From positions 1 through 64,000 of the forward strand of contig JACKLW010000012.1 in the NCBI GenBank assembly GCA_024235715.1: a stretch of DNA of 64,000 nucleotides. Reading direction: 5' to 3'. The notes beneath the pieces are model-generated. The model had not been told where the DNA came from. It worked only from the letters and a program-made list of their open reading frames with translations, and made no database searches. Position numbers and translations under genes: made by a program. Below are positions 1-64,000 of the stretch, in pieces (positions within the stretch are counted from its first letter, which is position 1; each line of letters opens with the position of its first letter). This DNA comes from Accumulibacter sp. Lineage in GTDB: Bacteria; Pseudomonadota; Gammaproteobacteria; Burkholderiales; Rhodocyclaceae.

Positions 1-98
1 AGTTCGCGTGGTGCGAAGGCTGCCGTCCTGAGAACTTTCCAGGTCAGCGGCCGCTACCCACCCCTCAACGGTCACTGGGCGTCTGATGGTCCAACGGC

Positions 99-192
99 CG
101 CTCTGGCCGAGAACTTGCCATTGAGCACTCGCCTGGAACGGCAGCTCTACTTTGTTACCTGCCATTCAGCAGGGGGCTGGATGAAGGTCCGC
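99..192. repeat. 94-bp dispersed direct repeat, copy 1
   Basis: This stretch matches 5744-5837 without gaps, 85 of 94 bases identical, in the same orientation. Weaker similarity continues about 9 bases further (to 201 and 5846) and then stops. The left boundary is sharp. Its right end lies about 30 bases outside the left inverted repeat of the RIT element. Neither copy shows a convincing gene. Bases 1-98 hold nothing I can recognise. Confidence 0.8.
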
Positions 193-221
193 TCTGGGTC
201 GCTATGTAGAGGTGTACATAG

Positions 222-249
222 CGACCCCTATGCACAGTTTGAAACTATG
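222..249. repeat. RIT left terminal inverted repeat
   Basis: The 28 bases are the exact reverse complement of 3668-3695. The repeat contains the 11-bp dyad AGTTTGAAACT, and its inner end runs into the perfect palindrome CTATGCATAG at 245-254. Further CTATG-type half-sites lie at 202-207, 216-221 and 302-309. Such arrays resemble arm or core sites for tyrosine recombinases. The binding role is inferred. Confidence 0.85.
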
Positions 250-309
250 CATAGGTCTGTCGATATTTCCAGCGCTGGCAGGCGTTGCGACCGGCGCCGG
301 TGCACATAG

Positions 310-1323
310 TTACAGCGTCTGAAGGAACCGCATCAACGAATCCGGCGCCTTGAATCGACGCAAGGTGGTATCGGGTGCGTCCAACCGTGCGAGCGCTTTT
401 TCCTTCATTGCGAGGTCGGCTTCAACGTAACGATGAGTCGTCGTCGGGCTCTCGTGCCCGAGCCACAGCGCGATCACGTTGAACGGGACGCCCGATTGCA
501 GCAGGTGCATTGCTGTCGTGTGGCGCAGCACGTGCGGCGAAACCCGCTTGTTGAGGATACCCGGCACTTGAGTGGCCGCCCGAGTCACGGCAAGCTCAAG
601 GCGCTGAACGACATTGGATCGCGTCATTGACTGTCCATCGCGGTTTGGCAGCAAGGCTGCCGCGCCACGCAAGCCCGAATTCAGTCGAAGCCAGGCACGA
701 ACCTCGGCGACCGTGGTGTGCCAGAGCGGAACGGATCGCTGCTTGCGTCCCTTGCCGTGCAGTTGAACGCAAGCGCCACCGTCGAGAACGACGTCCGCAA
801 CCTGGACGCCGATGATCTCCGAGACCCGCGCACCGGTGTTGTAGAGCAGAGCCAAGAGCAAGTGATCGCGCTGCGAGGTCCAGGTATCGCCGGGCTGCCC
901 CAAGACCGCCAGCATTTCCTCGCGCGTGAGGTATCCGAGCATGGGGCGCTCAAAGCGCTTCATCGGCACCGCCAGAGCGCGTTCGACCACGTGCAGGGAG
1001 GCGACATCGCGCCGACCGGCGAATTTCAGAAACGCCCGCAGTGCCGTGAGTCGAAGATTCCGGCTACGCACCGCGTTATGTCGCTCGTGCTCCAGATGGT
1101 CGAGAAACGCCAAGATGAGTTCAGGCTGGATGTCATTGAGTTTCAGGCTCGTCGGCGCCTTCTTCAACCGCTGACTGGAGAAGTCTAGGAACAACATCAG
1201 CGCGTCGCGATAGCAGGCTACTGTACGTGGGCTGACGGCGCGTTGCGCGACCAAATACTCAGTGAAGAACTGTTGAACCAGCGACGCGAAGGAAGGTGGT
1301 TTCGGCGCGATCGTTTTACGCAT
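310..1323 (-). CDS. ritC: tyrosine recombinase, third gene of RIT trio (RitC-like)
   Basis: A 337-residue integrase of the phage-integrase fold, presumed to act with its two neighbours in moving the RIT element. The N-terminal SAM-like DNA-binding domain covers about residues 15-110 and the catalytic domain the rest. All catalytic positions are visible: Arg in YNTGARVSEI, Lys in HGKGRKQR, His-x-x-Arg in SPHVLRHT, His in WLGHES and the tyrosine in THRYVEAD. The ATG overlaps the stop of the upstream recombinase by 8 bp (ATGCGTAA), so translation is probably coupled. The stop lies about 60 bp from the left inverted repeat. The family assignment is firm; the label RitC rests on gene order. Confidence 0.9.
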   Translation of the reverse strand: MRKTIAPKPPSFASLVQQFFTEYLVAQRAVSPRTVACYRDALMLFLDFSSQRLKKAPTSLKLNDIQPELILAFLDHLEHERHNAVRSRNLRLTALRAFLKFAGRRDVASLHVVERALAVPMKRFERPMLGYLTREEMLAVLGQPGDTWTSQRDHLLLALLYNTGARVSEIIGVQVADVVLDGGACVQLHGKGRKQRSVPLWHTTVAEVRAWLRLNSGLRGAAALLPNRDGQSMTRSNVVQRLELAVTRAATQVPGILNKRVSPHVLRHTTAMHLLQSGVPFNVIALWLGHESPTTTHRYVEADLAMKEKALARLDAPDTTLRRFKAPDSLMRFLQTL

Positions 1324-2290
1324 CGGGCACCTCCGGCTGATCCAGGTAGGACTCGAAGCGCCGTCCGGCCAGTGCCATCAATTCCGGCACGGCCGAGAGA
1401 TACCAGTAAGTATTGGTCACCATCGCGTGGCCGACATACGTCGATAGCGACAGCATCGCCTGATCGACATCGGCCCCCTGCGATTGCCACAGCAGGATGC
1501 GGCGCACGACGAATGTGTGGCGCAGGTCGTGGATACGAGGGGCATGATGCGCCCCCCGGTTGCGCCAGCCCAGTTGCTCACGCAATGCGATGAAGACGCG
1601 ATGGACCTGGCGGCTATCCAGCGGTAGGCCACGTCGTCGCCCGCGCGTGCCGATGAAGAGCGGCGCATCCTCCTGTGCAAAGTCGCCAGCGAGATCGCGG
1701 ATCCATCGATACCGGCGTAGCGCTTCTACTGCGCTGGGGTGCAGTGGAACCTGGCGCGACTTCCCGAACTTGGTTTGATGGATGGAAAGCATCCCGTACT
1801 TCAGATCGACGTCGTCGTTGCGTAGCCCCAGTGCTTCAGAAATCCGCATGCCGGTACTGGCGATCAGACCGAACAGCGTTTCATAAACGGCGCCGCGTAG
1901 ACCGGGCGCCGGTCCAAGCCGCCGGGCGGCAGCCAACAGGTCGATAATTTCCTGATCGCTGTAAATATGAGGAGACAGCCGCTCGGGGAGGCGCCCGAAG
2001 ACAGAATCATCAGGGACCTCGGTGCGTGGCTCAAACTGCTGCAACCAGCGCAGGAAAGTGCGCAGTTTCTTGAGTCGGCGAGCCCAGGTGAGCGGGTCGT
2101 CGCTGCCGTGACTGTCGCACCGCGCCCAGTTGGCCATGACTTCGATCGTCAGCGATCCACGATGACCGATGGCCTGAACATACTTTGCGAAACTGCGTAA
2201 CGGATACTTCTCGGAGCGGCCGGAGAAGCCAAGCCGACGTCGCTCGACCAAATATTGCTCGACCCGAGCCTGCAGCGAGACCGAGGTCAT
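1316..2290 (-). CDS. ritB: tyrosine recombinase, second gene of RIT trio (RitB-like)
   Basis: A 324-residue tyrosine recombinase. The catalytic set is complete: Arg in STGMRISEAL, Lys in QTKFGKSRQV, His-x-x-Arg in IHDLRHTF, His in YVGHAM and Tyr in NTYWYLSA. I placed the start at the ATG at 2290 because GGGGAG sits 6 bases upstream and because this ATG overlaps the TGA of the first recombinase as ATGA. A longer form from 2308 is possible but lacks that arrangement. It differs clearly in sequence from its two neighbours, as expected for RIT genes, which belong to three separate integrase subfamilies rather than being recent duplicates. Confidence 0.9.
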   Translation of the reverse strand: MTSVSLQARVEQYLVERRRLGFSGRSEKYPLRSFAKYVQAIGHRGSLTIEVMANWARCDSHGSDDPLTWARRLKKLRTFLRWLQQFEPRTEVPDDSVFGRLPERLSPHIYSDQEIIDLLAAARRLGPAPGLRGAVYETLFGLIASTGMRISEALGLRNDDVDLKYGMLSIHQTKFGKSRQVPLHPSAVEALRRYRWIRDLAGDFAQEDAPLFIGTRGRRRGLPLDSRQVHRVFIALREQLGWRNRGAHHAPRIHDLRHTFVVRRILLWQSQGADVDQAMLSLSTYVGHAMVTNTYWYLSAVPELMALAGRRFESYLDQPEVPDA

Positions 2291-3540
2291 GACGCACTCC
2301 CCGGCCACGGCAGGGCAACCTCGATGAGCTTGCGACTGTCGAGTTTGGCGTAAATCATGGCGGTGTTCAGCGAGCGGTGGCGGAGCACGTCAGCCACTTC
2401 CTTGAGGGACGCACCTCCGGCCAGCAGCCGGTTGGCCATGGTATGGCGCAGCAGGTGCGAGCGCGTATAGGGCAGTCCAGCGCGAGCGAAGGCCTGGCGA
2501 ATCGTTTTGCGTACGAGGTCGGGGCCAACAGGCACATCCCGCGGAGCCACGTGCCGCACGAAGACCGCCCGGTTGGCGGTCTTGGGGCGTTCATGTTGCA
2601 GGTACGCCGCAATCGCCTTGCCGGTCGCCACCGGCAGTGGCAGTACGTCCTCGCGACGACCCTTGGTTTGACGAAGCGTGATCGTGCCCGCGCGCCAGTT
2701 GATGTCGTCGAGGCCGATGCGAGCAACCTCACCGCTACGAAGCCCGAGATCAAGCGCACAGCGCACAATCGCATCAGCACGCCGCATGGACCGACCGGGT
2801 TGGCCGAGTGCCCCGATCAGTTGCTCAACTTCTTCTGCGGTCAGTGTCTTGGGGAGCGAGGACAGTTGCCAGTTGGCAGGATAGGACAGCGCGCCGATCA
2901 ACCCGTGCACCGCGTCGCCAAGAGAAGCGCGATAGCGGAAATATCCGCGCAGTGCCGCGACCACCGATCCGGCATTCGCCGGCTTGCTGTACAGCTTGGC
3001 CTGGTGCGCGAAGAATCGGCGAACCTGGTCGGGCCTGACAGTGTTGATGGCGACGGGGCCGTCGCGAAAGCGTGAGGTCAACAGCCGCCCAATGATCCGC
3101 AGGGCGATACTTCGGGTCTTGGGCGCCAGACCTCGCACATGATCCATGTGCTCGTCGTAGCGCAGCAGCTCCTCAGCCACCGGCGTCGTCTTTGCCTTTG
3201 GCGGCGCAACGATACCGGAAGCACGAAGGACCATCAGAAGATGGCCGAGTGCGGCGCTCAGGTTGCGACGATCACGATGGGTTGGGCCGGTGCAGCGGCA
3301 TCGCGGAAGATGGCTATCAAGGAATTCGGAAACAACGGATTCGTCGATGCGTCGCAAGCATCGACACCGACGGTGCATCCATTGCGCGAAATGGGCAATG
3401 CCGCGTAGGCAGTTTTTGAACGTGGAGGCAGCGTAGCCGCGGTCAGTCAGGTACTGCTTGTAGGCATCAACGTAGGGCGCCAACGGCCCCTTTGCGAGCC
3501 AGTCGATTCGGTCGGATCGAGATGTTCGTTCGTTTGCCAT
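2287..3540 (-). CDS. ritA: tyrosine recombinase, first gene of RIT trio (RitA-like)
   Basis: A 417-residue recombinase, the first gene of the trio. The N-terminal core-binding domain spans roughly residues 15-190 and includes a cysteine/histidine-rich patch (MHRRCRCLRR and LPRCRCTGPTH). The catalytic domain shows Arg in DLGLRSGEV, Lys in RQTKGRRED, His-x-x-Arg in SHLLRHTM, His in VLRHRS and Tyr in AMIYAKLD. The start at 3540 follows AAGGAG with proper spacing; an in-frame GTG at 3567 is the alternative. The leader contains two small hairpins, one with the ribosome binding site in its loop. Translation is coupled to ritB through an ATGA overlap. Confidence 0.9.
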   Translation of the reverse strand: MANERTSRSDRIDWLAKGPLAPYVDAYKQYLTDRGYAASTFKNCLRGIAHFAQWMHRRCRCLRRIDESVVSEFLDSHLPRCRCTGPTHRDRRNLSAALGHLLMVLRASGIVAPPKAKTTPVAEELLRYDEHMDHVRGLAPKTRSIALRIIGRLLTSRFRDGPVAINTVRPDQVRRFFAHQAKLYSKPANAGSVVAALRGYFRYRASLGDAVHGLIGALSYPANWQLSSLPKTLTAEEVEQLIGALGQPGRSMRRADAIVRCALDLGLRSGEVARIGLDDINWRAGTITLRQTKGRREDVLPLPVATGKAIAAYLQHERPKTANRAVFVRHVAPRDVPVGPDLVRKTIRQAFARAGLPYTRSHLLRHTMANRLLAGGASLKEVADVLRHRSLNTAMIYAKLDSRKLIEVALPWPGSAS

Positions 3541-3581
3541 GATGGTCTCCTTGTGTGGGACCATCACTGCACCTTGCAGTG
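3541..3581 (-). promoter_or_regulatory. double hairpin in the ritA leader
   Basis: Two perfect inverted repeats lie directly before the ritA start: GATGGTC/GACCATC (3541-3547 and 3559-3565) and CACTGC/GCAGTG (3565-3570 and 3576-3581). In the mRNA the AAGGAG ribosome binding site falls in the loop and stem edge of the first hairpin, immediately before the ATG. This could limit translation of the recombinases. That role is inferred from structure alone. Confidence 0.45.
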
Positions 3582-3667
3582 AAAACTATGTCGAGACCTA
3601 CATCACCCCGCGTCGCCAAATCCACTGCCGCTACGGCGCCTCAGTGATTCTCGTCGCACCAACTGCA

Positions 3668-3695
3668 CATAGTTTCAAACTGTGCATAGGGGTCG
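3668..3695. repeat. RIT right terminal inverted repeat
   Basis: Exact reverse complement of 222-249. It lies 128 bp upstream of the ritA start, so the ritA promoter must lie inside the element. It overlaps an imperfect 23-bp palindrome (3664-3686) that begins TGCAC and ends GTGCA around AGTTTCAAACT. The 168 bases between this repeat and the next gene hold nothing recognisable. Confidence 0.85.
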
Positions 3696-3863
3696 TTAGC
3701 ACCAATTGGCGAGCGAGAAAAGCGGCCATTGCGATGGCAACTGATCGTAGGGCAAACGTGGTCTGTTCCCGGTTGCCCTCGCTCATCAGCACGATCCGAG
3801 TCCGCCTGCAGGGCATCGAAGTAGTCGCACGCGCTTGCGAGACGCCCGAATTCAGCGCGGCGA

Positions 3864-4955
3864 TCACTCGACAAGATACCGGCCCACTGCCTCTTCGTTC
3901 CACTCGACGCCCGATCCCGGCCGTTCGTCGAGGACCGCGCAGCCCTCAACGATGCGTAGCGGCTGCTCGATGATCGGGTTGAACCATTCGGCGTATTCCA
4001 GCCAGTGCGCGGTCGGTGTTGCGCACAGCAGATGCGTGCTGACCTCGATAAAGAGGTGGTTGGACAGCCGAATGCCGTGCGTTGCACCGAGAGCGGACGC
4101 CTGCAGCCAGCCACTGATGCCGCCGATCTTCATGACATCCGGCATCATATGGTCGGAGGCCTGCGCGTCGATCGCCGTGCGCATGTCCTGAGCGCCCCAC
4201 CAATTTTCGCCGCATTGAATCGGTGTCTGCAAGGCGGCGGCGACACGGGCGTGGCCGGTGTAGTCGTGGGCCAGAGTGGGTTCCTCGATCCAGGTCAAGC
4301 CTTCATCGTCGAGGCGGCGACCGCGCTCGATAGCATTGACCGGCGACAGCGACTGATTGTAGTCGACCATCAACGCGACGCCGTCGCCGACCGCCTGCCG
4401 CATCGCACGAACGACGGCGATGTCTTCGCCGACATCGGGGTAGCCTATCTTCGCCTTGACGCCCTTGATGCCGCGTTCTGCCCAGGCGCCGGCTACCCGC
4501 GCCGTACCCGGGGCGCCGTCGTAGCCGGCGGCACCGTAGGCGGGAATCGGTTTCGGCTCGCCGCCAAGCAGGCGGACCAGCGGCAGGCCGCAGGCGCGAG
4601 CGAGCGCGTCCCAAACGGCCATGTCGATCGCCGCCATGGCGATGCCGGCGAGCCCCTGCGGGCCGAGCAGGCGGAAGCGTTTGCCGAGCAGTTGCTGTAT
4701 CTCGAGCGGCGCAACGTGACGGCCGGCGATCAGCGGTTCGAGCCCGGCGATGAGAAGCGCCGTCGGTTTGAGCGCCAGAGCGGAGTAGCAGAAGACGTAG
4801 CTATGCCCGACGATATCCTGGTCGGTAATCACGTCAGTCAGCACCAGCGGTGATTCGGTGATGGTCCCGCCAGCTGTGCGGTGCGGCTCGCTCATCGGCA
4901 CGATGACGGCACGGACTCTCAGGCCGCGGATTTTCAGTGGGGATCCACTTATCAT
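3864..4955 (-). CDS. mdlA: mandelate racemase (enolase superfamily)
   Basis: A 363-residue enolase-superfamily enzyme, expected to interconvert (R)- and (S)-mandelate by proton transfer at a Mg2+-bound carboxylate. Every active-site residue of the Pseudomonas putida enzyme is present at a constant offset of +3: Lys167 and Lys169 (GVKAKIGYP), metal ligands Asp198 (VDYNQ), Glu224 (WIEEP) and Glu250 (CGENWW), Asp273 with Lys276 (PDVMKIGG), catalytic His300 (LSNHLF) and Glu320 (HWLE). The length (359 in the reference) also agrees. GAGG precedes the ATG. The gene diverges from a broken TetR gene. No other mandelate-pathway gene is in view, so a related 2-hydroxy acid substrate cannot be excluded. 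Confidence 0.8.
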   Translation of the reverse strand: MISGSPLKIRGLRVRAVIVPMSEPHRTAGGTITESPLVLTDVITDQDIVGHSYVFCYSALALKPTALLIAGLEPLIAGRHVAPLEIQQLLGKRFRLLGPQGLAGIAMAAIDMAVWDALARACGLPLVRLLGGEPKPIPAYGAAGYDGAPGTARVAGAWAERGIKGVKAKIGYPDVGEDIAVVRAMRQAVGDGVALMVDYNQSLSPVNAIERGRRLDDEGLTWIEEPTLAHDYTGHARVAAALQTPIQCGENWWGAQDMRTAIDAQASDHMMPDVMKIGGISGWLQASALGATHGIRLSNHLFIEVSTHLLCATPTAHWLEYAEWFNPIIEQPLRIVEGCAVLDERPGSGVEWNEEAVGRYLVE

Positions 4956-5073
4956 GTCTAGCTCCTCACGCGTTGTCGGCCGGCACCGGCGGTATGTTGC
5001 CGACGCTTCGTCTCATACTAGACGTGTGGCTTTGGAAGTACACCCACTCTTCGGTATACCTTCCGGGAGATAC
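4956..5073. promoter_or_regulatory. divergent promoter region, mdlA and tetR
   Basis: The 118 bases between the divergent racemase and TetR starts must hold both promoters. The perfect palindrome GGTATACC (5053-5060) just before the tetR ribosome binding site is a possible TetR operator half. No clear -35/-10 pair was found. In many TetR systems the regulator controls the divergent gene; here that is inferred from layout only. Confidence 0.35.
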
Positions 5074-5738
5074 ATGGCGATGGACAGGGGAGCGAGCAAC
5101 ACGAGGCAGAGGATCGTTGCGGCCGCCTACCAGCTTTTCTGCAGGGCTGGCTTCATGCGCACAAATATCGATGCCATCGCCATCGCCGCAGGTATTACCA
5201 AGCGCACGCTCTACCAGCATTTCGACAGCAAGGCCGCGCTGGTCGATGCTGTCCTCGCCGACCAGCATTCCCTGATGCTCGCGCGTATCCAGGAATGGGC
5301 CCAGCCCGGCACCAACGGCCCGGCAGCGATGCTGAAGAAGAATCTTTTCGCCGCCTTCGAGCGGTGGGTCGCGCAGGGCCACTGGCGCGGCTCGGGTTTC
5401 ACCCGAGCGGCAATCGAGTTCGCCGATCCGCCAGGTCATCCCGCGCGCCTTGCGGCGCATCGGCACAAGGCGGCGTTGAAGCTTGGCTTGCCGATGCCTT
5501 GGCCGACCACGGCATCGCCGGCGCCAGGCAGCTGGCCCGGGAGGTGGTACTACTCATCGAGGGTTGCCACGTTCTCGTTTTGAGCCACCGCGATACCGGC
5601 TACGTCCGGTTTGCCGCCGAGGCCGCCGCGGCGCTATTGCAGCGGCGGGCCGGCGAACACGGATCTGCACCGGTTCAGAAACTCATGGACACGGATGCTG
5701 ATTCCGGCCGCCCTGACGAGTCATTCATCCGATTGTAG
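5074..5738 (+). pseudogene. TetR-family regulator, frameshifted
   Basis: The N-terminal half is a typical TetR DNA-binding domain (residues about 8-55, with the helix-turn-helix ending in KRTLYQHFDSKAALVDAVL). The ATG at 5074 follows GGGAGA. Around 5470-5485 the reading frame must shift by -1: after AHRHKAA the original frame becomes nonsense and stops at 5583, while the next frame continues with a normal TetR C-terminus (EAWLADALADHGIAG, then LAREVVLLIEGCH) to 5738. One missing base explains it. Either the gene is recently inactivated or the assembly has an error. If intact it would be about 221 residues and would probably control the divergent racemase gene. Confidence 0.75.
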
Positions 5739-5743
5739 CCATC

Positions 5744-5837
5744 CGCTTTGGCCGAGAACTTGCCAGTGAGCAGTCGGCTGGACCGGCAGTTCTACTGTGT
5801 TACCTGCCATTCAGCAGGCGGCTGGCTGAAGGTCCGC
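5744..5837. repeat. 94-bp dispersed direct repeat, copy 2
   Basis: Second copy of the repeat at 99-192, 9 mismatches and no gaps. This copy can form AGAACTTGCC paired with GGCAGTTCT, and TTCAGC paired with GCTGAA, pairings weaker in copy 1. It begins six bases after the TetR stop codon. Confidence 0.8.
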
Positions 5838-6369
5838 ATTGGTTCGGATACACCCATTGACGATTTGGGAACGCAGCCGCTGGACTGTGATGCAGAAGTA
5901 ATTCGAGCAACCGTGCTCCGTCCCCGGTAACCACCCTGCAGCCAGCCAGCCTGCTGCAGTGGACGGCATGGGAAGCTGACAAAGTGGCACTGATCCGTCA
6001 GATTCTGACCGCCAACGGTCTTTTCTATCGCCGGAACGTGCGCTGGCATGTGACCAAGGATGCATTTGCGCAAGATCTCCCGCGCCGCCTGAGTGTCGAA
6101 ATATCTTACACACCACTTGCCCGGTGGGTGGCAAAACGAAGTCGAAAGCCGGCAAGTGATTGATTGAAAACACCCGCCATTTCAATGGCGTGATCTATGC
6201 TTCACTCCGTTGCACGGCCGAATGACGCCGTCCGACGAGCATGGGAGCGGTGTCTGCTCCCTGGCGGAGGGTGTGCTCGTCCTGACCGGAACGGCGTGCC
6301 TGGCCGCTGCCGTGCGCTTCAAGCCGTTGCAATATTTTTCATGCGTTGGGCATTTCAAGGAGAATCGTC
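5838..6369. other. 532-bp intergenic stretch, no gene recognised
   Basis: No convincing reading frame on either strand. It contains a CTGCAG-bounded inverted repeat (5936-5959) and a perfect small hairpin CGCCAT-TTCA-ATGGCG (6175-6190). The promoter of the downstream PEP-CTERM gene should lie in the right part, but no clear sigma-70 or sigma-54 motif was found. Confidence 0.5.
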
Positions 6370-7116
6370 ATGGGCGAGCAAGCACCTGTACGCAAATGGA
6401 GCGTGATTTCCCTTTCAGCGATGGCGCTGTCAATGCTGGCCGCTTCCGTGCAAGCGGTCAATCTGGTGAGCAATGGCAGCTTTGAGCAGAGCTCGTTCAC
6501 GCCCGCCAACTCGTCTCAGTTCACCACCCAGGTAACGGACTGGGACAATGCTGATCCATTCGGTCGCGTCTACCTTTTCTTCCCGAATACGGCGACCACC
6601 TCGGGCGCCGTATACACGGCCTCGAACCCCTTCTACACGCTCGTTCTGAACCAGGTCGGCGAACCCTCCTGTGATGGCGGAAACTTCGTCGGCATCGACA
6701 GTGATCCTACTTTTCAGACGCCGATTACGCAGATGATCGGCGGTCTGCAGGCGGGGCAGAAATACACGCTTTCGTTCTGCTGGGCGCTTTCGCAAGAGCG
6801 GAATGTGCTCGGCCCGACGACCGATCAATGGCAGGTGACCCTGGGAAGTGAAACGCAGTCAACAGCGGTCGTGGCAAATCCTTCGCAAGGCTTTACGGGC
6901 TGGTTCGCGGAATCCTTCACCTACACGCCGGCAGTGGGAGGAAACCAGTTGCTTTCGTTCCTGGCGGTGGGTTCGCCTGCGGGAATTCCGCCGTTCGCGT
7001 TGCTGGACGGTGTCCGCCTGGAGAAGGTGCTTGCCGAACCGGGATCGTACGTGCTGGTGGCGGTTGCCCTGCTCGGACTTCTCTTGGCCCACAAGCGACG
7101 GAGCGAGCGCGCCTAG
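6370..7116 (+). CDS. PEP-CTERM sorting domain protein
   Basis: A 248-residue exported protein of unknown function. It starts with a signal peptide (about 29 residues, ending ASVQA). The body begins NLVSNGSFEQ, a motif common at the start of beta-sandwich (DUF642-like or choice-of-anchor) domains. The C-terminus is a PEP-CTERM sorting signal: AEPGSY, a hydrophobic stretch, then HKRRSERA. The usual Pro before Glu is Ala here. The family signal is recognised by exosortase, with cleavage and probably surface or exopolysaccharide attachment. The start at 6370 is set by AAGGAG 7 bases upstream. No exosortase gene is in the window, so it must be encoded elsewhere. Confidence 0.8.
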   Translation: MGEQAPVRKWSVISLSAMALSMLAASVQAVNLVSNGSFEQSSFTPANSSQFTTQVTDWDNADPFGRVYLFFPNTATTSGAVYTASNPFYTLVLNQVGEPSCDGGNFVGIDSDPTFQTPITQMIGGLQAGQKYTLSFCWALSQERNVLGPTTDQWQVTLGSETQSTAVVANPSQGFTGWFAESFTYTPAVGGNQLLSFLAVGSPAGIPPFALLDGVRLEKVLAEPGSYVLVAVALLGLLLAHKRRSERA

Positions 7117-7140
7117 TCGCTCCTCGTATTCCCTGATTCC

Positions 7141-7170
7141 GCGCCGGGAAGGCAAGCGACAGCCCGGCGC
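7141..7170 (+). terminator. hairpin after the PEP-CTERM gene
   Basis: A perfect 8-bp stem, GCGCCGGG (7141-7148) and CCCGGCGC (7163-7170), with a 14-base loop, 24 bases after the stop codon. There is no T run, so this is a likely but not certain terminator. Confidence 0.45.
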
Positions 7171-7227
7171 TGCTCGCGTCGCCTTGAAGCCGTGGGATTC
7201 CACAAAACGTTTTTTGCGTGGCACAGC

Positions 7228-8112
7228 ATGGAAGCACTCCGACAACTCCAGCAGAATCTGCCGCCATTTCTGTTCGATGTCTTCAGACTGGCTATCTGGT
7301 TGCTGCTCTTGCTGGGCATTTTCGTGCCGCTCGAGCGGTTTTTCGCCCTGCGTCGGCAGAAGGTCTTGCGCAAAGCGTTTGTCACCGATCTGGCTTACTA
7401 CTTTCTCAACAGCCTGCTGCCGAGGCTGCTTCTCGTCCTGCCGATATCGATGGTCGCCATGGTGGTCCATCAGCTGGTCGCCAGCGGGTTTTACTCGTGG
7501 CAGGCGAATATGCCGCTGTGGCTGCGTTTTCTGGCGGCGCTGACGGTTGGCGAAGTCGGGTCCTATTGGGGCCATCGCTGGATGCACGAAATTCCCGTGC
7601 TGTGGCGCTTCCATGCGATCCACCACAGCGCGGAGGAAATGGACTGGCTGGTCAACACGCGCGCGCACCCTCTGGACATGGTCTTCACCCGCCTCTGCGG
7701 CCTGCTTCCCATCTATGGGCTCGGCCTGGCACAGCCGACAGGCAACGAACTGGACACGGTCCCCATGCTGTACGTCGTCGTTGGTACGGCATGGAGCTTT
7801 TTCATCCACGCCAATGTACGCTGGCGCTTCGGCTGGCTGGAGTGGCTGATATCGACTCCCGCCTTCCACCACTGGCACCACACCAAGGATGGGCCGGCGT
7901 ATGTCAACCGCAACTACGCCGCGATCTTTCCCTGCGTGGATTGGCTGTTTGGCACTTCCTACCTGCCCGCGAAGCGGTGGCCAGGGAGATACGGCATCGA
8001 TACGCCCACCGCTCCCGGCCTGCTCGGACAGTTGCTCCAACCGTTCGTACGGCGCGAGAAAAGCCGCCTTGCGCAGAGCGAACCGGCCTCGCAGGCGGTG
8101 ACCTGGAAATAG
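7228..8112 (+). CDS. sterol desaturase / fatty acid hydroxylase family membrane protein
   Basis: A 294-residue integral membrane di-iron enzyme of the fatty acid hydroxylase superfamily. The histidine clusters that bind the two irons are all present: HRWMH, HAIHHS and, near the C-terminus, HHWHHT. Hydrophobic segments at about residues 10-30, 50-75 and 85-110, and a pair after the second cluster, fit the family's membrane layout. The substrate (sterol, carotenoid, fatty acid or other lipid) cannot be told from sequence. The start is uncertain: an in-frame GTG at 7192 would add 12 residues, and neither has a good ribosome binding site. It stands alone between genes of other roles. Confidence 0.8.
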   Translation: MEALRQLQQNLPPFLFDVFRLAIWLLLLLGIFVPLERFFALRRQKVLRKAFVTDLAYYFLNSLLPRLLLVLPISMVAMVVHQLVASGFYSWQANMPLWLRFLAALTVGEVGSYWGHRWMHEIPVLWRFHAIHHSAEEMDWLVNTRAHPLDMVFTRLCGLLPIYGLGLAQPTGNELDTVPMLYVVVGTAWSFFIHANVRWRFGWLEWLISTPAFHHWHHTKDGPAYVNRNYAAIFPCVDWLFGTSYLPAKRWPGRYGIDTPTAPGLLGQLLQPFVRREKSRLAQSEPASQAVTWK

Positions 8113-8216
8113 ACATCCTGGGTGATCCGGCGCGGGGCTTTCGCTCCACACGCGGTGCAGGATGGAGGCACACGCGGCGAAGTCCCTGGCGGGGCGACGG
8201 CCTTCCGCTCCGATCC

Positions 8217-9395
8217 CTAGACCACCCCTGCCTCCCGCAGCCGCCCGATCGCCGCCTGGTCCCAACCGAGTTCGCGCAGAATCGCATCGCTGTGCTGGCC
8301 GAGCGCCGGCACGGCGTCCATGCGTGGCGTGAAGGCGTCGACCTCGCCGGGCGGCAGCAGGGCCGGAATCGGGCCGGACGGGGTGTCGACTTCCCGCCAG
8401 CGCCCGCGCGCCTTGAGCTGCGGGTGTTCCCAGACCTCGTGCATGTCGTTCATGCGCGCGTTGGCAATCTGCGCCGCGTCGAGCCTGGCGACCAGTTGCT
8501 CGGAAGTCAGCTGCGCGAAGCTCGCGTCGATCAGCGCGTGCAGTTCCCTGCGCGCCTGCGTGCGCAGCGAGTTCGAGGCGAAGCGCGGGTCGCTGGCCAG
8601 TTCCGGGCGTTCGAGAACGCGCGCGCAGAAGACCTGCCACTCGCGCTCGTTCTGCAGGCCGAGCATCACCGTCTTGCCGTCGCCGGCGGTAAATGGGCCG
8701 TAGGGAAAGATCGTCGCGTGCGCGGCGCCGGCACGCGGCGGCGGCGGCGCGCCGTCGAAGGCGTAGTACAGCGGATAGCTCATCCACTCGACCATGCTTT
8801 CAAGCATCGACACCTCGATGTGGCAACCGCACCCGCTCCTGCCGCGCTGCAGCAGCGCTGCCAGGATGTTGCTCTGGGCGTACATGCCGGCCGAAATGTC
8901 GGCGATCGAGCAGCCGGCCTTGGCCGGGGCATCGGGCAGGCCGGTCACCGAGAGGAAGCCCGACTCGCTCTGGATCAGCAGGTCGTAGGCTTTCTTGTCG
9001 CGATACGGCCCATTGCCGCCGTAGCCCGAGATGTCGCAGACGATCAGCCGCGGATGCGCCTCGCGCAGCGCCTCGTACGACAGGCCGAGACGTGCCGCCG
9101 CGCCGGGTGCCAGGTTCTGGACCAGCACGTCGGCGGCTGCGAGCAGCCGCGCCAGGATGGCCTGTGCCTCGGTATGCTTGACGTCCAGCGTCAGGCTCTC
9201 CTTGGAACGGTTGGTCCACACGAAGTGCGATGCCAGGCCACGCACGCGCTCGTCGTAGGCACGCGCGAAATCGCCGGTGCGCGGGCGTTCGACCTTGATC
9301 ACGCGCGCACCGAGGTCGGCCAGCTGGCGGGTGCAGAAAGGGGCGGCGATGGCGTGTTCGAGGGTGACCACGGTGATGCCGTCGAGCGGGCGCAT
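8217..9395 (-). CDS. CaiB/BaiF family CoA-transferase
   Basis: A 392-residue family III CoA-transferase, which moves CoA between two carboxylic acids through a mixed anhydride on an aspartate. That aspartate is Asp166 in SIADISAGMY. The N-terminal MRPLDGITVVTLEHAIAAPF and the LVQNLAPGAAARLGL segment are typical. It lies 10 bp downstream of an acyl-CoA dehydrogenase gene on the same strand, so the two probably activate and then oxidise the same organic acid. The substrate is unknown. The ATG is preceded by a plausible ribosome binding site inside the end of the upstream gene. Confidence 0.88.
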   Translation of the reverse strand: MRPLDGITVVTLEHAIAAPFCTRQLADLGARVIKVERPRTGDFARAYDERVRGLASHFVWTNRSKESLTLDVKHTEAQAILARLLAAADVLVQNLAPGAAARLGLSYEALREAHPRLIVCDISGYGGNGPYRDKKAYDLLIQSESGFLSVTGLPDAPAKAGCSIADISAGMYAQSNILAALLQRGRSGCGCHIEVSMLESMVEWMSYPLYYAFDGAPPPPRAGAAHATIFPYGPFTAGDGKTVMLGLQNEREWQVFCARVLERPELASDPRFASNSLRTQARRELHALIDASFAQLTSEQLVARLDAAQIANARMNDMHEVWEHPQLKARGRWREVDTPSGPIPALLPPGEVDAFTPRMDAVPALGQHSDAILRELGWDQAAIGRLREAGVV

Positions 9396-9405
9396 GGCAG
9401 GCTTC

Positions 9406-10566
9406 CTAGAACGAGCGCGGCAGCCCGAGCAGGTGCTCGGCGACGTAGGAAAAGATCAGGTTGGTCGAGATCGGCGCCACCTGGTAGAGGCGCGTCTCGC
9501 GGAACTTGCGCTCGATGTCGTACTCGGTGGCGAAGCCGAAGCCGCCGTGCGTCTGCAGGCAGACGTTGGCCGCTTCCCACGACGCCTTGGCCGCCAGGTA
9601 CTTGGCCATGTTCGCCTCGGCGCCGCAGGGCTGCTGCGCGTCGAACAGCGCGCAGGCCCTGAACCGCATCAGGTTGGCCGCCTCGACCTCGATGAAGGCC
9701 TCGGCAATCGGGAACTGCACGCCCTGGTTCCGGCCGATCGGCCGGTCGAAGACGACGCGTTCCCTGGCGTAGCGGCTGGCGCGTTCGACGAACCAGTAGC
9801 CGTCGCCGATGCACTCGGCGGCGATCAGCGCGCGCTCGGCGTTGAGTCCTTCGAGAAGGTAGCGAAAACCCTTGCCCTCCTCGCCGATCAGGTTCTCTTC
9901 CGGAATCTCGAGATTGTCGAAAAACAGCTCGTTGGTTTCGTGATTGACCATGTTGGCGATCGGCCGCACGCTCAGGCCGTTGCCGATGGCCTGCCGCAGA
10001 TCGACGATGAAGATCGACATCCCTGCCGACTTCTTCGCCACCTCGGCGAGCGGCGTCGTGCGCGCCAGCAGGATCATCAGGTCCGAGTGCTGCACGCGCG
10101 AAATCCAGACCTTCTGCCCGTTGACCAGGTAGCGGCCGTCCTTCTTCACCGCGCTGGTCTTGATGCGCGTGGTGTCGGTGCCGGCGCCCGGCTCGGTGAC
10201 CGCCATCGACTGGATGCGCAGCCTGCCGGCAGCGATGTCGGGCAGATACCTTTCCTTCTGTGCCGGACTGCCGCTGCGCAGCAAGGTGCCCATGTTGTAC
10301 ATCTGGCCGTGCACGGCGCCGGCGTTGCCGCCGCTGCGGTTGATCTCTTCCATGATCACGCTCGCCGCGGTCAGCCCGAGTCCCGAGCCGCCGTATTCCT
10401 CGGGAATCATCGCCGCCAGCCAGCCGGCGCCGATCAGCGCATCGACGAAAGCTTCGGGATAACCGCGCTGTTCATCGATCTCTCGAAAATAGGCGTCCGG
10501 GAACTGCCGGCAGAGGTCGCGAACGCCGTCGCGTATTTCCTGGTGCTGGTCGGGCGTATCGAGCAT
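9406..10566 (-). CDS. acyl-CoA dehydrogenase family protein
   Basis: A 386-residue flavoenzyme that should introduce an alpha,beta double bond into an acyl-CoA. The fold is complete: an N-terminal helical domain (IPEEYGGSGLGL), a middle beta domain (MAVTEPGAGTDT, then VNGQKVWISR) and a C-terminal helical domain (YARERVVFDRPIGRNQ and LQTHGGFGFATEYDIER). I set the start at 10566 (MLDTPDQ) because AAGAGG precedes it; a frame open to 10620 has no such site. It is co-transcribed with the CoA-transferase gene downstream. The acyl substrate cannot be named; the transferase pairing suggests a short or branched carboxylic acid. Confidence 0.87.
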   Translation of the reverse strand: MLDTPDQHQEIRDGVRDLCRQFPDAYFREIDEQRGYPEAFVDALIGAGWLAAMIPEEYGGSGLGLTAASVIMEEINRSGGNAGAVHGQMYNMGTLLRSGSPAQKERYLPDIAAGRLRIQSMAVTEPGAGTDTTRIKTSAVKKDGRYLVNGQKVWISRVQHSDLMILLARTTPLAEVAKKSAGMSIFIVDLRQAIGNGLSVRPIANMVNHETNELFFDNLEIPEENLIGEEGKGFRYLLEGLNAERALIAAECIGDGYWFVERASRYARERVVFDRPIGRNQGVQFPIAEAFIEVEAANLMRFRACALFDAQQPCGAEANMAKYLAAKASWEAANVCLQTHGGFGFATEYDIERKFRETRLYQVAPISTNLIFSYVAEHLLGLPRSF

Positions 10567-10696
10567 GGTCGCCTCTTGGTGGTATCGCTGTGTTGGCCGC
10601 GGTTCGCTGGGGAGCGGCAAGTTCAGGCGGAAAAAAACGAGAGGTTAGCAGGGCCGAGACGTTTAATGAACCGGCAAATCCACGCGAAGTCGCGCG

Positions 10697-11280
10697 ATGG
10701 CCGCCAGGCCGAGGGTTACGCGCGCACTGCCAGCCGCCGAGGGCCGGCCACCGTTCGTTATCGTCGTCGACGTCGGCCACGTCATCGAGCGGTACGCCGA
10801 GTTCACGCGTTCCAGCGCCACCTACACGCCCTTCCCCGACCCACGCTCGCATCGCATCAGGCTCGCCGACCTCGCCGACCCCGACATCCGCCAGCGCCTG
10901 CAGCCGCTGTGGCGCGACCTGAGCGATCGTCCACGAGGTGTGCTCCTAATCGACTTTTTCGGTCACCATGCCGACCAAGTGCGTCGCCGTTGGCCGGCCA
11001 GCTACCAATGGGTCCGTGAACACGTAAAGCCGGAGCGCGACCACAATAGCCGAACGCGTCTTCGCGAACACCGGTGGCTATCCGCCGAGGTGCGCAAGAC
11101 CCTGCGTGCTGCGATGTTTGGCCTGCCGCGCTTCATTGCCACCGTCGAAACGGCCAAGCACCGAGTCTTTCAGTTTCTCGACTCTGCGATTGCAGCAGAA
11201 CAGATACTGATCGCCATCGCGCTCGTCGACACGCTCGAAGCACTCGCTCGCGTTCGCCGCCAGGGAACGCTGCTGAGCAG
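10697..11280 (+). pseudogene. relic of a class I SAM-dependent DNA methyltransferase (MmeI/type IIG-like)
   Basis: The frame first resembles the N-terminal part of large adenine methyltransferases of the MmeI/type IIG kind: FVIVVDVGHVIERYAEFTR, then YTPFPDPRSHRIRLADLADP. After RQRLQPLWRDLSDRP it jumps to their C-terminal part: LLIDFFGHHADQVRRRWPA, YQWVREHVKPERDHN and FIATVETAKHRVFQFLD. Several hundred residues between, including the AdoMet-binding and NPPY-type catalytic motifs, are missing, yet the frame is kept. The frame stays open antisense to the parvulin gene, without meaning. This is a decayed restriction-modification gene; I recall the family from its motifs, without a database search. 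Confidence 0.7.
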
Positions 11281-11298
11281 CGCCGGCCAGCTGCCGGG

Positions 11299-11321
11299 CT
11301 GCGCCGCGCAGCGCGGCGCAG
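11299..11321 (-). terminator. perfect 10-bp hairpin at the end of the nar operon
   Basis: CTGCGCCGCG (11299-11308) and CGCGGCGCAG (11312-11321) pair perfectly around a 3-base loop, 8 bases beyond the stop of the last nar-operon gene. No T run follows on the minus strand. It could end or stabilise the transcript. Confidence 0.5.
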
Positions 11322-11329
11322 GACAGGGA

Positions 11330-12118
11330 TTACTGCACCAGGGGCGTATCGGCAGCTTCGAGATCGACGCCCTCGACCGTTGCTGCACCAGCCAGCAGGC
11401 GCAGATACTGGCGCAGCGCGGTGACGAAGGCCTGTTGGCGCAGCGAATTGGCGACCGCGCCGCGGACCGCCTCGAAGGGCTGCGAGACGCCCGCTTCGCG
11501 CTCCTGCACCTCGACGACGTGCAGACCGAAGCGGCTGTGCACCAGCAGGGGCAGCACGCCGACGCCGACCTGCGCGAAGACTTCGCGCGCGAACTCGGGT
11601 GCGCAATCGCCGGTTTCGAGCCAGCCGAGATCGCCGCCCTCCGCGCCGCTGGGACAATTCGACCACTGCCGCGCGGCATCGGCAAAGCCTTCGGCGGCGC
11701 GGCCATCGTGGCAACGCACGTCGAGCAGGATCGCTTCCGCCCGCTTGCGCAGGGCGACCACGTCGACGCCCGGCGTCACGGCAAAAAGGATGTGCCGCGC
11801 GCGCACGCGTTCGCCGCTGCGGTAGGCGGCTTCGTTGGCGGCATGGTGGCGGCGACAGGCTTCTTCCGAAGGTTCGGGCGCGCCAAGTTCCTGTTCGAGC
11901 AAGGCCTCGATCGCGGCCGATGCCGCCTCGCTGACCACGCCGTCGCCCGAGGGCACGTCACTGGCGGCAAGCAGGCCGGCTGCCTGCGCCGCCTGGCGCA
12001 GCAGCTCGGTGCACGCGCGCTGGCGCAATTCCTCGACGCTCGGCGTCTCGCCAGCGGCGTTCAGGGCGACACCATTGATCCGGGCCACCGCTCCATCAAT
12101 CTTCGTATCGACAGTCAT
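11330..12118 (-). CDS. parvulin-type peptidyl-prolyl isomerase in the nar operon
   Basis: A 262-residue protein with a helical N-terminal region and a parvulin (rotamase) domain at about residues 100-215: VRARHILFAV, then CPSGAEGGDLGWLETGD and HSRFGLHVVEV. It resembles NifM-type isomerases that mature Fe-S or metal enzymes. It lacks an export signal, so it should act in the cytoplasm. It is the last gene of the nar operon, 21 bp after narI, which suggests help in folding or maturing the nitrate reductase. That role is inferred from position; parvulin genes are found in this place in other beta- and gammaproteobacteria. Confidence 0.85.
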   Translation of the reverse strand: MTVDTKIDGAVARINGVALNAAGETPSVEELRQRACTELLRQAAQAAGLLAASDVPSGDGVVSEAASAAIEALLEQELGAPEPSEEACRRHHAANEAAYRSGERVRARHILFAVTPGVDVVALRKRAEAILLDVRCHDGRAAEGFADAARQWSNCPSGAEGGDLGWLETGDCAPEFAREVFAQVGVGVLPLLVHSRFGLHVVEVQEREAGVSQPFEAVRGAVANSLRQQAFVTALRQYLRLLAGAATVEGVDLEAADTPLVQ

Positions 12119-12139
12119 GCCATACCTCTGGCGAGAGTT

Positions 12140-12886
12140 TCAGACACCGGCGCCGGGCTGGCGCGGCTGGTCGTACCCGGCGGGCAGGTTGAGCCGCCGG
12201 CTGCGCACCATCTGATGCGGACGAAAGGCGTAGGCAAGCGTGGCGAAACCGCTCCACACATGCACCAGACGGCTGAACGGGAAGAGCAGGAAGATGGTCA
12301 TGCCGAGCACCAGGTGCACCTTGTACGGCCAGGCAATGCCGACCAGGCCGGCCGCGTCGCCGACACGGAAAGTGAATACACCCTGCGCCCAGTCGGCCAG
12401 AAGCAGCATGACGCTGCCGTCGGCATGCGAAAACGAGAAAGGCAGGGTGATCAGGCCGAGGGTCAGTTGCACCCAGAGGATGATCAGGATCGCCAGGTCG
12501 GTACGGTGGCTGGTCAGGCGGATACGGTCGTCGGACATGCGGCGATGGATCAGCAGGCTCAGGCCGATGAAGCAGAAGAAGCCGGCGATCCCGCCCGCGG
12601 ACATGGCCAGCACCTGCTTGTGGGCAGCGCTGATGAAGGGCTCGTAGAGCCAGTGCGGCGTGAGCAGGCCGACGGCGTGGCCAAAGAAGAGAAACAGGAT
12701 GCCGACGTGGAACAGGTTGCTGCCCCAGCGCAGCGTGCCGGTGCGCAGCATCTGCGAGGAGTCGCTCTTCCAGGTGTACTGGTCGCGGTCGAAGCGGGCC
12801 AGACTGCCCATCAGGAAAACCGTCAGGCAGATGTACGGATAATAGGCGAAGAAGAAGGTGTGCAGATAGGACTGAAAGGCGTTCAT
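12140..12886 (-). CDS. narI: respiratory nitrate reductase gamma subunit, cytochrome b
   Basis: A 248-residue membrane cytochrome b that anchors NarGH and passes electrons from quinol. Five hydrophobic helices are evident. The haem-ligand histidines expected from the E. coli protein are present in NLFHVGILFLFFGHAVG and in YKVHLVLGM and SRLVHVW. The C-terminal tail after the last helix is longer and more polar than in E. coli (225 residues). The ATG overlaps the narJ stop as ATGA, so synthesis is coupled to its dedicated chaperone. Confidence 0.96.
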   Translation of the reverse strand: MNAFQSYLHTFFFAYYPYICLTVFLMGSLARFDRDQYTWKSDSSQMLRTGTLRWGSNLFHVGILFLFFGHAVGLLTPHWLYEPFISAAHKQVLAMSAGGIAGFFCFIGLSLLIHRRMSDDRIRLTSHRTDLAILIILWVQLTLGLITLPFSFSHADGSVMLLLADWAQGVFTFRVGDAAGLVGIAWPYKVHLVLGMTIFLLFPFSRLVHVWSGFATLAYAFRPHQMVRSRRLNLPAGYDQPRQPGAGV

Positions 12887-13566
12887 GCGACCGCTCCTGT
12901 TTGGGGGTTCTTGCGGACAAGGTGTATCGGTTGCGGCTGGCCGGGACTGGCCTGCCCCTGCGCCGAGCAGCCGTCGAAAACGGGCGGCTCTTCCCAGCTC
13001 TCGTCGAGCGCCTGCTCGGCTGCGACTTTGACGGCCTGCGCCTTGCTGCCCGCCAGGTCGAGCAGCGCGCCAACTACGCTGGCGTAGCGACTCCGGCGTT
13101 GCTGCAGGGCACTGAACAGGGCGTTGAGGATATGCGCCATCTCGTCGAGAAAGGCGCGCGCCTCGCGCGGCGGCTGCGTGGACGCGAACTCGAGAACGAC
13201 CGGCAGGTAGTCGGGCAGTTCGCCCGGCGCCAGAAGCAGGCCGGCCTTCTCGTACGTCCGTGCAAGGTCGATCATCGCCGGGCCACGTTCGCGCGAGTCG
13301 CCATGCACATGCTCGAAGAGGTGCAGCGAAGTGCCGCGGCCACGGTCGAAGAGATCGACGTAGTCGGCCTCGACCTGCAGCGGGTCGCCGCTACCGAGGG
13401 CATCGATCAGGGCCTCGAGTTCAGCGCAGCGCGTCGCCGACACGGCCGCTTCACTGCGCACTATGGCCCGCATTTCGGGCAGGTCGCGGCGCATGTCGGC
13501 GTCGGGATAGCCGAGCAGCGCAGCGAGCACGCGCAGGCTGCCGGAGGCTGGCACGGGTTTGGCCAT
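12883..13566 (-). CDS. narJ: nitrate reductase molybdenum cofactor assembly chaperone
   Basis: A 227-residue all-helical chaperone of the TorD/NarJ family. It binds apo-NarG in the cytoplasm and allows insertion of the molybdenum cofactor and the Fe-S cluster before membrane attachment. Typical stretches are LAALLGYPDADMRRDLPEM, then YVDLFDRGRGTSLHLFEHVH with the family's conserved LFEHVHGDSRERG. It lies 2 bp after narH and overlaps narI by 4 bp. It is not part of the final enzyme. Confidence 0.95.
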   Translation of the reverse strand: MAKPVPASGSLRVLAALLGYPDADMRRDLPEMRAIVRSEAAVSATRCAELEALIDALGSGDPLQVEADYVDLFDRGRGTSLHLFEHVHGDSRERGPAMIDLARTYEKAGLLLAPGELPDYLPVVLEFASTQPPREARAFLDEMAHILNALFSALQQRRSRYASVVGALLDLAGSKAQAVKVAAEQALDESWEEPPVFDGCSAQGQASPGQPQPIHLVRKNPQTGAVA

Positions 13567-13568
13567 GA

Positions 13569-15092
13569 TCAGACCTCCAGCTTGATGGGAATGGTGCGCT
13601 TCTTCTCGCTGCCGAAGAGGCTGGTCTCGCCAGTCCCTTCCGAACAGCCGTTGCCGAACGAGAAGCCGCAGCCACCGCGCACGTTGAAGGTGTTCTCGGC
13701 GTATTCGCGGTGCGTGCTGGGAATCACGAAACGATCTTCGTAGTTGGCGATGGCCATTACGTGGTACATCTCCTCGACCTCCGCCTGGCTGATGCCGACC
13801 TGTTTCAGGACCGCGGTATTGACCCGCTGGTCGACGTGCTTCTCGCGCTGGTAGGCACGCATCGCCAGCATCCGTTCGAGGGCCCGCACCACCGGCAGGG
13901 TGTCACCGGCAGTGAGCAGGTTGGCCAGATACTTGACCGGGATGCGCAATTGCTTGACGTCGGGTATTTCGCCGTTCGCGCCGAGATCTCCGGTATGCGC
14001 GGCGGCGCTGATCGGCGACAGCGGCGGCACGTACCAGACCATCGGCAGTGTGCGGTACTCGGGGTGCAGGGGCAGCGCCACTTTCCACTGCACGGCCATC
14101 TTGTAGACCGGGCTGTTGCGCGCGGCCTCCATCCACTTGTCGGGGATGCCGTCGATCGCCGCCTGCGCGATCACCGCGGGATCGTTGGGGTCGAGGAAGA
14201 TCTTGAGCTGCGACTGGTAGAGGTCGCGATCGTGCTCGACGCTGGCCGCCTGCTCGATGCGGTCGGCATCATAGAGCAGGACGCCCAGGTAGCGGATGCG
14301 GCCGACGCAGGTTTCGGAACAGACGGTCGGCTGGCCGGCTTCGATGCGCGGATAGCAGAAGATGCACTTTTCGGCCTTGCCGCTCTTCCAGTTGTAGTAG
14401 ATCTTCTTGTACGGGCAGCCGCTGACGCACATCCGCCAGCCGCGGCACTTGTCCTGATCGATCAGCACGATACCGTCTTCCTCGCGCTTGTAGATCGAGC
14501 CCGAGGGGCAACTGGCGACGCACGCCGGGTTCAGGCAGTGTTCGCACAGCCGCGGCAGGTACATCATGAAGGTGTTCTCGAACTGGCCGTAGATGTCCTT
14601 CTGGATGTCGTCGAAGTTCCTGTCCTGCGAACGCTTGCTGAACTCGCCGCCAAGAATCTCTTCCCAGTTCGGCCCCCAGACGATCTTGTCCATCTGCTTG
14701 CCGGTGATCAGGCTGCGTGGCCGCGCGGTCGGCGTGGCCTTCATCTGCGGCGCATTCTGCAGGTGACCGTAATCGAAGGTGAACGGCTCGTAATAGTCGT
14801 CGATCTCCGGCAGGTTGGGGTTGGCGAAGATGCGCATCAGCAGCTTCCACTTGGCCCCCTGGCGCGGCTGGATCGACCCGTCGGCGCGGCGCACCCAGCC
14901 GCCGTTCCACTTGTCCTGGTTCTCCCATTCCTTGGGATAGCCGATGCCGGGCTTGGTCTCGACGTTGTTGAACCAGGCATATTCGACCCCGGGCCGGCTG
15001 GTCCACACGTTCTTGCAGGTGACCGAACAGGTGTGGCAACCGATGCACTTGTCGAGATTCAGCACCATGCCGATTTGTGCGCGTACTTTCAT
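13569..15092 (-). CDS. narH: respiratory nitrate reductase beta subunit, Fe-S protein
   Basis: A 507-residue electron-transfer subunit carrying three [4Fe-4S] and one [3Fe-4S] cluster. Four cysteine groups are visible: CIGCHTCSVTC near residue 16, CEHCLNPACVASC, CRGWRMCVSGC and CIFC with CSETC. The Trp in CRGWRMC, replacing a cysteine, is the hallmark of the [3Fe-4S] site in NarH. It lies on the cytoplasmic face with NarG and passes electrons from NarI haem to NarG. The ATG overlaps the narG stop (ATGA). Confidence 0.97.
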   Translation of the reverse strand: MKVRAQIGMVLNLDKCIGCHTCSVTCKNVWTSRPGVEYAWFNNVETKPGIGYPKEWENQDKWNGGWVRRADGSIQPRQGAKWKLLMRIFANPNLPEIDDYYEPFTFDYGHLQNAPQMKATPTARPRSLITGKQMDKIVWGPNWEEILGGEFSKRSQDRNFDDIQKDIYGQFENTFMMYLPRLCEHCLNPACVASCPSGSIYKREEDGIVLIDQDKCRGWRMCVSGCPYKKIYYNWKSGKAEKCIFCYPRIEAGQPTVCSETCVGRIRYLGVLLYDADRIEQAASVEHDRDLYQSQLKIFLDPNDPAVIAQAAIDGIPDKWMEAARNSPVYKMAVQWKVALPLHPEYRTLPMVWYVPPLSPISAAAHTGDLGANGEIPDVKQLRIPVKYLANLLTAGDTLPVVRALERMLAMRAYQREKHVDQRVNTAVLKQVGISQAEVEEMYHVMAIANYEDRFVIPSTHREYAENTFNVRGGCGFSFGNGCSEGTGETSLFGSEKKRTIPIKLEV

Positions 15093-18000
15093 GACACTTC
15101 TCCATGGGCTTGCACGGGGCGAACCAGTTCTTCGCCGACCGGCGTGTCCAGCCAGTCAATCCTGACCATCTTGCGCACCACCACGAACTCGTCGCGGTTG
15201 GTGCCGATGGTGCCGTAGTAGTTGAAACCGTAGCTCAACTGCGCGTAGCCGCCGATCATGTGCGTCGGCTTGAGGACGATCCGCGTCACCGAGTTGTGAA
15301 TGCCGCCGCGCGCACCGGTGATCTCCGATCCCGGCGTGTTCACGATCTTCTCCTGCGCGTGGTACATCATCACCATTCCCGGATTGACGCGCTGGCTGAC
15401 CACCGCCCGCGCGGCGATCGCGCCGTTGAGGTTGAACAGCTCGACCCAGTCGTTGTCCACGATCCCGGCCCGCTTGGCGTCGTCTTCGCTGAGCCAGACG
15501 CACGGCCCACCGCGGCTGAGGGTGAGCATCAGCAGGTTGTCGGTGTAGGTCGAGTGGATTCCCCACTTCTGGTGCGGCGTGATGAAGTTCAGCAGGATTT
15601 CCCGATTGCCGTTGCTCTTCACACCGTGGATGCCGGCGGTGGTCTTCAGGTCGACCGGCGGGCGGTAGCTGACGCAGCCTTCGCCAAACGCCAGCATCCA
15701 GGGGTGATCGAGGTAGAACTGCTGGCGCCCGGTGAGCGTGCGCCAGGGAATCAGCTCGTGTACGTTGGTGTAGCCGGCGTTGTAGGAAACCGTCTCGCTC
15801 TCGATGCCGCTCCAGGTCGGCGACGAGATGATCTTTCGCGGCTGCGCCTGGATGTCCCGGAAACGGATCTTCTCGTCCTCGCGGTGCAGCGCCAGGTGTC
15901 GATGGTCGCGGCCGGTCTGCTTGCCGAGCGCATCCCAGGCCTTGACCGCGACGTGGCCGTTGGTTTCCGGCGCCAGCATCATCACCACCTCGCAGGCGTC
16001 GATGTCGGTCTCGATCTTCGGCATGCCGAGCGTCGCACCCTCACCGCCAACCAGGCCGTTGAGTTCGCCGAGTTGCCTGACTTCGGTTTCGGTGTTCCAG
16101 GAAATCCCCTTGCCGCCGTTGCCGACCTTGTTCATCAACGGGCCAAGCGCGGTGAAACGCCGATAGACATTCGGGTAGTCGCGTTCGACAACCGCCATCT
16201 GCGGCGCGGTCCTGCCCGGGATCAACTCCACTTCGCCGCGCTTCCAATCCTTGACGTCCAGCGCCTGCGCCAGTTCGCCGGGCGTATCGTGCATCAGCGG
16301 CGTCAGCACCAGCTCTTTTTCAACGCCGAGGTGGCCGACACACACTTCGCTGAATTTCCTGGCAAAGCCCTTGTAGATATCCCAGTCGCTGCGCGCTTGC
16401 CAGGCTGGATCGACGGCCGTGGACAACGGGTGGATGAAGGGGTGCATGTCGCTGGTGTTGAGATCGTTCTTCTCGTACCAGGTCGCCGTCGGCAGGACGA
16501 TGTCGGAGTACAGGCAGGTGGTGCTCATGCGGAAGTCGAGCGTGACCAGCAGGTCGAGCTTGCCCTCCGGCGCCTTGTCGTGCCACACCACTTCGCGCGG
16601 TTTGGCGTCGTCGGCACCGAGGTCCTTGCCCTGCACGCCGTGACTGGTGCCGAGCAGATGCTTGAGGAAGTACTCGTGCCCCTTGCCGCTCGATCCGAGC
16701 AGGTTCGAGCGCCAGACGAACATGTTGCGCGGCCAGTTGTCCGGGTGGTCCGGGTCTTCGCAACTGAGCTGCAGCGAGCCGTCCTTGAGGCCCTTGACCG
16801 CATAATCCCTGGCGTCCATGCCGGCCGCCTGAGCGTCGCTGACGACCTGCATCGGGTTGGTCTTCAGTTGCGGGGCGGACGGCAGCCAGCCCATGCGCTC
16901 GGCACGCACGTTGTAGTCGATCATGCTGCCGCCGTACGCTTTCCTGTCGGCCAGTGGCGACAGCACTTCGTCGATGCCGAGGCGCTCGTAGCGCCACTGG
17001 TCGGTGTGCGCGTAGAAGAAGCTGGTGCTGTTCTGCTGGCGCGGCGGGCGGATCCAGTCGAGCGCAAAGGCCAGCGCCGTCCAGCCGGTCTGCGGCCGGA
17101 GTTTTTCCTGGCCGACATAGTGCGCCCAGCCACCGCCGCTCTTGCCGATGCAGCCACACATCATCAGGATGTTGATCACCCCGCGATAGTTCATGTCGCT
17201 GTGATACCAGTGGTTCATCGCCGCGCCGATGATCACCATCGACCGGCCTTGCGTCTTGTCGGCGTTGTCGGCGAACTGGCGGGCAACGGTGATCACCTGC
17301 TCACGCGGCGTACCGGTGATGCGCTCCTGCCACGCCGGCGTGTAGGGCGTGTCGTCGTCGTAGTCGGCGGCCGCGAGTTCGCCGGGGAGGCCGCGTGCGA
17401 CACCGTAGTTGGCTGCCTGCAGGTCGAACACGGTGGCCACCAGCACCTCGCGCTTGCCACCCGCCCGGGCAAGCGAAATGCGCTGCACGGGGACCGTGCG
17501 GACCAGCACGTCGCCGTTCTCGCCCGGCTGCACGTTGTTCGGAAAATGCTCGCTGGCGATGCCGCCGAAGTACGGAAAACCGACCCTGGCGCTGTCCTTG
17601 CCCGGCTGCTCACCCTCCAGCAGCGACAGCTTCAGCCTGACCTCGCTACCACCCTGCGCTTCCTTCGCTTCCAGGTTCCACTGCCCCTGGTCGGCGCGCC
17701 CATCCGCGCCCCAGCGAAAGCCGATGGCACCGTTGGGAAGCACCACCCGGCCGGACTCGTCGAAGGCGACGGTCTTCCAGTCCGGGTTGTTGGCCTGGCC
17801 GAACTTGTCGTCGAAATCGGAGGCGCGCAGATAGCGGTCGGGCACCAGAACCTTCTCGCCGCCGGGCAGGAGGTGCTCTTTCAGCATCACCAGCATCGGC
17901 AGGTCGGTGTAGCGACGGGCGTAGTCGTCGAAATAGGTGCTGCGCTTGTCGAAGTAGAACTCCTTCAGGATGACGTGCCCCATGGCCATGGCGACCGCGG

Positions 18001-18907
18001 CGTCGGTACCCTGCTTGGGATGCAGCCAGATGTCGGAGAGTTTGGCGACTTCGGAGTAGTCCGGGGTGACGGCGACGGTCTTGGTGCCTCTGTAGCGCAC
18101 CTCGGTGAAGAAGTGGGCATCCGGCGTCCGCGTCTGCGGCACGTTCGAACCCCAGGCAATAATGAAGCTCGAGTTGTACCAGTCGGCCGATTCGGGGACG
18201 TCGGTCTGCTCGCCCCAGACCTGCGGGCTGGACGGCGGCAGGTCGCAGTACCAGTCGTAGAAGCTCATGCAGACGCCGCCGATCAGGCTCAGGTAGCGAC
18301 TGCCGGCGGCATAGCTGACCATCGACATGGCCGGAATCGGCGAAAAACCGATGACCCGATCCGGGCCGTGCTTCTTGATGGTGTACACGTTGGCCGCGGC
18401 GACGATCTCGTTGACCTCGTCCCAACTCGAACGCACGAAGCCGCCGAGTCCGCGCACGCTCTGATACTCGCGCCGCCTGGCGTCGGACTCGACGATCGAT
18501 GCCCAGGCATCGACCGGATTCCTGCCCACACGCGCGTCGCGCCAGCTCTTGAGCAGCTGACCGCGAACCATCGGATACTTCACCCGGTTGGCGCTGTACA
18601 GGTACCAGCTGTAGCTGGCCCCACGCGCGCAGCCGCGTGGTTCGTGGTTGGGCATGTCCCAGCGGGTGCGCGGATAGTCGGTCTGCTGGGTCTCCCAGGT
18701 GACGATGCCGCCCTTGACGTAGATCTTCCACGAGCACGACCCGGTGCAGTTCACACCGTGTGTGGAGCGCACGATCTTGTCGTGCGCCCAGCGGTTGCGG
18801 TAGGCGTCCTCCCAGGTGCGGTCTTCACCGGTGGCGACGCCGTGGCCGTCCGAGAAGGATTCGCGTGGTTGGGAGAAATAGCTCAGTCGATCGAGAAAGT
18901 GGCTCAT
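15089..18907 (-). CDS. narG: respiratory nitrate reductase alpha subunit, molybdenum catalytic subunit
   Basis: A 1272-residue molybdoenzyme reducing nitrate to nitrite on the cytoplasmic side of the membrane. The FS0 cluster ligands sit at His50, Cys54, Cys58 (STHGVNCTGSC) and Cys93 (EPRGCARG). The molybdenum ligand Asp222 (YDWYCDLPPSSP) has the same number as in E. coli. The length is near the family norm (about 1240). The start MSHFLDRLSYF is the classical NarG beginning. It lies 55 bp after narK2. A reading frame open for 1302 codons on the opposite strand is a composition effect, not a gene. Confidence 0.97.
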   Translation of the reverse strand: MSHFLDRLSYFSQPRESFSDGHGVATGEDRTWEDAYRNRWAHDKIVRSTHGVNCTGSCSWKIYVKGGIVTWETQQTDYPRTRWDMPNHEPRGCARGASYSWYLYSANRVKYPMVRGQLLKSWRDARVGRNPVDAWASIVESDARRREYQSVRGLGGFVRSSWDEVNEIVAAANVYTIKKHGPDRVIGFSPIPAMSMVSYAAGSRYLSLIGGVCMSFYDWYCDLPPSSPQVWGEQTDVPESADWYNSSFIIAWGSNVPQTRTPDAHFFTEVRYRGTKTVAVTPDYSEVAKLSDIWLHPKQGTDAAVAMAMGHVILKEFYFDKRSTYFDDYARRYTDLPMLVMLKEHLLPGGEKVLVPDRYLRASDFDDKFGQANNPDWKTVAFDESGRVVLPNGAIGFRWGADGRADQGQWNLEAKEAQGGSEVRLKLSLLEGEQPGKDSARVGFPYFGGIASEHFPNNVQPGENGDVLVRTVPVQRISLARAGGKREVLVATVFDLQAANYGVARGLPGELAAADYDDDTPYTPAWQERITGTPREQVITVARQFADNADKTQGRSMVIIGAAMNHWYHSDMNYRGVINILMMCGCIGKSGGGWAHYVGQEKLRPQTGWTALAFALDWIRPPRQQNSTSFFYAHTDQWRYERLGIDEVLSPLADRKAYGGSMIDYNVRAERMGWLPSAPQLKTNPMQVVSDAQAAGMDARDYAVKGLKDGSLQLSCEDPDHPDNWPRNMFVWRSNLLGSSGKGHEYFLKHLLGTSHGVQGKDLGADDAKPREVVWHDKAPEGKLDLLVTLDFRMSTTCLYSDIVLPTATWYEKNDLNTSDMHPFIHPLSTAVDPAWQARSDWDIYKGFARKFSEVCVGHLGVEKELVLTPLMHDTPGELAQALDVKDWKRGEVELIPGRTAPQMAVVERDYPNVYRRFTALGPLMNKVGNGGKGISWNTETEVRQLGELNGLVGGEGATLGMPKIETDIDACEVVMMLAPETNGHVAVKAWDALGKQTGRDHRHLALHREDEKIRFRDIQAQPRKIISSPTWSGIESETVSYNAGYTNVHELIPWRTLTGRQQFYLDHPWMLAFGEGCVSYRPPVDLKTTAGIHGVKSNGNREILLNFITPHQKWGIHSTYTDNLLMLTLSRGGPCVWLSEDDAKRAGIVDNDWVELFNLNGAIAARAVVSQRVNPGMVMMYHAQEKIVNTPGSEITGARGGIHNSVTRIVLKPTHMIGGYAQLSYGFNYYGTIGTNRDEFVVVRKMVRIDWLDTPVGEELVRPVQAHGEVS

Positions 18908-18962
18908 AGGGGTTTCCCTGGAGAGGTGCGTTGGAAGCGTTTGACTGCAGGCAAGCGGGTGT

Positions 18963-20624
18963 TCATGGATTCTTTACGTAGGCGTTGGCGCGCAGGTAGA
19001 ACCACCAGTTGAGGAACAGGCACAGGCCGTAGAAGATGGCGAAACCGTACATTGCCATCTGCGGCGTGCCGGCCTTGATCTGCTGCCCGATGACCACCGG
19101 CGCAATGAAGGCACCGTAGGCGGCGACGGCGGATGTCCAGCCGAGCACCGGACCGGCCTGCTGACGGTCGAAGATGATGCCGATGCTGCGGAAAGTCGAG
19201 CCGTTGCCGATGCCGCTGGCCGCGAAGAGCACGATGAACAGCAGCATGAAGGGCAGGAAGTACTGCTCGGGCGTCGCCGACTGGTAGGCCTGCATCATCA
19301 CGTAGCCGACGGCCACCGAGGCCAGCACCATCGCCGCCGAGACCCATTGCGTGACGATCGAACCGCCGACCTTGTCGGAGATCCAGCCGCCGACCGGGCG
19401 GATCAGCGCGCCGACGAAGGGACCGATCCAGGCAAAAGCCAGCACCGCCGGCGCGTTCGGGTTGCTCGCCGTGTGCTGCATGACACCAGCGGCATCGCGT
19501 ACGTGGCTGATGCCGAAAATCACCTTCATCGACAGCGGCAAGGCCATCGAGAAGCCGATGAACGAGCCGAAGGTGACGATGTAGAGAACGGTCATCGCCC
19601 AGGTGTGCTTGTTGTGAAAGATCTCGAACTGCTTGGCGACGCCCTCCTTCATCGGGCCGAAGGCCGCCATTTTCATCACCAGCAGCGCCAGGACGATGTC
19701 CAGCGGAATGGCAACCCACATGTTGAGCAGGCCAAGCCCGGTGGGTGCCGGCAGGTACAGGTAGAGCATGAAGATCGACGGCACGAAGGCCAGCGAGTAG
19801 AGGTAGGTGATCTTGGCGAAGGCGGCGACAGGGTTGCCTGTGGCCGGCGAGATCGTCTTCAGATTGTTCATCCCCAACCAGCACAACGCCGCCAGCGGCA
19901 CCAGCGACAGTACCCAGGCGAAACCGGCGTTCTGGATCCAGGTCTGCGTGCCGGCGGGGATCTTGCCGAAGATCCAGCCGCTGTCCTTGATCAGGGTCAT
20001 CGGCTCACCGCCGAAGCTACCGAAGATGCCGAGGGTCATGACCAGCGGAATGACCACCTGCATGGTCGTCACGCCGAAATTGCCGAGACCGGCGTTCAGT
20101 CCCAGACCGGTGCCCTGCAAGCGCTTCGGGAAGAACGTGCTGATGTTGGACATCGAGCTGGCGAAGTTGCCGCCGCCGACGCCCGACCACAGCGCCATCA
20201 GCTGGAAGGCCCACAGCGGCCAGTCCTTGTGTTGCAGAACGATGCCGGTACCGATGGCCGGCGCGAGCAGCATCGCCGTCGTCAGGAAGATGGTATTGCG
20301 GCCCCCGGCCAGACGAATCAGGAACGATGCCGGAATGCGCATCGTCGCCCCGGCGATGCCGGCGATGGCGGTCAGCGTGAACAGCTCCGGCTGCGTGAAC
20401 GGGAAGCCGAGGTTGAGCATCTGCACGGTGATGATTCCCCACATGCCCCATACCGCGAAGCCACACAGCAGCGCCGGGATCGAGATCCACAGGTTGCGAT
20501 AGGCAACGCGCTTGCCGGTGGATTCCCAGAAAGCTTCATCCTCGGGTCGCCAGTCGCTGATGTCTGCCGAACTGTGCCCGGCGCTTGCCTGTGAGGCGAT
20601 TGTTTGCTGATTGGTCATCATCAT
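18963..20624 (-). CDS. narK2: nitrate/nitrite MFS transporter, NarK2 type
   Basis: A 553-residue major facilitator transporter, longer than the 12-helix norm of about 460 because of an extra segment between helices (around residues 210-250, with KDSGWIFGKIPAGTQTWIQN). It has the nitrate signature region GVGGGNFASSMSNISTFFPK and a second glycine-rich motif late in the protein (FAASGIGNGSTFRSIG). In paired systems such as narK1-narK2 of Paracoccus and Pseudomonas the second protein works mainly as a nitrate/nitrite antiporter. The start MMMTNQQT has more than one usable ATG. Second gene of the operon. Confidence 0.88.
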   Translation of the reverse strand: MMMTNQQTIASQASAGHSSADISDWRPEDEAFWESTGKRVAYRNLWISIPALLCGFAVWGMWGIITVQMLNLGFPFTQPELFTLTAIAGIAGATMRIPASFLIRLAGGRNTIFLTTAMLLAPAIGTGIVLQHKDWPLWAFQLMALWSGVGGGNFASSMSNISTFFPKRLQGTGLGLNAGLGNFGVTTMQVVIPLVMTLGIFGSFGGEPMTLIKDSGWIFGKIPAGTQTWIQNAGFAWVLSLVPLAALCWLGMNNLKTISPATGNPVAAFAKITYLYSLAFVPSIFMLYLYLPAPTGLGLLNMWVAIPLDIVLALLVMKMAAFGPMKEGVAKQFEIFHNKHTWAMTVLYIVTFGSFIGFSMALPLSMKVIFGISHVRDAAGVMQHTASNPNAPAVLAFAWIGPFVGALIRPVGGWISDKVGGSIVTQWVSAAMVLASVAVGYVMMQAYQSATPEQYFLPFMLLFIVLFAASGIGNGSTFRSIGIIFDRQQAGPVLGWTSAVAAYGAFIAPVVIGQQIKAGTPQMAMYGFAIFYGLCLFLNWWFYLRANAYVKNP

Positions 20625-20743
20625 TCCAGTGTGCAGTGTGATCTTGCGTTGGGTGGCCGCCCGGAGCCACGCGTGTCCGGCCGAACCGCAGCGCGTGCTG
20701 CGTTTCCGGACGAGAGAGAACGGATAGCTGACGGAGCCGGGAC

Positions 20744-22018
20744 TCAGTTGAGGTTCATCGGCGCGGCGAGCGGCTCCTTGCTGTTCTGTGCCGCGCTCAT
20801 CGGCCGCACTTCAGTGAAGTACATCCACATCAGCGACACCCAGACGATCCCGAACATCAGCATGAAGGCGGACGAACGCAGACCGGTCAGGTCCACCAGG
20901 GCGCCGAAAAGGATCGGCAGGATGAAGCCCCCCATACCGCCAGCAAGGCCAACGACGCCGGAAACCACACCGATGTTATGCGGGTAGTCGTCCGAGATGT
21001 ACTTGAACACCGACGCCTTGCCGATGGCAAAAGAGATGCCCATGGTGAACATGAGGATCGTGAACACCGTCGGGTTGAGCCCGACATGAAAGGTCTTCGG
21101 CCCGGACACCGTGTGAATGGTGAAGTCGCTCTGCGGATAGGAGAGAAAGAAGAGGCATACCAGTGACACCCACAGAACCCACCAGGTGACCGAGTGCGCG
21201 CCGTACTTGTCGGAGAACCAGCCGCCGACGGCACGCAACAAGCCACCGGGGACGCTGAACCCGGCGGCCAGCAGGGCCGCCAGCCGAATGTCGAAACCGT
21301 ACTCGCTGATGTAGTACTTGGTCATCCACAGCGACAGGGCGACGAAGCCGCCAAAGACGATCGAGTAGTACTGGCTGTAGCGCCAGACGGCCGGGTCCTT
21401 GAGCGCCGCCAGCTGCTCCTTGATGGTAACTTTCGCCGCACCGGCGGTATGGTCCTGGTCGGTGAAGGTGAACATCCAGAACAGCAGCGTCGTCACCAGC
21501 ATGAGGATCGCATAGACCTGCGGGACCCTTTCCCAGCCGTATGCGACGACGATCGTCGGCGCCACCAGCTTGGTAATCGCAGCACCGGTATTGCCGGCGC
21601 CGAAGATGCCCATGGCAAAGCCCTGGCGGCTCCTCGGGAACCAGCGTGCGCAATAGGCGATGCCGACGGTGAAGGAGCCTCCCGTGACGCCGACGAACAG
21701 GCCGGTGACCAGGAACTGCCAGAACTCGGTGGCCCAGGAAATCATCCAGATGGGAATCACCGTCGACAGCATCAGCACGAAAAATACCAGGCGGCCGCCG
21801 AAGCGGTCGGTCCACATGCCCAGCGGCAAACGGATAAGTGACCCGGTGAGCACCGGCATGGCCACCAGGATGCCGAACTCCGTTTCATTGAGGCCGAGTG
21901 ACTGCTTGATCGGGATGCCGATCACGGCGAACATCATCCACACCATGAAACAGACCGTGAATGCAGTGGTGCTCGAGGCCACGACTGACCACTGCTTGTA
22001 CTTTTCCGAAGCCACCAC
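20744..22018 (-). CDS. narK1: nitrate/proton MFS transporter, NarK1 type
   Basis: A 424-residue, 12-helix major facilitator protein. Both nitrate signatures are present: GVTGGSFTVGIAYCARWFPR and GVVSGVVGLAGGMGGFILP. NarK1-type proteins import nitrate with protons, which starts respiration before nitrite is available for exchange. The start is a GTG (a second GTG follows directly) preceded by AGAGGGGG. It is the first gene of the nar operon, about 67 bp from the centre of an FNR-type box. It ends 119 bp before narK2; that gap holds nothing I recognise. Confidence 0.9.
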   Translation of the reverse strand: MVASEKYKQWSVVASSTTAFTVCFMVWMMFAVIGIPIKQSLGLNETEFGILVAMPVLTGSLIRLPLGMWTDRFGGRLVFFVLMLSTVIPIWMISWATEFWQFLVTGLFVGVTGGSFTVGIAYCARWFPRSRQGFAMGIFGAGNTGAAITKLVAPTIVVAYGWERVPQVYAILMLVTTLLFWMFTFTDQDHTAGAAKVTIKEQLAALKDPAVWRYSQYYSIVFGGFVALSLWMTKYYISEYGFDIRLAALLAAGFSVPGGLLRAVGGWFSDKYGAHSVTWWVLWVSLVCLFFLSYPQSDFTIHTVSGPKTFHVGLNPTVFTILMFTMGISFAIGKASVFKYISDDYPHNIGVVSGVVGLAGGMGGFILPILFGALVDLTGLRSSAFMLMFGIVWVSLMWMYFTEVRPMSAAQNSKEPLAAPMNLN

Positions 22019-22050
22019 CCACCCCCTCTGTTGGTTACATGATGGAGCTG

Positions 22051-22092
22051 AGTCTAGGGCGGCAAATTCGCCTCCGCCTTGATTTGCGTCAA
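22051..22092 (-). promoter_or_regulatory. FNR-type (class II) promoter of the nar operon
   Basis: TTGATTTGCGTCAA (22079-22092) matches the FNR/ANR consensus TTGAT-N4-ATCAA at 9 of 10 positions. On the minus strand the hexamer TAGACT (22056-22051) lies with its centre 32 bp from the box centre, exactly the spacing of a class II promoter with the regulator at -41.5. This predicts induction when oxygen is lacking. No NarL heptamers were identified. The remaining 168 bases up to the next gene show nothing clear. Confidence 0.7.
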
Positions 22093-22260
22093 GCGAATTC
22101 GGGCGTTGTTCAACGGCAGGAGGCTATTGTTTTGCGGCGCAGCATGGCGCAATTGCAGATCGATTTCTTCTGGCTGGCGCTTGCGATGTCCGGCGATCAT
22201 GGCAGCGGCACGGACGGACGTGCGGCGTCCCGCAAACGGGCCTCTCTGGCGGTACGACGA

Positions 22261-23595
22261 CTACTGCAGCGCCCCCGCTGACAGCGGTCTGCCGGCGGGC
22301 AGCGGGCGCGTGCCGGCGGGCAGGGTGAATTGTGCGTTCGGGGTAAGGCTTTTCCCGCGCACGGAACCCGGCGAGGCGGCCTTGCCCCACAGCGGCGAGT
22401 TGTTCGGCAGACGGAACAGCGGGCCGTCGCCGTCGGCGAGCATGGCGCGGTTGATGACCTCGTTGCCGTCGTAGCGACCGGGCGCCTGCGGCGCGAAGAC
22501 GCCATGGCCGACAAGCAGGTTGTTGAGCGCCCAGACCTCGGTTCCCGGTGGCAACTTGTCCGCCCAGACATGCAGGAAGCGTCCGCCGGGGTGGGGATCG
22601 AAGAGCGTGTTGTGGGCCAGGTAGAGTGCGTTGTCCGGCCAGCGCTGACCTTCGGCGCCGTAGGACACCACGTCCGGATTGTCGGTCTGGTCGCTCTGCC
22701 CGATGACGTTGCCGATCACCCACGCCAGGCCGCCATTCGGGAACTCCAGCTCGTACGAGGCGCGACCCCTCGGGCCATCGACCAGCAGGTTGTAGAGGAT
22801 GACGCTTTCGCGCGCCCGCGACTTGATCAGATGCCCCAGATAACCCTGCTGGAAGCGGCTGCCCCTGACGCTGAGGCGTTCGATGCTGCCGGCGTAGAGC
22901 AGGTGGTGCAGCGAGCCGGCGTGCTTGGGTGCCTCGCCGAACTCGCTGTCCTCGACCTCGAGTACGGCATCGGCGAAATTGCTGGTCAGAATGCCCATCT
23001 CGTTGTCGAAGAAGCCACAGCGGACGACGCGCAGGTGACCTTTTTCAAAGCGGATGCCGGCGCCGTTGCCATCCGGGACGCGCGCGCCGCGAAACTCGAC
23101 GTTCTCGATCAGCATCTCGGCGTCACGCACCACCCACAGCGCCTTGCCTTCGGCGCTGGCGCCGTCGGCAATCAGCACCGGGCGCTTGCCGCTGCCCCTG
23201 ATCGTCAGCCGGCCCTGCGTCCAGACGACGGCCTGCTGGCGATACTCGCCGGGCCGGATCTCGATGGTGTCGCCGTCATGCGCGATCTTCGCTGCGTCCT
23301 GGATGCTGCGGATCTCCTCCTGCGGCCCGACGACTATGATCCTGCCGCTCGCTGCAGCGCCCTGGGCGTTCCTGTCAGGGGACTTGCCCGGCACCGCCTT
23401 GCTGCCGGCAGCGGAAGCGTCGGCCGATGCGCCTGCCGGGGCCTCGGGGGGCGTCCTGACCACTTCCAGCTGCCCCTGGGCATTGCGCCGGAGGTGGCCC
23501 ATTTCGCTGGATTCCGACGGCAGCTGGTCGGCGAACGCCGGGGCGACCAGCAGGTTCAGTACCAGTACGGCTGCGCAGCGTCTTGCATGCTCCAT
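22261..23595 (-). CDS. secreted right-handed parallel beta-helix protein
   Basis: A 444-residue exported protein. A signal peptide of about 22 residues ends APAFA. A low-complexity Ala/Ser/Pro linker follows (about residues 45-85), then a DUF1565/pectate-lyase-like beta-helix: SIQDAAKIAHDGDTIEIRPG, then YRQQAVVWTQGRLTIRGSG and repeated I-x-N-V/L-F rungs (MLIENVEFRG, VVRCGFFDNE, LEVEDSEFGE). Such folds often bind or cleave polysaccharides, but no catalytic residues can be assigned. The start follows GGGGAG. It sits between the nar promoter and kup with no obvious functional link. Confidence 0.75.
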   Translation of the reverse strand: MEHARRCAAVLVLNLLVAPAFADQLPSESSEMGHLRRNAQGQLEVVRTPPEAPAGASADASAAGSKAVPGKSPDRNAQGAAASGRIIVVGPQEEIRSIQDAAKIAHDGDTIEIRPGEYRQQAVVWTQGRLTIRGSGKRPVLIADGASAEGKALWVVRDAEMLIENVEFRGARVPDGNGAGIRFEKGHLRVVRCGFFDNEMGILTSNFADAVLEVEDSEFGEAPKHAGSLHHLLYAGSIERLSVRGSRFQQGYLGHLIKSRARESVILYNLLVDGPRGRASYELEFPNGGLAWVIGNVIGQSDQTDNPDVVSYGAEGQRWPDNALYLAHNTLFDPHPGGRFLHVWADKLPPGTEVWALNNLLVGHGVFAPQAPGRYDGNEVINRAMLADGDGPLFRLPNNSPLWGKAASPGSVRGKSLTPNAQFTLPAGTRPLPAGRPLSAGALQ

Positions 23596-23690
23596 TGTTC
23601 TCCCCTGTCCGGTTTTCCTGCGTCGGTGATGGTCGGATTCTCGCCGATCTGCCGCCGGTCCGGCAATCGCCGTCGACGGGAGGAAGCGCG

Positions 23691-25592
23691 CTAGAGCTCG
23701 ACCTGCGAGCCCAGCTCGACGACGCGGTTGGGGGGAATCTTGAAGTAGCCGGTCACGCTTTCCGCGTTGCGAAACATCCAGGTGAACAGGATCTGCCGCC
23801 ACCGCACCATCGGCAGACGCCTGGAAAGCGGTTGCCGGACGACCGTCTCACGACCGAGGAAGAACGAGGTTTCCATCATCTCGAAATCCATTCCCTGTGC
23901 GGCGCACAGTTCCAGGGCACGCGGCAGGTCGGGTTCGTCGCTGAAGCCATAGCGGACGAAGACCCGGTGAAATCCTGCAGACAATGCTTCGATGCGCACG
24001 CGCTCGCTGTCGGGGATATGTGGCTCGTCCACCATGTCGACGTGCAACAGTACGACGCGCTCGTGCAATACCTTGTTGTGGTAGAGGTTGTGCAACAGTG
24101 CGCGCGGCACGCCTGCCGGCGTCCCGGTCAGGAAGATGCCGGTGCCCCCGACCCGCTGCGGGCCGCTGCTGCCGATGCTGACCAGAAAAGCGTCGAGCGG
24201 CATCGAATCCTCCGCCAAGCGCTCGGCGAGCAGTCGACGGCCAAGCCTCCAGGTGGACAACAGCACAAAGACGCTGGCGCCCAGCGCCAGCGGGAACCAG
24301 CCGCCGTCGAGAACCTTGATCACGTTGGCCGAAAAGAAAGCGAAATCGACGACCACGAAGAAAACCAGGAACAGGACGGCACGCGGCCAGCTCCAGTTCC
24401 ATAGTGCGCGCACGACGACAAAGGCAAGAATGGTATCGATCATCATCGTCAGCGTGACCGCGATACCGTAGGCGGAAGCGAGGTTGGTCGACGACCGGAA
24501 TCCGAGCACGACGGCGATCACCGCCAGCAGCAGCAGCCAGTTGATGTTCGGAACGTAGATCTGACCTTTTTCGTGCTTCGAGGTGAACTTCACCCGGATG
24601 CGCGGACAATAGCCGAGCTGCATCGCCTGGCTGGTCAGCGAAAAAGCGCCGGAAATCACCGCCTGAGAAGCGATCACGGTGGCAACCGTGGCCAAGATGA
24701 CCAGTGGCATGCGCAGAAAGGCGGCCGGCGCCATCAGGAAGAAGGGATGCTCAACGGCCGTCGGGTCGGCAAGGATCAGCGCCCCCTGGCCGAGATAGTT
24801 GAGATACAGGAGGGGAAACACACAGCCGAACCAGGCCCACTTGATCGATCGCCGCCCGAAATGGCCCATGTCGGCATACAGCGCTTCGCCGCCGGTGATG
24901 GCGAGCACTACCGAGCCCAGTGCAAGATAGGCAAGGTCTTCGTGTTCGATGATGAAACGCAGCGCATACGAGGGATTGATGGCCAGCAGGACATAGGGAT
25001 GCTCGATCACGTTCCACAGACCCATCGCGCCGAGAGTGGCGAACCAGAACAACATCACCGGACCGAACAAGGCGCCGACGGTTGCCGTACCGTGGCGCTG
25101 AAAGACGAACAGCGCCACCAGGATGGTGATGGTGATCGGCAGGACATAGTCCTTGAGCAGTGGCGTCGCCACTTCGAGGCCCTCGATTGCTGCAAGGACC
25201 GACATTGCCGGCGTGATCACCGCGTCGCCGTAAAAAAGCGCGGCGCCGAAGATTCCCAGCAGGGACAGCATCCACAGGACGCGCGGCGAAGCATTCGCCG
25301 TGCGTAGAGCCAGTGCCGTCAGGGCCATGATGCCGCCCTCGCCCTTGTTGTCGGCGCGCATGATGAACAGCACGTATTTCAGTGAAACAGTGATCGTCAG
25401 CGCCCAGAAAACGAGCGAGAGAATCCCCAGGACGCTATCGACATTGATCGGCAGCGGATGATGGCCACCGAAAACCTCCTTCATCGTGTACAGGGGGCTG
25501 GTGCCGATGTCGCCAAAGACGACGCCCATCGCTGCCAGCGCGGTCGCTGCCAGGCGTGGCCTGCCGCCCTGCGTGGCGCCGTCGGTGCTCAT
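23691..25592 (-). CDS. kup: low-affinity potassium transporter Kup
   Basis: A 633-residue K+/H+ symporter of the KUP/HAK family. The signature VVFGDIGTSPLYTMKE is at about residues 24-39; 12 hydrophobic helices follow up to about residue 455, and a cytoplasmic C-terminal domain of about 170 residues ends the protein. The length matches E. coli Kup (622). The ATG follows AGGAGG. The 95 bp downstream separate it from the beta-helix gene. The 284-bp region upstream, shared with the divergent CorA gene, shows no riboswitch or clear promoter. Confidence 0.95.
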   Translation of the reverse strand: MSTDGATQGGRPRLAATALAAMGVVFGDIGTSPLYTMKEVFGGHHPLPINVDSVLGILSLVFWALTITVSLKYVLFIMRADNKGEGGIMALTALALRTANASPRVLWMLSLLGIFGAALFYGDAVITPAMSVLAAIEGLEVATPLLKDYVLPITITILVALFVFQRHGTATVGALFGPVMLFWFATLGAMGLWNVIEHPYVLLAINPSYALRFIIEHEDLAYLALGSVVLAITGGEALYADMGHFGRRSIKWAWFGCVFPLLYLNYLGQGALILADPTAVEHPFFLMAPAAFLRMPLVILATVATVIASQAVISGAFSLTSQAMQLGYCPRIRVKFTSKHEKGQIYVPNINWLLLLAVIAVVLGFRSSTNLASAYGIAVTLTMMIDTILAFVVVRALWNWSWPRAVLFLVFFVVVDFAFFSANVIKVLDGGWFPLALGASVFVLLSTWRLGRRLLAERLAEDSMPLDAFLVSIGSSGPQRVGGTGIFLTGTPAGVPRALLHNLYHNKVLHERVVLLHVDMVDEPHIPDSERVRIEALSAGFHRVFVRYGFSDEPDLPRALELCAAQGMDFEMMETSFFLGRETVVRQPLSRRLPMVRWRQILFTWMFRNAESVTGYFKIPPNRVVELGSQVEL

Positions 25593-25954
25593 TGCCGCCT
25601 CCTGGAAGTCTGCTCGCGATGCCGTTTGCCGTGTAGCCCACGGCCTGAAAGCGGGTCATGCAGACAGTGGCTTCCTGCAAGCACGCGGCTTTTTCCGAGG
25701 TCCGCACAAGGCCCTTGTCGGCCGCTGCAGCGCCACCAGGAAGGAAGGATTCCAGGACGCATGCAAACCGGCAACAAGGATAGAAAGGCCGCCGCGACAA
25801 CGCAAGCAAATTCGCTGTCGGGGGGCTCTGGAAGGCACGATTTGATGTTTTTTGGATTGACAATAAAAGGGGCCAAATGGACACGCTCTTCCTTTCTGGC
25901 GGTGCTAAACTCACGCCCCTTGTCCTGCTGCATTTTGATCGGGGAGGTAAGGCC

Positions 25955-27343
25955 TTGAACGAAGAAAGAAAGCTGCTTGCGCCGGACGCACTGGCGAAAG
26001 GCCTTGCCGACGTCCATCTCAGCGAGGTGCGTTCACTGCTCTCGCTGCAGAAGCGCGTGGAAGAACTCGTCGAACCGCTGTTGCGCGAGCAGGAGACCCC
26101 GTCCCTCGACGAAGCGAGCAACGAAATCCAGCAGCAGTATCGCCGCGAACTGCGCAACAAGCTCAGGGTGATGCCGGCCAATGAAGTCGCCTACATTCTC
26201 GAATCCCTGGAAGCCAACGAGCGGCTGATCGTCTGGGAGGAGGTCAAGGAAGGCGCCGACCCGATCCTGGCACTGCTCCCGGACGACGTCCTCGAGGAGT
26301 TGATCGACGACAGCCATTACCGCAACGAGAAGACGGCGATCACGGCTTTCGAGCTGCGTGACGGCCACCTGCGCCAGTTCTCGGTAAGCCGCCCCGAGGA
26401 TCTGCAGAACGTGATGCCGATCTGGGTGGACCTGATCGCGCCAACGAAGAAGATTCGCGGCTGGATCGGCAGCCGCTTCGACGTCGACCTGCCCGACCCC
26501 GGCAACCTGACCGACCTCGAAGCCAGTGCGCGCTTCTACGTCGATGAAGAGGGGCACACGCACCTGCATTCGGACTTCCTGCTCGACACCAAGGAAGAGT
26601 CGCACAACGTACCGGTGGCCCTGATTCTGAAGAACGATGTCCTGTTTACGATACGTACCGAGGAACTGCCGGTGTTCCGCCTGCAGCGGGCGCGGGCGCG
26701 CACCCGGCCAGGCTATGTCACCGACGGCAAGGACATTCTTCTGGACCTCTACGCGGCAGGTGTGGAGTACTCGGCGAACGCGCTGGAGGACGTCTACACC
26801 GAACTCGAGAGGGTCGGCCGGCAGGTGCTGCGCTCGCACGTCACCGACCAGGAAGCAACCGAGATTCTGACCGCGGTTTCCGAAGCCGAGGACCTCAACG
26901 GGCGCACCCGCCGCAACGTGCTGGATACCCGGCGCGCGCTGTCGTTCCTGCTGCGCGGGCGATTCCTTCTTTCCGACGAGCAGTTGGCCGACGGCCGTGA
27001 AATCCTGCGCGACATCGAATCACTCGACGGCCACACGGCATTCCTGTTCAACAAGATCAACTTTCTGATGGACGCCACGGACAGCGCGATAAACATCAAC
27101 CAGAACAAGGACATCAAGCGTCTGACGGTTCTCAGCGTGATCTTCATGCCGATCAACGTCATCGCCGGCATGGGCGGCATGTCGGAGTTCAGCATGGTGA
27201 CCGAGGGCATTCCCTGGCAGATCGCCTACTCTGCCCTGGTCGTCGGCATGGTGGCGGTTGGCAGCTGCATGTATTACGGCCTGAAGCTTTTCGAGAAGCG
27301 CCGCATCCGCATCAACCGGGCGGCCCACCGCAGGACCGCCTGA
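25955..27343 (+). CDS. MgtE_N-CorA fusion, divalent metal transporter
   Basis: A 462-residue protein combining an MgtE-like N-terminal helical domain (about residues 10-130: LSEVRSLLSLQKRVEELVE, then MPANEVAYILESLEANERL and LLPDDVLEELID) with a CorA body and two C-terminal membrane helices. CorA proteins pass Mg2+ or Co2+ as pentamers. The usual YGMN selectivity motif is replaced by AGMGGMSEF. I chose the TTG at 25955, which follows GGGGAGG by 7 bases; an ATG at 25877 with AAGGGG would add 26 residues and is a real alternative. It is divergent from kup, so two cation transporters share one control region. Confidence 0.85.
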   Translation: MNEERKLLAPDALAKGLADVHLSEVRSLLSLQKRVEELVEPLLREQETPSLDEASNEIQQQYRRELRNKLRVMPANEVAYILESLEANERLIVWEEVKEGADPILALLPDDVLEELIDDSHYRNEKTAITAFELRDGHLRQFSVSRPEDLQNVMPIWVDLIAPTKKIRGWIGSRFDVDLPDPGNLTDLEASARFYVDEEGHTHLHSDFLLDTKEESHNVPVALILKNDVLFTIRTEELPVFRLQRARARTRPGYVTDGKDILLDLYAAGVEYSANALEDVYTELERVGRQVLRSHVTDQEATEILTAVSEAEDLNGRTRRNVLDTRRALSFLLRGRFLLSDEQLADGREILRDIESLDGHTAFLFNKINFLMDATDSAININQNKDIKRLTVLSVIFMPINVIAGMGGMSEFSMVTEGIPWQIAYSALVVGMVAVGSCMYYGLKLFEKRRIRINRAAHRRTA

Positions 27344-27355
27344 CGCCGGCGACGA

Positions 27356-28642
27356 TCACCAGCCCCTGAAAACCGCTTCGGCTGCGGCGACCGTGGCGGC
27401 GATGTCCGCCTCTGCGTGGGCCGCCGAAACGAAGCCCGCTTCGAAGGCGGCGGGAGCAAAGTAGTGGCCGGCGTCGAGCATGCCGTGGAAGAAGCGGTTG
27501 AAGGCCTGCAGATCGCAGCTCATCACCTCCGCGTAGCTTTGCGGACACTCGGAACGGAAATAGACGCCGAACATGCCGCCCACCGCCTGCGCTGAAAACG
27601 GCACGCCGTTGCGGCGTGCGGCGTCCAGCAATCCGTCGGTGAGCTGTCGCGTACGCTGCCCCAGCTGCTCGTAAAAGCCGGCCGCGCGCAGCCGCTTCAG
27701 GGTCGCCAGGCCGGCGGCGACGGCGACTGGATTGCCGGACAGGGTACCCGCCTGGTAGACCGGCCCGAGGGGTGCAACCTTGCTCATGATCTCGCTGCGC
27801 CCGCCGAAGGCACCGACCGGCATGCCGCCGCCGATCACCTTGCCGAGCGTGGTCAGGTCCGGCGTGATGCCGTAGAGCCCCTGCGCACCCCTGGCACCGA
27901 CGCGGAAACCGGTCATCACCTCGTCGAAGATCAGCACGGCGCCGTGCTGGCTGCACAGCTCGCGCAGCGCCTGCAGGAATTCCGGCCGTGGCGTGACCAG
28001 GTTCATGTTGCCGGCAACCGGTTCGACGATCACCGCGGCAATCTGCGCACCGTGCTCGGCAAACGCCGCCGCGAGGCCGGCGCTGTCGTTGTAGTCGAGA
28101 ACCATGGTGTGCCGGGCGACATCCGCCGGCACTCCCGCCGAACTCGGATTGCCGAGCGTCAGCATCCCCGAGCCGGCCTTGACCAGCAGGCTGTCCGAAT
28201 GGCCATGATAGCAACCCTCGAACTTGATCAGCAGGTCGCGGCCGGTGTAGCCGCGCGCCAGCCGAATGGCGCTCATCGTCGCCTCGGTCCCTGAACTGAC
28301 CAGGCGAACCATTTCCAGAGACGGCAGCAACTCGCACAGCAGGTCGGCCATGTCGACCTCGCTTTCGGTCGGTGCGCCGAAGGACAGTCCCTTCAGCGTC
28401 GCTTCCTGCACTGCGGCGATCACCTCCGGGTGGGCGTGGCCGAGAATCAGCGGCCCCCAGGAACCGACGTAATCGACGTAGCGCTTGCCGTCGGCGTCGG
28501 TGACGTGGGCACCGGAACCGGCAACGAAAAAGCGCGGCGTGCCGCCGACCGAACGGAAGGCGCGCACCGGCGAGTTGACGCCGCCGGGAATGTGCTTCTG
28601 GGCGCGCTCAAAGAGTTGCTGATTTTGGGAGATCACGAGCAT
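27356..28642 (-). CDS. hemL: glutamate-1-semialdehyde 2,1-aminomutase
   Basis: A 428-residue PLP enzyme making 5-aminolevulinate from glutamate-1-semialdehyde in the C5 route to haem. The PLP-binding lysine is in [16 protein letters not shown]. Other family marks are [12 protein letters not shown] at the start, [10 protein letters not shown] and [12 protein letters not shown]. The gene overlaps the end of thiE by 35 bp and ends 12 bp from the convergent CorA gene. The exact start is uncertain: ATG at 28642 or GTG at 28636, with GAGG just before. Confidence 0.96.
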
Positions 28643-29276
28643 TTTCCTCGAAGAGTCGTTGATAGGCGGCGGCGCGCGCGGCGACGTCGGGCGCCTCGAA
28701 GAGATCGCTGATCACCGCCAGCAGGTCGGCACCGGCGGCGAGCAGGGGCGCGGCGTTCTCGACGGTGATGCCGCCGATGGCACAGGCCGGCACATGCAGT
28801 TCGACACGGCAGCGGGTGAATAACGACGGTGAAGCACGCACCGCCAGAGGCTTGGTCGACGACGGGTGCATGGCGCCGAAGGCGACATAATCAGCACCAG
28901 CCGCGACCGCTGCAAGGGCGCGCTCGAAATCGTCGTAGCAGGAGGCGCCGAGCAGGCGGCCGGGACCAAGCGCCTGTCGGGCTGCGGCCAGGTCGCCATC
29001 GGCCGAGCCGAGGTGCACACCATCGGCGCCGACCGCCAGCGCCAGCGCCAGATCGTCGTTGACCAGCAGGCCGGCGCCAAACTCGCGGCACAGGCCGAGC
29101 AGCGCGCGCGCGCAATCGGCCCGGCGGACGGCATCGCCTCCCTTGTCGCGGTACTGGACGAAAGCCGCGCCGCCGCACAGGGCCTCGCGAACACGGTCGA
29201 GCAGGACGTTCGGCGCCAGACAGTCGGGCGTGATCACATACAGACCACGCAAGCTGCCACCATCCGCCTCAGCCAT
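28608..29276 (-). CDS. thiE: thiamine phosphate synthase
   Basis: A 222-residue TIM-barrel enzyme joining HMP pyrophosphate and the thiazole phosphate into thiamine phosphate. Visible motifs: [56 protein letters not shown] and [11 protein letters not shown]. The start at 29276 overlaps the thiD stop by 8 bp (ATGGCTGA). The frame remains open upstream to 29402, but that extension is antisense-like and not part of the family. It forms a thiD-thiE-hemL operon. Confidence 0.95.
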
Positions 29277-30111
29277 TGCGCACCCGGTCGCGAGCGCGCA
29301 ACCGAAAGAAGCGGTCGGGCAGGCATTGCCCCATCCCCAGCCGGAAACCGGCGGCCAGCGCCTGCCAGGTGTAGTCCTGCGCCGCCTGCACTGCGTCGCC
29401 AACGTCCATGCCCCGTGCCAGATGCGCGGCTACGGCCGAGGCCAGCGTGCAGCCCGAACCGTGGTAGCTGCCCGGCAAGCGGTCCCAGACATCGCTGCGC
29501 AACCGCCCCGACTCGCGCCCATAGAAGCTATTGACGACGCGCGCCGTATTGTCATGGGTGCCGGTCAGCAGGACGTACTCGCAGCCCTGCGCGAGCAGGC
29601 GCTGCGCGCACTCGTCGAGAGTCAGCGCTTCGTCGCCGTCATCTTCATCGGCGAGTCGGCGCGCTTCGAGAGAATTCGGCGTCAGGATCGTGGTCAGCGG
29701 CAGGAGCATTTCGCGCAGCGTGAAAATCATCTCCTCGTCGGCCAGTTCGTCGCCACGCCCGGAGGCCAGCACGGGGTCGAGAACCAATGGTACAGAGGGG
29801 TAGTCGGCGACGATCTCGGCGATCACCTGCATGTTCTCCGCACTGCCCATCAGGCCGATCTTGAAGGCTGCAACCGGCATGTCTTCAAGCAGCGTCCGTG
29901 CCTGATCCTCGACCCAGTCGGCATCAACGGCCAGAACGCTGGCAACGCCAACGGTGTCCTGCACGGTCAGAGCCGTGGTCACCGACAGAGGATGGCAGCC
30001 GAGCGACGCGATGGTCAGCAAATCGGCCTGCAAGCCCGCGCCGCAAGAAGGGTCGCTGGCGGCGAAGGTCAGCACGATCGGTGGCGGCAGTTGGGCGGGA
30101 TATTGGTTCAT
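29269..30111 (-). CDS. thiD: hydroxymethylpyrimidine / phosphomethylpyrimidine kinase
   Basis: A 280-residue ribokinase-fold enzyme that phosphorylates HMP twice for thiamine synthesis. Marks are [18 protein letters not shown] at the N-terminus, [25 protein letters not shown] and the anion-hole [19 protein letters not shown]. It opens the thiD-thiE-hemL operon. No TPP riboswitch can be seen in the 122 bp between it and the divergent rubredoxin gene. Confidence 0.93.
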
Positions 30112-30160
30112 CGGCGTCAGGCCGCGGTCAGCGAGCGTTTTCTGCCAGGCAAAGAAAAAC

Positions 30161-30213
30161 TTGGCAGCAAGAGAGGGCTTTGGCTAGAATCTAGCGATTT
30201 TTCGCCGATTCTA
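30161..30213 (+). promoter_or_regulatory. sigma-70 promoter of the rubredoxin gene with overlapping dyad
   Basis: TTGGCA (30161-30166), an 18-base spacer and TAGAAT (30185-30190) each match consensus at five of six positions. The -10 begins the inverted repeat TAGAATC (30185-30191) / GATTCTA (30207-30213), with GCGA/TCGC inside it. The dyad covers the expected transcription start and may be an operator. Confidence 0.6.
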
Positions 30214-30233
30214 ACCGAAAACCGACGGTAGCC

Positions 30234-30422
30234 ATGAACACAGCAAATGACGAACAATACCTCACCTGGATGTGCCTCACCTGCGGCTTCATTTATGACG
30301 AAGCCGCCGGCCTGCCAGACGAAGGCATCGCACCGGGGACCCACTGGCGAGACGTTCCAATCAACTGGACCTGCCCGGAATGCGGCGCGCGCAAGGAAGA
30401 CTTTGAAATGGTCGAAATCTGA
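30234..30422 (+). CDS. rubredoxin
   Basis: A 62-residue one-iron electron carrier. The four iron ligands are Cys14, Cys17, Cys47 and Cys50 in MCLTCGFIYDE and WTCPECGARKEDF. The spacing and the GLPDEGIAPGT loop are classical. It acts in the cytoplasm, often feeding peroxide- or superoxide-reducing enzymes or alkane hydroxylases; no partner is in the window. It has its own promoter and is followed after 90 bp by the pilG operon. Confidence 0.96.
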   Translation: MNTANDEQYLTWMCLTCGFIYDEAAGLPDEGIAPGTHWRDVPINWTCPECGARKEDFEMVEI

Positions 30423-30512
30423 AGACAATGCGGTATAGTAGGGACAGCAGTAGCTCGTGTCGGAGCAGGGACGTTCGAAGAATAATTACCTGACGCACTC
30501 TGGAGGAGAGAA

Positions 30513-30926
30513 TTGGCTGAAGCTGCAAGCCTGTGCGGCGTCAAGGTCATGGTCATTGACGACAGCAATACCATCCGCCGGAGCGCCGAGATTTTCCTCG
30601 TCCAGGCCGGTTGCCAGGTATTGCTGGCAGAGGATGGTTTCGATGCGCTGGCGAAAATCGCCGATCATCAGCCGGCAGTCATTTTCTGTGACATCGTGAT
30701 GCCGCGACTCGACGGTTATCAGACCTGTGCCCTGATCAAGAAGAACCAGCGCTTCCGCTCGACGCCGGTGATCATGCTGTCGTCGAAAGATGGCCTGTTC
30801 GACCGCGCACGCGGCCGCATGGTCGGCTCGGACCAGTATCTGACCAAGCCATTCACCAAGGACAGTCTCCTGCAGACGGTCGCGACTTTTGCACCGCCGT
30901 CAGCCTCAGGGAGCCAGAAGCCATGA
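30513..30926 (+). CDS. pilG: twitching motility response regulator PilG
   Basis: A 137-residue single-domain receiver. Phosphorylation site Asp60 (IFCDIVMP), acidic pocket Asp16-Asp17 and Lys112 (YLTKPF) are all present. In Pseudomonas, PilG receives phosphate from the PilL/ChpA kinase and promotes pilus extension. The start is a TTG preceded by the strong site GGAGGAG. It opens the pilG-H-I-J-L operon and overlaps pilH by 4 bp (ATGA). An extra N-terminal stretch of about 10 residues before the receiver is usual for PilG. Confidence 0.93.
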   Translation: MAEAASLCGVKVMVIDDSNTIRRSAEIFLVQAGCQVLLAEDGFDALAKIADHQPAVIFCDIVMPRLDGYQTCALIKKNQRFRSTPVIMLSSKDGLFDRARGRMVGSDQYLTKPFTKDSLLQTVATFAPPSASGSQKP

Positions 30927-31285
30927 CCATCAAGAAAATTCTCGTCGTCGACGATTCGCCCACCGAACGCCATGTCATGAAGGCCCTGTTGACCAGCAGC
31001 GGCTATGAGGTGATTACTGCCGAGAGCGGTGAAGAGGGAATCGCCAAGGCGAAGAGCGAATTGCCCGACCTGATCCTGATGGACGTGGTCATGCCCGGCC
31101 TCAATGGCTACCAGGCAACCCGCACCTTGACGCGCGACGAAGCGACGCGGAACATCCCGGTCATCGTGTGCACGACCAAAGGGCAGGAAACCGACAAGAT
31201 CTGGGGCCTGCGCCAGGGCGCGCAGGATTACCTCGTCAAGCCGGTCAACGGCCCAGAGTTGCTGTCCAAGATTGCCGCACTCTGA
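30923..31285 (+). CDS. pilH: twitching motility response regulator PilH
   Basis: A 120-residue receiver with Asp10-Asp11, phosphorylation site Asp54 (ILMDVVMP) and Lys106 (YLVKPV). In Pseudomonas it opposes PilG or acts as a phosphate sink for the same kinase. It begins directly with the receiver fold (MTIKKILVVDDS). It is coupled to pilG and followed 14 bp later by pilI. No output domain is present, so it must act by protein contact. Confidence 0.93.
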   Translation: MTIKKILVVDDSPTERHVMKALLTSSGYEVITAESGEEGIAKAKSELPDLILMDVVMPGLNGYQATRTLTRDEATRNIPVIVCTTKGQETDKIWGLRQGAQDYLVKPVNGPELLSKIAAL

Positions 31286-31299
31286 ACGGCAGCACACGC

Positions 31300-31809
31300 A
31301 TGACCAAGAAGATCAGCCTGCACGATTTTCAGTCCTATCTCGCAGCCCGCCTCGCGGGCATGGGCAACCAGAGTTCTGCGGGCCTGCTTGGCATCCAGGC
31401 GGGATCCGACTACTGGCTCCTGGACCTCGCCGATTCGGGCGAAATTGTCCCGCTGACACCACTGACCACGGTGCCATTGACCAGGCCCTGGTTCGCCGGG
31501 ATCGCCAACATTCGCGGCAATCTGTACTCAGCGGTCGACTTTTCTGCATTTCTGGGCAAGGAAGCAACGCCACAGAACGCGAGTTCACGACTGCTGTTGG
31601 TCGGTACCCGCCATGGCAGCAACGCCGCCCTGCTGGTGACGCGCATGATCGGCTTGCGCAACGTCGAGGCCCTGCATCCCGAAGCGTCTGATCCCGCTGC
31701 GCCGCGATGGGCGCACGAATCCTTTACCGACAATGAAGGGCGTCGCTGGAGAAAGCTCAAGGTGCGCGAACTGCTCGCCGACGAGGTGTTCATGGACATC
31801 GGCGTGTGA
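31300..31809 (+). CDS. pilI: CheW-like coupling protein PilI
   Basis: A 169-residue CheW-domain protein that links the PilJ receptor to the PilL kinase. The fold runs from about residue 30: GIQAGSDYWLLDL, IVPLTPLTTVPLTRPWFAGI, NIRGNLYSAVDFSAFLG. The last 35 residues (WRKLKVRELLADEVFMDIGV) are the conserved PilI end. The start is the ATG 14 bp after pilH. Seventy bp separate it from pilJ, with no promoter evident there. Confidence 0.92.
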   Translation: MTKKISLHDFQSYLAARLAGMGNQSSAGLLGIQAGSDYWLLDLADSGEIVPLTPLTTVPLTRPWFAGIANIRGNLYSAVDFSAFLGKEATPQNASSRLLLVGTRHGSNAALLVTRMIGLRNVEALHPEASDPAAPRWAHESFTDNEGRRWRKLKVRELLADEVFMDIGV

Positions 31810-31879
31810 GTCCTTTTCCCGAAACAGCGCCGTGACGACAACCAACACACCGTAGATTCCGTGTAACCGGAGAGGAAAC

Positions 31880-34045
31880 ATGACGTTGAATTCCAAACTG
31901 CCGGGCCCTTCTTCCCGTACGCACGACCCGGCAGGCGAGACCCTGGTGGCGCACACGGTGATGGATATGGACGAGCCGACACACGAAGAAGAGATCCCGT
32001 TTGCCCTGCCAATCCTGGGCCGCTACCCGGTTACCAAGCAACTGAAGATTCTCGGCGGCGCCTTGCTTCTGACCATGCTGGTCATTGCCCTTGTGGTCTA
32101 TCGTGACGACCGGCAGTCGACCTACGGCACCGCATACCTCGCCGCCGCCGGCGACATGGGAATGCTTTCGCAGCGACTGGCAAAAGCATCGAGCCTGGCC
32201 CTGCTCGGTGACCCGATGGCTTTCGCTCAGCTGCGCAGTTCGCGCGACACCTTCGCGACAAATCTCGATCGACTGACCAGTGGCGGTGAACTGGGCAACA
32301 CCAGCGTGCCGCCTTCACCGCCAGCCGTGCAGCCGCAACTGGCAACCCTGACGCATGCCTGGGAGAAGACTGACAAGAACGCTGCCCGTCTGCTGGAAAT
32401 GGAAAAGAACCTGATCTCGCTCGGCAAGGACGTCGCCTCGATCAACGACAAGAACCCCCAGCTGCTCGAACTGTCGGAACAGATCGCCGCCCTCAAGCTG
32501 CAGAGCAGCGCGGGAACCCGCGAGATTGCCGCCGCCAATCAGCTGGTGATGCTTACCCAGCGCATTGCCAAGAACGCCAATGCGCTGCTCGTCGGCGATG
32601 CCATCGACTCGGAAATCGCTTTTCTGCTGGGCAAGGATACGAATACCTTCCGTGACCTGGTGAATGCCCTCAGCAAAGGCAGTGAGGAACGGCGCATTGC
32701 CGCCACCTCTGACGCAGCAATCAGACAGAAGCTCGCTGAGCTCGACACCAGTTTCAGCGAATATCGAACCGCCGTCGGCGGCATCCTCGGCAACCTGCAG
32801 CGGCTGGTGATTGCCAAACAGGCCGGCTCGCAGATCTTCCGCGACAGCGAACAACTGCTGCAGGCCACCGATCAGCTGGCCCAGGCCTACCAGAGCAGCG
32901 TGATGAAGCGCACCGGTTACGGTTTTGCGCTGGCCGGCCTGATCGTGCTGGCCATCGGCCTGCTCTTTCTGCTGGCCCGGACCTATCTTGCCGAGAGCCG
33001 CCGGCAGGCCGAAACCGCCGAACGCAGCCGCCGTGAAACCGAGTTGGTCAACCGCCAGAATCAGGGGGCGATCCTGCGCCTGATGAACGAGCTGGGCGAC
33101 CTCGCCGACGGCGATCTGACGGTAACCGCGACCGTTTCCGAGGACATCACCGGCGCGATCGCCGACTCCATCAACTACACGATCGAAGAGCTGCGCGTCC
33201 TGGTTGGCCGCATCAACGATGCCGCCAGCCGCGTGACGGTGGCCACGGGAATCGCGCAGCAGACGTCTGCCGAGCTGCTCGCCGCTGCCGAGCGCCAGAC
33301 AACCGAGATCAAGTCGGCGGGTCAATCGGTACTGACCATGTCGACGTCGATGACCAACGTTTCCGGTGATGCCAAACAGTCGGCGACGGTCGCCCGCCAA
33401 TCGCTGGCGGCGGCCGCCAAGGGGACGCAGGCGGTCGAAGACTCGATCAAGGGCATGAACAAGATTCGCGACCAGATCCAGGAAACCTCGAAACGGATCA
33501 AACGCCTCGGCGAGTCCTCGCAGGAGATCGGTGAAATCGTCGAGCTGATCTCCGACATCACCGAGCAGACCAACGTGCTGGCCCTCAACGCTGCGATACA
33601 GGCAGCTTCGGCGGGAGAGGCGGGGCGTGGTTTCACGGTCGTCGCCGAAGAGGTGCAACGGCTTGCCGAACGTTCAGGCGAAGCGACCAAGCAGATCGGC
33701 GCGATCGTCAGGACCATCCAGACAGACACCCAGGACACCGTTTCGGCAATGGAAGAGTCGACCCGTGGCGTTGTCGAGGGAGCTCGACTTTCCGACGCTG
33801 CGGGTCAGGCGCTGGCCGAAATCGGTGAGGTTTCAAGAGAGCTCACGGCGCTCATTGAAACCATCGCCGGCGCCACACGCCAGCAGTCGGAGTCGGCAAC
33901 CAAGGTGGCCCGCAAGATGCAGGAGATCCTGCTGGTCACCGGACAGACCACGGCAGGCACGCAAAAGACCGCGACGGCGATTGGCGAGCTGGCCGGTCTG
34001 GCGACCGAGTTGAAAGGCTCGGTTGCCGGCTTCAAGGTAACTTGA
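31880..34045 (+). CDS. pilJ: methyl-accepting chemotaxis protein PilJ
   Basis: A 721-residue membrane receptor for the twitching system. It has a cytoplasmic N-terminus of about 55 residues, a membrane helix (about 56-74, [15 protein letters not shown]), a periplasmic sensor of about 275 residues with two repeated PilJ-type helical modules, a second helix (about 349-371), a HAMP segment and a signalling domain whose hairpin tip ([18 protein letters not shown]) is near residue 560. The periplasmic module is thought to sense pilus or surface contact. Methylation sites were not mapped. No pilK methyltransferase or chpB methylesterase gene follows, unlike in Pseudomonas. Confidence 0.94.
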
Positions 34046-34085
34046 GCGCGCGCGCGCAAAGACTGGAGTGGAGAAACCTTTCCGG

Positions 34086-37000
34086 ATGAATGCCCCGACG
34101 GACTTCGATATCGGCCCATTGACCTGGGTCAAGAGCGAGATCGACCTCGCACTGGCGCGCGCCGACAAGGCCTTGCAGGAACTCCTGGCAAGCGCGGTCG
34201 ACGAGAGCGCCGATCTCACCCATGTCAAATTCTGTCGCACCCACCTGCACCAGGTGCAGGGCGCGCTGACCATCGTCGGTCTCGACGGCGTCACCCAGTT
34301 TTCGGAAGCGCTGGAAGCGCTGCTACAGGCCATCGAAGAGCAGGAAATTCCCTTCAGCGCGGCGCGCGTCGAACTTGTACAACGCGCGATCGCGGCCCTC
34401 CGCCATTATCTCGACGACCTGATCGGCGGCCAGCCCAACCAGCCCCTGCGGCTCCTGCCACTCTACCGCGAACTGCAGTTGGCACGTGGTCACGAACGCG
34501 TCTTCCCGAGCGACCTCTTCTTCCCCGACCTCCGCGTACGGCCGCCGCGCCGCGCAGGCAGCACCCCGAAAGGCAGCCGCGGTGATTTTCAGCGCCGCCT
34601 GCGCCAGCAGCGGGCCCACTTCCAGCGCGGTCTGCTGTCGTGGTTGCGTGCGCCCCAGGACTGCGCCGGTGTGCCCGAGATGCTCGATGCCGTCAAACGC
34701 ATCGATGCCATTCAGGAACAGCCGGGCGCGCGCGCCTTCTGGTGGGTCGCCACCGCCTTCCTGACGGCTCTGGCTGAACGGGTGCTGCCGCCCGATGCCG
34801 ATGCCCGACAGCTTTGCACCCGCATCGATCTGCAGATTCGTCGCCTCCTCGAAGGCTCGAACAATGTCGCCGAACGCCTGATGCGTGACGCGCTGTACCT
34901 CGTCGGTACTGCCAGGAGCGACCATCGCGCTGTTCACCGCGTGCAGAATGCTTACCAGCTGGCGGCATTGATGCCCGATGCCTCGCCGGAAGCGCCGGTC
35001 GCCGAGGAGTCCGTGCGCCGCCGCCTGCGCGAAGCCATCGCCAACACCGAGGAGGCGTGGAACAAGTTTTGTGCGGGAACGACGCAGGTGCTGCCGACGT
35101 TCCGCATCAACGCCTTGGCACTGGCGACGGTGGCGGAGGAACTCGATCACGAGGATTTTCGCCGCCTGGTGCATGCGCTTACCGAGGTCGCCGACTTCCT
35201 CGTGCAGGCCCCCGCCCGGCACAGCGAAGCCCTGGCCATGGAAACAGCCACGGCGATCCTGCTCGCACAGAACGCGCAGAGCAACATCAATTATCTGGAC
35301 AGCAGTTTTGCCCACCAGGTTGGCGTCATGGTGGACCGGATTCATGGCTGCCTTGCCGGAAAACCGCTGCCGCCGGAATCGGAACTCCCGTCGCTCGACG
35401 AGATGTCCCGCCAGGCCCAGGAGAAATTGCTGATCAGCCAGGTTGCCCGCGAGATCCAGAACAACCTGACCCATATCGAACAGGTGCTCGACGGCTTTTT
35501 CAGGGACGCCGACAAGCATGCCGATCTGGACGGTCTGGAAACCCCGATGCGACAGGTCATCGGTGCGCTGACGATGATGCGCCATGACGCAGCGGTTGCA
35601 GTCTTGCGCAAGTGCGCCGCGGACATCAGAAGCCTCGCGGCACCAGACTATGTGCCGCTGGAGGCGGACTTCGAACGCCTCGCCGAAAAGCTGTCGCTGA
35701 TTGGCTTCTTTGTCGATGCCCTGCAACACGGCGCGACCGACTTCGACGCCTTCATCAGGAACATGGAGTCTGGGAGCGGCCGGGCGTCGACCGCCGAGGA
35801 GCCGGCGGAGACGGTCGAGAAGGAACTCGAGCAGAAGAAGCTCGAAGCGCACGCCTTGCTGCTGGCGCTCAAGGGTCGACCCGACGACCAGCACCTGCGC
35901 CAGGAAGCCGCGAAACAGCTCGCTGCGCTGCAAAAAGACACCGATCTGGTTGATGACAAGCGCCTCGGCCAGCAGATCAAACAGCTGCAGTCGGCTCTGC
36001 TCGCCGGCGGCGACGCGAGCCAGCAGCTCGACGGGACCCTGGCAGCGCTGAAGCCGCAGACGGCGGAGACACCGCAACCCTCGGCAGAAACGATTCAGCT
36101 GTCACAGGCGACGACCGAGGAGGTCGATGCCGAGATTCTCGAGATCTTTCTCGAAGAAGCCGGCGAGGTGCTGGCCAGCCTCGATGGCAACTTCCAGCTG
36201 CTCAAGGCACAGCCGCAAGACAGTGAGCTGCTGACTGCCATCCGCCGCTCGGTGCATACACTCAAGGGCAGCGGCCGCATGGTCGGCCTCAGGGACTTCG
36301 GTGAAGCGGCCTGGTCGGTCGAGCAGGTTCTCAACCTCTGGCTGCGCCAGGAGAACGAAGTCACGCCAGTGATCCTGGACTTGATCGGCCAGGCCTACAC
36401 GGTCTTCGTCGCCTGGGTCGAACATCTGAAGACTGGCCACGGCCAGATACCGGATGCGACGGCCGTGATGGTACTCGCCGCGTCGCTGCTGCAGAGTAGC
36501 GACGAACCGGCCACCGTCGCCGTCGCCGCCGAGGTACCGGAGGCTGCCGCTGCCGACGATCGCCCGGTACGTGATCGGTTGTCGATCACGCGCGCACTGG
36601 CGGACATCTTCAACGACGAGGCGGCGACTCACCTGGCCACCCTGCAGCACGAATTCGCAGTGCTTGAAAGTGACCCGCTGGCGCCAACAACCCACGAGAT
36701 GTACCGCGCCGCACACACCTTGGCCGGAATCGCCGGGACGGTCGGCATCAAGCCGATCAACCAACTGGGCATGGCGCTCGAACACGCCCTGTCGAGGCGG
36801 CAGCATTCGGCGCACCCTGAGCGCGGAGAAGCACTGGAGACGATCCGCCAGGCGATTGCCGGACTGGCCGTGATGCTGACTGACGTCGCCGACGAACTCG
36901 AACCCGAGGCTGCGCCGACGCTGATCGATGCGCTCGCAGCGCTGTACCCGGAACAGCCCGTCGATGCGCAAGCCCCGCTCGCCGAAGCGGCATCGGCCGC

Positions 37001-39458
37001 CGAAGCAGCCGCGGACGAAGGAAGCAGCGAAGGGGACGACGAACTCGCAGCGCTCGACGCGCTGGCTGCCGAACAGCAGACGCCGGTCACTGTCGCCGAA
37101 CAGCCGGCAGCTGCCCCGGGCAGCGCTGCCAGCCCAGTCCCCGAGCTGCAGGATGAGCTGGACGAACAGCTGCTGCCGCTGTTTCTGGAGGAAGCCGCCG
37201 ATCTCACGCAGAACATTGCCACGCAGTTGCGGGCCTGGCGAAACAGGCCTGCCGATGCCGACGTCCTGCGCCAGCTGGCGCGTCTGTTCCACACGCTGAA
37301 AGGCAGCGCCCGCATGGCCGGGGCGATGAATCTCGGCGAACTGACGCACGCCATCGAAACGCGCATGGCCGAAGCGCAGCAGGCTGGCAGTACGCCACTG
37401 GAGTTGGTCGATGATATCGACAACGCCTTCGACGTCATCGTCCAGATCATCGAGCGGCTGCAGCGCGGCGACTTTGCCGACGCCCCGGTCGAGGTACCGG
37501 ACGACGCCGCCCGAGCGCTACCCGGCACGGCGCTCTCCGGCACCGAGGGCGCTGCCGCGCCTGTCGATCAGGGTGCCGCCGATGGCCAGCCCGAGCAGGC
37601 GGAAGGCGAGGCCGACGCCGGCGGACAGGGTGCCTTGCTGCGCGTACGAGCCGACCTGATCGACCGCCTGGTCAACGAAGCCGGCGAGCTTTCGATTGCC
37701 CGTTCCCGGATCGAAGGCGAGATGCGCGCCATCAAGGGATCATTGCTCGACCTGACGGAGAACGTCATCCGTCTGCGCCGGCAATTGCGCGATATCGAAA
37801 TCCAGGCGGAGTTGCAGATGCAGTCCCGCACCGCACTGGTCGATGAACGTCGTCCGGTCGACTTCGATCCGCTTGAGTTCGACCGCTTCACGCGTTTTCA
37901 GGAATTGACGCGGATGATGGCCGAATCGGTCAACGACGTCGCCACCGTCCAGCAGAACCTGTTGAAGAATCTCGACGACGCCAACGCTGCGATCCTGGCG
38001 CAATCGCGCCTCAATCGCGAAGTTCAGCAGGAGCTGATGTCGGTGCGCATGGTGCCGTTCAACAGCATTGCCGATCGCCTCTACCGCATCGTTCGGCAAG
38101 CAGGCAAGGAACTGGGCAAGCGGGCCAACCTCGAAATCAGCGGCGCCCAGCTGCAACTGGACCGCATGGTTCTCGACAAGATGCTGGCGCCACTCGAACA
38201 CATGCTGCGCAACGCGATTGCCCACGGACTCGAAGAAACGCCGCAACGACTGAGCAAGGGCAAGCCGGAAATCGGCGAACTGTCGCTGACGCTGACGCAG
38301 GAAGGCAACGAAGTGATTGTCGCCTTTGCCGACGACGGCGCCGGGCTGGACATGAACAGATTGCGCGAGCGCGGCCTGGCCGCTGGCCTGCTCAGCGACG
38401 AACAGGCCGCCGACGAAGCGCAGGTCGTGGAGATGATTTTTGCGCCGGGCATCTCGACGGCCAGCGGTGTATCGCGAATCGCCGGGCGCGGTATCGGCAT
38501 GGATGTGCTGAAGAGCGCAGTGACCGGCCTGGGCGGCCGCATCGAAGTCCTCTCGCGCCCGGACCAGGGCACCACCTTCCGTCTCTATCTGCCGCTGACG
38601 CTGGCGGTCACCAAGGCCTTGCTGGTTCGCTCCGGCGTCCGCGAATACGCGATTCCGGCGGCGATGATCGAGCAGGTGCTCGATCTCAAGGAAAAGGGAT
38701 TGACCCGGATTCGCGACGCCAAAGCCGCCGTGTGGAGCGGCAATCCGTATCCCTTCCACTACCTGCCACATCTCCTCGGTGATCCACAGGCGCTGCCGGA
38801 AAAACACACCCAGTACTGGGTTCTGCTGCTGCGCAGCGGCGCCCGCAGAGTTGCCCTGCAGGTCGATGAAGTGCTGGGCAACCAGGAAATCGTCGTCAAG
38901 AACATCGGCCCGCAACTGGCGCGGGTCGTCGGCGTGGCTGGAGCGACGGTGCTCGGCAACGGCCAGGTCCTGCTGATCCTGAACCCGGTGGCACTGGCCA
39001 GTCGCCCGCGCACCGTGCCCCCGGTTTCACCGGTACCGACCCTGCGTCAGGCGACAGGCGCTGGCAGCGTCACGGCGACGCTGCCAACGGTAATGATCGT
39101 CGACGACTCGCTGACCGTGCGCAAGATCACCAGCCGGCTGCTGGCTCGCGAAGGCTACCAGGTCATGACCGCCAAGGATGGCGCCGATGCGCTCGAACAG
39201 CTGGTTGCCATAATCCCCGACGTGCTGCTGGTGGACATCGAAATGCCGCGCATGGACGGCTTCGAATTCACCAGGAACGTGCGCGCCGACCAGCGCCTGC
39301 AGCGCATCCCGATCATCATGATCACCTCGCGCACCGCCGACAAGCACCGCCAGTACGCCTTCGAGCTCGGCGTCAATCACTACCTGGGCAAGCCCTATCA
39401 GGAAGACGAACTGCTGCGCCTGGTGGCGGCGCACGTCAAGGAGCAGCGGGGCGCTTGA
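34086..39458 (+). CDS. pilL: hybrid chemotaxis histidine kinase PilL/ChpA
   Basis: A 1790-residue CheA-type kinase controlling twitching through PilG and PilH. Four Hpt-like sites with a histidine are visible: His55 (LHQVQGALTIVG), His724 (SVHTLKGSGRM), His877 (AAHTLAGIAGT) and His1069 (LFHTLKGSARM). A dimerisation and ATPase core follows (N-box LRNAIAHGLEE near 1375, G-boxes DDGAGLDM and AGRGIGMDV), then a CheW domain (about 1510-1660) and a C-terminal receiver with Asp1717 (LLVDIEMP). Linkers are rich in Ala, Glu and Pro. The ATG at 34086 is preferred; a GTG at 34068 is possible. Its end overlaps the convergent photolyase gene by 23 bp. Confidence 0.93.
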   Translation: MNAPTDFDIGPLTWVKSEIDLALARADKALQELLASAVDESADLTHVKFCRTHLHQVQGALTIVGLDGVTQFSEALEALLQAIEEQEIPFSAARVELVQRAIAALRHYLDDLIGGQPNQPLRLLPLYRELQLARGHERVFPSDLFFPDLRVRPPRRAGSTPKGSRGDFQRRLRQQRAHFQRGLLSWLRAPQDCAGVPEMLDAVKRIDAIQEQPGARAFWWVATAFLTALAERVLPPDADARQLCTRIDLQIRRLLEGSNNVAERLMRDALYLVGTARSDHRAVHRVQNAYQLAALMPDASPEAPVAEESVRRRLREAIANTEEAWNKFCAGTTQVLPTFRINALALATVAEELDHEDFRRLVHALTEVADFLVQAPARHSEALAMETATAILLAQNAQSNINYLDSSFAHQVGVMVDRIHGCLAGKPLPPESELPSLDEMSRQAQEKLLISQVAREIQNNLTHIEQVLDGFFRDADKHADLDGLETPMRQVIGALTMMRHDAAVAVLRKCAADIRSLAAPDYVPLEADFERLAEKLSLIGFFVDALQHGATDFDAFIRNMESGSGRASTAEEPAETVEKELEQKKLEAHALLLALKGRPDDQHLRQEAAKQLAALQKDTDLVDDKRLGQQIKQLQSALLAGGDASQQLDGTLAALKPQTAETPQPSAETIQLSQATTEEVDAEILEIFLEEAGEVLASLDGNFQLLKAQPQDSELLTAIRRSVHTLKGSGRMVGLRDFGEAAWSVEQVLNLWLRQENEVTPVILDLIGQAYTVFVAWVEHLKTGHGQIPDATAVMVLAASLLQSSDEPATVAVAAEVPEAAAADDRPVRDRLSITRALADIFNDEAATHLATLQHEFAVLESDPLAPTTHEMYRAAHTLAGIAGTVGIKPINQLGMALEHALSRRQHSAHPERGEALETIRQAIAGLAVMLTDVADELEPEAAPTLIDALAALYPEQPVDAQAPLAEAASAAEAAADEGSSEGDDELAALDALAAEQQTPVTVAEQPAAAPGSAASPVPELQDELDEQLLPLFLEEAADLTQNIATQLRAWRNRPADADVLRQLARLFHTLKGSARMAGAMNLGELTHAIETRMAEAQQAGSTPLELVDDIDNAFDVIVQIIERLQRGDFADAPVEVPDDAARALPGTALSGTEGAAAPVDQGAADGQPEQAEGEADAGGQGALLRVRADLIDRLVNEAGELSIARSRIEGEMRAIKGSLLDLTENVIRLRRQLRDIEIQAELQMQSRTALVDERRPVDFDPLEFDRFTRFQELTRMMAESVNDVATVQQNLLKNLDDANAAILAQSRLNREVQQELMSVRMVPFNSIADRLYRIVRQAGKELGKRANLEISGAQLQLDRMVLDKMLAPLEHMLRNAIAHGLEETPQRLSKGKPEIGELSLTLTQEGNEVIVAFADDGAGLDMNRLRERGLAAGLLSDEQAADEAQVVEMIFAPGISTASGVSRIAGRGIGMDVLKSAVTGLGGRIEVLSRPDQGTTFRLYLPLTLAVTKALLVRSGVREYAIPAAMIEQVLDLKEKGLTRIRDAKAAVWSGNPYPFHYLPHLLGDPQALPEKHTQYWVLLLRSGARRVALQVDEVLGNQEIVVKNIGPQLARVVGVAGATVLGNGQVLLILNPVALASRPRTVPPVSPVPTLRQATGAGSVTATLPTVMIVDDSLTVRKITSRLLAREGYQVMTAKDGADALEQLVAIIPDVLLVDIEMPRMDGFEFTRNVRADQRLQRIPIIMITSRTADKHRQYAFELGVNHYLGKPYQEDELLRLVAAHVKEQRGA

Positions 39459-40887
39459 CGACCGCGTAACGTTGCAGTGTCCGCTCCCTCGCCTGCTGGT
39501 GGTCGACCAGCGGGGCCGGCGTGTGGCGCCCGATGATCACCCCGCAGGCGGATTGCTCAGGCTGACTCATGCGCCACGGCGCGTGGATGAATCGGTCGGG
39601 AACTTCCGCCAGTTCGGGTACGTAGCGACGGATGAACCTGCCATCAGGGTCAAAGCGCTGCGACTGCAGCAGCGGATTGAAGATCCGGAAATAGGGTTGC
39701 GCATCGCAACCGCTGGACGCCGCCCATTGCCAACCGCCATTGTTGGCCGAAAGGTCGAAATCATTGAGCCGCGCGGCAAAATAGGCCTCGCCTCGCCGCC
39801 AGTCGAGACCCAGATCCTTGCACAGAAATGAAGCGCTCAGCATGCGCAGACGATTGTGCATGTAGCCCGTTGCATTGAGTTGTCGCATTGCTGCGTCGAC
39901 CAGCGGATAGCCGGTCCGACCCGCACACCAGGCCGTGAAGGCCTGCTCCGCAGCCGGCCCCTGCTCCCAGCGGATGGCATCGTACGCGGGCTTGAAGGCA
40001 CGCTCGGCGACATGCGGAAAGCGATCGAGGATCATGAAGTAGAAGTCGCGCCAGACCAGTTCCGACAGCCAGGTCGCAGCGCCTTCATTGCTGCCCCCGA
40101 GAGCGCCGGCGGCGATCGCCCGGGCCACCAGCTCGCGGATCGAGATGGTCCCGAAACGCAGGTGGACCGAGAGGTAGGACACGCCTTTTGCGGCGGGGAA
40201 ATCACGCTGCTCGTGGTAGCGGGAAATGCGCCCGAGAAAATCCTCCAGCAGCAGCCGGGCGCCAGACATTCCCGGTACGATACCCAGCGCATGCAGGTTT
40301 GTGGCGGAAAAGCCGAGGTCGCCCAGCGTCGGCACGCCGCTGGCGCGCGGGACGTTCGCCAGCGTTCCGCAACGCGCCTCGTAAGGCTGCCAATCGTCCT
40401 CGGTCAGCCGCTTCAGCCAGGCTTTCTTGTACGGCGTAAAAACCGTATGTGGTCTCCCCGCCTGCGTCAGCACTTCCTCGCCGTCGAGCAGCGCCTGATC
40501 CTTGAACGCCTCGAAGGAAATTCCCAGACCATTCAATGCACTGGCCACGATGGCATCGCGTCGCTTGGCCTGCGGTTCGTAGTCGCGATTGGCGAAGACC
40601 GCCGCCACACCCAACTCGCCGGCCAGCCTCGGAATTTCCCGGCTTGCCCAGCCATGCAGCACCAGCAAGCCGCCGCCACGCCGGCGCAGGGCGACGTCCA
40701 GTTCGAGCAGCGATTCACGAATGAACTCGACGCGGCGATCAGCGCGCTGCTCGAGGGCGTCGAGAATCTCGCGATCGAAAACGAAGGCGCAATAGACGCG
40801 GCGGGCCCGCCGCAGCGCTTCACCCAGCGCAGCGTGATCGATGTCACGCAGATCGCGCCGAAACCAGACCAGAATCGAGTCGAGCAT
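39436..40887 (-). CDS. phrB: deoxyribodipyrimidine photolyase
   Basis: A 483-residue light-dependent DNA repair flavoprotein that splits pyrimidine dimers. The N-terminal antenna domain begins SILVWFRRDLRDIDHAAL. The FAD-binding helical domain has TGYPLVDAAMRQLNATGYMH and the end motif WAASSGCDAQPYFRIFNP, with RYVPELAEVPDRFIHAPW. These are class I CPD photolyase features. It is convergent with pilL and divergent from yqgE (44 bp), so it is probably transcribed alone. Confidence 0.95.
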   Translation of the reverse strand: MLDSILVWFRRDLRDIDHAALGEALRRARRVYCAFVFDREILDALEQRADRRVEFIRESLLELDVALRRRGGGLLVLHGWASREIPRLAGELGVAAVFANRDYEPQAKRRDAIVASALNGLGISFEAFKDQALLDGEEVLTQAGRPHTVFTPYKKAWLKRLTEDDWQPYEARCGTLANVPRASGVPTLGDLGFSATNLHALGIVPGMSGARLLLEDFLGRISRYHEQRDFPAAKGVSYLSVHLRFGTISIRELVARAIAAGALGGSNEGAATWLSELVWRDFYFMILDRFPHVAERAFKPAYDAIRWEQGPAAEQAFTAWCAGRTGYPLVDAAMRQLNATGYMHNRLRMLSASFLCKDLGLDWRRGEAYFAARLNDFDLSANNGGWQWAASSGCDAQPYFRIFNPLLQSQRFDPDGRFIRRYVPELAEVPDRFIHAPWRMSQPEQSACGVIIGRHTPAPLVDHQQARERTLQRYAVVKRPAAP

Positions 40888-40896
40888 GGATTACCT

Positions 40897-40925
40897 TTGT
40901 GTCGGTCGCCACCGACGATTAGAAT
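40897..40925 (+). promoter_or_regulatory. possible promoter of the yqgE-ruvX-pyr operon
   Basis: TTGTGT (40897-40902), 17 bases, then TAGAAT (40920-40925). The -10 is good and the -35 weak. Transcription would start close to the yqgE ATG at 40932, and no ribosome binding site is visible, so the message may be leaderless or a further promoter may lie upstream. Confidence 0.35.
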
Positions 40926-40931
40926 GAGACC

Positions 40932-41492
40932 ATGAAAAGCATCAACCTGACCGATCATTTTCTCATTGCCATGCCGGCAATGGCGGATCCGTATTTCTCC
41001 AGAACACTGGTATACATTGCCGAACACAATGATCGTGGTGCCTTGGGCGTGATCGTCAATCGTCCGATCGACATGAGCCTGGGAACACTGCTTGGCAAGA
41101 TCGATGTGCCGCTCGAGGTCGAAGGCTTCGCTAATCTGCCGGTCCTCTTCGGCGGCCCGGTCCAGACCGACCGCGGCTTCGTTCTGCATCGACCGGTCGG
41201 CCAATGGCAGTCGACGCTGGCGGTCAACGAGCATGTCGGCCTCACCAGTTCACGCGACATCCTGCAGGCGGTCGCCGAGCACGGCCAGCCGCATGACGTG
41301 ATGGTCACCCTCGGCTACTCGGGCTGGTCGGCGGGCCAGCTGGAACACGAACTGGCCCAGAACGCCTGGCTTACCGTGCCGGCTCAGCAGCCGATTCTGT
41401 TTGAACTGCCCTACGAGGAGCGGCTCGCGTCGGCACTGGAACTCCTCGGCGTCAGCCTCACCAATCTTGCCGACCAAGTCGGCCATGCCTGA
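40932..41492 (+). CDS. yqgE: YqgE/AlgH family protein
   Basis: A 186-residue protein of the YqgE/AlgH family. Family motifs are [23 protein letters not shown] (here [13 protein letters not shown]), [25 protein letters not shown] and [16 protein letters not shown]. The biochemical function is not established; the name AlgH comes from an alginate-regulation phenotype in Pseudomonas. It is nearly always followed by ruvX, as here with an 8-bp overlap (ATGCCTGA), which argues for coupled expression. Confidence 0.95.
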
Positions 41493-41991
41493 GGCGGACG
41501 GAAGACCGACCGGCGCCGTACTCGCTTTCGACTTTGGCGAAAAACGGATCGGCGTTGCCATCGGTGAGTGGCAACTGCGACAGGCACATCCCCTGACCAC
41601 CATTCATGGCGAGGCCAATGCGCTGCGCTTTGCCGCAATCAGCGCTCTGATCAATGAGTGGCAGCCGCGCACGCTGGTCGTCGGACGACCGTTGTCGCTC
41701 GACGGCGACGCCCATGCCATGACCGCGCGCTGCCAGCGCTTCGCCAACCAGCTGCGTGGCCGTTTCCGGCTACCGGTCGATTATGCCGACGAGCGGCTCT
41801 CGTCGATCGAAGCGCAGGAGCGGCTACGTGCCGCCGGACACAAGTCGCGCAGCGCCGGCAAACATCTTGACGCCGTTGCCGCCCAGCTGATCCTGCAGGG
41901 CTATTTCGACGGTGTCGGCAGCGACCGCCGGTGCCCCCCTTCCACCGACTTCCCTGACCCTGATGACGACCAAACAGATGCCTGCCATTGA
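41485..41991 (+). CDS. ruvX: Holliday junction resolvase-like protein RuvX (YqgF)
   Basis: A 168-residue RNase H-fold nuclease. Motifs: [12 protein letters not shown] near the N-terminus, [23 protein letters not shown] and [17 protein letters not shown], which carry the conserved acidic residues. In E. coli YqgF is essential and is linked to 16S rRNA processing; junction resolution is reported for some homologues. The start at 41485 overlaps the yqgE stop. The C-terminal tail (about 20 residues, rich in Asp and Pro) overlaps the start of pyrR by 29 bp and is probably not structured. Confidence 0.94.
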
Positions 41992-42484
41992 ACTCCCCGA
42001 CGCTGACGCCCAATGTGCCGAACTGGCTGAACTGATTCGACCCCGGCTACAGGCGGACACCGTCCTGGTCGGCATTCACAGCGGCGGCGTCTGGGTAGCC
42101 CGACGTCTCCGCGATTTGCTCGAACTGGCCAACGAGATCGGCCTGATCGACGTCTCCTTCTACCGGGACGATTACGGCGAGAAGGGACTTCATCCACGTG
42201 TTCGGCCAACGTCGATTCCCTTCGATGTCGAAGGCCGGCCACTGATCCTGGTCGACGACGTGCTGTATACCGGGCGCACCACGCGCGCGGCGATCAACGA
42301 GCTGTTCGACTACGGTCGCCCGGCCAGCATCCAGCTCGCCGTACTCGCCGATCGCGGCCAGCGCCAGCTGCCGATCTGCGCCGACTTCTGCACCTGGCAC
42401 GTCCAGCTCGATCCGACGCAGGAACTGGTGCTCTCCGCAGACGGCGACGCGCACCTGCAGTGGAGTCTCGCCGGCAATGCATAA
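41963..42484 (+). CDS. pyrR: PyrR-type uracil phosphoribosyltransferase / regulator
   Basis: A 173-residue phosphoribosyltransferase of the PyrR family. The PRPP-binding loop is [18 protein letters not shown], and [11 protein letters not shown] with [14 protein letters not shown] are family marks. In Gram-positive bacteria PyrR binds pyr mRNA and causes attenuation. In proteobacteria the role is less clear, and no anti-terminator structure is visible upstream here. The ATG at 41963 is favoured; the second ATG at 41978 is also possible. It overlaps pyrB by 8 bp (ATGCATAA). Confidence 0.93.
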
Positions 42485-43436
42485 CCCACAACTCAATGCC
42501 AATGGCGAGCTGACGCACCTGTTGTCGATCGAGGGTTTGCCGCGCGAATTGATTCATCAGATTCTCGATACCGCGTCGAGCTTCATCGAGGTCTCCGACC
42601 GTGACGTCAAGAAGGTGCCTCTGTTGCGCGGCAAGAGCGTCTTCAACGTCTTTTTCGAGAACTCCACGCGTACGCGGACCACTTTCGAGATCGCCGCCAA
42701 GCGCCTCTCCGCGGATGTCATCAATCTCGACGTGACACGCTCCTCGACCGCCAAGGGCGAAACGCTGCTCGACACGGTGGACAACCTGATCGCCATGCAC
42801 GCCGACATGTTCGTCGTACGCCACGCGGCCAGCGGCGCACCGCACCTGATCACCGAGCATCTGCGCCGTCTCGGGCGCAACGACGTGCACGTCGTCAATG
42901 CCGGTGACGGACGCCACGCGCACCCGACGCAGGGCCTGCTCGACATGTACACCATCCGCCACTACAAGAAGGATTTCGCCAATCTGGTGGTGGCAGTGAT
43001 TGGCGACATCCTGCACTCGCGGGTGGCGCGCTCGGACATCAACGCGCTGACCACGCTCGGCGCCGCGGAGGTGCGCGCCGTTGGCCCGCAGACGCTGCTG
43101 CCGACAGCCATCGAAAGAATGGGGGTGCGCGTCTGCCACGACCTGCGCGCCGGGGTGCGCGACTGTGATGTGATCATCATGCTGCGTCTGCAAAACGAAC
43201 GCATGAACGGGGCGCTGCTGCCTTCGGCTCGCGAGTATTTCCACTGCTACGGACTGACGCCAGAGACCCTGGCGCTGGCCAAACCGGATGCCATCGTGAT
43301 GCACCCGGGACCAATGAACCGCGGCGTCGAAATCGACTCCGACGTCGCCGACGGACCGCAGGCCGTCATCCTGCCGCAGGTCACCTTCGGGATTGCCGTA
43401 CGCATGGCGGTGATGGGCATTCTGGCAGGGAACTGA
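42477..43436 (+). CDS. pyrB: aspartate carbamoyltransferase catalytic subunit
   Basis: A 319-residue enzyme making carbamoyl-aspartate in pyrimidine synthesis. The carbamoyl-phosphate loop [26 protein letters not shown], the catalytic-loop region and [12 protein letters not shown] are all intact. Class A bacterial enzymes of this kind assemble as dodecamers with an inactive dihydroorotase homologue, which is the next gene (5 bp later). No pyrI regulatory subunit is present, as expected for this class. Confidence 0.97.
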
Positions 43437-43441
43437 AAACA

Positions 43442-44697
43442 ATGAACAGGCAAAATCTACACATCCGCAACGCACGGCTTATCGATCCCGGGAAAGGCCT
43501 TGACGAAGATCTGGATCTGTTCATCGCCGACACCCGCATCGCCGCCATCGGCCAGCCACCGGCCGGTTTCGCGGCGGACCGCAGCATCGACGCCAAGGGG
43601 CTGATCGTATGCCCCGGGCTGGTCGACCTGTCGACCCGTCTGGGCGGCATCGAGTCGGAACTCGCTGCCGCCGTCGCCGGCGGCGTCACCTCGCTGGCCT
43701 GCCCGCCGGACACCAAACCGGCGCTCGACGAACCCGGGCTCGTCGAGCGCCTGGTGCGACGCAGCGAAACACTGGGCCTGGCGCGCGTGTATCCGATCGG
43801 CGCCCTGACCCATGGACTGGCAGGTCAGCGGCTGGCCGAGATGAACAGTCTTTCGCGAGCCGGCTGTATCGGCTTCTCGCAGGCCAACCAGCCGATCGAT
43901 CCACTGTTGTTGCTGCGCGCCATGCAGTATGCCGCCACGTTTGCCTACGCGCTGCGCCTGCGACCACAGGATCAGTTTCTTGCCCGTGACGGTGTCGCGC
44001 ATGATGGCGAGGTCGCGAGCGCGGCTGGGACTGACCGCTGTACCCGTCTCGGCCGAAACCGTCGCCGTCGCGACGGCCCTGCAACTGGCGGCTGAAACGG
44101 GTGTCCGGCTGCACCTTTCGCGGCTTTCTTCGGCCACCGGAATCGCCCTGATCCGCGAGGCAAAGCGGTCCGGCATGGCGGTCAGTTGCGATGTCTCCAT
44201 CCACCACCTGCACCTTTCGGAGATGGACATTGGCTACTTTGACAGCAATGCCCGTTTCGATCCGCCGCTGCGCTCGGCACGCGACCGTGACGCGCTGCGC
44301 TGCCGCCGTCCGCGACGGTCTGGCAGCGCTTTGTTCCGACCATACCCCGGTCGATGCTGACGGCAAGCAACTGCCGTTTGCCGAGGCCCTGCCCGGCGCA
44401 ACCGGCCTCGAACTCCTGCTGCCGCTGACGCTGCTCTGGGCCGAACAGATGAAGGTGCCTCTTACGGACGCGCTGGCCCGCATCACCTGCGATCCGGCGG
44501 CAATTCTCGGTATCGACGCCGGCTCGCTGAGCGTCGGCAGTCAGGCGGACGTCTGCGTCTTCGACGCCAACGAAACCTGGCGCGTCACCCCGGAGGCCCT
44601 GCGCAGCCAGGGAAAGAACAGCCCATACCTCGGCCACGAAGTAAGCGGCAGGGTACGCATGACGCTGGTCGGCGGGCGCATCGTTTTCGAGGCCTGA
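43442..44697 (+). pseudogene. pyrC': dihydroorotase-like protein (inactive PyrC' type), two frameshifts
   Basis: Homology to a dihydroorotase-like subunit runs through three frames. The first segment (MNRQNLHIRNARLIDPGKGL to ARDGVAHDGEVAS) breaks near 44014-44024 at an apparent extra G. The second (RLGLTAVPVSAETVAVATAL to RSARDRDALR) breaks near 44298-44303 at an apparent extra T. The third (AAVRDGLAALCSDHTPVDAD to VGGRIVFEA) runs to the stop at 44697. The metal-binding His-x-His of active dihydroorotase is DLSTRL here, so the protein would be the catalytically dead partner of PyrB even if intact. Two insertions in one conserved operon gene may be assembly errors. If real, they could affect aspartate carbamoyltransferase assembly. 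Confidence 0.8.
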
Positions 44698-44727
44698 GCA
44701 CCCCCCGCCGGACGGGGACGCGCCTGC

Positions 44728-45018
44728 TCACTGTCCGAGCAGACGCCGTGCGTCGTCCAGCGCCGCGCCGCGCACGACGAGAACCTTGCGCCGCGACTTG
44801 TGGCCGTTCCTCAGTTCGATCAGACCCCTCGCAAGACCCAGCCGCTGGGCGACGAAGTCGACCAGCGCGGCATTGGCTCGGCCGTCGATTGCCGGTGCCG
44901 AAAGGCGTACCTTGAGTGCATCGCCGTGCAGGCCGGCTACCCCGCTTCGCTTCGTACCTGGCTGGACATGCACGCTCAAGGCAAGCCCGCCACCGACTTC
45001 GCGTAGCCAGTCGTCCAC
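44728..45018 (-). CDS. yggU: DUF167 (YggU) family protein
   Basis: A 96-residue protein of the DUF167/YggU family, function unknown. Typical stretches are VHVQPGTKRSGVAGLHGDAL, then RLSAPAIDGRANAALVDFVA and ELRNGHKSRRKVLVV. The start is a GTG 3 bp after the yggT stop. It is the last gene of the yggS-proC-yggT-yggU cluster, an order conserved in many proteobacteria. The pyrC' gene converges on it; a weak CCCCG/CGGGG hairpin lies between (44703-44717). Confidence 0.92.
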   Translation of the reverse strand: MDDWLREVGGGLALSVHVQPGTKRSGVAGLHGDALKVRLSAPAIDGRANAALVDFVAQRLGLARGLIELRNGHKSRRKVLVVRGAALDDARRLLGQ

Positions 45019-45021
45019 GGC

Positions 45022-45561
45022 TTAGAGAAACATCAGGACCACTTGCGCGAGGACAATGGCGATCAGCGGCGACAGGTCGACGGCGCCGATGGTCGGCACT
45101 ACCCGCTGTATGGGCCGCAGGAAAGGTCTGGTCAGTTGCCCGACAGGCTGGCTCAACGGCGAGTACGGGCTCACCCACGACAGAACGGCTTGTACCAGCA
45201 AGGCGCCGATCAGTAGATAGATGCTCAGGCGCAAGGTCGCCAGCACACCCTGCCAGAGAAGAAGCGGCAGCAAACCTGTCGCCGACCAGGCTTCGATGTT
45301 GCCCTGCACCGATACCATCGCAGCAGTAAAAATCACCTGCAGCAGATAGGCGGGCAGGAGGCTCGCCAGATCGAGTCCCCACAGCCCGGGCAGCGCCTTG
45401 CGCAGCGGTTTTACCAGCCAGTTGGTCAGGTCGACGACGAAGGTGCCGATCTGGTTGCTGAACGACACCCGAAACGCCTGCATGTAGAAGCGCAGCAGCA
45501 GCGCAAAACTGAGGAAGCCGGTGACGGCCTGGAGCAGAAACAGACCCGCTTGCCCGGCCAT
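45022..45561 (-). CDS. yggT: YggT family membrane protein
   Basis: A 179-residue inner-membrane protein with two YggT domains. Each has a hydrophobic helix pair and the conserved N-x-x-x/V-L-x-P-R-type turn: LTNWLVKPLRKALPGL in the first, SQPVGQLTRPFLRPIQRVVP in the second. Members have been connected with osmotic stress and cell-division-linked processes, but function is unsettled. The ATG at 45561 shares one base with the proC stop (TGATGG), so translation is coupled. Confidence 0.92.
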   Translation of the reverse strand: MAGQAGLFLLQAVTGFLSFALLLRFYMQAFRVSFSNQIGTFVVDLTNWLVKPLRKALPGLWGLDLASLLPAYLLQVIFTAAMVSVQGNIEAWSATGLLPLLLWQGVLATLRLSIYLLIGALLVQAVLSWVSPYSPLSQPVGQLTRPFLRPIQRVVPTIGAVDLSPLIAIVLAQVVLMFL

Positions 45562-46376
45562 CAACTGTCCTTTCCGAGCAGTTCGCCCAGTTCGCGGCTG
45601 CGCGTGTTGGCCGCGAGAACCCCGGCGATGAAACCTTCTCTGACGCCCCTTTTCTCCATGGTCAGCAGGGCAGCTTCGGTCGTTCCGCCTTTCGAAGTGA
45701 CGCGCTCACGCAACACGGCGGCAGCTTCATCCGACTGCACAGCCAGCTTGGCCGCACCGAGCACCGTCTCGATCGACAGCTGGCGAGCCTGTATCGGTGT
45801 AAGACCCAGTTCCACGGCTGCCTGTTGCAGCGTCTCAATGAACAGGAACACGTACGCCGGCCCACTGCCCGAGATCGCGGTAACCGCATCCATCTGCGTC
45901 TCCTCGGCCACCCACAGCGTACTGCCAACGGCCTGCAGGATACGCTCGGCACCCAGTCGCTCGGCCATCGACACCGCCGGCAAGGCGCACAGGCCGGTGA
46001 TGCCGGCGCCGATCAGCGCTGGTGTATTGGGCATCGCCCGCACGATCTTGCCGTAACCTCCCAGCCAGTTCGAGATGTCGGCCAGACGCAGCCCGGCAGC
46101 GATACTGATGATCAATTGCTGATCGAGACGCTTCGGGAGCGACGCACAGGCATCATGCATCTGCTGCGGTTTCACCGACAGCAACAGCGCATCGCAGTCG
46201 AGCGCGGCCGCCGTCGGCGCCTCGTAGCAGCGTACCCCGTACATCAGGCGGAGCTTTGCACGCCCTTGTGCGCCGACCTCGATAACCGCGATGTCGGCTG
46301 GCGCAAATCCGGTCTTCACCAGCCCGCCGATCAGCGCGCTGGCCATATTGCCGCCACCCAGGAAAGTAATTCTCAT
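45561..46376 (-). CDS. proC: pyrroline-5-carboxylate reductase
   Basis: A 271-residue NAD(P)H enzyme for the last step of proline synthesis. The nucleotide-binding start is MRITFLGGGNMASALIGGL. The family signature is close to GSGPAYVFLFIETLQQAAVE, then TSKGGTTEAALLTMEKRGVR near the C-terminus. The gene overlaps the yggS stop as ATGA. Proline synthesis genes proB and proA are not in the window. Confidence 0.96.
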   Translation of the reverse strand: MRITFLGGGNMASALIGGLVKTGFAPADIAVIEVGAQGRAKLRLMYGVRCYEAPTAAALDCDALLLSVKPQQMHDACASLPKRLDQQLIISIAAGLRLADISNWLGGYGKIVRAMPNTPALIGAGITGLCALPAVSMAERLGAERILQAVGSTLWVAEETQMDAVTAISGSGPAYVFLFIETLQQAAVELGLTPIQARQLSIETVLGAAKLAVQSDEAAAVLRERVTSKGGTTEAALLTMEKRGVREGFIAGVLAANTRSRELGELLGKDS

Positions 46377-47062
46377 GCCCGGTTTCTCTCACCAAAAATC
46401 GCGGTGCCCACACGCACCAGCGTCGCCCCCTCGGCGATCGCCGCTTCAAAGTCGTGCGACATACCCATCGAAAGTGTATCAAGCAACAGCCCGTCGGCCC
46501 GCAGTCGTTCCGAAAGCTCCCGCAGCAGCCGGAAAGGTCGTCGTTGCTCCGCCAGACCGTCGCTGCGCGCGGGGATGGCCATCAGGCCACGCAGTCGCAG
46601 CCTCGGCAGCACGGCAACCGCGTGCGCCAAGGCCGCCGCCTCGGCAGGCGAAACGCCGCTCTTGCTGACCTCCCCGCTGACGTTTACCTGCAGACAGACC
46701 GACAGCGGCGGCAATGATGCAGGGCGTTGCTCTGAAAGGCGTTCAGCAATCCGCAAGCGGTCCACAGAATGCACCCAGTTGAAATTCTCGGCAAGCAGTC
46801 GAGTCTTGTTGCTCTGCAGGGAGCCGACAAAATGCCAGTCAAGCCCCAGTCCGCGTAGCTGCGCGACTTTCTCGACGCCTTCCTGGACAAAGCTCTCGGC
46901 AAAAGCCTTCTGCCCAGCCAACGCCAGCTCTTCAACAGCTCTGGCGGGCCAGGTCTTGCTCACGGCGACCAGCGCAACGTCACCGGGATCACGTCCGTAG
47001 TGCCGGGCGGCGCGGGCGATTCGCGCGAGAACGGCTTGCAGCTTGGCAGAAAGAGAGGTCAT
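46373..47062 (-). CDS. yggS: YggS family pyridoxal phosphate homeostasis protein
   Basis: A 229-residue alanine-racemase-fold protein that binds PLP without known catalysis and keeps B6 vitamers balanced. The PLP lysine is in LVAVSKTWPA; other marks are GLDWHFVGSLQSNKTR, LQVNVSGEVSKSGVSP and LSMGMSHDFEAAIAEGATLV with VRVGTAIFGER. The start at 47062 (MTSLSAKL) follows AGAG; the frame extends to 47098 without family similarity. It diverges from pilT and leads the proC cluster. Confidence 0.94.
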   Translation of the reverse strand: MTSLSAKLQAVLARIARAARHYGRDPGDVALVAVSKTWPARAVEELALAGQKAFAESFVQEGVEKVAQLRGLGLDWHFVGSLQSNKTRLLAENFNWVHSVDRLRIAERLSEQRPASLPPLSVCLQVNVSGEVSKSGVSPAEAAALAHAVAVLPRLRLRGLMAIPARSDGLAEQRRPFRLLRELSERLRADGLLLDTLSMGMSHDFEAAIAEGATLVRVGTAIFGERNRA

Positions 47063-47133
47063 AATCGGGCGTTGCGCAGGTTGCCCCGAGTATAGCACCG
47101 CGCCCTGCCTACCGCCCGAGGGGAGCGAACCGG

Positions 47134-48180
47134 ATGGACATCACCGAACTACTTGCCTTCAGCGTCAAGAACAAGGCTTCCGACCTCCACCTGTCATCGG
47201 GCCTGCCGCCGATGATCCGCGTAAACGGCGATGTGCGCCGCATCAACCTGCCGGCCATGGAGCACAAGGACGTGCATGCCAGGGTGTACGACATCATGAG
47301 CGACGGCCAGCGCAAGCAGTACGAAGACACGCTGGAATGCGACTTCTCCTTCGAGATTCCCAACCTGGCGCGCTTTCGCGTCAATGCCTTCGTCCAGAAC
47401 CGAGGCGCCAGCGCGGTCTTCCGGACGATTCCGTCGAAAGTGATGACTCTCGAGGATCTCAACTGTCCGAAAATCTTCAAGAGCATCTCCGAGTATCCAC
47501 GCGGCATTGTGCTGGTTACCGGCCCTACCGGCTCGGGCAAGTCGACAACGCTGGCGGCAATGGTCAACCACGTCAACGAGAACATGTACGGCCACATCCT
47601 CACCGTCGAGGATCCGATCGAGTTCGTGCACCAGTCAAAGAAGTGCCTGATCAACCAGCGCGAAGTCGGGCCGCATACGCTTTCCTTCCAGAACGCGCTG
47701 CGTTCGGCGCTCCGCGAAGACCCCGACGTCATTCTGGTCGGCGAGATGCGCGATCTGGAGACGATCCGGCTGGCGCTCTCCGGTGCTGAAACCGGACACC
47801 TGGTATTCGCCACCTTGCATACTTCAAGTGCCGCCAAGACCATCGACCGGATCGTCGACGTCTTCCCCGCGGCCGAGAAGGAAATGGTTCGCTCGATGCT
47901 CTCCGAGTCGCTGCGCGCGGTCATTTCGCAAACGCTGCTGAAGAGCAAGGATGGCCTGGGACGGGTGGCTGCGCACGAAATCATGATCGGGACCCCGGCG
48001 ATTCGCAACCTGATCCGCGAAAACAAGGTGGCGCAGATGTACTCCTCCCTGCAGACCGGACAGCAGCATGGCATGCAGACCCTTGACCAGAATCTCATTG
48101 ACCTCGTCCGGCGCAATGTCGTTTCGGCCGCGGAGGCCAAGAGCAAGGCCGCCAACAAGGAAAGTTTCCCCGGAATCTAG
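47134..48180 (+). CDS. pilT: type IV pilus retraction ATPase PilT
   Basis: A 348-residue hexameric ATPase that depolymerises pili. The Walker A motif GPTGSGKST starts near residue 130; the Asp box ILTVEDPIEFVHQ, Walker B ILVGEMRDLETIRLA and His box ETGHLVFATLHTSSAAKTID are all intact. Length matches Pseudomonas PilT (344). The C-terminal AIRNLIRENKVAQMYSSLQT is the retraction motif region. It is 27 bp from pilU and far from the pilG operon that regulates it. Confidence 0.97.
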   Translation: MDITELLAFSVKNKASDLHLSSGLPPMIRVNGDVRRINLPAMEHKDVHARVYDIMSDGQRKQYEDTLECDFSFEIPNLARFRVNAFVQNRGASAVFRTIPSKVMTLEDLNCPKIFKSISEYPRGIVLVTGPTGSGKSTTLAAMVNHVNENMYGHILTVEDPIEFVHQSKKCLINQREVGPHTLSFQNALRSALREDPDVILVGEMRDLETIRLALSGAETGHLVFATLHTSSAAKTIDRIVDVFPAAEKEMVRSMLSESLRAVISQTLLKSKDGLGRVAAHEIMIGTPAIRNLIRENKVAQMYSSLQTGQQHGMQTLDQNLIDLVRRNVVSAAEAKSKAANKESFPGI

Positions 48181-48207
48181 GCCCGCTTCGCGAGCAGGAG
48201 AAAGAGC

Positions 48208-49344
48208 ATGGAGCAAGATCAAGCACTGAAGTTCATGCACGAACTGTTACGCCTGATGACCCAGAAGAATGGTTCCGACCTCTTCATCACCGCCCATTTC
48301 CCGCCAGCGATAAAGATCGACGGCAAGGTGATGCCGGTATCCAACCAGGCTCTGCTGCCACAGCATTCTGCCGAACTCGCGCGCTCGATCATGAATGACC
48401 GCCAAGCCACCGAGTTCGAAGAAAAGAAGGAATGCAACTTCGCCATTTCACCGGGCAACATTGGCCGCTTCCGCGTAAATGCCATGGTGCAGCAGGGGCG
48501 CGTGGCGGTGGTCTGCCGGACGATCAATCTGGTCGTGCCGACGCTGGACGACCTCGCCCTGCCACCGGTGCTCAAGGACATCGCCCTGACCAGTCGCGGC
48601 CTGGTGATTTTCGTTGGCGGCACCGGCACCGGCAAGACCACCTCGCTGGCAGCACTGGTCGACCACCGCAACCGGAATACCCATGGCCACATCATCACGA
48701 TCGAAGACCCGATCGAGTTCGTTCACGAACACAAGAAATGCATCATCACGCAGCGTGAAATCGGGGTGGACACCGACTCCTGGGAGGTGGCGCTGAAGAA
48801 CACCCTGCGGCAGGCACCGAACGTGATCATGATGGGCGAGATCCGTGATCGGGCAACCATGGACTACGCCGTCGCCTTCGCCGAGACCGGGCACCTCTGC
48901 CTGGCCACGCTGCACGCCAACAGCAGCAACCAGGCCATCGACCGGATCATCAACTTCTTCCCCGAAGAACGGCGTCACCAGCTGCTGATGGACCTCTCCC
49001 TGAACCTGCGCGCCCTGGTTTCGCAGCGCCTGCTACCGAAGAAGGACGGCAAGGGAAGAGTGCCGGCAATCGAGATCCTTCTCAACACGCCGCTGATCTC
49101 CGACCTGATCTTCAAGGGACAGGTGCACGAACTCAAGGACGTGATGAAGCGCTCGCGCGAACTCGGCATGCAGACTTTCGACCAGGCGCTGTTCGACCTC
49201 TATGAGGCCGGCCAGATCGACTACCAGGACGCCCTGCGCAACGCCGACTCGCTCAACGATCTGCGACTGCAGATCAAGCTCAATGGCAAGGAGTCGAAAG
49301 ACAGGGACCTGACCGCCGGCATAGGTCACCTGGACATCGTCTAG
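48208..49344 (+). CDS. pilU: PilT-dependent retraction ATPase PilU
   Basis: A 378-residue PilT paralogue that aids retraction. Walker A is GGTGTGKTT near residue 137, with IITIEDPIEFVHEHKKC, Walker B VIMMGEIRDRATMDYA and ETGHLCLATLHANSSNQAID. The long C-terminal end (YEAGQIDYQDALRNADSLND) is characteristic of PilU. GAG-rich sequence before the ATG gives a good ribosome binding site. Co-transcribed with pilT. Confidence 0.96.
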   Translation: MEQDQALKFMHELLRLMTQKNGSDLFITAHFPPAIKIDGKVMPVSNQALLPQHSAELARSIMNDRQATEFEEKKECNFAISPGNIGRFRVNAMVQQGRVAVVCRTINLVVPTLDDLALPPVLKDIALTSRGLVIFVGGTGTGKTTSLAALVDHRNRNTHGHIITIEDPIEFVHEHKKCIITQREIGVDTDSWEVALKNTLRQAPNVIMMGEIRDRATMDYAVAFAETGHLCLATLHANSSNQAIDRIINFFPEERRHQLLMDLSLNLRALVSQRLLPKKDGKGRVPAIEILLNTPLISDLIFKGQVHELKDVMKRSRELGMQTFDQALFDLYEAGQIDYQDALRNADSLNDLRLQIKLNGKESKDRDLTAGIGHLDIV

Positions 49345-49355
49345 CGCCGCCGCGT

Positions 49356-49401
49356 CGCACCCCCGGCTCGTTGATGAAGGCTTAGCTTAGCCTCGGGTGC
49401 G
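49356..49401. terminator. nested hairpins between pilU and the convergent methyltransferase gene
   Basis: CGCACCC (49356-49362) pairs with GGGTGCG (49395-49401), with three more pairs after a 2-base mismatch, and AGGCT/AGCCT forms a second stem inside. The position between two convergent stops fits a bidirectional terminator. There is no T run. Confidence 0.45.
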
Positions 49402-49418
49402 GGCGGCTGGTTGCCCCG

Positions 49419-50582
49419 CTACGACAAGTTGGCCCTGTCCTTGCCGCCACGGTTGCTCCCGGCAACCATCTTGAACTCGTACAGGCGGCATTCGAGTGCG
49501 CCGTTGTATAGCGGCGTCTTCTTGCTGGGCGTCAGGCGCACCAGTTTCGGCAGACGTGTGTCGGCACTGATCAGGTAACAGGTCCAGCCGGCAAACCTTC
49601 GCTTCAGCGCCTGGCCCAGCGGCGGATAGAATGCTGCCAACTCGTCATCGCTGGAAACGCGCTCGCCGTATGGTGGATTGCTGACCATGATTCCCTGATC
49701 CGCAGGCGCCTCGACATCCAGCAGATCGCCCGAACGCAGAGTGACCGCCGGCAACAGCCCGGCGCGATCCAGGTTGGCGAGTGCAGCGCGCACCGCTACC
49801 GGCGAGATGTCGCTGCCGAAGATCCGCGCGTCGGCACGCGGCTTCTCGGTAGCCTGCGCCGTGGCGTGCAGCGTTTTCCAGGCGGCGGCATCGAAATTGC
49901 GCAGCTTCTGGAAGGCGAAATCACGCCTGGCGCCTGGCGCCTGGCCTAGCGCTATCTGGGCCGCCTCGACCAGAAACGTACCGCTGCCGCACATCGGGTC
50001 GAAAAGGGCGACGCCGGGCTGCCAGCCGCTGAGGCGGAGGATTCCCGCGGCAAGGTTCTCGCGCAGCGGCGCCTCGACGGTCTTCTGGCGAAAACCGCGC
50101 TGATAGAGCGGCGCACCCGAGGTATCCAGGTAGAGCGTACACGCGTCACTGCTGACAAAACCCTGGATGCGCACGTCTGGCTGACGCGTGTCGACACTGG
50201 GACGGCGGCCGAACTCACGCCGAAAGCGATCGCAGACCGCGTCCTTGATGCGCAGGGTCACGAAGTCGATGCTTTTCAGTGGGCTCTTCACGGCATTGAC
50301 GTCGACCCGAATCGTCTGTTCGGGAACAAACCATTCCGGCCATGCGGTATCCAGCGCCAGCCGGTAGATGTCTTCCTCCTTCGCGTACGGGGCCTGTGCG
50401 ACCCGGCACAGGATGCGTGTGGCAATCCGTGAGTGGAGATTGGCACGGTAGCAGACCGGCCAATCGGCCCGAAAATGCACCCCGCCGGAGATCTGCTGCA
50501 GATCGCGGCCACCCGCCAGCGCGAGGTCTTCCGAGAGCAGTGTCTCGAGGCCACGCGGGCAGCTTGCAAAAAACATTTCCAC
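49419..50582 (-). CDS. THUMP-domain class I SAM-dependent RNA methyltransferase (RlmL-type)
   Basis: A 387-residue methyltransferase similar to the N-terminal (RlmL) part of E. coli RlmKL, which makes m2G in 23S rRNA. The THUMP region covers about residues 45-155; the catalytic domain has FDPMCGSGTFLVEAAQIAL and the NPPY motif in MVSNPPYGERV. The GTG start at 50582 follows GGGAG by 6 bases; the ATG 6 bases later is less well spaced. The RlmK half found in E. coli is absent, which is common in betaproteobacteria. The exact target is assigned by similarity. Confidence 0.88.
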   Translation of the reverse strand: MEMFFASCPRGLETLLSEDLALAGGRDLQQISGGVHFRADWPVCYRANLHSRIATRILCRVAQAPYAKEEDIYRLALDTAWPEWFVPEQTIRVDVNAVKSPLKSIDFVTLRIKDAVCDRFRREFGRRPSVDTRQPDVRIQGFVSSDACTLYLDTSGAPLYQRGFRQKTVEAPLRENLAAGILRLSGWQPGVALFDPMCGSGTFLVEAAQIALGQAPGARRDFAFQKLRNFDAAAWKTLHATAQATEKPRADARIFGSDISPVAVRAALANLDRAGLLPAVTLRSGDLLDVEAPADQGIMVSNPPYGERVSSDDELAAFYPPLGQALKRRFAGWTCYLISADTRLPKLVRLTPSKKTPLYNGALECRLYEFKMVAGSNRGGKDRANLS

Positions 50583-50605
50583 ACTTGTCTCCCGATCGTT
50601 ACAGG

Positions 50606-51022
50606 CTAGAAGGGCTTCATCACGACCAGATAGGTCGCCGCCAGCAACAAGAGCACCGGCACTTCGTTGAACCAGCGAAACCAGACATGGCTGCGCATCT
50701 TGACGCCGGCCTTGAAGTCGCGCAGCAAGCGACCGCAGTAGGCGTGATAACCGACCAGCAGTATCACCAGCGCAGTCTTCGCGTGCAGCCAGCCACCGGA
50801 AAAGCCATAGCCCAACCACAACCAGAGGCCAAGTGCGACCGCCAGAAAGCCGATCGGCGTCATGAAGCGATAGAGCTTGCCGGCCATCAACAGCAACCGC
50901 TCGCGCTCGGCAATGCTGTCTTCCTTGACCATCGCCAGATTGACGAAAATGCGCGGCAGGTAGAACAGGCCGGCGAACCAGCTGACCACCATCCAGAGAT
51001 GCAGGACCTTGACTACGAGCAC
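50606..51022 (-). CDS. hemJ: HemJ-type protoporphyrinogen oxidase / CopD-like membrane protein
   Basis: A 138-residue protein with four membrane helices, of the HemJ (UPF0093) family. Conserved features: VLHLWMVVSWFAGLFYLPR with the early histidine, GGWLHAKTALVILLVGYHAYC and WFNEVPVLLLLAATYLVV. HemJ oxidises protoporphyrinogen IX to protoporphyrin IX in many proteobacteria lacking HemG and HemY. The start is a GTG that overlaps the end of the epimerase gene by 10 bp. The assignment depends on motif recall; a CopD-like role is the alternative. Confidence 0.82.
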   Translation of the reverse strand: MLVVKVLHLWMVVSWFAGLFYLPRIFVNLAMVKEDSIAERERLLLMAGKLYRFMTPIGFLAVALGLWLWLGYGFSGGWLHAKTALVILLVGYHAYCGRLLRDFKAGVKMRSHVWFRWFNEVPVLLLLAATYLVVMKPF

Positions 51023-51921
51023 TGATGCTTCCTTTCATGTAAGGCGGCGGCGACGCCATCTTCGACGCGCGGATAGCGCAGCGTCACCCGCAGCTCTCGT
51101 TTGATGCGCTGATTTGCCAATCGGCGCGATTCACTCATGAACGACCATTGCATTGGCGACAGCGAGGCTTTCGCCTCATTGCGTGACAGACGCGGCGCCC
51201 TGGGCAAGCCGAGCCGGTCGGCGACGAGATCGAAATAGTCACCCATGCGGATTTCCGAATCGTCGCTCGCGTTGTAGCTGCGGTTGCTGCGCCCATAGCG
51301 CAGCGCAGCATGGGTCACCCGTGCCAAGTCATCGGCATGGATATGGTTGGTGTAGACGTCGTCTGCCTTGCACAGCGCGGCGACGCCCCGCCTCAGGCGC
51401 TCGATCGGCAAACGGTCGGCGGCATAGATGCCGGGCGCACGCAGAATGCTGACGACGACACCCGAACGACGCCCGAAGGCGCGCAACTGGCGCTCGGCAT
51501 CGAGCCGCCGGCAAGCGCGGACAGTTGCGGGAGAAGGCGAACGCGTCTCGTCGACACGCGCGCCGGCGCAGTCGCCATAGACGCCGGACGTACTTATATA
51601 GACGAGTCGCTGTGGTAGACTCAGGCCGCTGGCGAGGGCGGCAAGCAGGTAGCGCGTCCGGATGTCGCGGCGACCAACCTGCCGACCTGCTTGCCGGGCA
51701 GCCGGCGGCGCCAGATGGATAATGACATCAGCAAGGCCGGCAATACGCTTCAGGGTGCCGGGGCGATCGAGGTCGGCAAGTATCGGTATGCTGCCCTGCC
51801 CGCGCCAGAAAGCGAGTTGCTCCGGATCGCGAACGAGGGTGAAGACACGGTAGTGGCCGAGCAATCGGGGCAGGAGACGGCGGGCGATATCTCCGCAGCC
51901 GACGATCAATAGTTTTTGCAC
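51013..51921 (-). CDS. NAD(P)-dependent epimerase/dehydratase family protein
   Basis: A 302-residue Rossmann-fold protein of the extended or atypical SDR group (YeeZ-like). The N-terminal dinucleotide site is MQKLLIVGCGDIARRL. The segment LVYISTSGVYGD holds the Ser and Tyr region, but the usual Tyr-x-x-x-Lys pair is not evident, as in atypical SDRs. The substrate is unknown. It starts with a GTG and lies divergent from the iron-sulfur reductase gene (39 bp apart). Confidence 0.8.
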   Translation of the reverse strand: MQKLLIVGCGDIARRLLPRLLGHYRVFTLVRDPEQLAFWRGQGSIPILADLDRPGTLKRIAGLADVIIHLAPPAARQAGRQVGRRDIRTRYLLAALASGLSLPQRLVYISTSGVYGDCAGARVDETRSPSPATVRACRRLDAERQLRAFGRRSGVVVSILRAPGIYAADRLPIERLRRGVAALCKADDVYTNHIHADDLARVTHAALRYGRSNRSYNASDDSEIRMGDYFDLVADRLGLPRAPRLSRNEAKASLSPMQWSFMSESRRLANQRIKRELRVTLRYPRVEDGVAAALHERKHQCS

Positions 51922-51960
51922 TGCGCAATTTTACCGGATTCGCACATCAGCGGAGATGCA

Positions 51961-53034
51961 ATGGGTTTTCAGGTCAGCATTGAACCTAGCCAGCACGGAT
52001 TTCAGGCAGAGTCCGGGGAAACGATTCTGGACGCCGCACTGCGGCAGGGACTGTGTCTTCCCTACGGTTGTCGGGACGGCGCTTGCGGCTCGTGTAGAGG
52101 AAAGGTGCTGAGCGGCCAGATCGATTACGGCAGGGCGCAGCCAGATGCCCTGAGCGAGACTGATCGCCAGGCCGGCTACGCCCTCTTCTGCTGTGCGATG
52201 GCCCGCAGCGACCTGCGCATCGAGAGCAGGGAACTTCGTTCGCTGGAGGACATCCCGGTAAGAACCCTGCCTGCCCGGGTGCACCGGCTGACCCGCGCAG
52301 CCCCGGACGTGATGATCGTCGAACTCAAGCTGCCGGCCAACGAACGCCTGCAGTTCCTTGCCGGCCAATACGTCGACGTCCTGCTCAGGGAAGGCAAGCG
52401 AAGGGCTTTTTCCATTGCCAACGCGCCACACGAAGACGGCCTGCTGCAGTTGCACGTCCGCCACATGCCGGGAGGACAGTTCACCGGGCACGTCTTCAAC
52501 ACCATGAAAGAACGCGACATCCTGCGCCTGCGCGGACCGCAGGGCAGTTTCTTCCTGCGTCCCGACTCGTCGAAGCCGATGCTGCTGGTCGCTGGCGGCA
52601 CCGGCTTCGCACCGATCAAGGCGATCGTCCAGCAGGCGATCGCCGAAAAATGCCAGCGCCCGATGCATGTCTATTGGGGTGGACGGGGACGGGCCGACCT
52701 CTACCTGCTGCAACTCGCCGAGAGCTGGCCGCGCGAGCACGCGCAGATTCGCTTCATTCCGGTGCTGTCGGAGACGCCTGCGGAGGAGCACTGGCCTGGC
52801 CGCAGCGGTCTCGTTCATCAGGCTGCAATGGCCGATCACCCCGACCTGTCGGGCTATCAGGCCTACGTCTGCGGTTCGCCGGCGATGGTCGCCGCCGCGA
52901 GGCGCGATTTCCTGACACACTGCCACTTGCCGGCCGAGGAGTTTTTCGCCGACTCCTTCGACTTTGCAGCCGATACGGTCGCGGCAATCGATGCTCTCAA
53001 TCCTCAGCAATCAGGGGTCGGCCAGTATGAATAA
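51961..53034 (+). CDS. 2Fe-2S ferredoxin / FAD / NAD(P)H reductase (AscD-like)
   Basis: A 357-residue electron-transfer protein. A plant-type [2Fe-2S] domain comes first (Cys37, Cys42, Cys45 in GCRDGACGSC, and Cys77 or Cys78 in LFCC), then an FAD domain (KRRAFSIANAP) and an NAD(P)H domain (LVAGGTGFAPIKA). The layout is that of CDP-6-deoxy-delta-3,4-glucoseen reductase and of reductase components of aromatic oxygenases. In betaproteobacteria such a gene is often found without a sugar or oxygenase operon, so its partner is unknown. The ATG follows GGAG. Its last 8 bases overlap the next gene. Confidence 0.87.
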   Translation: MGFQVSIEPSQHGFQAESGETILDAALRQGLCLPYGCRDGACGSCRGKVLSGQIDYGRAQPDALSETDRQAGYALFCCAMARSDLRIESRELRSLEDIPVRTLPARVHRLTRAAPDVMIVELKLPANERLQFLAGQYVDVLLREGKRRAFSIANAPHEDGLLQLHVRHMPGGQFTGHVFNTMKERDILRLRGPQGSFFLRPDSSKPMLLVAGGTGFAPIKAIVQQAIAEKCQRPMHVYWGGRGRADLYLLQLAESWPREHAQIRFIPVLSETPAEEHWPGRSGLVHQAAMADHPDLSGYQAYVCGSPAMVAAARRDFLTHCHLPAEEFFADSFDFAADTVAAIDALNPQQSGVGQYE

Positions 53035-54202
53035 CGTCTACATGTCCCGCCAGCCGCTGCTCAATCGCCAGAGCAGGATCATTGCCACGCGCCTGACACT
53101 CCATCTTGGCAGGGATGGAAGCATGCAGGATGCGGCGAGCGCTCTCGGTGCCCTCGACGATATCTGGCCGCGCAGCCAGAAGCCAGTGTTCATCAGTTGC
53201 GGCCACAGCAGTTGCGACGCCGGCTTGCTGGACTGGTTGACTCCCGAGAACGCGGCGATCGAGCTGCCGGCCGCGGCGCTGCTCGGTCCCCAGGGGCCCG
53301 ATCTGATCGGCGCCCTGCAGACCTGGCAACCGACGACCTGCCTGCTGTTTGACGCACAGGCCGCGAAAGCGCTGTCCGTCGACGTGCCGTTTCGCTTTAT
53401 CGGCTTCGACGCCCGGACTTTTTCGCTGGCACAACTCAAGCTTCTGGCCGCCCGCACCCGGAGCTACGGTATGGGCATCGCATTCAACATCGAGACCGGC
53501 GAGGATTTCAGGGGGTGCATGGACGCCGGCCTCACTGCCGCTGCCGGATGGTTCTTCACGTCGCCGACCGGCACGCAGGCAAAAGCGCTCAACCCGGCGC
53601 AGACGAACATCGTACGGGTGCTCAACCTGGTCCGCCAGAATGCCGACGTCCAGGAAATCGAGGCGGCGCTCAAGCACGACGTGGCGATGTCTTACAAGCT
53701 GCTGCGCTACATCAACTCCGCCGGCTTCGGTCTGTCCTGCGAGATCCAGTCCTTCCGTCATGCGGTCAGCATGCTCGGCTACGACAAGCTCAATCGCTGG
53801 CTGTCGCTGTTGCTGGCGACGGCGAGCAGGGACCCGATGGCGCCCGCATTGATGTACACCGCCCTGCTGCGAGGACGGCTGATGGAGTTGCTGGCGATCG
53901 GCCTGGTAGACAAGTCGGAGTACGACAACCTGTTCATCACCGGCGCATTCTCCTTGCTCGACGCCCTGCTCGGCGTCAGCATGGAGAAGGTCCTCGATGC
54001 GATGCGACTGCCCGACCCGATCTGCGACGCCCTGCTTGGCAACGCCGGTCGCTATCACCCGTTCCTCGAACTGGCGCAGTCCAGCGAAACGAACCAGGGA
54101 GAGCTGATCGCCGAGCAGGCAGGAATGCTTGGCCTGACCGCGGACCAGTTCAACCGGGCACAGCTGCAGGCCCAGTCATTTGCCGAAACGATGGAATTGT
54201 AG
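53027..54202 (+). CDS. HDOD domain protein with degenerate EAL-like N-terminus (YuxH type)
   Basis: A 391-residue predicted signalling protein. The N-terminal 190 residues follow the YuxH pattern (MSRQPLLNRQSRIIATRLTL, FIGFDARTFSLAQL, then a pseudo-EAL core), but the EAL motif and its metal ligands are missing, so phosphodiesterase activity is unlikely. The C-terminal HDOD domain has VLNLVRQNADVQEIEAALKH and YKLLRYINSAGFGL. HDOD proteins act in c-di-GMP and stress signalling. The ATG overlaps the end of the reductase gene by 8 bp, so the two are translated together. Confidence 0.85.
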   Translation: MNNVYMSRQPLLNRQSRIIATRLTLHLGRDGSMQDAASALGALDDIWPRSQKPVFISCGHSSCDAGLLDWLTPENAAIELPAAALLGPQGPDLIGALQTWQPTTCLLFDAQAAKALSVDVPFRFIGFDARTFSLAQLKLLAARTRSYGMGIAFNIETGEDFRGCMDAGLTAAAGWFFTSPTGTQAKALNPAQTNIVRVLNLVRQNADVQEIEAALKHDVAMSYKLLRYINSAGFGLSCEIQSFRHAVSMLGYDKLNRWLSLLLATASRDPMAPALMYTALLRGRLMELLAIGLVDKSEYDNLFITGAFSLLDALLGVSMEKVLDAMRLPDPICDALLGNAGRYHPFLELAQSSETNQGELIAEQAGMLGLTADQFNRAQLQAQSFAETMEL

Positions 54203-54247
54203 GGGACGAAGGGACGAAGCGCGACGGCACGGCGCTGCACGCTACTA

Positions 54248-54952
54248 CTACTCGCCGAGATAGGCCGCGCGCACCTTGGGGTCGGCAAGCAGCTTGTGCG
54301 AGTCGTCGGTCACCGTGATTTCACCGCTCTCCATGACGTAGCCCCGCTGACTGACCTCCAGTGCGAGCTTGGCATTCTGCTCGACGAGCAGAATGGTCAT
54401 CCCGTCCAGCGCCACCGTACGAATGACCTCGAAGATCTTTTGCACCATGATCGGCGCCAGCCCCATCGAAGGCTCGTCAAGCAGCATCAGCCTGGGTTTG
54501 CTCATCAGCGCACGGCCGATTGCCAGCATTTGCTGTTCGCCGCCGGAAAGCGTCCCGGCAGTCTGCTGGGCACGCTCCTTGAGACGCGGAAAAAGTGACA
54601 GCACGTGCTCGAGGTCGCGCTCGATGGCTGCCTTGTCGTTGCGAGCGTAGGCGCCCATGCGCAGGTTCTCGAGGCTGCTCATGCGCGGAAAGACGCCACG
54701 ACCTTCGGGCACCAGCGCAATCCCTTCACCAACCAGTCGATGCGGCGGCAAGGACACCAGTTCCTTGCCGCGATAGCGAACACTGCCACCCGCTGGATCG
54801 AGCAAGCGGGCCAGGGCGCGCAAGGTACTGCTCTTGCCCGCGCCGTTAGCGCCAATCAGGGCCACCATCTCACCCTCGTTGACATGAAACGTGATGCCGC
54901 GAACGGCCTGGATACCGCCGTAGGAAACACGCAATCCAGTAACTTCAAGCAT
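54248..54952 (-). CDS. livF: branched-chain amino acid ABC transporter ATPase LivF
   Basis: A 234-residue ATPase. Walker A GANGAGKSS, signature LSGGEQQMLAIGRAL, Walker B LMLLDEPSMGLAP and the family's EGRGVFPRMSSLENLRMGAY are present. It pairs with LivG to power uptake through LivH-LivM. Last gene of the liv operon, 15 bp after livG. Confidence 0.96.
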   Translation of the reverse strand: MLEVTGLRVSYGGIQAVRGITFHVNEGEMVALIGANGAGKSSTLRALARLLDPAGGSVRYRGKELVSLPPHRLVGEGIALVPEGRGVFPRMSSLENLRMGAYARNDKAAIERDLEHVLSLFPRLKERAQQTAGTLSGGEQQMLAIGRALMSKPRLMLLDEPSMGLAPIMVQKIFEVIRTVALDGMTILLVEQNAKLALEVSQRGYVMESGEITVTDDSHKLLADPKVRAAYLGE

Positions 54953-54967
54953 TGTTTGTCCGTTCCT

Positions 54968-55744
54968 TCAGGCGACCGAGCCGCCGAGGTAGGCCTCGAT
55001 GACGCGCGGATCCTTCTGTACCACCGCCGGCACGTCCTCACAGATCTTTTCACCGTAGTCGAGCACCGCCACTCGCCCGCACAGGCCCATCACCAGTTTG
55101 ACGTCATGCTCGATCAGCAGGACGGTCACGCCATCACGGCAGATGCCCTCGACCAGGACGCGCAGTGCTTCGGTCTCGGTGCCATTCATGCCCGCCGCTG
55201 GTTCATCGAGCGCCAGCAGCTTCGGTTCGGTGGCCAATGCGCGGGCAATCTCGAGTCGGCGCTGATCGCCATAGGAGAGGTTCTTGGCAAGGTCGTGCGC
55301 CCGCTCGTGAATCCCGACATAGTGCAGTAGCTCCTCGGCACGGCGCGTAATCGCCGCCTCCTCGGCCATCGTCGTCCGGTTGCGGGTGAGCGCACCAAAT
55401 ACCCCGGCATGGGTACGCAGATGCCGCCCGACCATGACGTTCTCGATTCCGGTCATGTTGCCGAACAGGCGGATGTTCTGAAAGGTCCGGGCGATGCCCA
55501 CCTCAGCCGCCTTGTGCGGTGCGTCGGCGGCAAGTTCGACACCGTCGAAGACGAAATGGCCACTCTCGTTCTTGTAGAGTCCGGTCAGGCAGTTGAAGAA
55601 AGTGGTCTTGCCGGCACCGTTGGGCCCGATCAGGCCGTAGATCTCGCCGCGCCGAATGGTCAGCGAGACGTCGTGCAAGGCCTTGACGCCCCCGAAGTGC
55701 TTGGCGACGTCATGGGCTTCGAGAAGAATCTGTGGTTCGCTCAT
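54968..55744 (-). CDS. livG: branched-chain amino acid ABC transporter ATPase LivG
   Basis: A 258-residue ATPase with Walker A GPNGAGKTTFFNCLTG, signature LSYGDQRRLEIARALATEP, Walker B LLALDEPAAGMN and the LivG-type C-terminal end GEKICEDVPAVVQKDPRVIE. The ATG at 55744 lies 2 bp after livM; the frame is open to 55795 but without family similarity. Partner of LivF. Confidence 0.96.
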   Translation of the reverse strand: MSEPQILLEAHDVAKHFGGVKALHDVSLTIRRGEIYGLIGPNGAGKTTFFNCLTGLYKNESGHFVFDGVELAADAPHKAAEVGIARTFQNIRLFGNMTGIENVMVGRHLRTHAGVFGALTRNRTTMAEEAAITRRAEELLHYVGIHERAHDLAKNLSYGDQRRLEIARALATEPKLLALDEPAAGMNGTETEALRVLVEGICRDGVTVLLIEHDVKLVMGLCGRVAVLDYGEKICEDVPAVVQKDPRVIEAYLGGSVA

Positions 55745-55746
55745 GG

Positions 55747-56823
55747 TCAGTCCGAATGCTCGGCAAGCTCGCGGCGGCGTTGCGGCGACGGCCACAGTCC
55801 GGCGGGCCGGAAGCGCATCACGAGCACCATAGCCAGCCCGAAGATCAGCATCCGCAAGCTCTCCGGATCAATGATCATGCGCCCGAAGAGCGCATCCTGC
55901 AGAGGTTCAATGCCATAGCGCAAGACCTCGGGAAGTGCAGTCAACAGGACAGCACCGAGAATCACGCCGGGGATATGACCCATCCCGCCCAGCACGACCA
56001 TCGCCAGAATGGTGATCGACTCCATGAGCGAGAAACTTTCCGGACTGACAAATCCCTGCATTGCCGAAAAGACGCCGCCGGCGATGCCGCCGAATGACGC
56101 TCCCATGGCAAATGCCAGCAGCTTGATGTTGCGGGTATTGATGCCGCAGGCCTTGGCAGCTACTTCATCCTCGCGAATGGCCTGCCAGGCGCGGCCGACG
56201 CGTGAATTCTGCAGTCGCACGTTGACGATGATCACCAGAATCGCCAGTGCGACGAGTAGAAAATAGTACTTCTGCGGCCCACTGATTTCGATACCAAGAA
56301 GGGTGCTGGTCGTGGCAAACGAGAACTCCCCGATACGGATCGGATCGATCAGGGTAATCCCCTGCGCGCCATTGGTGACATTGATCGGTGCGTTCAGGTT
56401 GTTCAGGAAGATACGGATGATCTCGCCAAAGCCGAGCGTAACGATCGCCAGATAGTCGCCGCGCAACTTGAGCGTCGGCGCGCCGAGCAGCATGCCGAAG
56501 AGACAGGCAATGCCGGCGCCGAGCGGAAGAATGACCCAGAACGGCAGGTGCAGGCCAAAGTGCGGCGATGCCAGCAAGGCATAGGCATAGGCGCCGACCG
56601 CGTAAAAGGCGACGTAACCCAGATCAAGCAAGCCCGCGTAGCCGACGACAATGTTCAGGCCGAGCGCCAGAAAGATGTAGAGAATTGCGAAGTTGGCGAT
56701 GCGTACCCAGGCCTGGCCACCGAGGGCGGCAACGAAGGGCACGGCCAGCAGGACCACGGCGATCAGCAAGACGCCCAGCCAGTGCCGCTGCCAGGGGACA
56801 GACGTTTTGACCTGGCCGTTCAT
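55747..56823 (-). CDS. livM: branched-chain amino acid ABC transporter permease LivM
   Basis: A 358-residue permease with about ten hydrophobic helices. Family marks are LNIVVGYAGLLDLGYVAFYA and KLRGDYLAIVTLGFGEIIRI near the middle, and VLGGMGHIPGVILGAVLLT near the end. The start at 56823 overlaps the livH stop as ATGA. The N-terminal 30 residues before the first helix are cytoplasmic. Confidence 0.95.
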   Translation of the reverse strand: MNGQVKTSVPWQRHWLGVLLIAVVLLAVPFVAALGGQAWVRIANFAILYIFLALGLNIVVGYAGLLDLGYVAFYAVGAYAYALLASPHFGLHLPFWVILPLGAGIACLFGMLLGAPTLKLRGDYLAIVTLGFGEIIRIFLNNLNAPINVTNGAQGITLIDPIRIGEFSFATTSTLLGIEISGPQKYYFLLVALAILVIIVNVRLQNSRVGRAWQAIREDEVAAKACGINTRNIKLLAFAMGASFGGIAGGVFSAMQGFVSPESFSLMESITILAMVVLGGMGHIPGVILGAVLLTALPEVLRYGIEPLQDALFGRMIIDPESLRMLIFGLAMVLVMRFRPAGLWPSPQRRRELAEHSD

Positions 56824-57743
56824 GCACGATCTCCCGTACGCTCGCCGAACAGACCCGATGGACGAAACATCAGGACCACGATCAGGACAATGAACGCGAA
56901 GATGTCCTGGTAGTGGCTGCCGAGGAAATCGCCCGTCAGCTGGCCGATATAGCCGGCACCCAGCGCTTCGATCACGCCAAGCAGGATGCCGCCGGCCATT
57001 GCCCCGGCGAGATTGCCGATGCCGCCGAGAACGGCCGCTGTAAAGGCCTTCAGCCCGAGCATGAAGCCCATCTGGTAGTGCGCTATCTCGTAGTAGGAAC
57101 CGACCATGCAGCCGGCGACCGCGCCCAGCGCCGAGCCGATGACGAAAGCCATGGCGATGACGCGATTGATGTCGACACCCATCAGCGACGCGACCTGCGG
57201 GTTCTGCGCCGTTGCCCGCATGGCCATGCCGATGCGCGTGCGGTGGACCAGGTAGATCAGGCCAATCATCACCAGCGCCGCAAGGGTGACGATGGCCACC
57301 TGCACATTGGTGAAGGTGGCGCCGGCGACGGTGTAGATATGCTTCTCGATCATCGGCGGAAAGGTGATGTAGTTCCGACCCCAGACGATCATCGCCACGT
57401 TCTGCAGAACCATCGACATGCCGATCGCCGTGATCAGCGGCGTCAGTCGCGGCGCACCCCGCAGTGGCCGATAGGCGACTCTTTCCAGCGACCATCCGAG
57501 CGCCATGCAGACCAGCACGGAAACCAGCAGGCCGACGCCGAGAATGAGCAGCGGCGGCATGCCGGAACCGGCAAGAGAAACGATGACCGTGAAGGCGACC
57601 ATCGTCCCGATCATCACCACCTCGCCGTGGGCGAAGTTGATCAGCCCGATGATGCCGTACACCATGGTGTAACCGAGAGCGACGAGCGCATAGACGGCGC
57701 CCAGTGTGAGGCCGTTGATCAGCTGCTGAAGGAGAGTGTCCAT
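56820..57743 (-). CDS. livH: branched-chain amino acid ABC transporter permease LivH
   Basis: A 307-residue permease, about eight helices. Typical motifs: LINGLTLGAVYALVALGYTM at the start, GLINFAHGEVVMIGTM, and AAVLGGIGNLAGAMAGGILL. It forms the membrane channel with LivM. It is separated from livK by 163 bp that include a strong hairpin, so its expression is probably lower than that of livK. Confidence 0.96.
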   Translation of the reverse strand: MDTLLQQLINGLTLGAVYALVALGYTMVYGIIGLINFAHGEVVMIGTMVAFTVIVSLAGSGMPPLLILGVGLLVSVLVCMALGWSLERVAYRPLRGAPRLTPLITAIGMSMVLQNVAMIVWGRNYITFPPMIEKHIYTVAGATFTNVQVAIVTLAALVMIGLIYLVHRTRIGMAMRATAQNPQVASLMGVDINRVIAMAFVIGSALGAVAGCMVGSYYEIAHYQMGFMLGLKAFTAAVLGGIGNLAGAMAGGILLGVIEALGAGYIGQLTGDFLGSHYQDIFAFIVLIVVLMFRPSGLFGERTGDRA

Positions 57744-57867
57744 GGTCGGGCTTTCCGCAACGAGGTGCTTGTGGCGAACCAGAGGTTCGGACTCACGGCG
57801 CCGCGAGTCAGGTGCGCGGGCGCAGGGCCCGGCTCATGCTGAGCGGATGCGGATGCACAGGATGAAC

Positions 57868-57889
57868 GGGGGGAGGCGGCCCTCCCCCC
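57868..57889 (-). terminator. 9-bp hairpin between livK and livH
   Basis: GGGGGGAGG (57868-57876) and CCTCCCCCC (57881-57889) pair perfectly around a CGGC loop, 17 bases after the livK stop on the minus strand. No T run follows. Such hairpins after binding-protein genes in transporter operons protect the upstream message or cause partial termination, giving more binding protein than permease. Confidence 0.6.
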
Positions 57890-57906
57890 GGTGCCGGATG
57901 CCGGGA

Positions 57907-59145
57907 TTACTTCTTGGCTTCGGCTGGAGCCGCCGGTGCCGCTGCTGCCATGGCGCCGCCTTCAGTCTTCAGCGTGACCAGTTTGCCGTCCTTGATCTCG
58001 AAAACGGTGATCGCGCCGTTCTTGATATCGCCTTTTTCGTCAAACTCGATCTTGCCAGTAACCCCGTCGTACGACGTCTTGCCCACTTCCGGCAGGTACT
58101 TGGCGGGATCGACCGAATGTGCGCGCTTCATCGAGTCGATCAGGACCATCACCGCGTCGTAGCTGTACGGCGAGTAGATCTGGATCGGGCCATACTTGCT
58201 GGTGAACTCGGCAAGGAATTTCTGGCCATTCGGCAGCTTGTCGGCAGGCAGTCCGGCCTGCGTGCAAATGACGCCTTCCGACGCATCACCGGCGAGCTTG
58301 ATCAGTTCGGGCGAGCAGCCGCCGTCACCGGTGGTGAACTGGGCGGTAATACCCAGTTCCTTCATCTGCTTGAGCATCGGGCCGCCGACTGCATCCATGC
58401 CGCCGAGGAAGATCACGTCGGGATTCGTCGCCTTGATCTTGGTGAGAATGGCCTTGAAGTCGATGGCCTTGTCGTTGGTGAACTCGCGGGCGACCACCTT
58501 TGCGCCATTGGCGACGGCAGCTTTCTCGACCTCATCCGCCAACCCCTGTCCGTACGCCGTACGGTCGTCGATGATGGCGATGGTCTTGGCACCCAGGTCC
58601 TTGGCGGCGTAGGTACCGACCACCGAGCCCTGCTGAACGTCGTTGGCCATCACCCGGAAAGCGGTATTGAAGCCCTGTTGCGTGTACTTCGGATTGGTCG
58701 CCGATGGCGAAATCTGCGGCAAGCCAGCCTGGTTGTAGATCGACGACGCGGGGATGGTGGTACCCGAGTTCAGGTGACCGACGACACCCGCGACCTTGGC
58801 GTCAACCAGCTTCTGGGCGACGACGGTGCCGGTTTTCGGGTCCGCCTGGTCGTCCTCACCAAGCAGCTCAAACTTGACTGACTTGCCGTCGATGACGATC
58901 TTCTCTGCATTGGCGTCTTCAACGGCCAGCCGAGCACCGTTCTCGTTGTCCTTGCCGAGGTGGGCAATCGGGCCGGTCAGCGGCGCAACGTGACCAATCT
59001 TGACAACGATCTCCTCCTGCGCCGCTGGCGCAGCCGCAGCGGCCGGCGCCGCGGCGACCTTGGGTTCTTCCTTCTTGCCGCAACCAATCAGTGCGACCGA
59101 CGCGGCCAGAGCAATCAATACACCGGGCATACGTAGCTGGTTCAT
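57907..59145 (-). CDS. livK: branched-chain amino acid ABC transporter substrate-binding lipoprotein
   Basis: A 412-residue periplasmic binding protein of the Leu/Ile/Val type (periplasmic binding fold type I), here a lipoprotein: signal peptide ending ALIGC with Cys22, followed by an Ala/Pro-rich linker. Mature-protein marks are IGHVAPLTGPIAHLGKDNEN, SPSATNPKYTQQGFN and IYSPYSYDAVMVL. It also ends in an Ala-rich tail (AAAAPAAPAEAKK). The start at 59145 is chosen because GGAG lies 9 bases upstream; an earlier ATG directly abuts it. First gene of the liv operon. Confidence 0.94.
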   Translation of the reverse strand: MNQLRMPGVLIALAASVALIGCGKKEEPKVAAAPAAAAAPAAQEEIVVKIGHVAPLTGPIAHLGKDNENGARLAVEDANAEKIVIDGKSVKFELLGEDDQADPKTGTVVAQKLVDAKVAGVVGHLNSGTTIPASSIYNQAGLPQISPSATNPKYTQQGFNTAFRVMANDVQQGSVVGTYAAKDLGAKTIAIIDDRTAYGQGLADEVEKAAVANGAKVVAREFTNDKAIDFKAILTKIKATNPDVIFLGGMDAVGGPMLKQMKELGITAQFTTGDGGCSPELIKLAGDASEGVICTQAGLPADKLPNGQKFLAEFTSKYGPIQIYSPYSYDAVMVLIDSMKRAHSVDPAKYLPEVGKTSYDGVTGKIEFDEKGDIKNGAITVFEIKDGKLVTLKTEGGAMAAAAPAAPAEAKK

Positions 59146-59192
59146 AGATTTCATCTCCAATATTGTTTTCTTAATGGGGTAGCGAACGGGCG

Positions 59193-59247
59193 ATTGTCCA
59201 AGCACATCAGAGCCTTGTCAACATGCATATTCGCGATCGAAATGCAT
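59193..59247 (-). promoter_or_regulatory. liv operon promoter with upstream dyad
   Basis: On the minus strand TTGACA (59221-59216), a 17-base spacer and GACAAT (59198-59193) form a good sigma-70 promoter. Directly upstream, 59223-59247 forms a dyad: ATGCAT at both ends and TCG/CGA inside. This could be an operator or activator site for the liv operon. No Lrp consensus was tested. Confidence 0.55.
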
Positions 59248-59270
59248 ATCTGCCGTTGAACGGGCCCGGC

Positions 59271-59296
59271 AAAAAAAAACCGGCGCTTGGCCGGTT
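59271..59296 (-). terminator. rho-independent terminator of the cytochrome c gene
   Basis: On the minus strand a perfect 7-bp stem (AACCGGC/GCCGGTT, 59278-59284 and 59290-59296) with a 5-base loop runs into nine T residues (59279-59271). It lies 15 bases beyond the cytochrome c stop. This is the only textbook terminator in the window. Confidence 0.9.
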
Positions 59297-59311
59297 CTGT
59301 TCATACAGCGA

Positions 59312-59620
59312 TCATTTGAGGCTGAGGATCCACACGACCAGGGTGTTGGCCTCTTCAGGCGTGACCTTGTTCGGCGGCATCGGTACCGGGCCCCAGGTGC
59401 CCTTGCCACCCTTGATGACCTTCTCGACGAGCATGGCCTGGTCCTTGGCCGTGTATTTGTTCGCCACGTCCTTGTAGGACGGGCCAACGACCTTCTTGTC
59501 GACCTGGTGACAGGTCAGACAGTTCTTGGACTTGGCCAGGGCCGCGGCGTCTTCGGCCTGGACGGCCCCGGCTGACATTACGCCGGCAGCAGCCAGCAGG
59601 CTCACATAGATCGCTTTCAT
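59312..59620 (-). CDS. small periplasmic class I cytochrome c
   Basis: A 102-residue precursor with a signal peptide of about 22 residues (AGAVQA before EDAA). The haem motif is Cys34-Cys37-His38 (CLTCH); the likely Met ligand is in GPVPMPPNKV, with the family ending EEANTLVVWILSLK. It resembles cytochrome c551/c8, a soluble electron carrier that commonly feeds nitrite reductase or terminal oxidases. It has its own strong terminator and stands between livK and a LysE-type exporter gene. The function in denitrification is an inference from family. Confidence 0.92.
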   Translation of the reverse strand: MKAIYVSLLAAAGVMSAGAVQAEDAAALAKSKNCLTCHQVDKKVVGPSYKDVANKYTAKDQAMLVEKVIKGGKGTWGPVPMPPNKVTPEEANTLVVWILSLK

Positions 59621-59795
59621 GCTCTCACTCCGTTTAGAAATATGGTTTGAAACGTACCGATATTATTGCAGTTTGGTCCGCTTGCAAAGTCTGTTGATTC
59701 CCGTTACCTGTATCGCAACCATCAGGACGCTCAACGCATCGACAGCGCGGATCGTTGACATGGCCCCACCTGCCCGGCAGCCGGCAAGGCGGGCG

Positions 59796-60422
59796 TCAAT
59801 GGCGGCTCGACGCCCCGAGCACGATACCGGCGGTGATGAAGAAGCCAGCGAAAAGACGATTCTGCGTCTGCAATGCCCGCGCGCTGCGCAAGCATCGGCG
59901 CAAACGCCAGACCAGCAGCGCATAGCCGGACATGACGAGGATGTCCACAGCACACATCGTGATCCCGATCAGCAGAAACTGCGGCCACTGCGGACCAGCG
60001 GGGTCAACAAACTGCGGCACCAGCGCGGCGATGAAGAGGATTGCCTTGGGATTGCTCAGGTTGACCAGCAGGCCCTGCAGGAAGAGGCCGTTCGGGGGTG
60101 CCGGCGCAAGACCGGCTTCGCCGACGCCGCTCATCGGCGACCGCCACTTCTGGACGCCGAGCCAGATCAGGTAGGCGGCTCCTGCCAGTTTGACCAGATC
60201 GAAGACAGCCGCCGAAGTTGCCAGCAACACACCGAGCCCGGCAGCGACGACCGCCAGCTGGATCAGCAAGGCCGTCTGCAAGCCGAGGATCGCCCGCAGG
60301 GCCACCCAGTAACCGTACTGCAATCCGGCACTCATGCTGGTCACCGCTCCCGGGCCGGGAGTGACCGAGATCACCATCGCTGCCAGCAGGAAGGCGAGCC
60401 AGAGATCGAAGGCCATCGGCAC
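59796..60422 (-). CDS. LysE/RhtB family amino acid exporter
   Basis: A 208-residue membrane protein with five or six helices. Family marks are VISVTPGPGAVTSMSAGLQY near the N-terminus, KLAGAAYLIWLGVQKWR and LLVNLSNPKAILFIAALVPQ. Members export basic or neutral amino acids, homoserine or similar compounds. The substrate cannot be stated. The GTG at 60422 starts 6 bp after ilvD; an ATG at 60416 is also possible. Placement in an operon with ilvD suggests a branched-chain amino acid link. The 175 bp between it and the cytochrome gene hold no gene. Confidence 0.88.
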   Translation of the reverse strand: MPMAFDLWLAFLLAAMVISVTPGPGAVTSMSAGLQYGYWVALRAILGLQTALLIQLAVVAAGLGVLLATSAAVFDLVKLAGAAYLIWLGVQKWRSPMSGVGEAGLAPAPPNGLFLQGLLVNLSNPKAILFIAALVPQFVDPAGPQWPQFLLIGITMCAVDILVMSGYALLVWRLRRCLRSARALQTQNRLFAGFFITAGIVLGASSRH

Positions 60423-60428
60423 GGGCGA

Positions 60429-62285
60429 TCAACGCCTCTTCAGTTGCGTCAGATCGCGCACCGCACCGGTCGCCGCCGAGGTAGCCATCAGCGCATACGC
60501 CTGCAAGGCCTTCGACACGACTCGCTGGCGAGCGGCTGCCGGCCGCCAGGCGGCGTCGCCACGCGTATCCATTGCTGTCCGACGCCTGGCCAGTTCGGCG
60601 TCGGGAACGGCCAGATGAACGCGACGGCCAGGGATGTCGATTTCGATCACATCGCCCTCCTCGACGAGAGCGATTGTTCCTCCTTCGGCCGCCTCCGGCG
60701 ACGCGTGCCCGATCGACAGGCCCGAAGTCCCACCGGAAAAACGGCCATCGGTGAGCAGGGCGCAGACTTTTCCCAGGCCCTTGGACTTCAGGTAGGAAGT
60801 CGGATAGAGCATTTCCTGCATGCCGGGACCGCCTTTCGGCCCTTCATAGCGGATGACCACGACATCCCCGGCGCTTACCTGATCGCCAAGAATTGCCTGC
60901 ACTGCATCGTCCTGGCTTTCGAACACGCGCGCCTTGCCAGCAAAGACCCAGATGCTCTCGTCAACGCCGGCGGTCTTCACGATGCAACCGTCGGTCGCCA
61001 GATTGCCGTAGAGAACAGCCAGGCCGCCATCCTGCGAATAGGCGTTGGCCCGGTTGCGGATACATCCGTGCGCACGATCGAGGTCGAGATCTGGATAGCG
61101 CCGCTTCTGCGAGAACGCAGTCTGCGTCGGGATGCCGCCCGGTGCCGCGCTGAAGAACTCGACCAGCGCCGGTTCCTGGCTGCGCATCACGTCCCAGCAG
61201 TCAATCGCCTCGCCGAGCGTGCCGGCGTGCACCGTCGGCTGGCTGCGATGGATCAATCCGGCGCGGTCAAGTTCGCCAAGGATGGCGAAGATACCGCCGG
61301 CACGGTGCACATCCTCGATATGATAATCGGGCGTCGCCGGCGCGACCTTGGCGAGACACGGGACCTTGCGCGAAATGCGATCGATGTCGTCCATCGTGAA
61401 GGCGACACCACCTTCCTGCGCCGCAGCCAGAATGTGCAGCACGGTATTGGTCGAGCCACCCATCGACACGTCGAGGGTCATCGCGTTCTCGAAAGCTTCG
61501 AAAGTGCCGATCGCGCGCGGCAGCGCGGACCCGTCATCCTGCTCATAGTAGCGGCGGCACAGTTCGACGATCTGACGGCCGGCCTTGAGAAAGAGCGCCT
61601 TGCGATCGGCGTGCGTCGCCAGAACGGTGCCGTTGCCCGGTAGCGAAAAACCGAGCGCCTCGGTCAGGCAGTTCATCGAGTTGGCCGTAAACATTCCGGA
61701 ACAGGAACCACAGGTGGGGCAAGCCGATCGTTCGAAAGAATCCACTTCGTCGTCGGAGCAGTTGCTGTCGCCCCCCTTGACCATCGCGTCCACCAGGTCA
61801 ATCGCGATTACCTTGCCGCCCCAGTCCACCTTGCCGGCCTCCATCGGGCCACCGGAGACAAAGATCGTCGGGATGTTCACCCGCATCGCCGCCATCAGCA
61901 TCCCCGGCGTAATCTTGTCGCAGTTCGAGATGCAGACCATGGCATCGGCACAGTGGGCATTGACCATGTATTCGACCGAATCGGCGATCAGGTCGCGCGA
62001 AGGCAACGAGTAGAGCATCCCGTCGTGACCCATGGCGATGCCGTCGTCGACGGCAATGGTATTGAACTCCTTGGCAATCCCGCCAGCGGCCTCGATCTCG
62101 CGGGCCACCAGCTGACCCATGTCCTTGAGGTGCACATGACCCGGGACAAACTGGGTGAAGGAATTGACGACAGCGACAATCGGCTTGCCGAAATCGCCAT
62201 CCTTCATGCCGGTCGCGCGCCACAGTGCGCGCGCACCAGCCATGTTGCGACCGTGGGTAGAGGTACGGGAACGATAGTGGGGCAT
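60429..62285 (-). CDS. ilvD: dihydroxy-acid dehydratase
   Basis: A 618-residue Fe-S dehydratase for the third step of valine and isoleucine synthesis. Cluster and metal residues are visible in [15 protein letters not shown] and [20 protein letters not shown]. The C-terminal domain shows [22 protein letters not shown]. Length matches E. coli IlvD (616). The start at 62285 ([20 protein letters not shown]) follows GGAG; the frame is open to 62336 but the added residues are not part of the family. It is divergent from lgt. Confidence 0.97.
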
Positions 62286-62325
62286 TGCCAATCTCCAATC
62301 CGGAACACGCCCGAGGGTGGCGCGA

Positions 62326-62331
62326 TATAAT
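62326..62331 (+). promoter_or_regulatory. -10 element of the lgt promoter
   Basis: A perfect TATAAT about 37 bases before the lgt start. No good -35 lies at the right distance. Confidence 0.45.
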
Positions 62332-62367
62332 CCCAATTCTATCCGAAAGCCTCAGGGTGCTCGTACC

Positions 62368-63165
62368 GTGTTGACCCATCCTCAGTTCGATCCCGTCGCG
62401 CTTTCGCTCGGTCCGTTGAAAGTGCACTGGTACGGACTGATGTACCTGGCAGCCTTTCTGCAGTTCTGGTGGCTTGGCCGGCACCGCATCCTGACCCATC
62501 CGCAGTTGTCGGCAAGCGGCTGGAGCGTGCGGAACCTCGACGACCTGCTGTTCTATGGCGTCCTTGGCGTGATCGCTGGCGGCCGGCTCGGGGAAGTGCT
62601 CTTCTACCAGCCAGGCTACTACCTCGGGCATCCACTCGAGATTTTCGCCGTCTGGCGGGGCGGCATGTCGTTTCACGGCGGCTTCCTCGGCGTCCTCGTC
62701 GCGATGTGGCTGTACGCGCGCAAGGTTGGCAAGACCTGGCTCGACATCACCGATTTCATTGCACCGCTGGTGCCGCTCGGCCTCGCCGCCGGTCGCATCG
62801 GCAACTTCATCAACGGCGAGTTATGGGGCCGTGCCGCCGACCCGTCGCTGCCCTGGGCGATGGTTTTCCCGTGGGTGGACAAGCTGCCGCGCCACCCCTC
62901 GCAGCTCTATCAGGCGGGACTCGAAGGCGTGCTATTGTTCGTCTTGCTATGGTTCTATTCCGGGCGGGTACGCCCGCGCGGCGCCGTTTCAGGCGTTTTT
63001 CTCATTGGTTACGGCGCCCTGCGCTGGCTCGCCGAGTATTTCCGCTCCCCCGATGATGGTATCCTCGGCCTCTCGTTCACCGTCAGCATGGGGCAGTGGC
63101 TGTCGCTGCCGATGATCGTTTTTGGTCTGGTTCTTGTCGTTCTCGCCCATCGCCGACGCAACTGA
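62368..63165 (+). CDS. lgt: prolipoprotein diacylglyceryl transferase
   Basis: A 265-residue membrane enzyme that attaches diacylglycerol to the lipobox cysteine of prolipoproteins, such as the LivK-type protein here. The Lgt signature is [16 protein letters not shown]; the essential His is in [11 protein letters not shown] and the C-terminal Arg in [20 protein letters not shown]. Seven helices are expected. I chose the GTG at 62368 ([12 protein letters not shown]) with AGGGTG upstream; a TTG follows it directly and a longer frame begins at 62317. Confidence 0.95.
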
Positions 63166-63205
63166 GTCGGACGCGCCGCTTGCTGCGGGACGGAGGAGAG
63201 GAAGA

Positions 63206-64000
63206 ATGTCAGAAGGATTTGTTGTCAGGGGGTTGCGCCGGGTACGCAAGCTGCTCACCGAGGGCAGCGGCCCGCTTGAACTCGAAGGCAAGCACCTGGG
63301 ACGCGTACGCGATCTGCTGCACGAATGCGCCAAAGGCGTCGGCGGCGAAGTCTCGGTACGCCAGCGGGCCGCGCTGCTGGCGGAAACCTATCAGCACCTC
63401 AATGACGACGGCCGCGCCACTTTCCTGAGCACCATCGCCAACGACTTCGGTCCCGACCCGCAACGAGTCGCCAAGGCGCACGCCGACTATCAGGCGGCCA
63501 TCGGCACCGACCGGCAGTGGACCGCCGAGTCGGCACTGCGTAACGCGATGCGCTCGTCACGACTGCGCATCCTTACGCAATTCAACGCCTTGCCACAGGG
63601 CGTCAAGTTCCTGGTCGACCTGCGCGCCGATCTGCTGCGCTTCCTGGAAAAGGATCCCGCGCTGCGTTCGCTGGACCGCGAACTCGAGTCGCGCCTTAGT
63701 GCCTGGTTCGACGTCGGCTTCCTCGAACTGCAGCGCATCACCTGGAACTCGCCGGCCGCGCTGCTCGAAAAACTGATCGAGTATGAAGCAGTCCATGAAA
63801 TCCGCTCGTGGAGCGATTTGAAGAACCGACTCGATTCCGATCGTCGCTGCTATGCCTTCTTTCATCCGCGCATGCCGATGGAGCCACTTATCTTCGTCGA
63901 GGTGGCGCTGACCGAACACCTCGCGGACAACGTCCAGGCACTTCTCGACGAGAATGCGCCGGTGTTCGACGCGCAGCGTGCCAACACGGCGATCTTCTAT
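63206..64000 (+). CDS. malonyl-CoA decarboxylase, 5' part
   Basis: The first 265 codons of a gene cut by the window end. The N-terminal helical domain (about residues 1-160) is followed by the start of the catalytic domain: ITWNSPAALLEKLIEYEAVH, then DSDRRCYAFFHPRMPMEPLI and FVEVALTEHL. These are typical of malonyl-CoA decarboxylase (MCD family), which converts malonyl-CoA to acetyl-CoA and CO2. The ATG at 63206 follows GGAGGAG with good spacing. It lies 40 bp downstream of lgt in the same direction. Confidence 0.9.
   Translation, partial: MSEGFVVRGLRRVRKLLTEGSGPLELEGKHLGRVRDLLHECAKGVGGEVSVRQRAALLAETYQHLNDDGRATFLSTIANDFGPDPQRVAKAHADYQAAIGTDRQWTAESALRNAMRSSRLRILTQFNALPQGVKFLVDLRADLLRFLEKDPALRSLDRELESRLSAWFDVGFLELQRITWNSPAALLEKLIEYEAVHEIRSWSDLKNRLDSDRRCYAFFHPRMPMEPLIFVEVALTEHLADNVQALLDENAPVFDAQRANTAIFY

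Follow-up and report, generated by a model that had tools for sequence, protein, structure and literature searches.

We consider it probable that positions 196–3695 of the window, a 64,000-bp stretch of an Accumulibacter sp. contig (GenBank:JACKLW010000012.1), constitute an intact, autonomous RIT element whose movement depends on site-specific recombination within a core of 6 bp, and that the mobile unit comprises a 20-bp palindrome plus the inverted repeat (IR)-bounded ritABC block; this grade applies jointly to our whole best explanation of the element, palindrome included, and rests on sequence comparison. An earlier note had described an apparently complete RIT element, and this was supported by three intact, coupled tyrosine recombinase genes lying between perfect 28-bp inverted repeats. 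The element is 3500 bp long, in agreement with the size of RIT elements (about 3,500 bp); the window copy belongs to this group, and nothing in it contradicts the membership.

Recombinase genes and ends of the element

The genes ritC (positions 310–1323), ritB (1316–2290) and ritA (2287–3540), all on the reverse strand, encode tyrosine recombinases of 337, 324 and 417 aa, respectively. The Phage_integrase domain (PF00589) was detected in RitC, RitB and RitA with E values of 1.5e-28, 1e-19 and 6e-28, respectively, the last in a search with a slightly longer frame (2287–3549); the ritA start, an ATG behind AAGGAG, was read by eye. All three frames were uninterrupted, and the coupling described earlier was confirmed as overlaps of 4 bp between ritA and ritB (ATGA) and 8 bp between ritB and ritC (ATGCGTAA). 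Reading by eye revealed that Arg, Lys, HxxR, His and Tyr were retained in all three proteins, as the earlier note had stated, and alignment with E. coli XerD (1a0p), the closest solved relative of RitC by sequence, gave the same result for RitC. The order ritA-ritB-ritC was the same in related full trios, and the trio has the possible catalytic motifs, the gene order and the overlaps of four to eight bp given for RIT elements in the consulted part of PMC3414803. At the sequence level, RitA contains a SAM-like stretch (residues 27–78), followed by another Xer-like region that starts near residue 127; two CB domains in RitA and an extra C-terminal helix in RitC are listed as RIT traits in the consulted portion of PMC8138268. 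The space between the repeats is filled by the three rit genes, the remaining listed ORFs overlapping them in another frame or on the other strand, and Rfam gave no matches in the window.

The ritC-side repeat (222–249; 10-bp boxes at 228–237 and 245–254) and the ritA-side repeat (3668–3695; boxes at 3680–3689 and 3663–3672) were reverse complementary at 28 of 28 positions, as first reported, and the pairing stretched to 31 nt with one mismatch (219–249/3668–3698). A core GGGTCG at 3690–3695 forms the border between the right repeat and target arm T2, and a second copy in direct orientation (196–201) lies between target arm T1 and the palindrome, while the inner core CGACCC (222–227) is inverted relative to both. 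The palindrome itself, CTATGTAGAGGTGTACATAG (202–221), is built from two half-sites that adjoin each other and are of the same type as the IR boxes (CTATGnnnAG), with 8 of 10 pairs complementary. Such an arrangement corresponds to the terminal repeat of 28–29 bp (or 34 bp) with an overlapping palindromic sequence given for RIT elements in the sections consulted of PMC3414803 and PMC10214605. The 28-bp repeats originally proposed as boundaries were correct as ends, whereas the left limit was 26 bp short, the outer core and the palindrome (196–221) having been missed.

It had also been proposed that the identity of the repeats indicates recent movement, and this was only partly right: when the 33-bp core plus IR was compared end versus end, 26 to 33 positions matched in 48 other copies, so that identity does not demonstrate recency and arm identity was dropped as a clock. 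The two arms are probably kept alike by function.

Related copies, target sites and the palindrome

The comparison set consisted of 89 other loci and 17 RITs found by gene similarity instead of by the palindrome, from which L285 (no inverted repeat found), the truncated L267 and the outer RIT of L033 were left out; for plasmids, 5 copies were taken from 115 and 157 matching records. Both ends were found in 48 of 91 pattern-found junctions, and in every such copy the repeats were at the boundary, as anticipated in the earlier note. Thirty-one of these copies were 363–545 bp and 17 were 3490–3548 bp, with none in between; judged from their sequences, the 363–545 bp copies are non-autonomous derivatives with common ends. 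In the general plan shown by the comparison, one target arm and a core are followed by the 20-bp palindrome, a core in inverted orientation and the ritABC block with an IR on either side, after which come a further core and the other target arm; the comparison also lends support to mobility of RIT elements here.

In the host genome (25 contigs, 90.5% complete), the rit block was present in single copy, the 28-bp repeat matched solely at the two ends of the element (E ≤ 0.001), and the same search detected no short derivative. On these grounds the window copy could be taken for an immobile relic, which we regard as unlikely, since the three frames and both ends are intact, a near-identical fragment occurs in another context in a congener (a 521-bp end of the element in G001, 98.7% identical, with divergence starting inside the core), and an identical copy of the ritA-side 33-bp core plus IR was found at L107, an element of 445 bp. 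The trio occupies no fixed locus, as two of the 27 congeners (G001 and G015) gave strong rit gene matches and a relative of the site in G001 is unoccupied.

Target arm T1 (104–195) is the end of R1, a dispersed Accumulibacter intergenic repeat broken by the element, and was identical to a G009 sequence (L160) over 70 of 70 bp through the core, after which the partner differed. The G001 relative (L170) of arm T2 (3696–3760) runs through GGGTCG into a weaker T1 relative, i.e. it is an unoccupied site. Among 28 genomes of the genus, the host included, the search for an empty site of the window copy gave one place across both flanks, G001 C83:65–208, an unoccupied relative which also aligned across the core with 75% identity; a similarity of only 75% does not establish an exact pre-insertion locus. 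An uninterrupted R1 copy (85%) with an unoccupied core GGTTCG is located in the same window (5743–5863, forward strand), and further ones were L161, L162, L163 and L171. For four Methylobacter insertions searched in 31 genomes, and for L086 searched in 121 genomes, the matches covered essentially one flank, with at most about 14 bp and about 39 bp across the core, respectively. Across 28 genomes, the strict half-target pattern was only weakly enriched in Accumulibacter, with 41 matches versus 21 for its reversed control; the same half-site gave 15 versus 7 in 8 genomes, and the full target pattern gave 39 versus 25 control matches in 29 genomes, with no match to the full pattern within the window. 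It is conceivable, though rather doubtful, that R1 and R2 of Accumulibacter and RB1 of Caballeronia relatives are cassette-like repeats with RIT-type attachment-site ends, in which the core is a general exchange point, and that they are shuffled with non-autonomous derivatives and palindromic adaptors by RIT recombinases.

A 20-bp palindrome was present at the equivalent place in all 91 pattern-found junctions. At 32 junctions a rit gene could be assigned, and here the palindrome was on the ritC end in 18 and on the ritA end in 14; for full trios the numbers were 10 and 11, respectively, L081 being counted in both. Even near-identical RITs carried it at opposite ends (L048/L109, 96.6%; L089/L099, 91.3%), which shows that the palindrome is not tied to one end. 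In the 17 RITs found by gene similarity, a palindrome was at one end in 14 and at both ends in L264, and the two without an accepted one (the outer RIT of L030, and L278) indicate that the palindrome is either not universal or losable. The calls for L284 and L264 were weak, at 7 of 10 pairs (background 0.11); L278 was rejected with 7 of 10 pairs (0.083), being without box and core, and in L283 and L266 the opposite side also scored 8.

Insertions within genes were informative about what leaves the target. When palindrome and element were removed with one core kept, continuous IS66 transposase frames reappeared over the junction, of 376 aa in L279, 342 aa in L281 and 374 aa in L280, with the IS66 domains confirmed by Pfam, and the ritB frame was restored in L265 and L033; RITs land in active-site codons of other RITs. 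The palindrome adjoined the target's C-terminal half in all three IS66 insertions and in all three informative ritB insertions, of which L030 was antiparallel and L033 and L265 were parallel to the target ritB. The palindrome can lie on either side of the rit genes, and in these six informative intragenic insertions it kept to the same side of the target gene. L264 was uninformative for polarity, having palindromes on both sides and lacking the N-terminal half of its target. It was also noticed that the IS66 insertions had a single orientation (3/3). The outer cores of L030 and L033 were non-identical, so that duplication of exactly 6 bp is not a general rule.

These data bear on two other views of the palindrome. 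It could belong to the target in the host, as a REP-like site that RITs insert next to and do not carry with them, and a solo 32-bp palindrome CGACCC-n20-GGGTCG in G015, at a locus occupied by a short element in G011, shows that such palindromes can stand alone. This view is highly improbable and is contradicted by the IS66 and ritB frames, which become whole once the palindrome leaves with the element; moreover, in all 18 uninterrupted copies examined, which represent three target repeats, the 20 bp after the core were non-palindromic (0–5 of 10 pairs), and exact CTATG-type palindromes occurred in 4 of 121 genomes, always adjoining a RIT-type IR. Still less probable is that it belongs permanently to one end, e.g. 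as a transcription terminator behind ritC: its position downstream of ritC in the window would fit, as would the palindromic sequence overlapping the repeat in the seen portion of the 2012 paper (PMC3414803), but the varying side described above contradicts it.

Possible route of movement

Recombination between the two IR-adjacent cores, which are inverted, would merely flip the element. The palindrome may contribute an oppositely oriented core, by which the two outer cores become direct, and palindrome plus element could then leave as a circle with the junction IR-core-palindrome-core-IR, which would have two equivalent crossover sites and could enter a target core in either orientation. It is possible that the 10-bp box CTATGnnnAG, which occurs both beside the core and in each palindrome half, is bound by one Rit protein and that another contacts the unlike target arms. 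With the palindrome, ends that are inverted would gain cores in direct orientation; palindrome and element could then circularise together and the element alone could invert, so the palindrome probably makes movement possible. The circle junction had no match in viral_contigs and was absent from the 91 junctions, two loose matches there not being such junctions. The proposed role is sharply testable: if it is true, excision should stop without the 20-bp palindrome and inversion should continue.

The unit might instead be copied out via one strand, as proposed for SE and perhaps Tn554, and not cut as a double-stranded circle, with the cores as strand-specific fingerprints. We hold this to be plausible but less probable than not; the 6-bp spacer shared with SE and Tn554 (in the consulted part of PMC10214605), the 12 of 44 core pairs that were not both CGACCC, and the far core alone differing from that of the element in L051, L097, L108 and L116, an asymmetry expected of a strand-biased route, speak for it, whereas the same variant core on both sides in L065, L078, L096 and L284, a difference in the palindrome-side core only in L064, L088 and L094 (possibly decay), two cores differing from each other in L084 and L111, and the lack of the extra SE/GInt proteins in RITs speak against it. 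To an equal degree we entertain that entry is in a fixed way and that orientation is set afterwards by in-place inversion between the inverted IR-adjacent cores, which did not differ from each other in 32 of the 44 core pairs of clade 1, both orientations being common in the clade. However, the three IS66 insertions have the same inner and outer cores and yet one orientation, and the cores of L030 and L033 differ and yet both orientations occur. Such inversion otherwise predicts the same static picture. Excision of palindrome and element as a circle remains our preferred reading.

Comparison with known systems

RIT elements are reportedly also the subject of a further paper by Ricker et al. 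in 2013. In the part of Van Houdt et al. 2012 consulted (PMC3414803), the RIT repeat and an 'overlapping palindromic sequence' were noted and left unexplained, and the use of three recombinases was called hard to understand; in the portion seen of the 2023 paper, target specificity, empty site and movement were listed as not tested. The window element agrees with the RIT (recombinase in trio) description there (PMC3414803) in its A-B-C tyrosine recombinases, 4- and 8-bp overlaps, length of about 3.5 kb, 28-bp inverted repeat and palindromic sequence overlapping one end. New relative to this description are the palindrome as a 20-bp unit that can be separated, lies between 6-bp cores in inverted orientation and can be at either end, the target classes and the non-autonomous derivatives. 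The comparison supplies exact boundaries, a 6-bp core and three target classes for RIT elements.

Xer sites have paired half-sites around a 6-bp centre, as in RIT. Xer recombinases (1a0p and 5dcf by sequence search) are also similar in domain and active-site residues, but the RIT is mobile, has three paralogues and is not a host dimer-resolution system. SE, GInts and Tn554 likewise use more than one tyrosine recombinase and show target specificity (consulted parts of PMC10214605 and PMC5385486), and SE and Tn554 share the 6-bp spacer at the crossover. According to the same excerpts, SE and GInt comprise four conserved genes and Tn554 comprises TnpABC, whereas a RIT element encodes its three recombinases without a further protein; genes of these types (Tfp/Srap, GinC-D, TnpC) were absent between the window repeats. 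The 20-bp palindromic unit is a RIT feature absent from the SE, GInt and Tn554 accounts in those excerpts (PMC10214605, PMC5385486).

In the open-access literature, as far as the texts were available, no description was found of the core, of short derivatives of RITs or of a palindrome that switches sides. The short derivatives resemble the IS-derived bacterial MITEs, as partially consulted sources describe them, in being short, in having the ends of an autonomous element and in lacking intact genes, and differ in their tyrosine recombinase parent and in the palindrome beside the short RIT element; they are a non-autonomous class to watch for in annotation.

The window element and its left boundary

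In the window, the opening 64 kb of a 153-kb contig in a 4.14-Mb assembly, an earlier note had described an apparently complete RIT element with three coupled recombinases between perfect 28-bp inverted repeats. The analysis confirmed the repeats at 222-249 and 3668-3695 and, between them on the minus strand, ritA, ritB and ritC with overlaps of 4 and 8 bp and all frames open; a Phage_integrase domain was found in each of the three products. At the left boundary the repeat itself was correctly placed, but the core and palindrome lying directly to its left had been overlooked; together with the inverted core inside the repeat they read GGGTCG-CTATGTAGAGGTGTACATAG-CGACCC (196-227). The ritABC block was single in its own genome, where no 28-bp repeat was found outside its two ends, and strong rit gene matches were present in 2 of 27 congeners (genomes G001 and G015). 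A 521-bp fragment of the ritA end, 98.7% identical, lies in another context in G001 (contig C8; locus L029, 3772-4292), with divergence beginning inside the core. Elsewhere in the window, a 256-aa frame (6346-7116) carries a putative PEP-CTERM-like tail at its end, as judged by eye. The window element is an intact and unexceptional representative of a known kind, and its interest lies in what comparison with relatives tells about the workings of RITs as a kind.

Palindromes, cores and element lengths among relatives

A repeat/palindrome junction pattern retrieved 91 junctions at 89 loci (88 in genome contigs and 1 in viral contigs), 6 of the loci being from Methylobacter luteus. The palindrome was 20 bp long in 91/91 junctions, with a pattern that permitted shorter but not longer ones, and was perfect in 37. 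Its halves bear the same 10-bp box as the inverted repeat, CTATGnnnAG: CTATG, fixed by the pattern, starts 182/182 halves, and the A at the ninth base, not fixed by it, occurs in 181/182. In 18 full elements the inverted repeat contains a pair of direct 10-bp boxes at a distance of 17 bp, with consensus CTATGcacAG and CTATGcnnAG. At L159 (G015:C19:13200-14400) a perfect 32-bp palindrome, CGACCC-TTATGGAAAGCTTTCCATAA-GGGTCG, stands alone with no adjoining element, and genome G011 has a short element at this locus. In a Methylococcaceae MAG (L061, 4033-4140), core and palindrome occur in two tandem direct copies beside a short element, a target-like arm continuing the second copy.

A second sample was chosen by gene similarity. 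With RitC as the query (E <= 1e-60), 9 out of 300 genomes from the order matched, window included; together with plasmid copies and the RITs from G001, G015 and G035, these matches yielded 17 RITs whose two ends were both resolved. A palindrome of 20 bp, set 6 bp beyond the repeat, flanked a single end in 14 of them and both ends in L264; two (L030 outer, the interrupted RIT, and L278) were counted as having none. The single-sided palindromes lay on the ritC side in five (window, L031, L032, L033 inner, L265) and on the ritA side in nine (L268, L279, L280, L281, L282, L283, L284, L030 inner, L266). Accepted palindromes scored 7-10 of 10 pairs, such scores having a background frequency of 0.001-0.11 at the same loci; the weakest, L284 and L264 (7/10), were accepted for arms resembling the inverted-repeat box and a position between core-like hexamers, and L282 scored 8/10 with cores agreeing at 5/6. 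The ritA side of L278 (7/10; 0.083) was not accepted, as it had neither box nor second core, and the scores of 8/10 on the opposite sides of L283 and L266 (0.039 and 0.0195), where box and cores were lacking, were treated as chance. Since the palindromes were of several unlike sequences, e.g. TTATGAAAAGCTTTTCATAA with core TGGCCG (L031) and TAATTCCGCATGCGGAATTA with core GAGGC (L265), the plan is common to distant RITs.

Among the pattern-found junctions, where side was assigned if a rit gene lay <=420 bp away, the palindrome adjoined ritC in 18 and ritA in 14 (57 without a nearby rit gene, 2 ambiguous); full trios gave 10 and 11, respectively, L081, with palindromes on both sides, being counted in both. 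Identity is 96.6% over 3523 bp between L048, with its palindrome on the ritC side, and L109, with its palindrome on the ritA side, and 91.3% between L089 and L099, whose palindromes are at opposite ends; palindrome side is therefore not a lineage property.

Both outer cores were CGACCC in 32/44 pairs. L065, L078, L096 and also L284 (inner core different) had the same variant on both sides, resembling a 6-bp target duplication. Only the far core differed in L051, L097, L108 and L116, and only the palindrome-side core in L064, L088 and L094; the two outer cores differed from each other in L084 and L111, and the cores of L030 inner and L033 inner were unlike.

The far end was located for 48/91 junctions; for the other 43, no far-end match of >=70% over 33 bp occurred within the stretch examined. 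Core-to-core lengths of the 48 copies, which are not all independent (L081 counted twice, L067/L123 with identical flanks, L064/L093 with a common left flank), were 363-545 bp in 31 and 3490-3548 bp in 17, with none between. Some short elements keep rit gene remnants (G073, L036, L053, L115) and therefore look like internal-deletion derivatives; mobilisation in trans would be the simplest explanation for the short elements. A dispersed repeat of roughly 230-250 bp, common to Methylobacter-group genomes (L238, L239, L240, L242), has its start in L238 exactly or nearly at the core next to a short element.

Target sites

Flanks of the window clade fit CGAAnGnCnGCTnn-CGACCC-nnAGCnGnCnTTCG (87 palindrome-side and 45 far-side flanks, the far-side arm being weaker). 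Several are ends of dispersed intergenic repeats, namely R1 (window 104-201), R2 (G011, G001) and RB1 (L086). In 18 copies of such repeats that carry no insertion (window 5743-5863, L160-L163, L171; L164, L165, L166, L169, L172; L257-L263), the core was followed by 17 different sequences, and by a palindromic one in 0/18 (0-5 of 10 pairs); 12/18 fitted the opposite target arm, nnnnCnGnC. An element-free region of G001 (C83:65-208) can be aligned with both joined window flanks, core included (75%, E 3.8e-20); its right arm resembles the window far more than its left does, so we regard it as an unoccupied relative of the site and not as a proven ortholog. The gene neighbouring the window site is conserved in G011, and the intergenic region is not.

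Genes also serve as targets. In three IS66 transposase genes (L279, L280, L281), removal of palindrome and element with one core kept gives open frames of 376, 374 (L280) and 342 (L281) aa, which cross the junction at GRK/GRN codons and have Pfam IS66 domains flanking or spanning it. The palindrome adjoins the C-terminal half of the target in 3/3, and in all three the RIT runs antiparallel to IS66. In L030, L033, L264 and L265 the inserted element lies in the ritB of a different RIT, at the codons that encode its catalytic HDxRH motif. Removal restores ritB in L265 (264 aa, one core residue varying with the core copy kept) and in L033 (166 aa, the outer ritB being otherwise frameshifted); L030 was judged by eye, and the N-terminal half of the target is missing from L264. 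The palindrome again adjoins the C-terminal half in 3/3 informative insertions (L030, L033, L265), the inner RIT being antiparallel to its target in L030 and parallel in L033 and L265; in L264 it is antiparallel, with palindromes on both sides. The nested RITs form a second clade, present in two genomes of the Accumulibacter group and on two plasmids (L030, 5300-8750; L033, 3975-7426; L264; L265).

A probable route of movement, and described RITs

The cores adjacent to the inverted repeats are facing inverted sites, so that recombination between them could only flip the element. The palindrome supplies a further, oppositely oriented core; the outermost two cores are thus direct repeats, and palindrome and element could leave together as a circle. 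Its attachment region, IR-core-palindrome-core-IR, would hold two full back-to-back sites, either able to enter a target core. Such a model predicts what was observed: either orientation of the element relative to the palindrome, a constant polarity of palindrome to target, and one core after removal. We infer the circle, the excision and a division of labour among the three Rit proteins.

In a 2023 paper (PMC10214605), RIT target specificity, the empty site and movement are listed as not tested. RitA/B/C subgroups are described in PMC8138268, and GInts are treated in PMC5385486. Insertions in radC and in a Tn6049-related transposon, within its transposase gene, are mentioned in PMC3414803; for the CH34 genome, PMC2864759 reports RITs in radC and an IS66-family tnpA. 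Van Houdt et al. 2012 (PMC3414803) describe RITs as trios of about 3.5 kb whose genes overlap by four to eight bp; they mention a '28-9 bp inverted repeat and overlapping palindromic sequence' and end sequences that vary.
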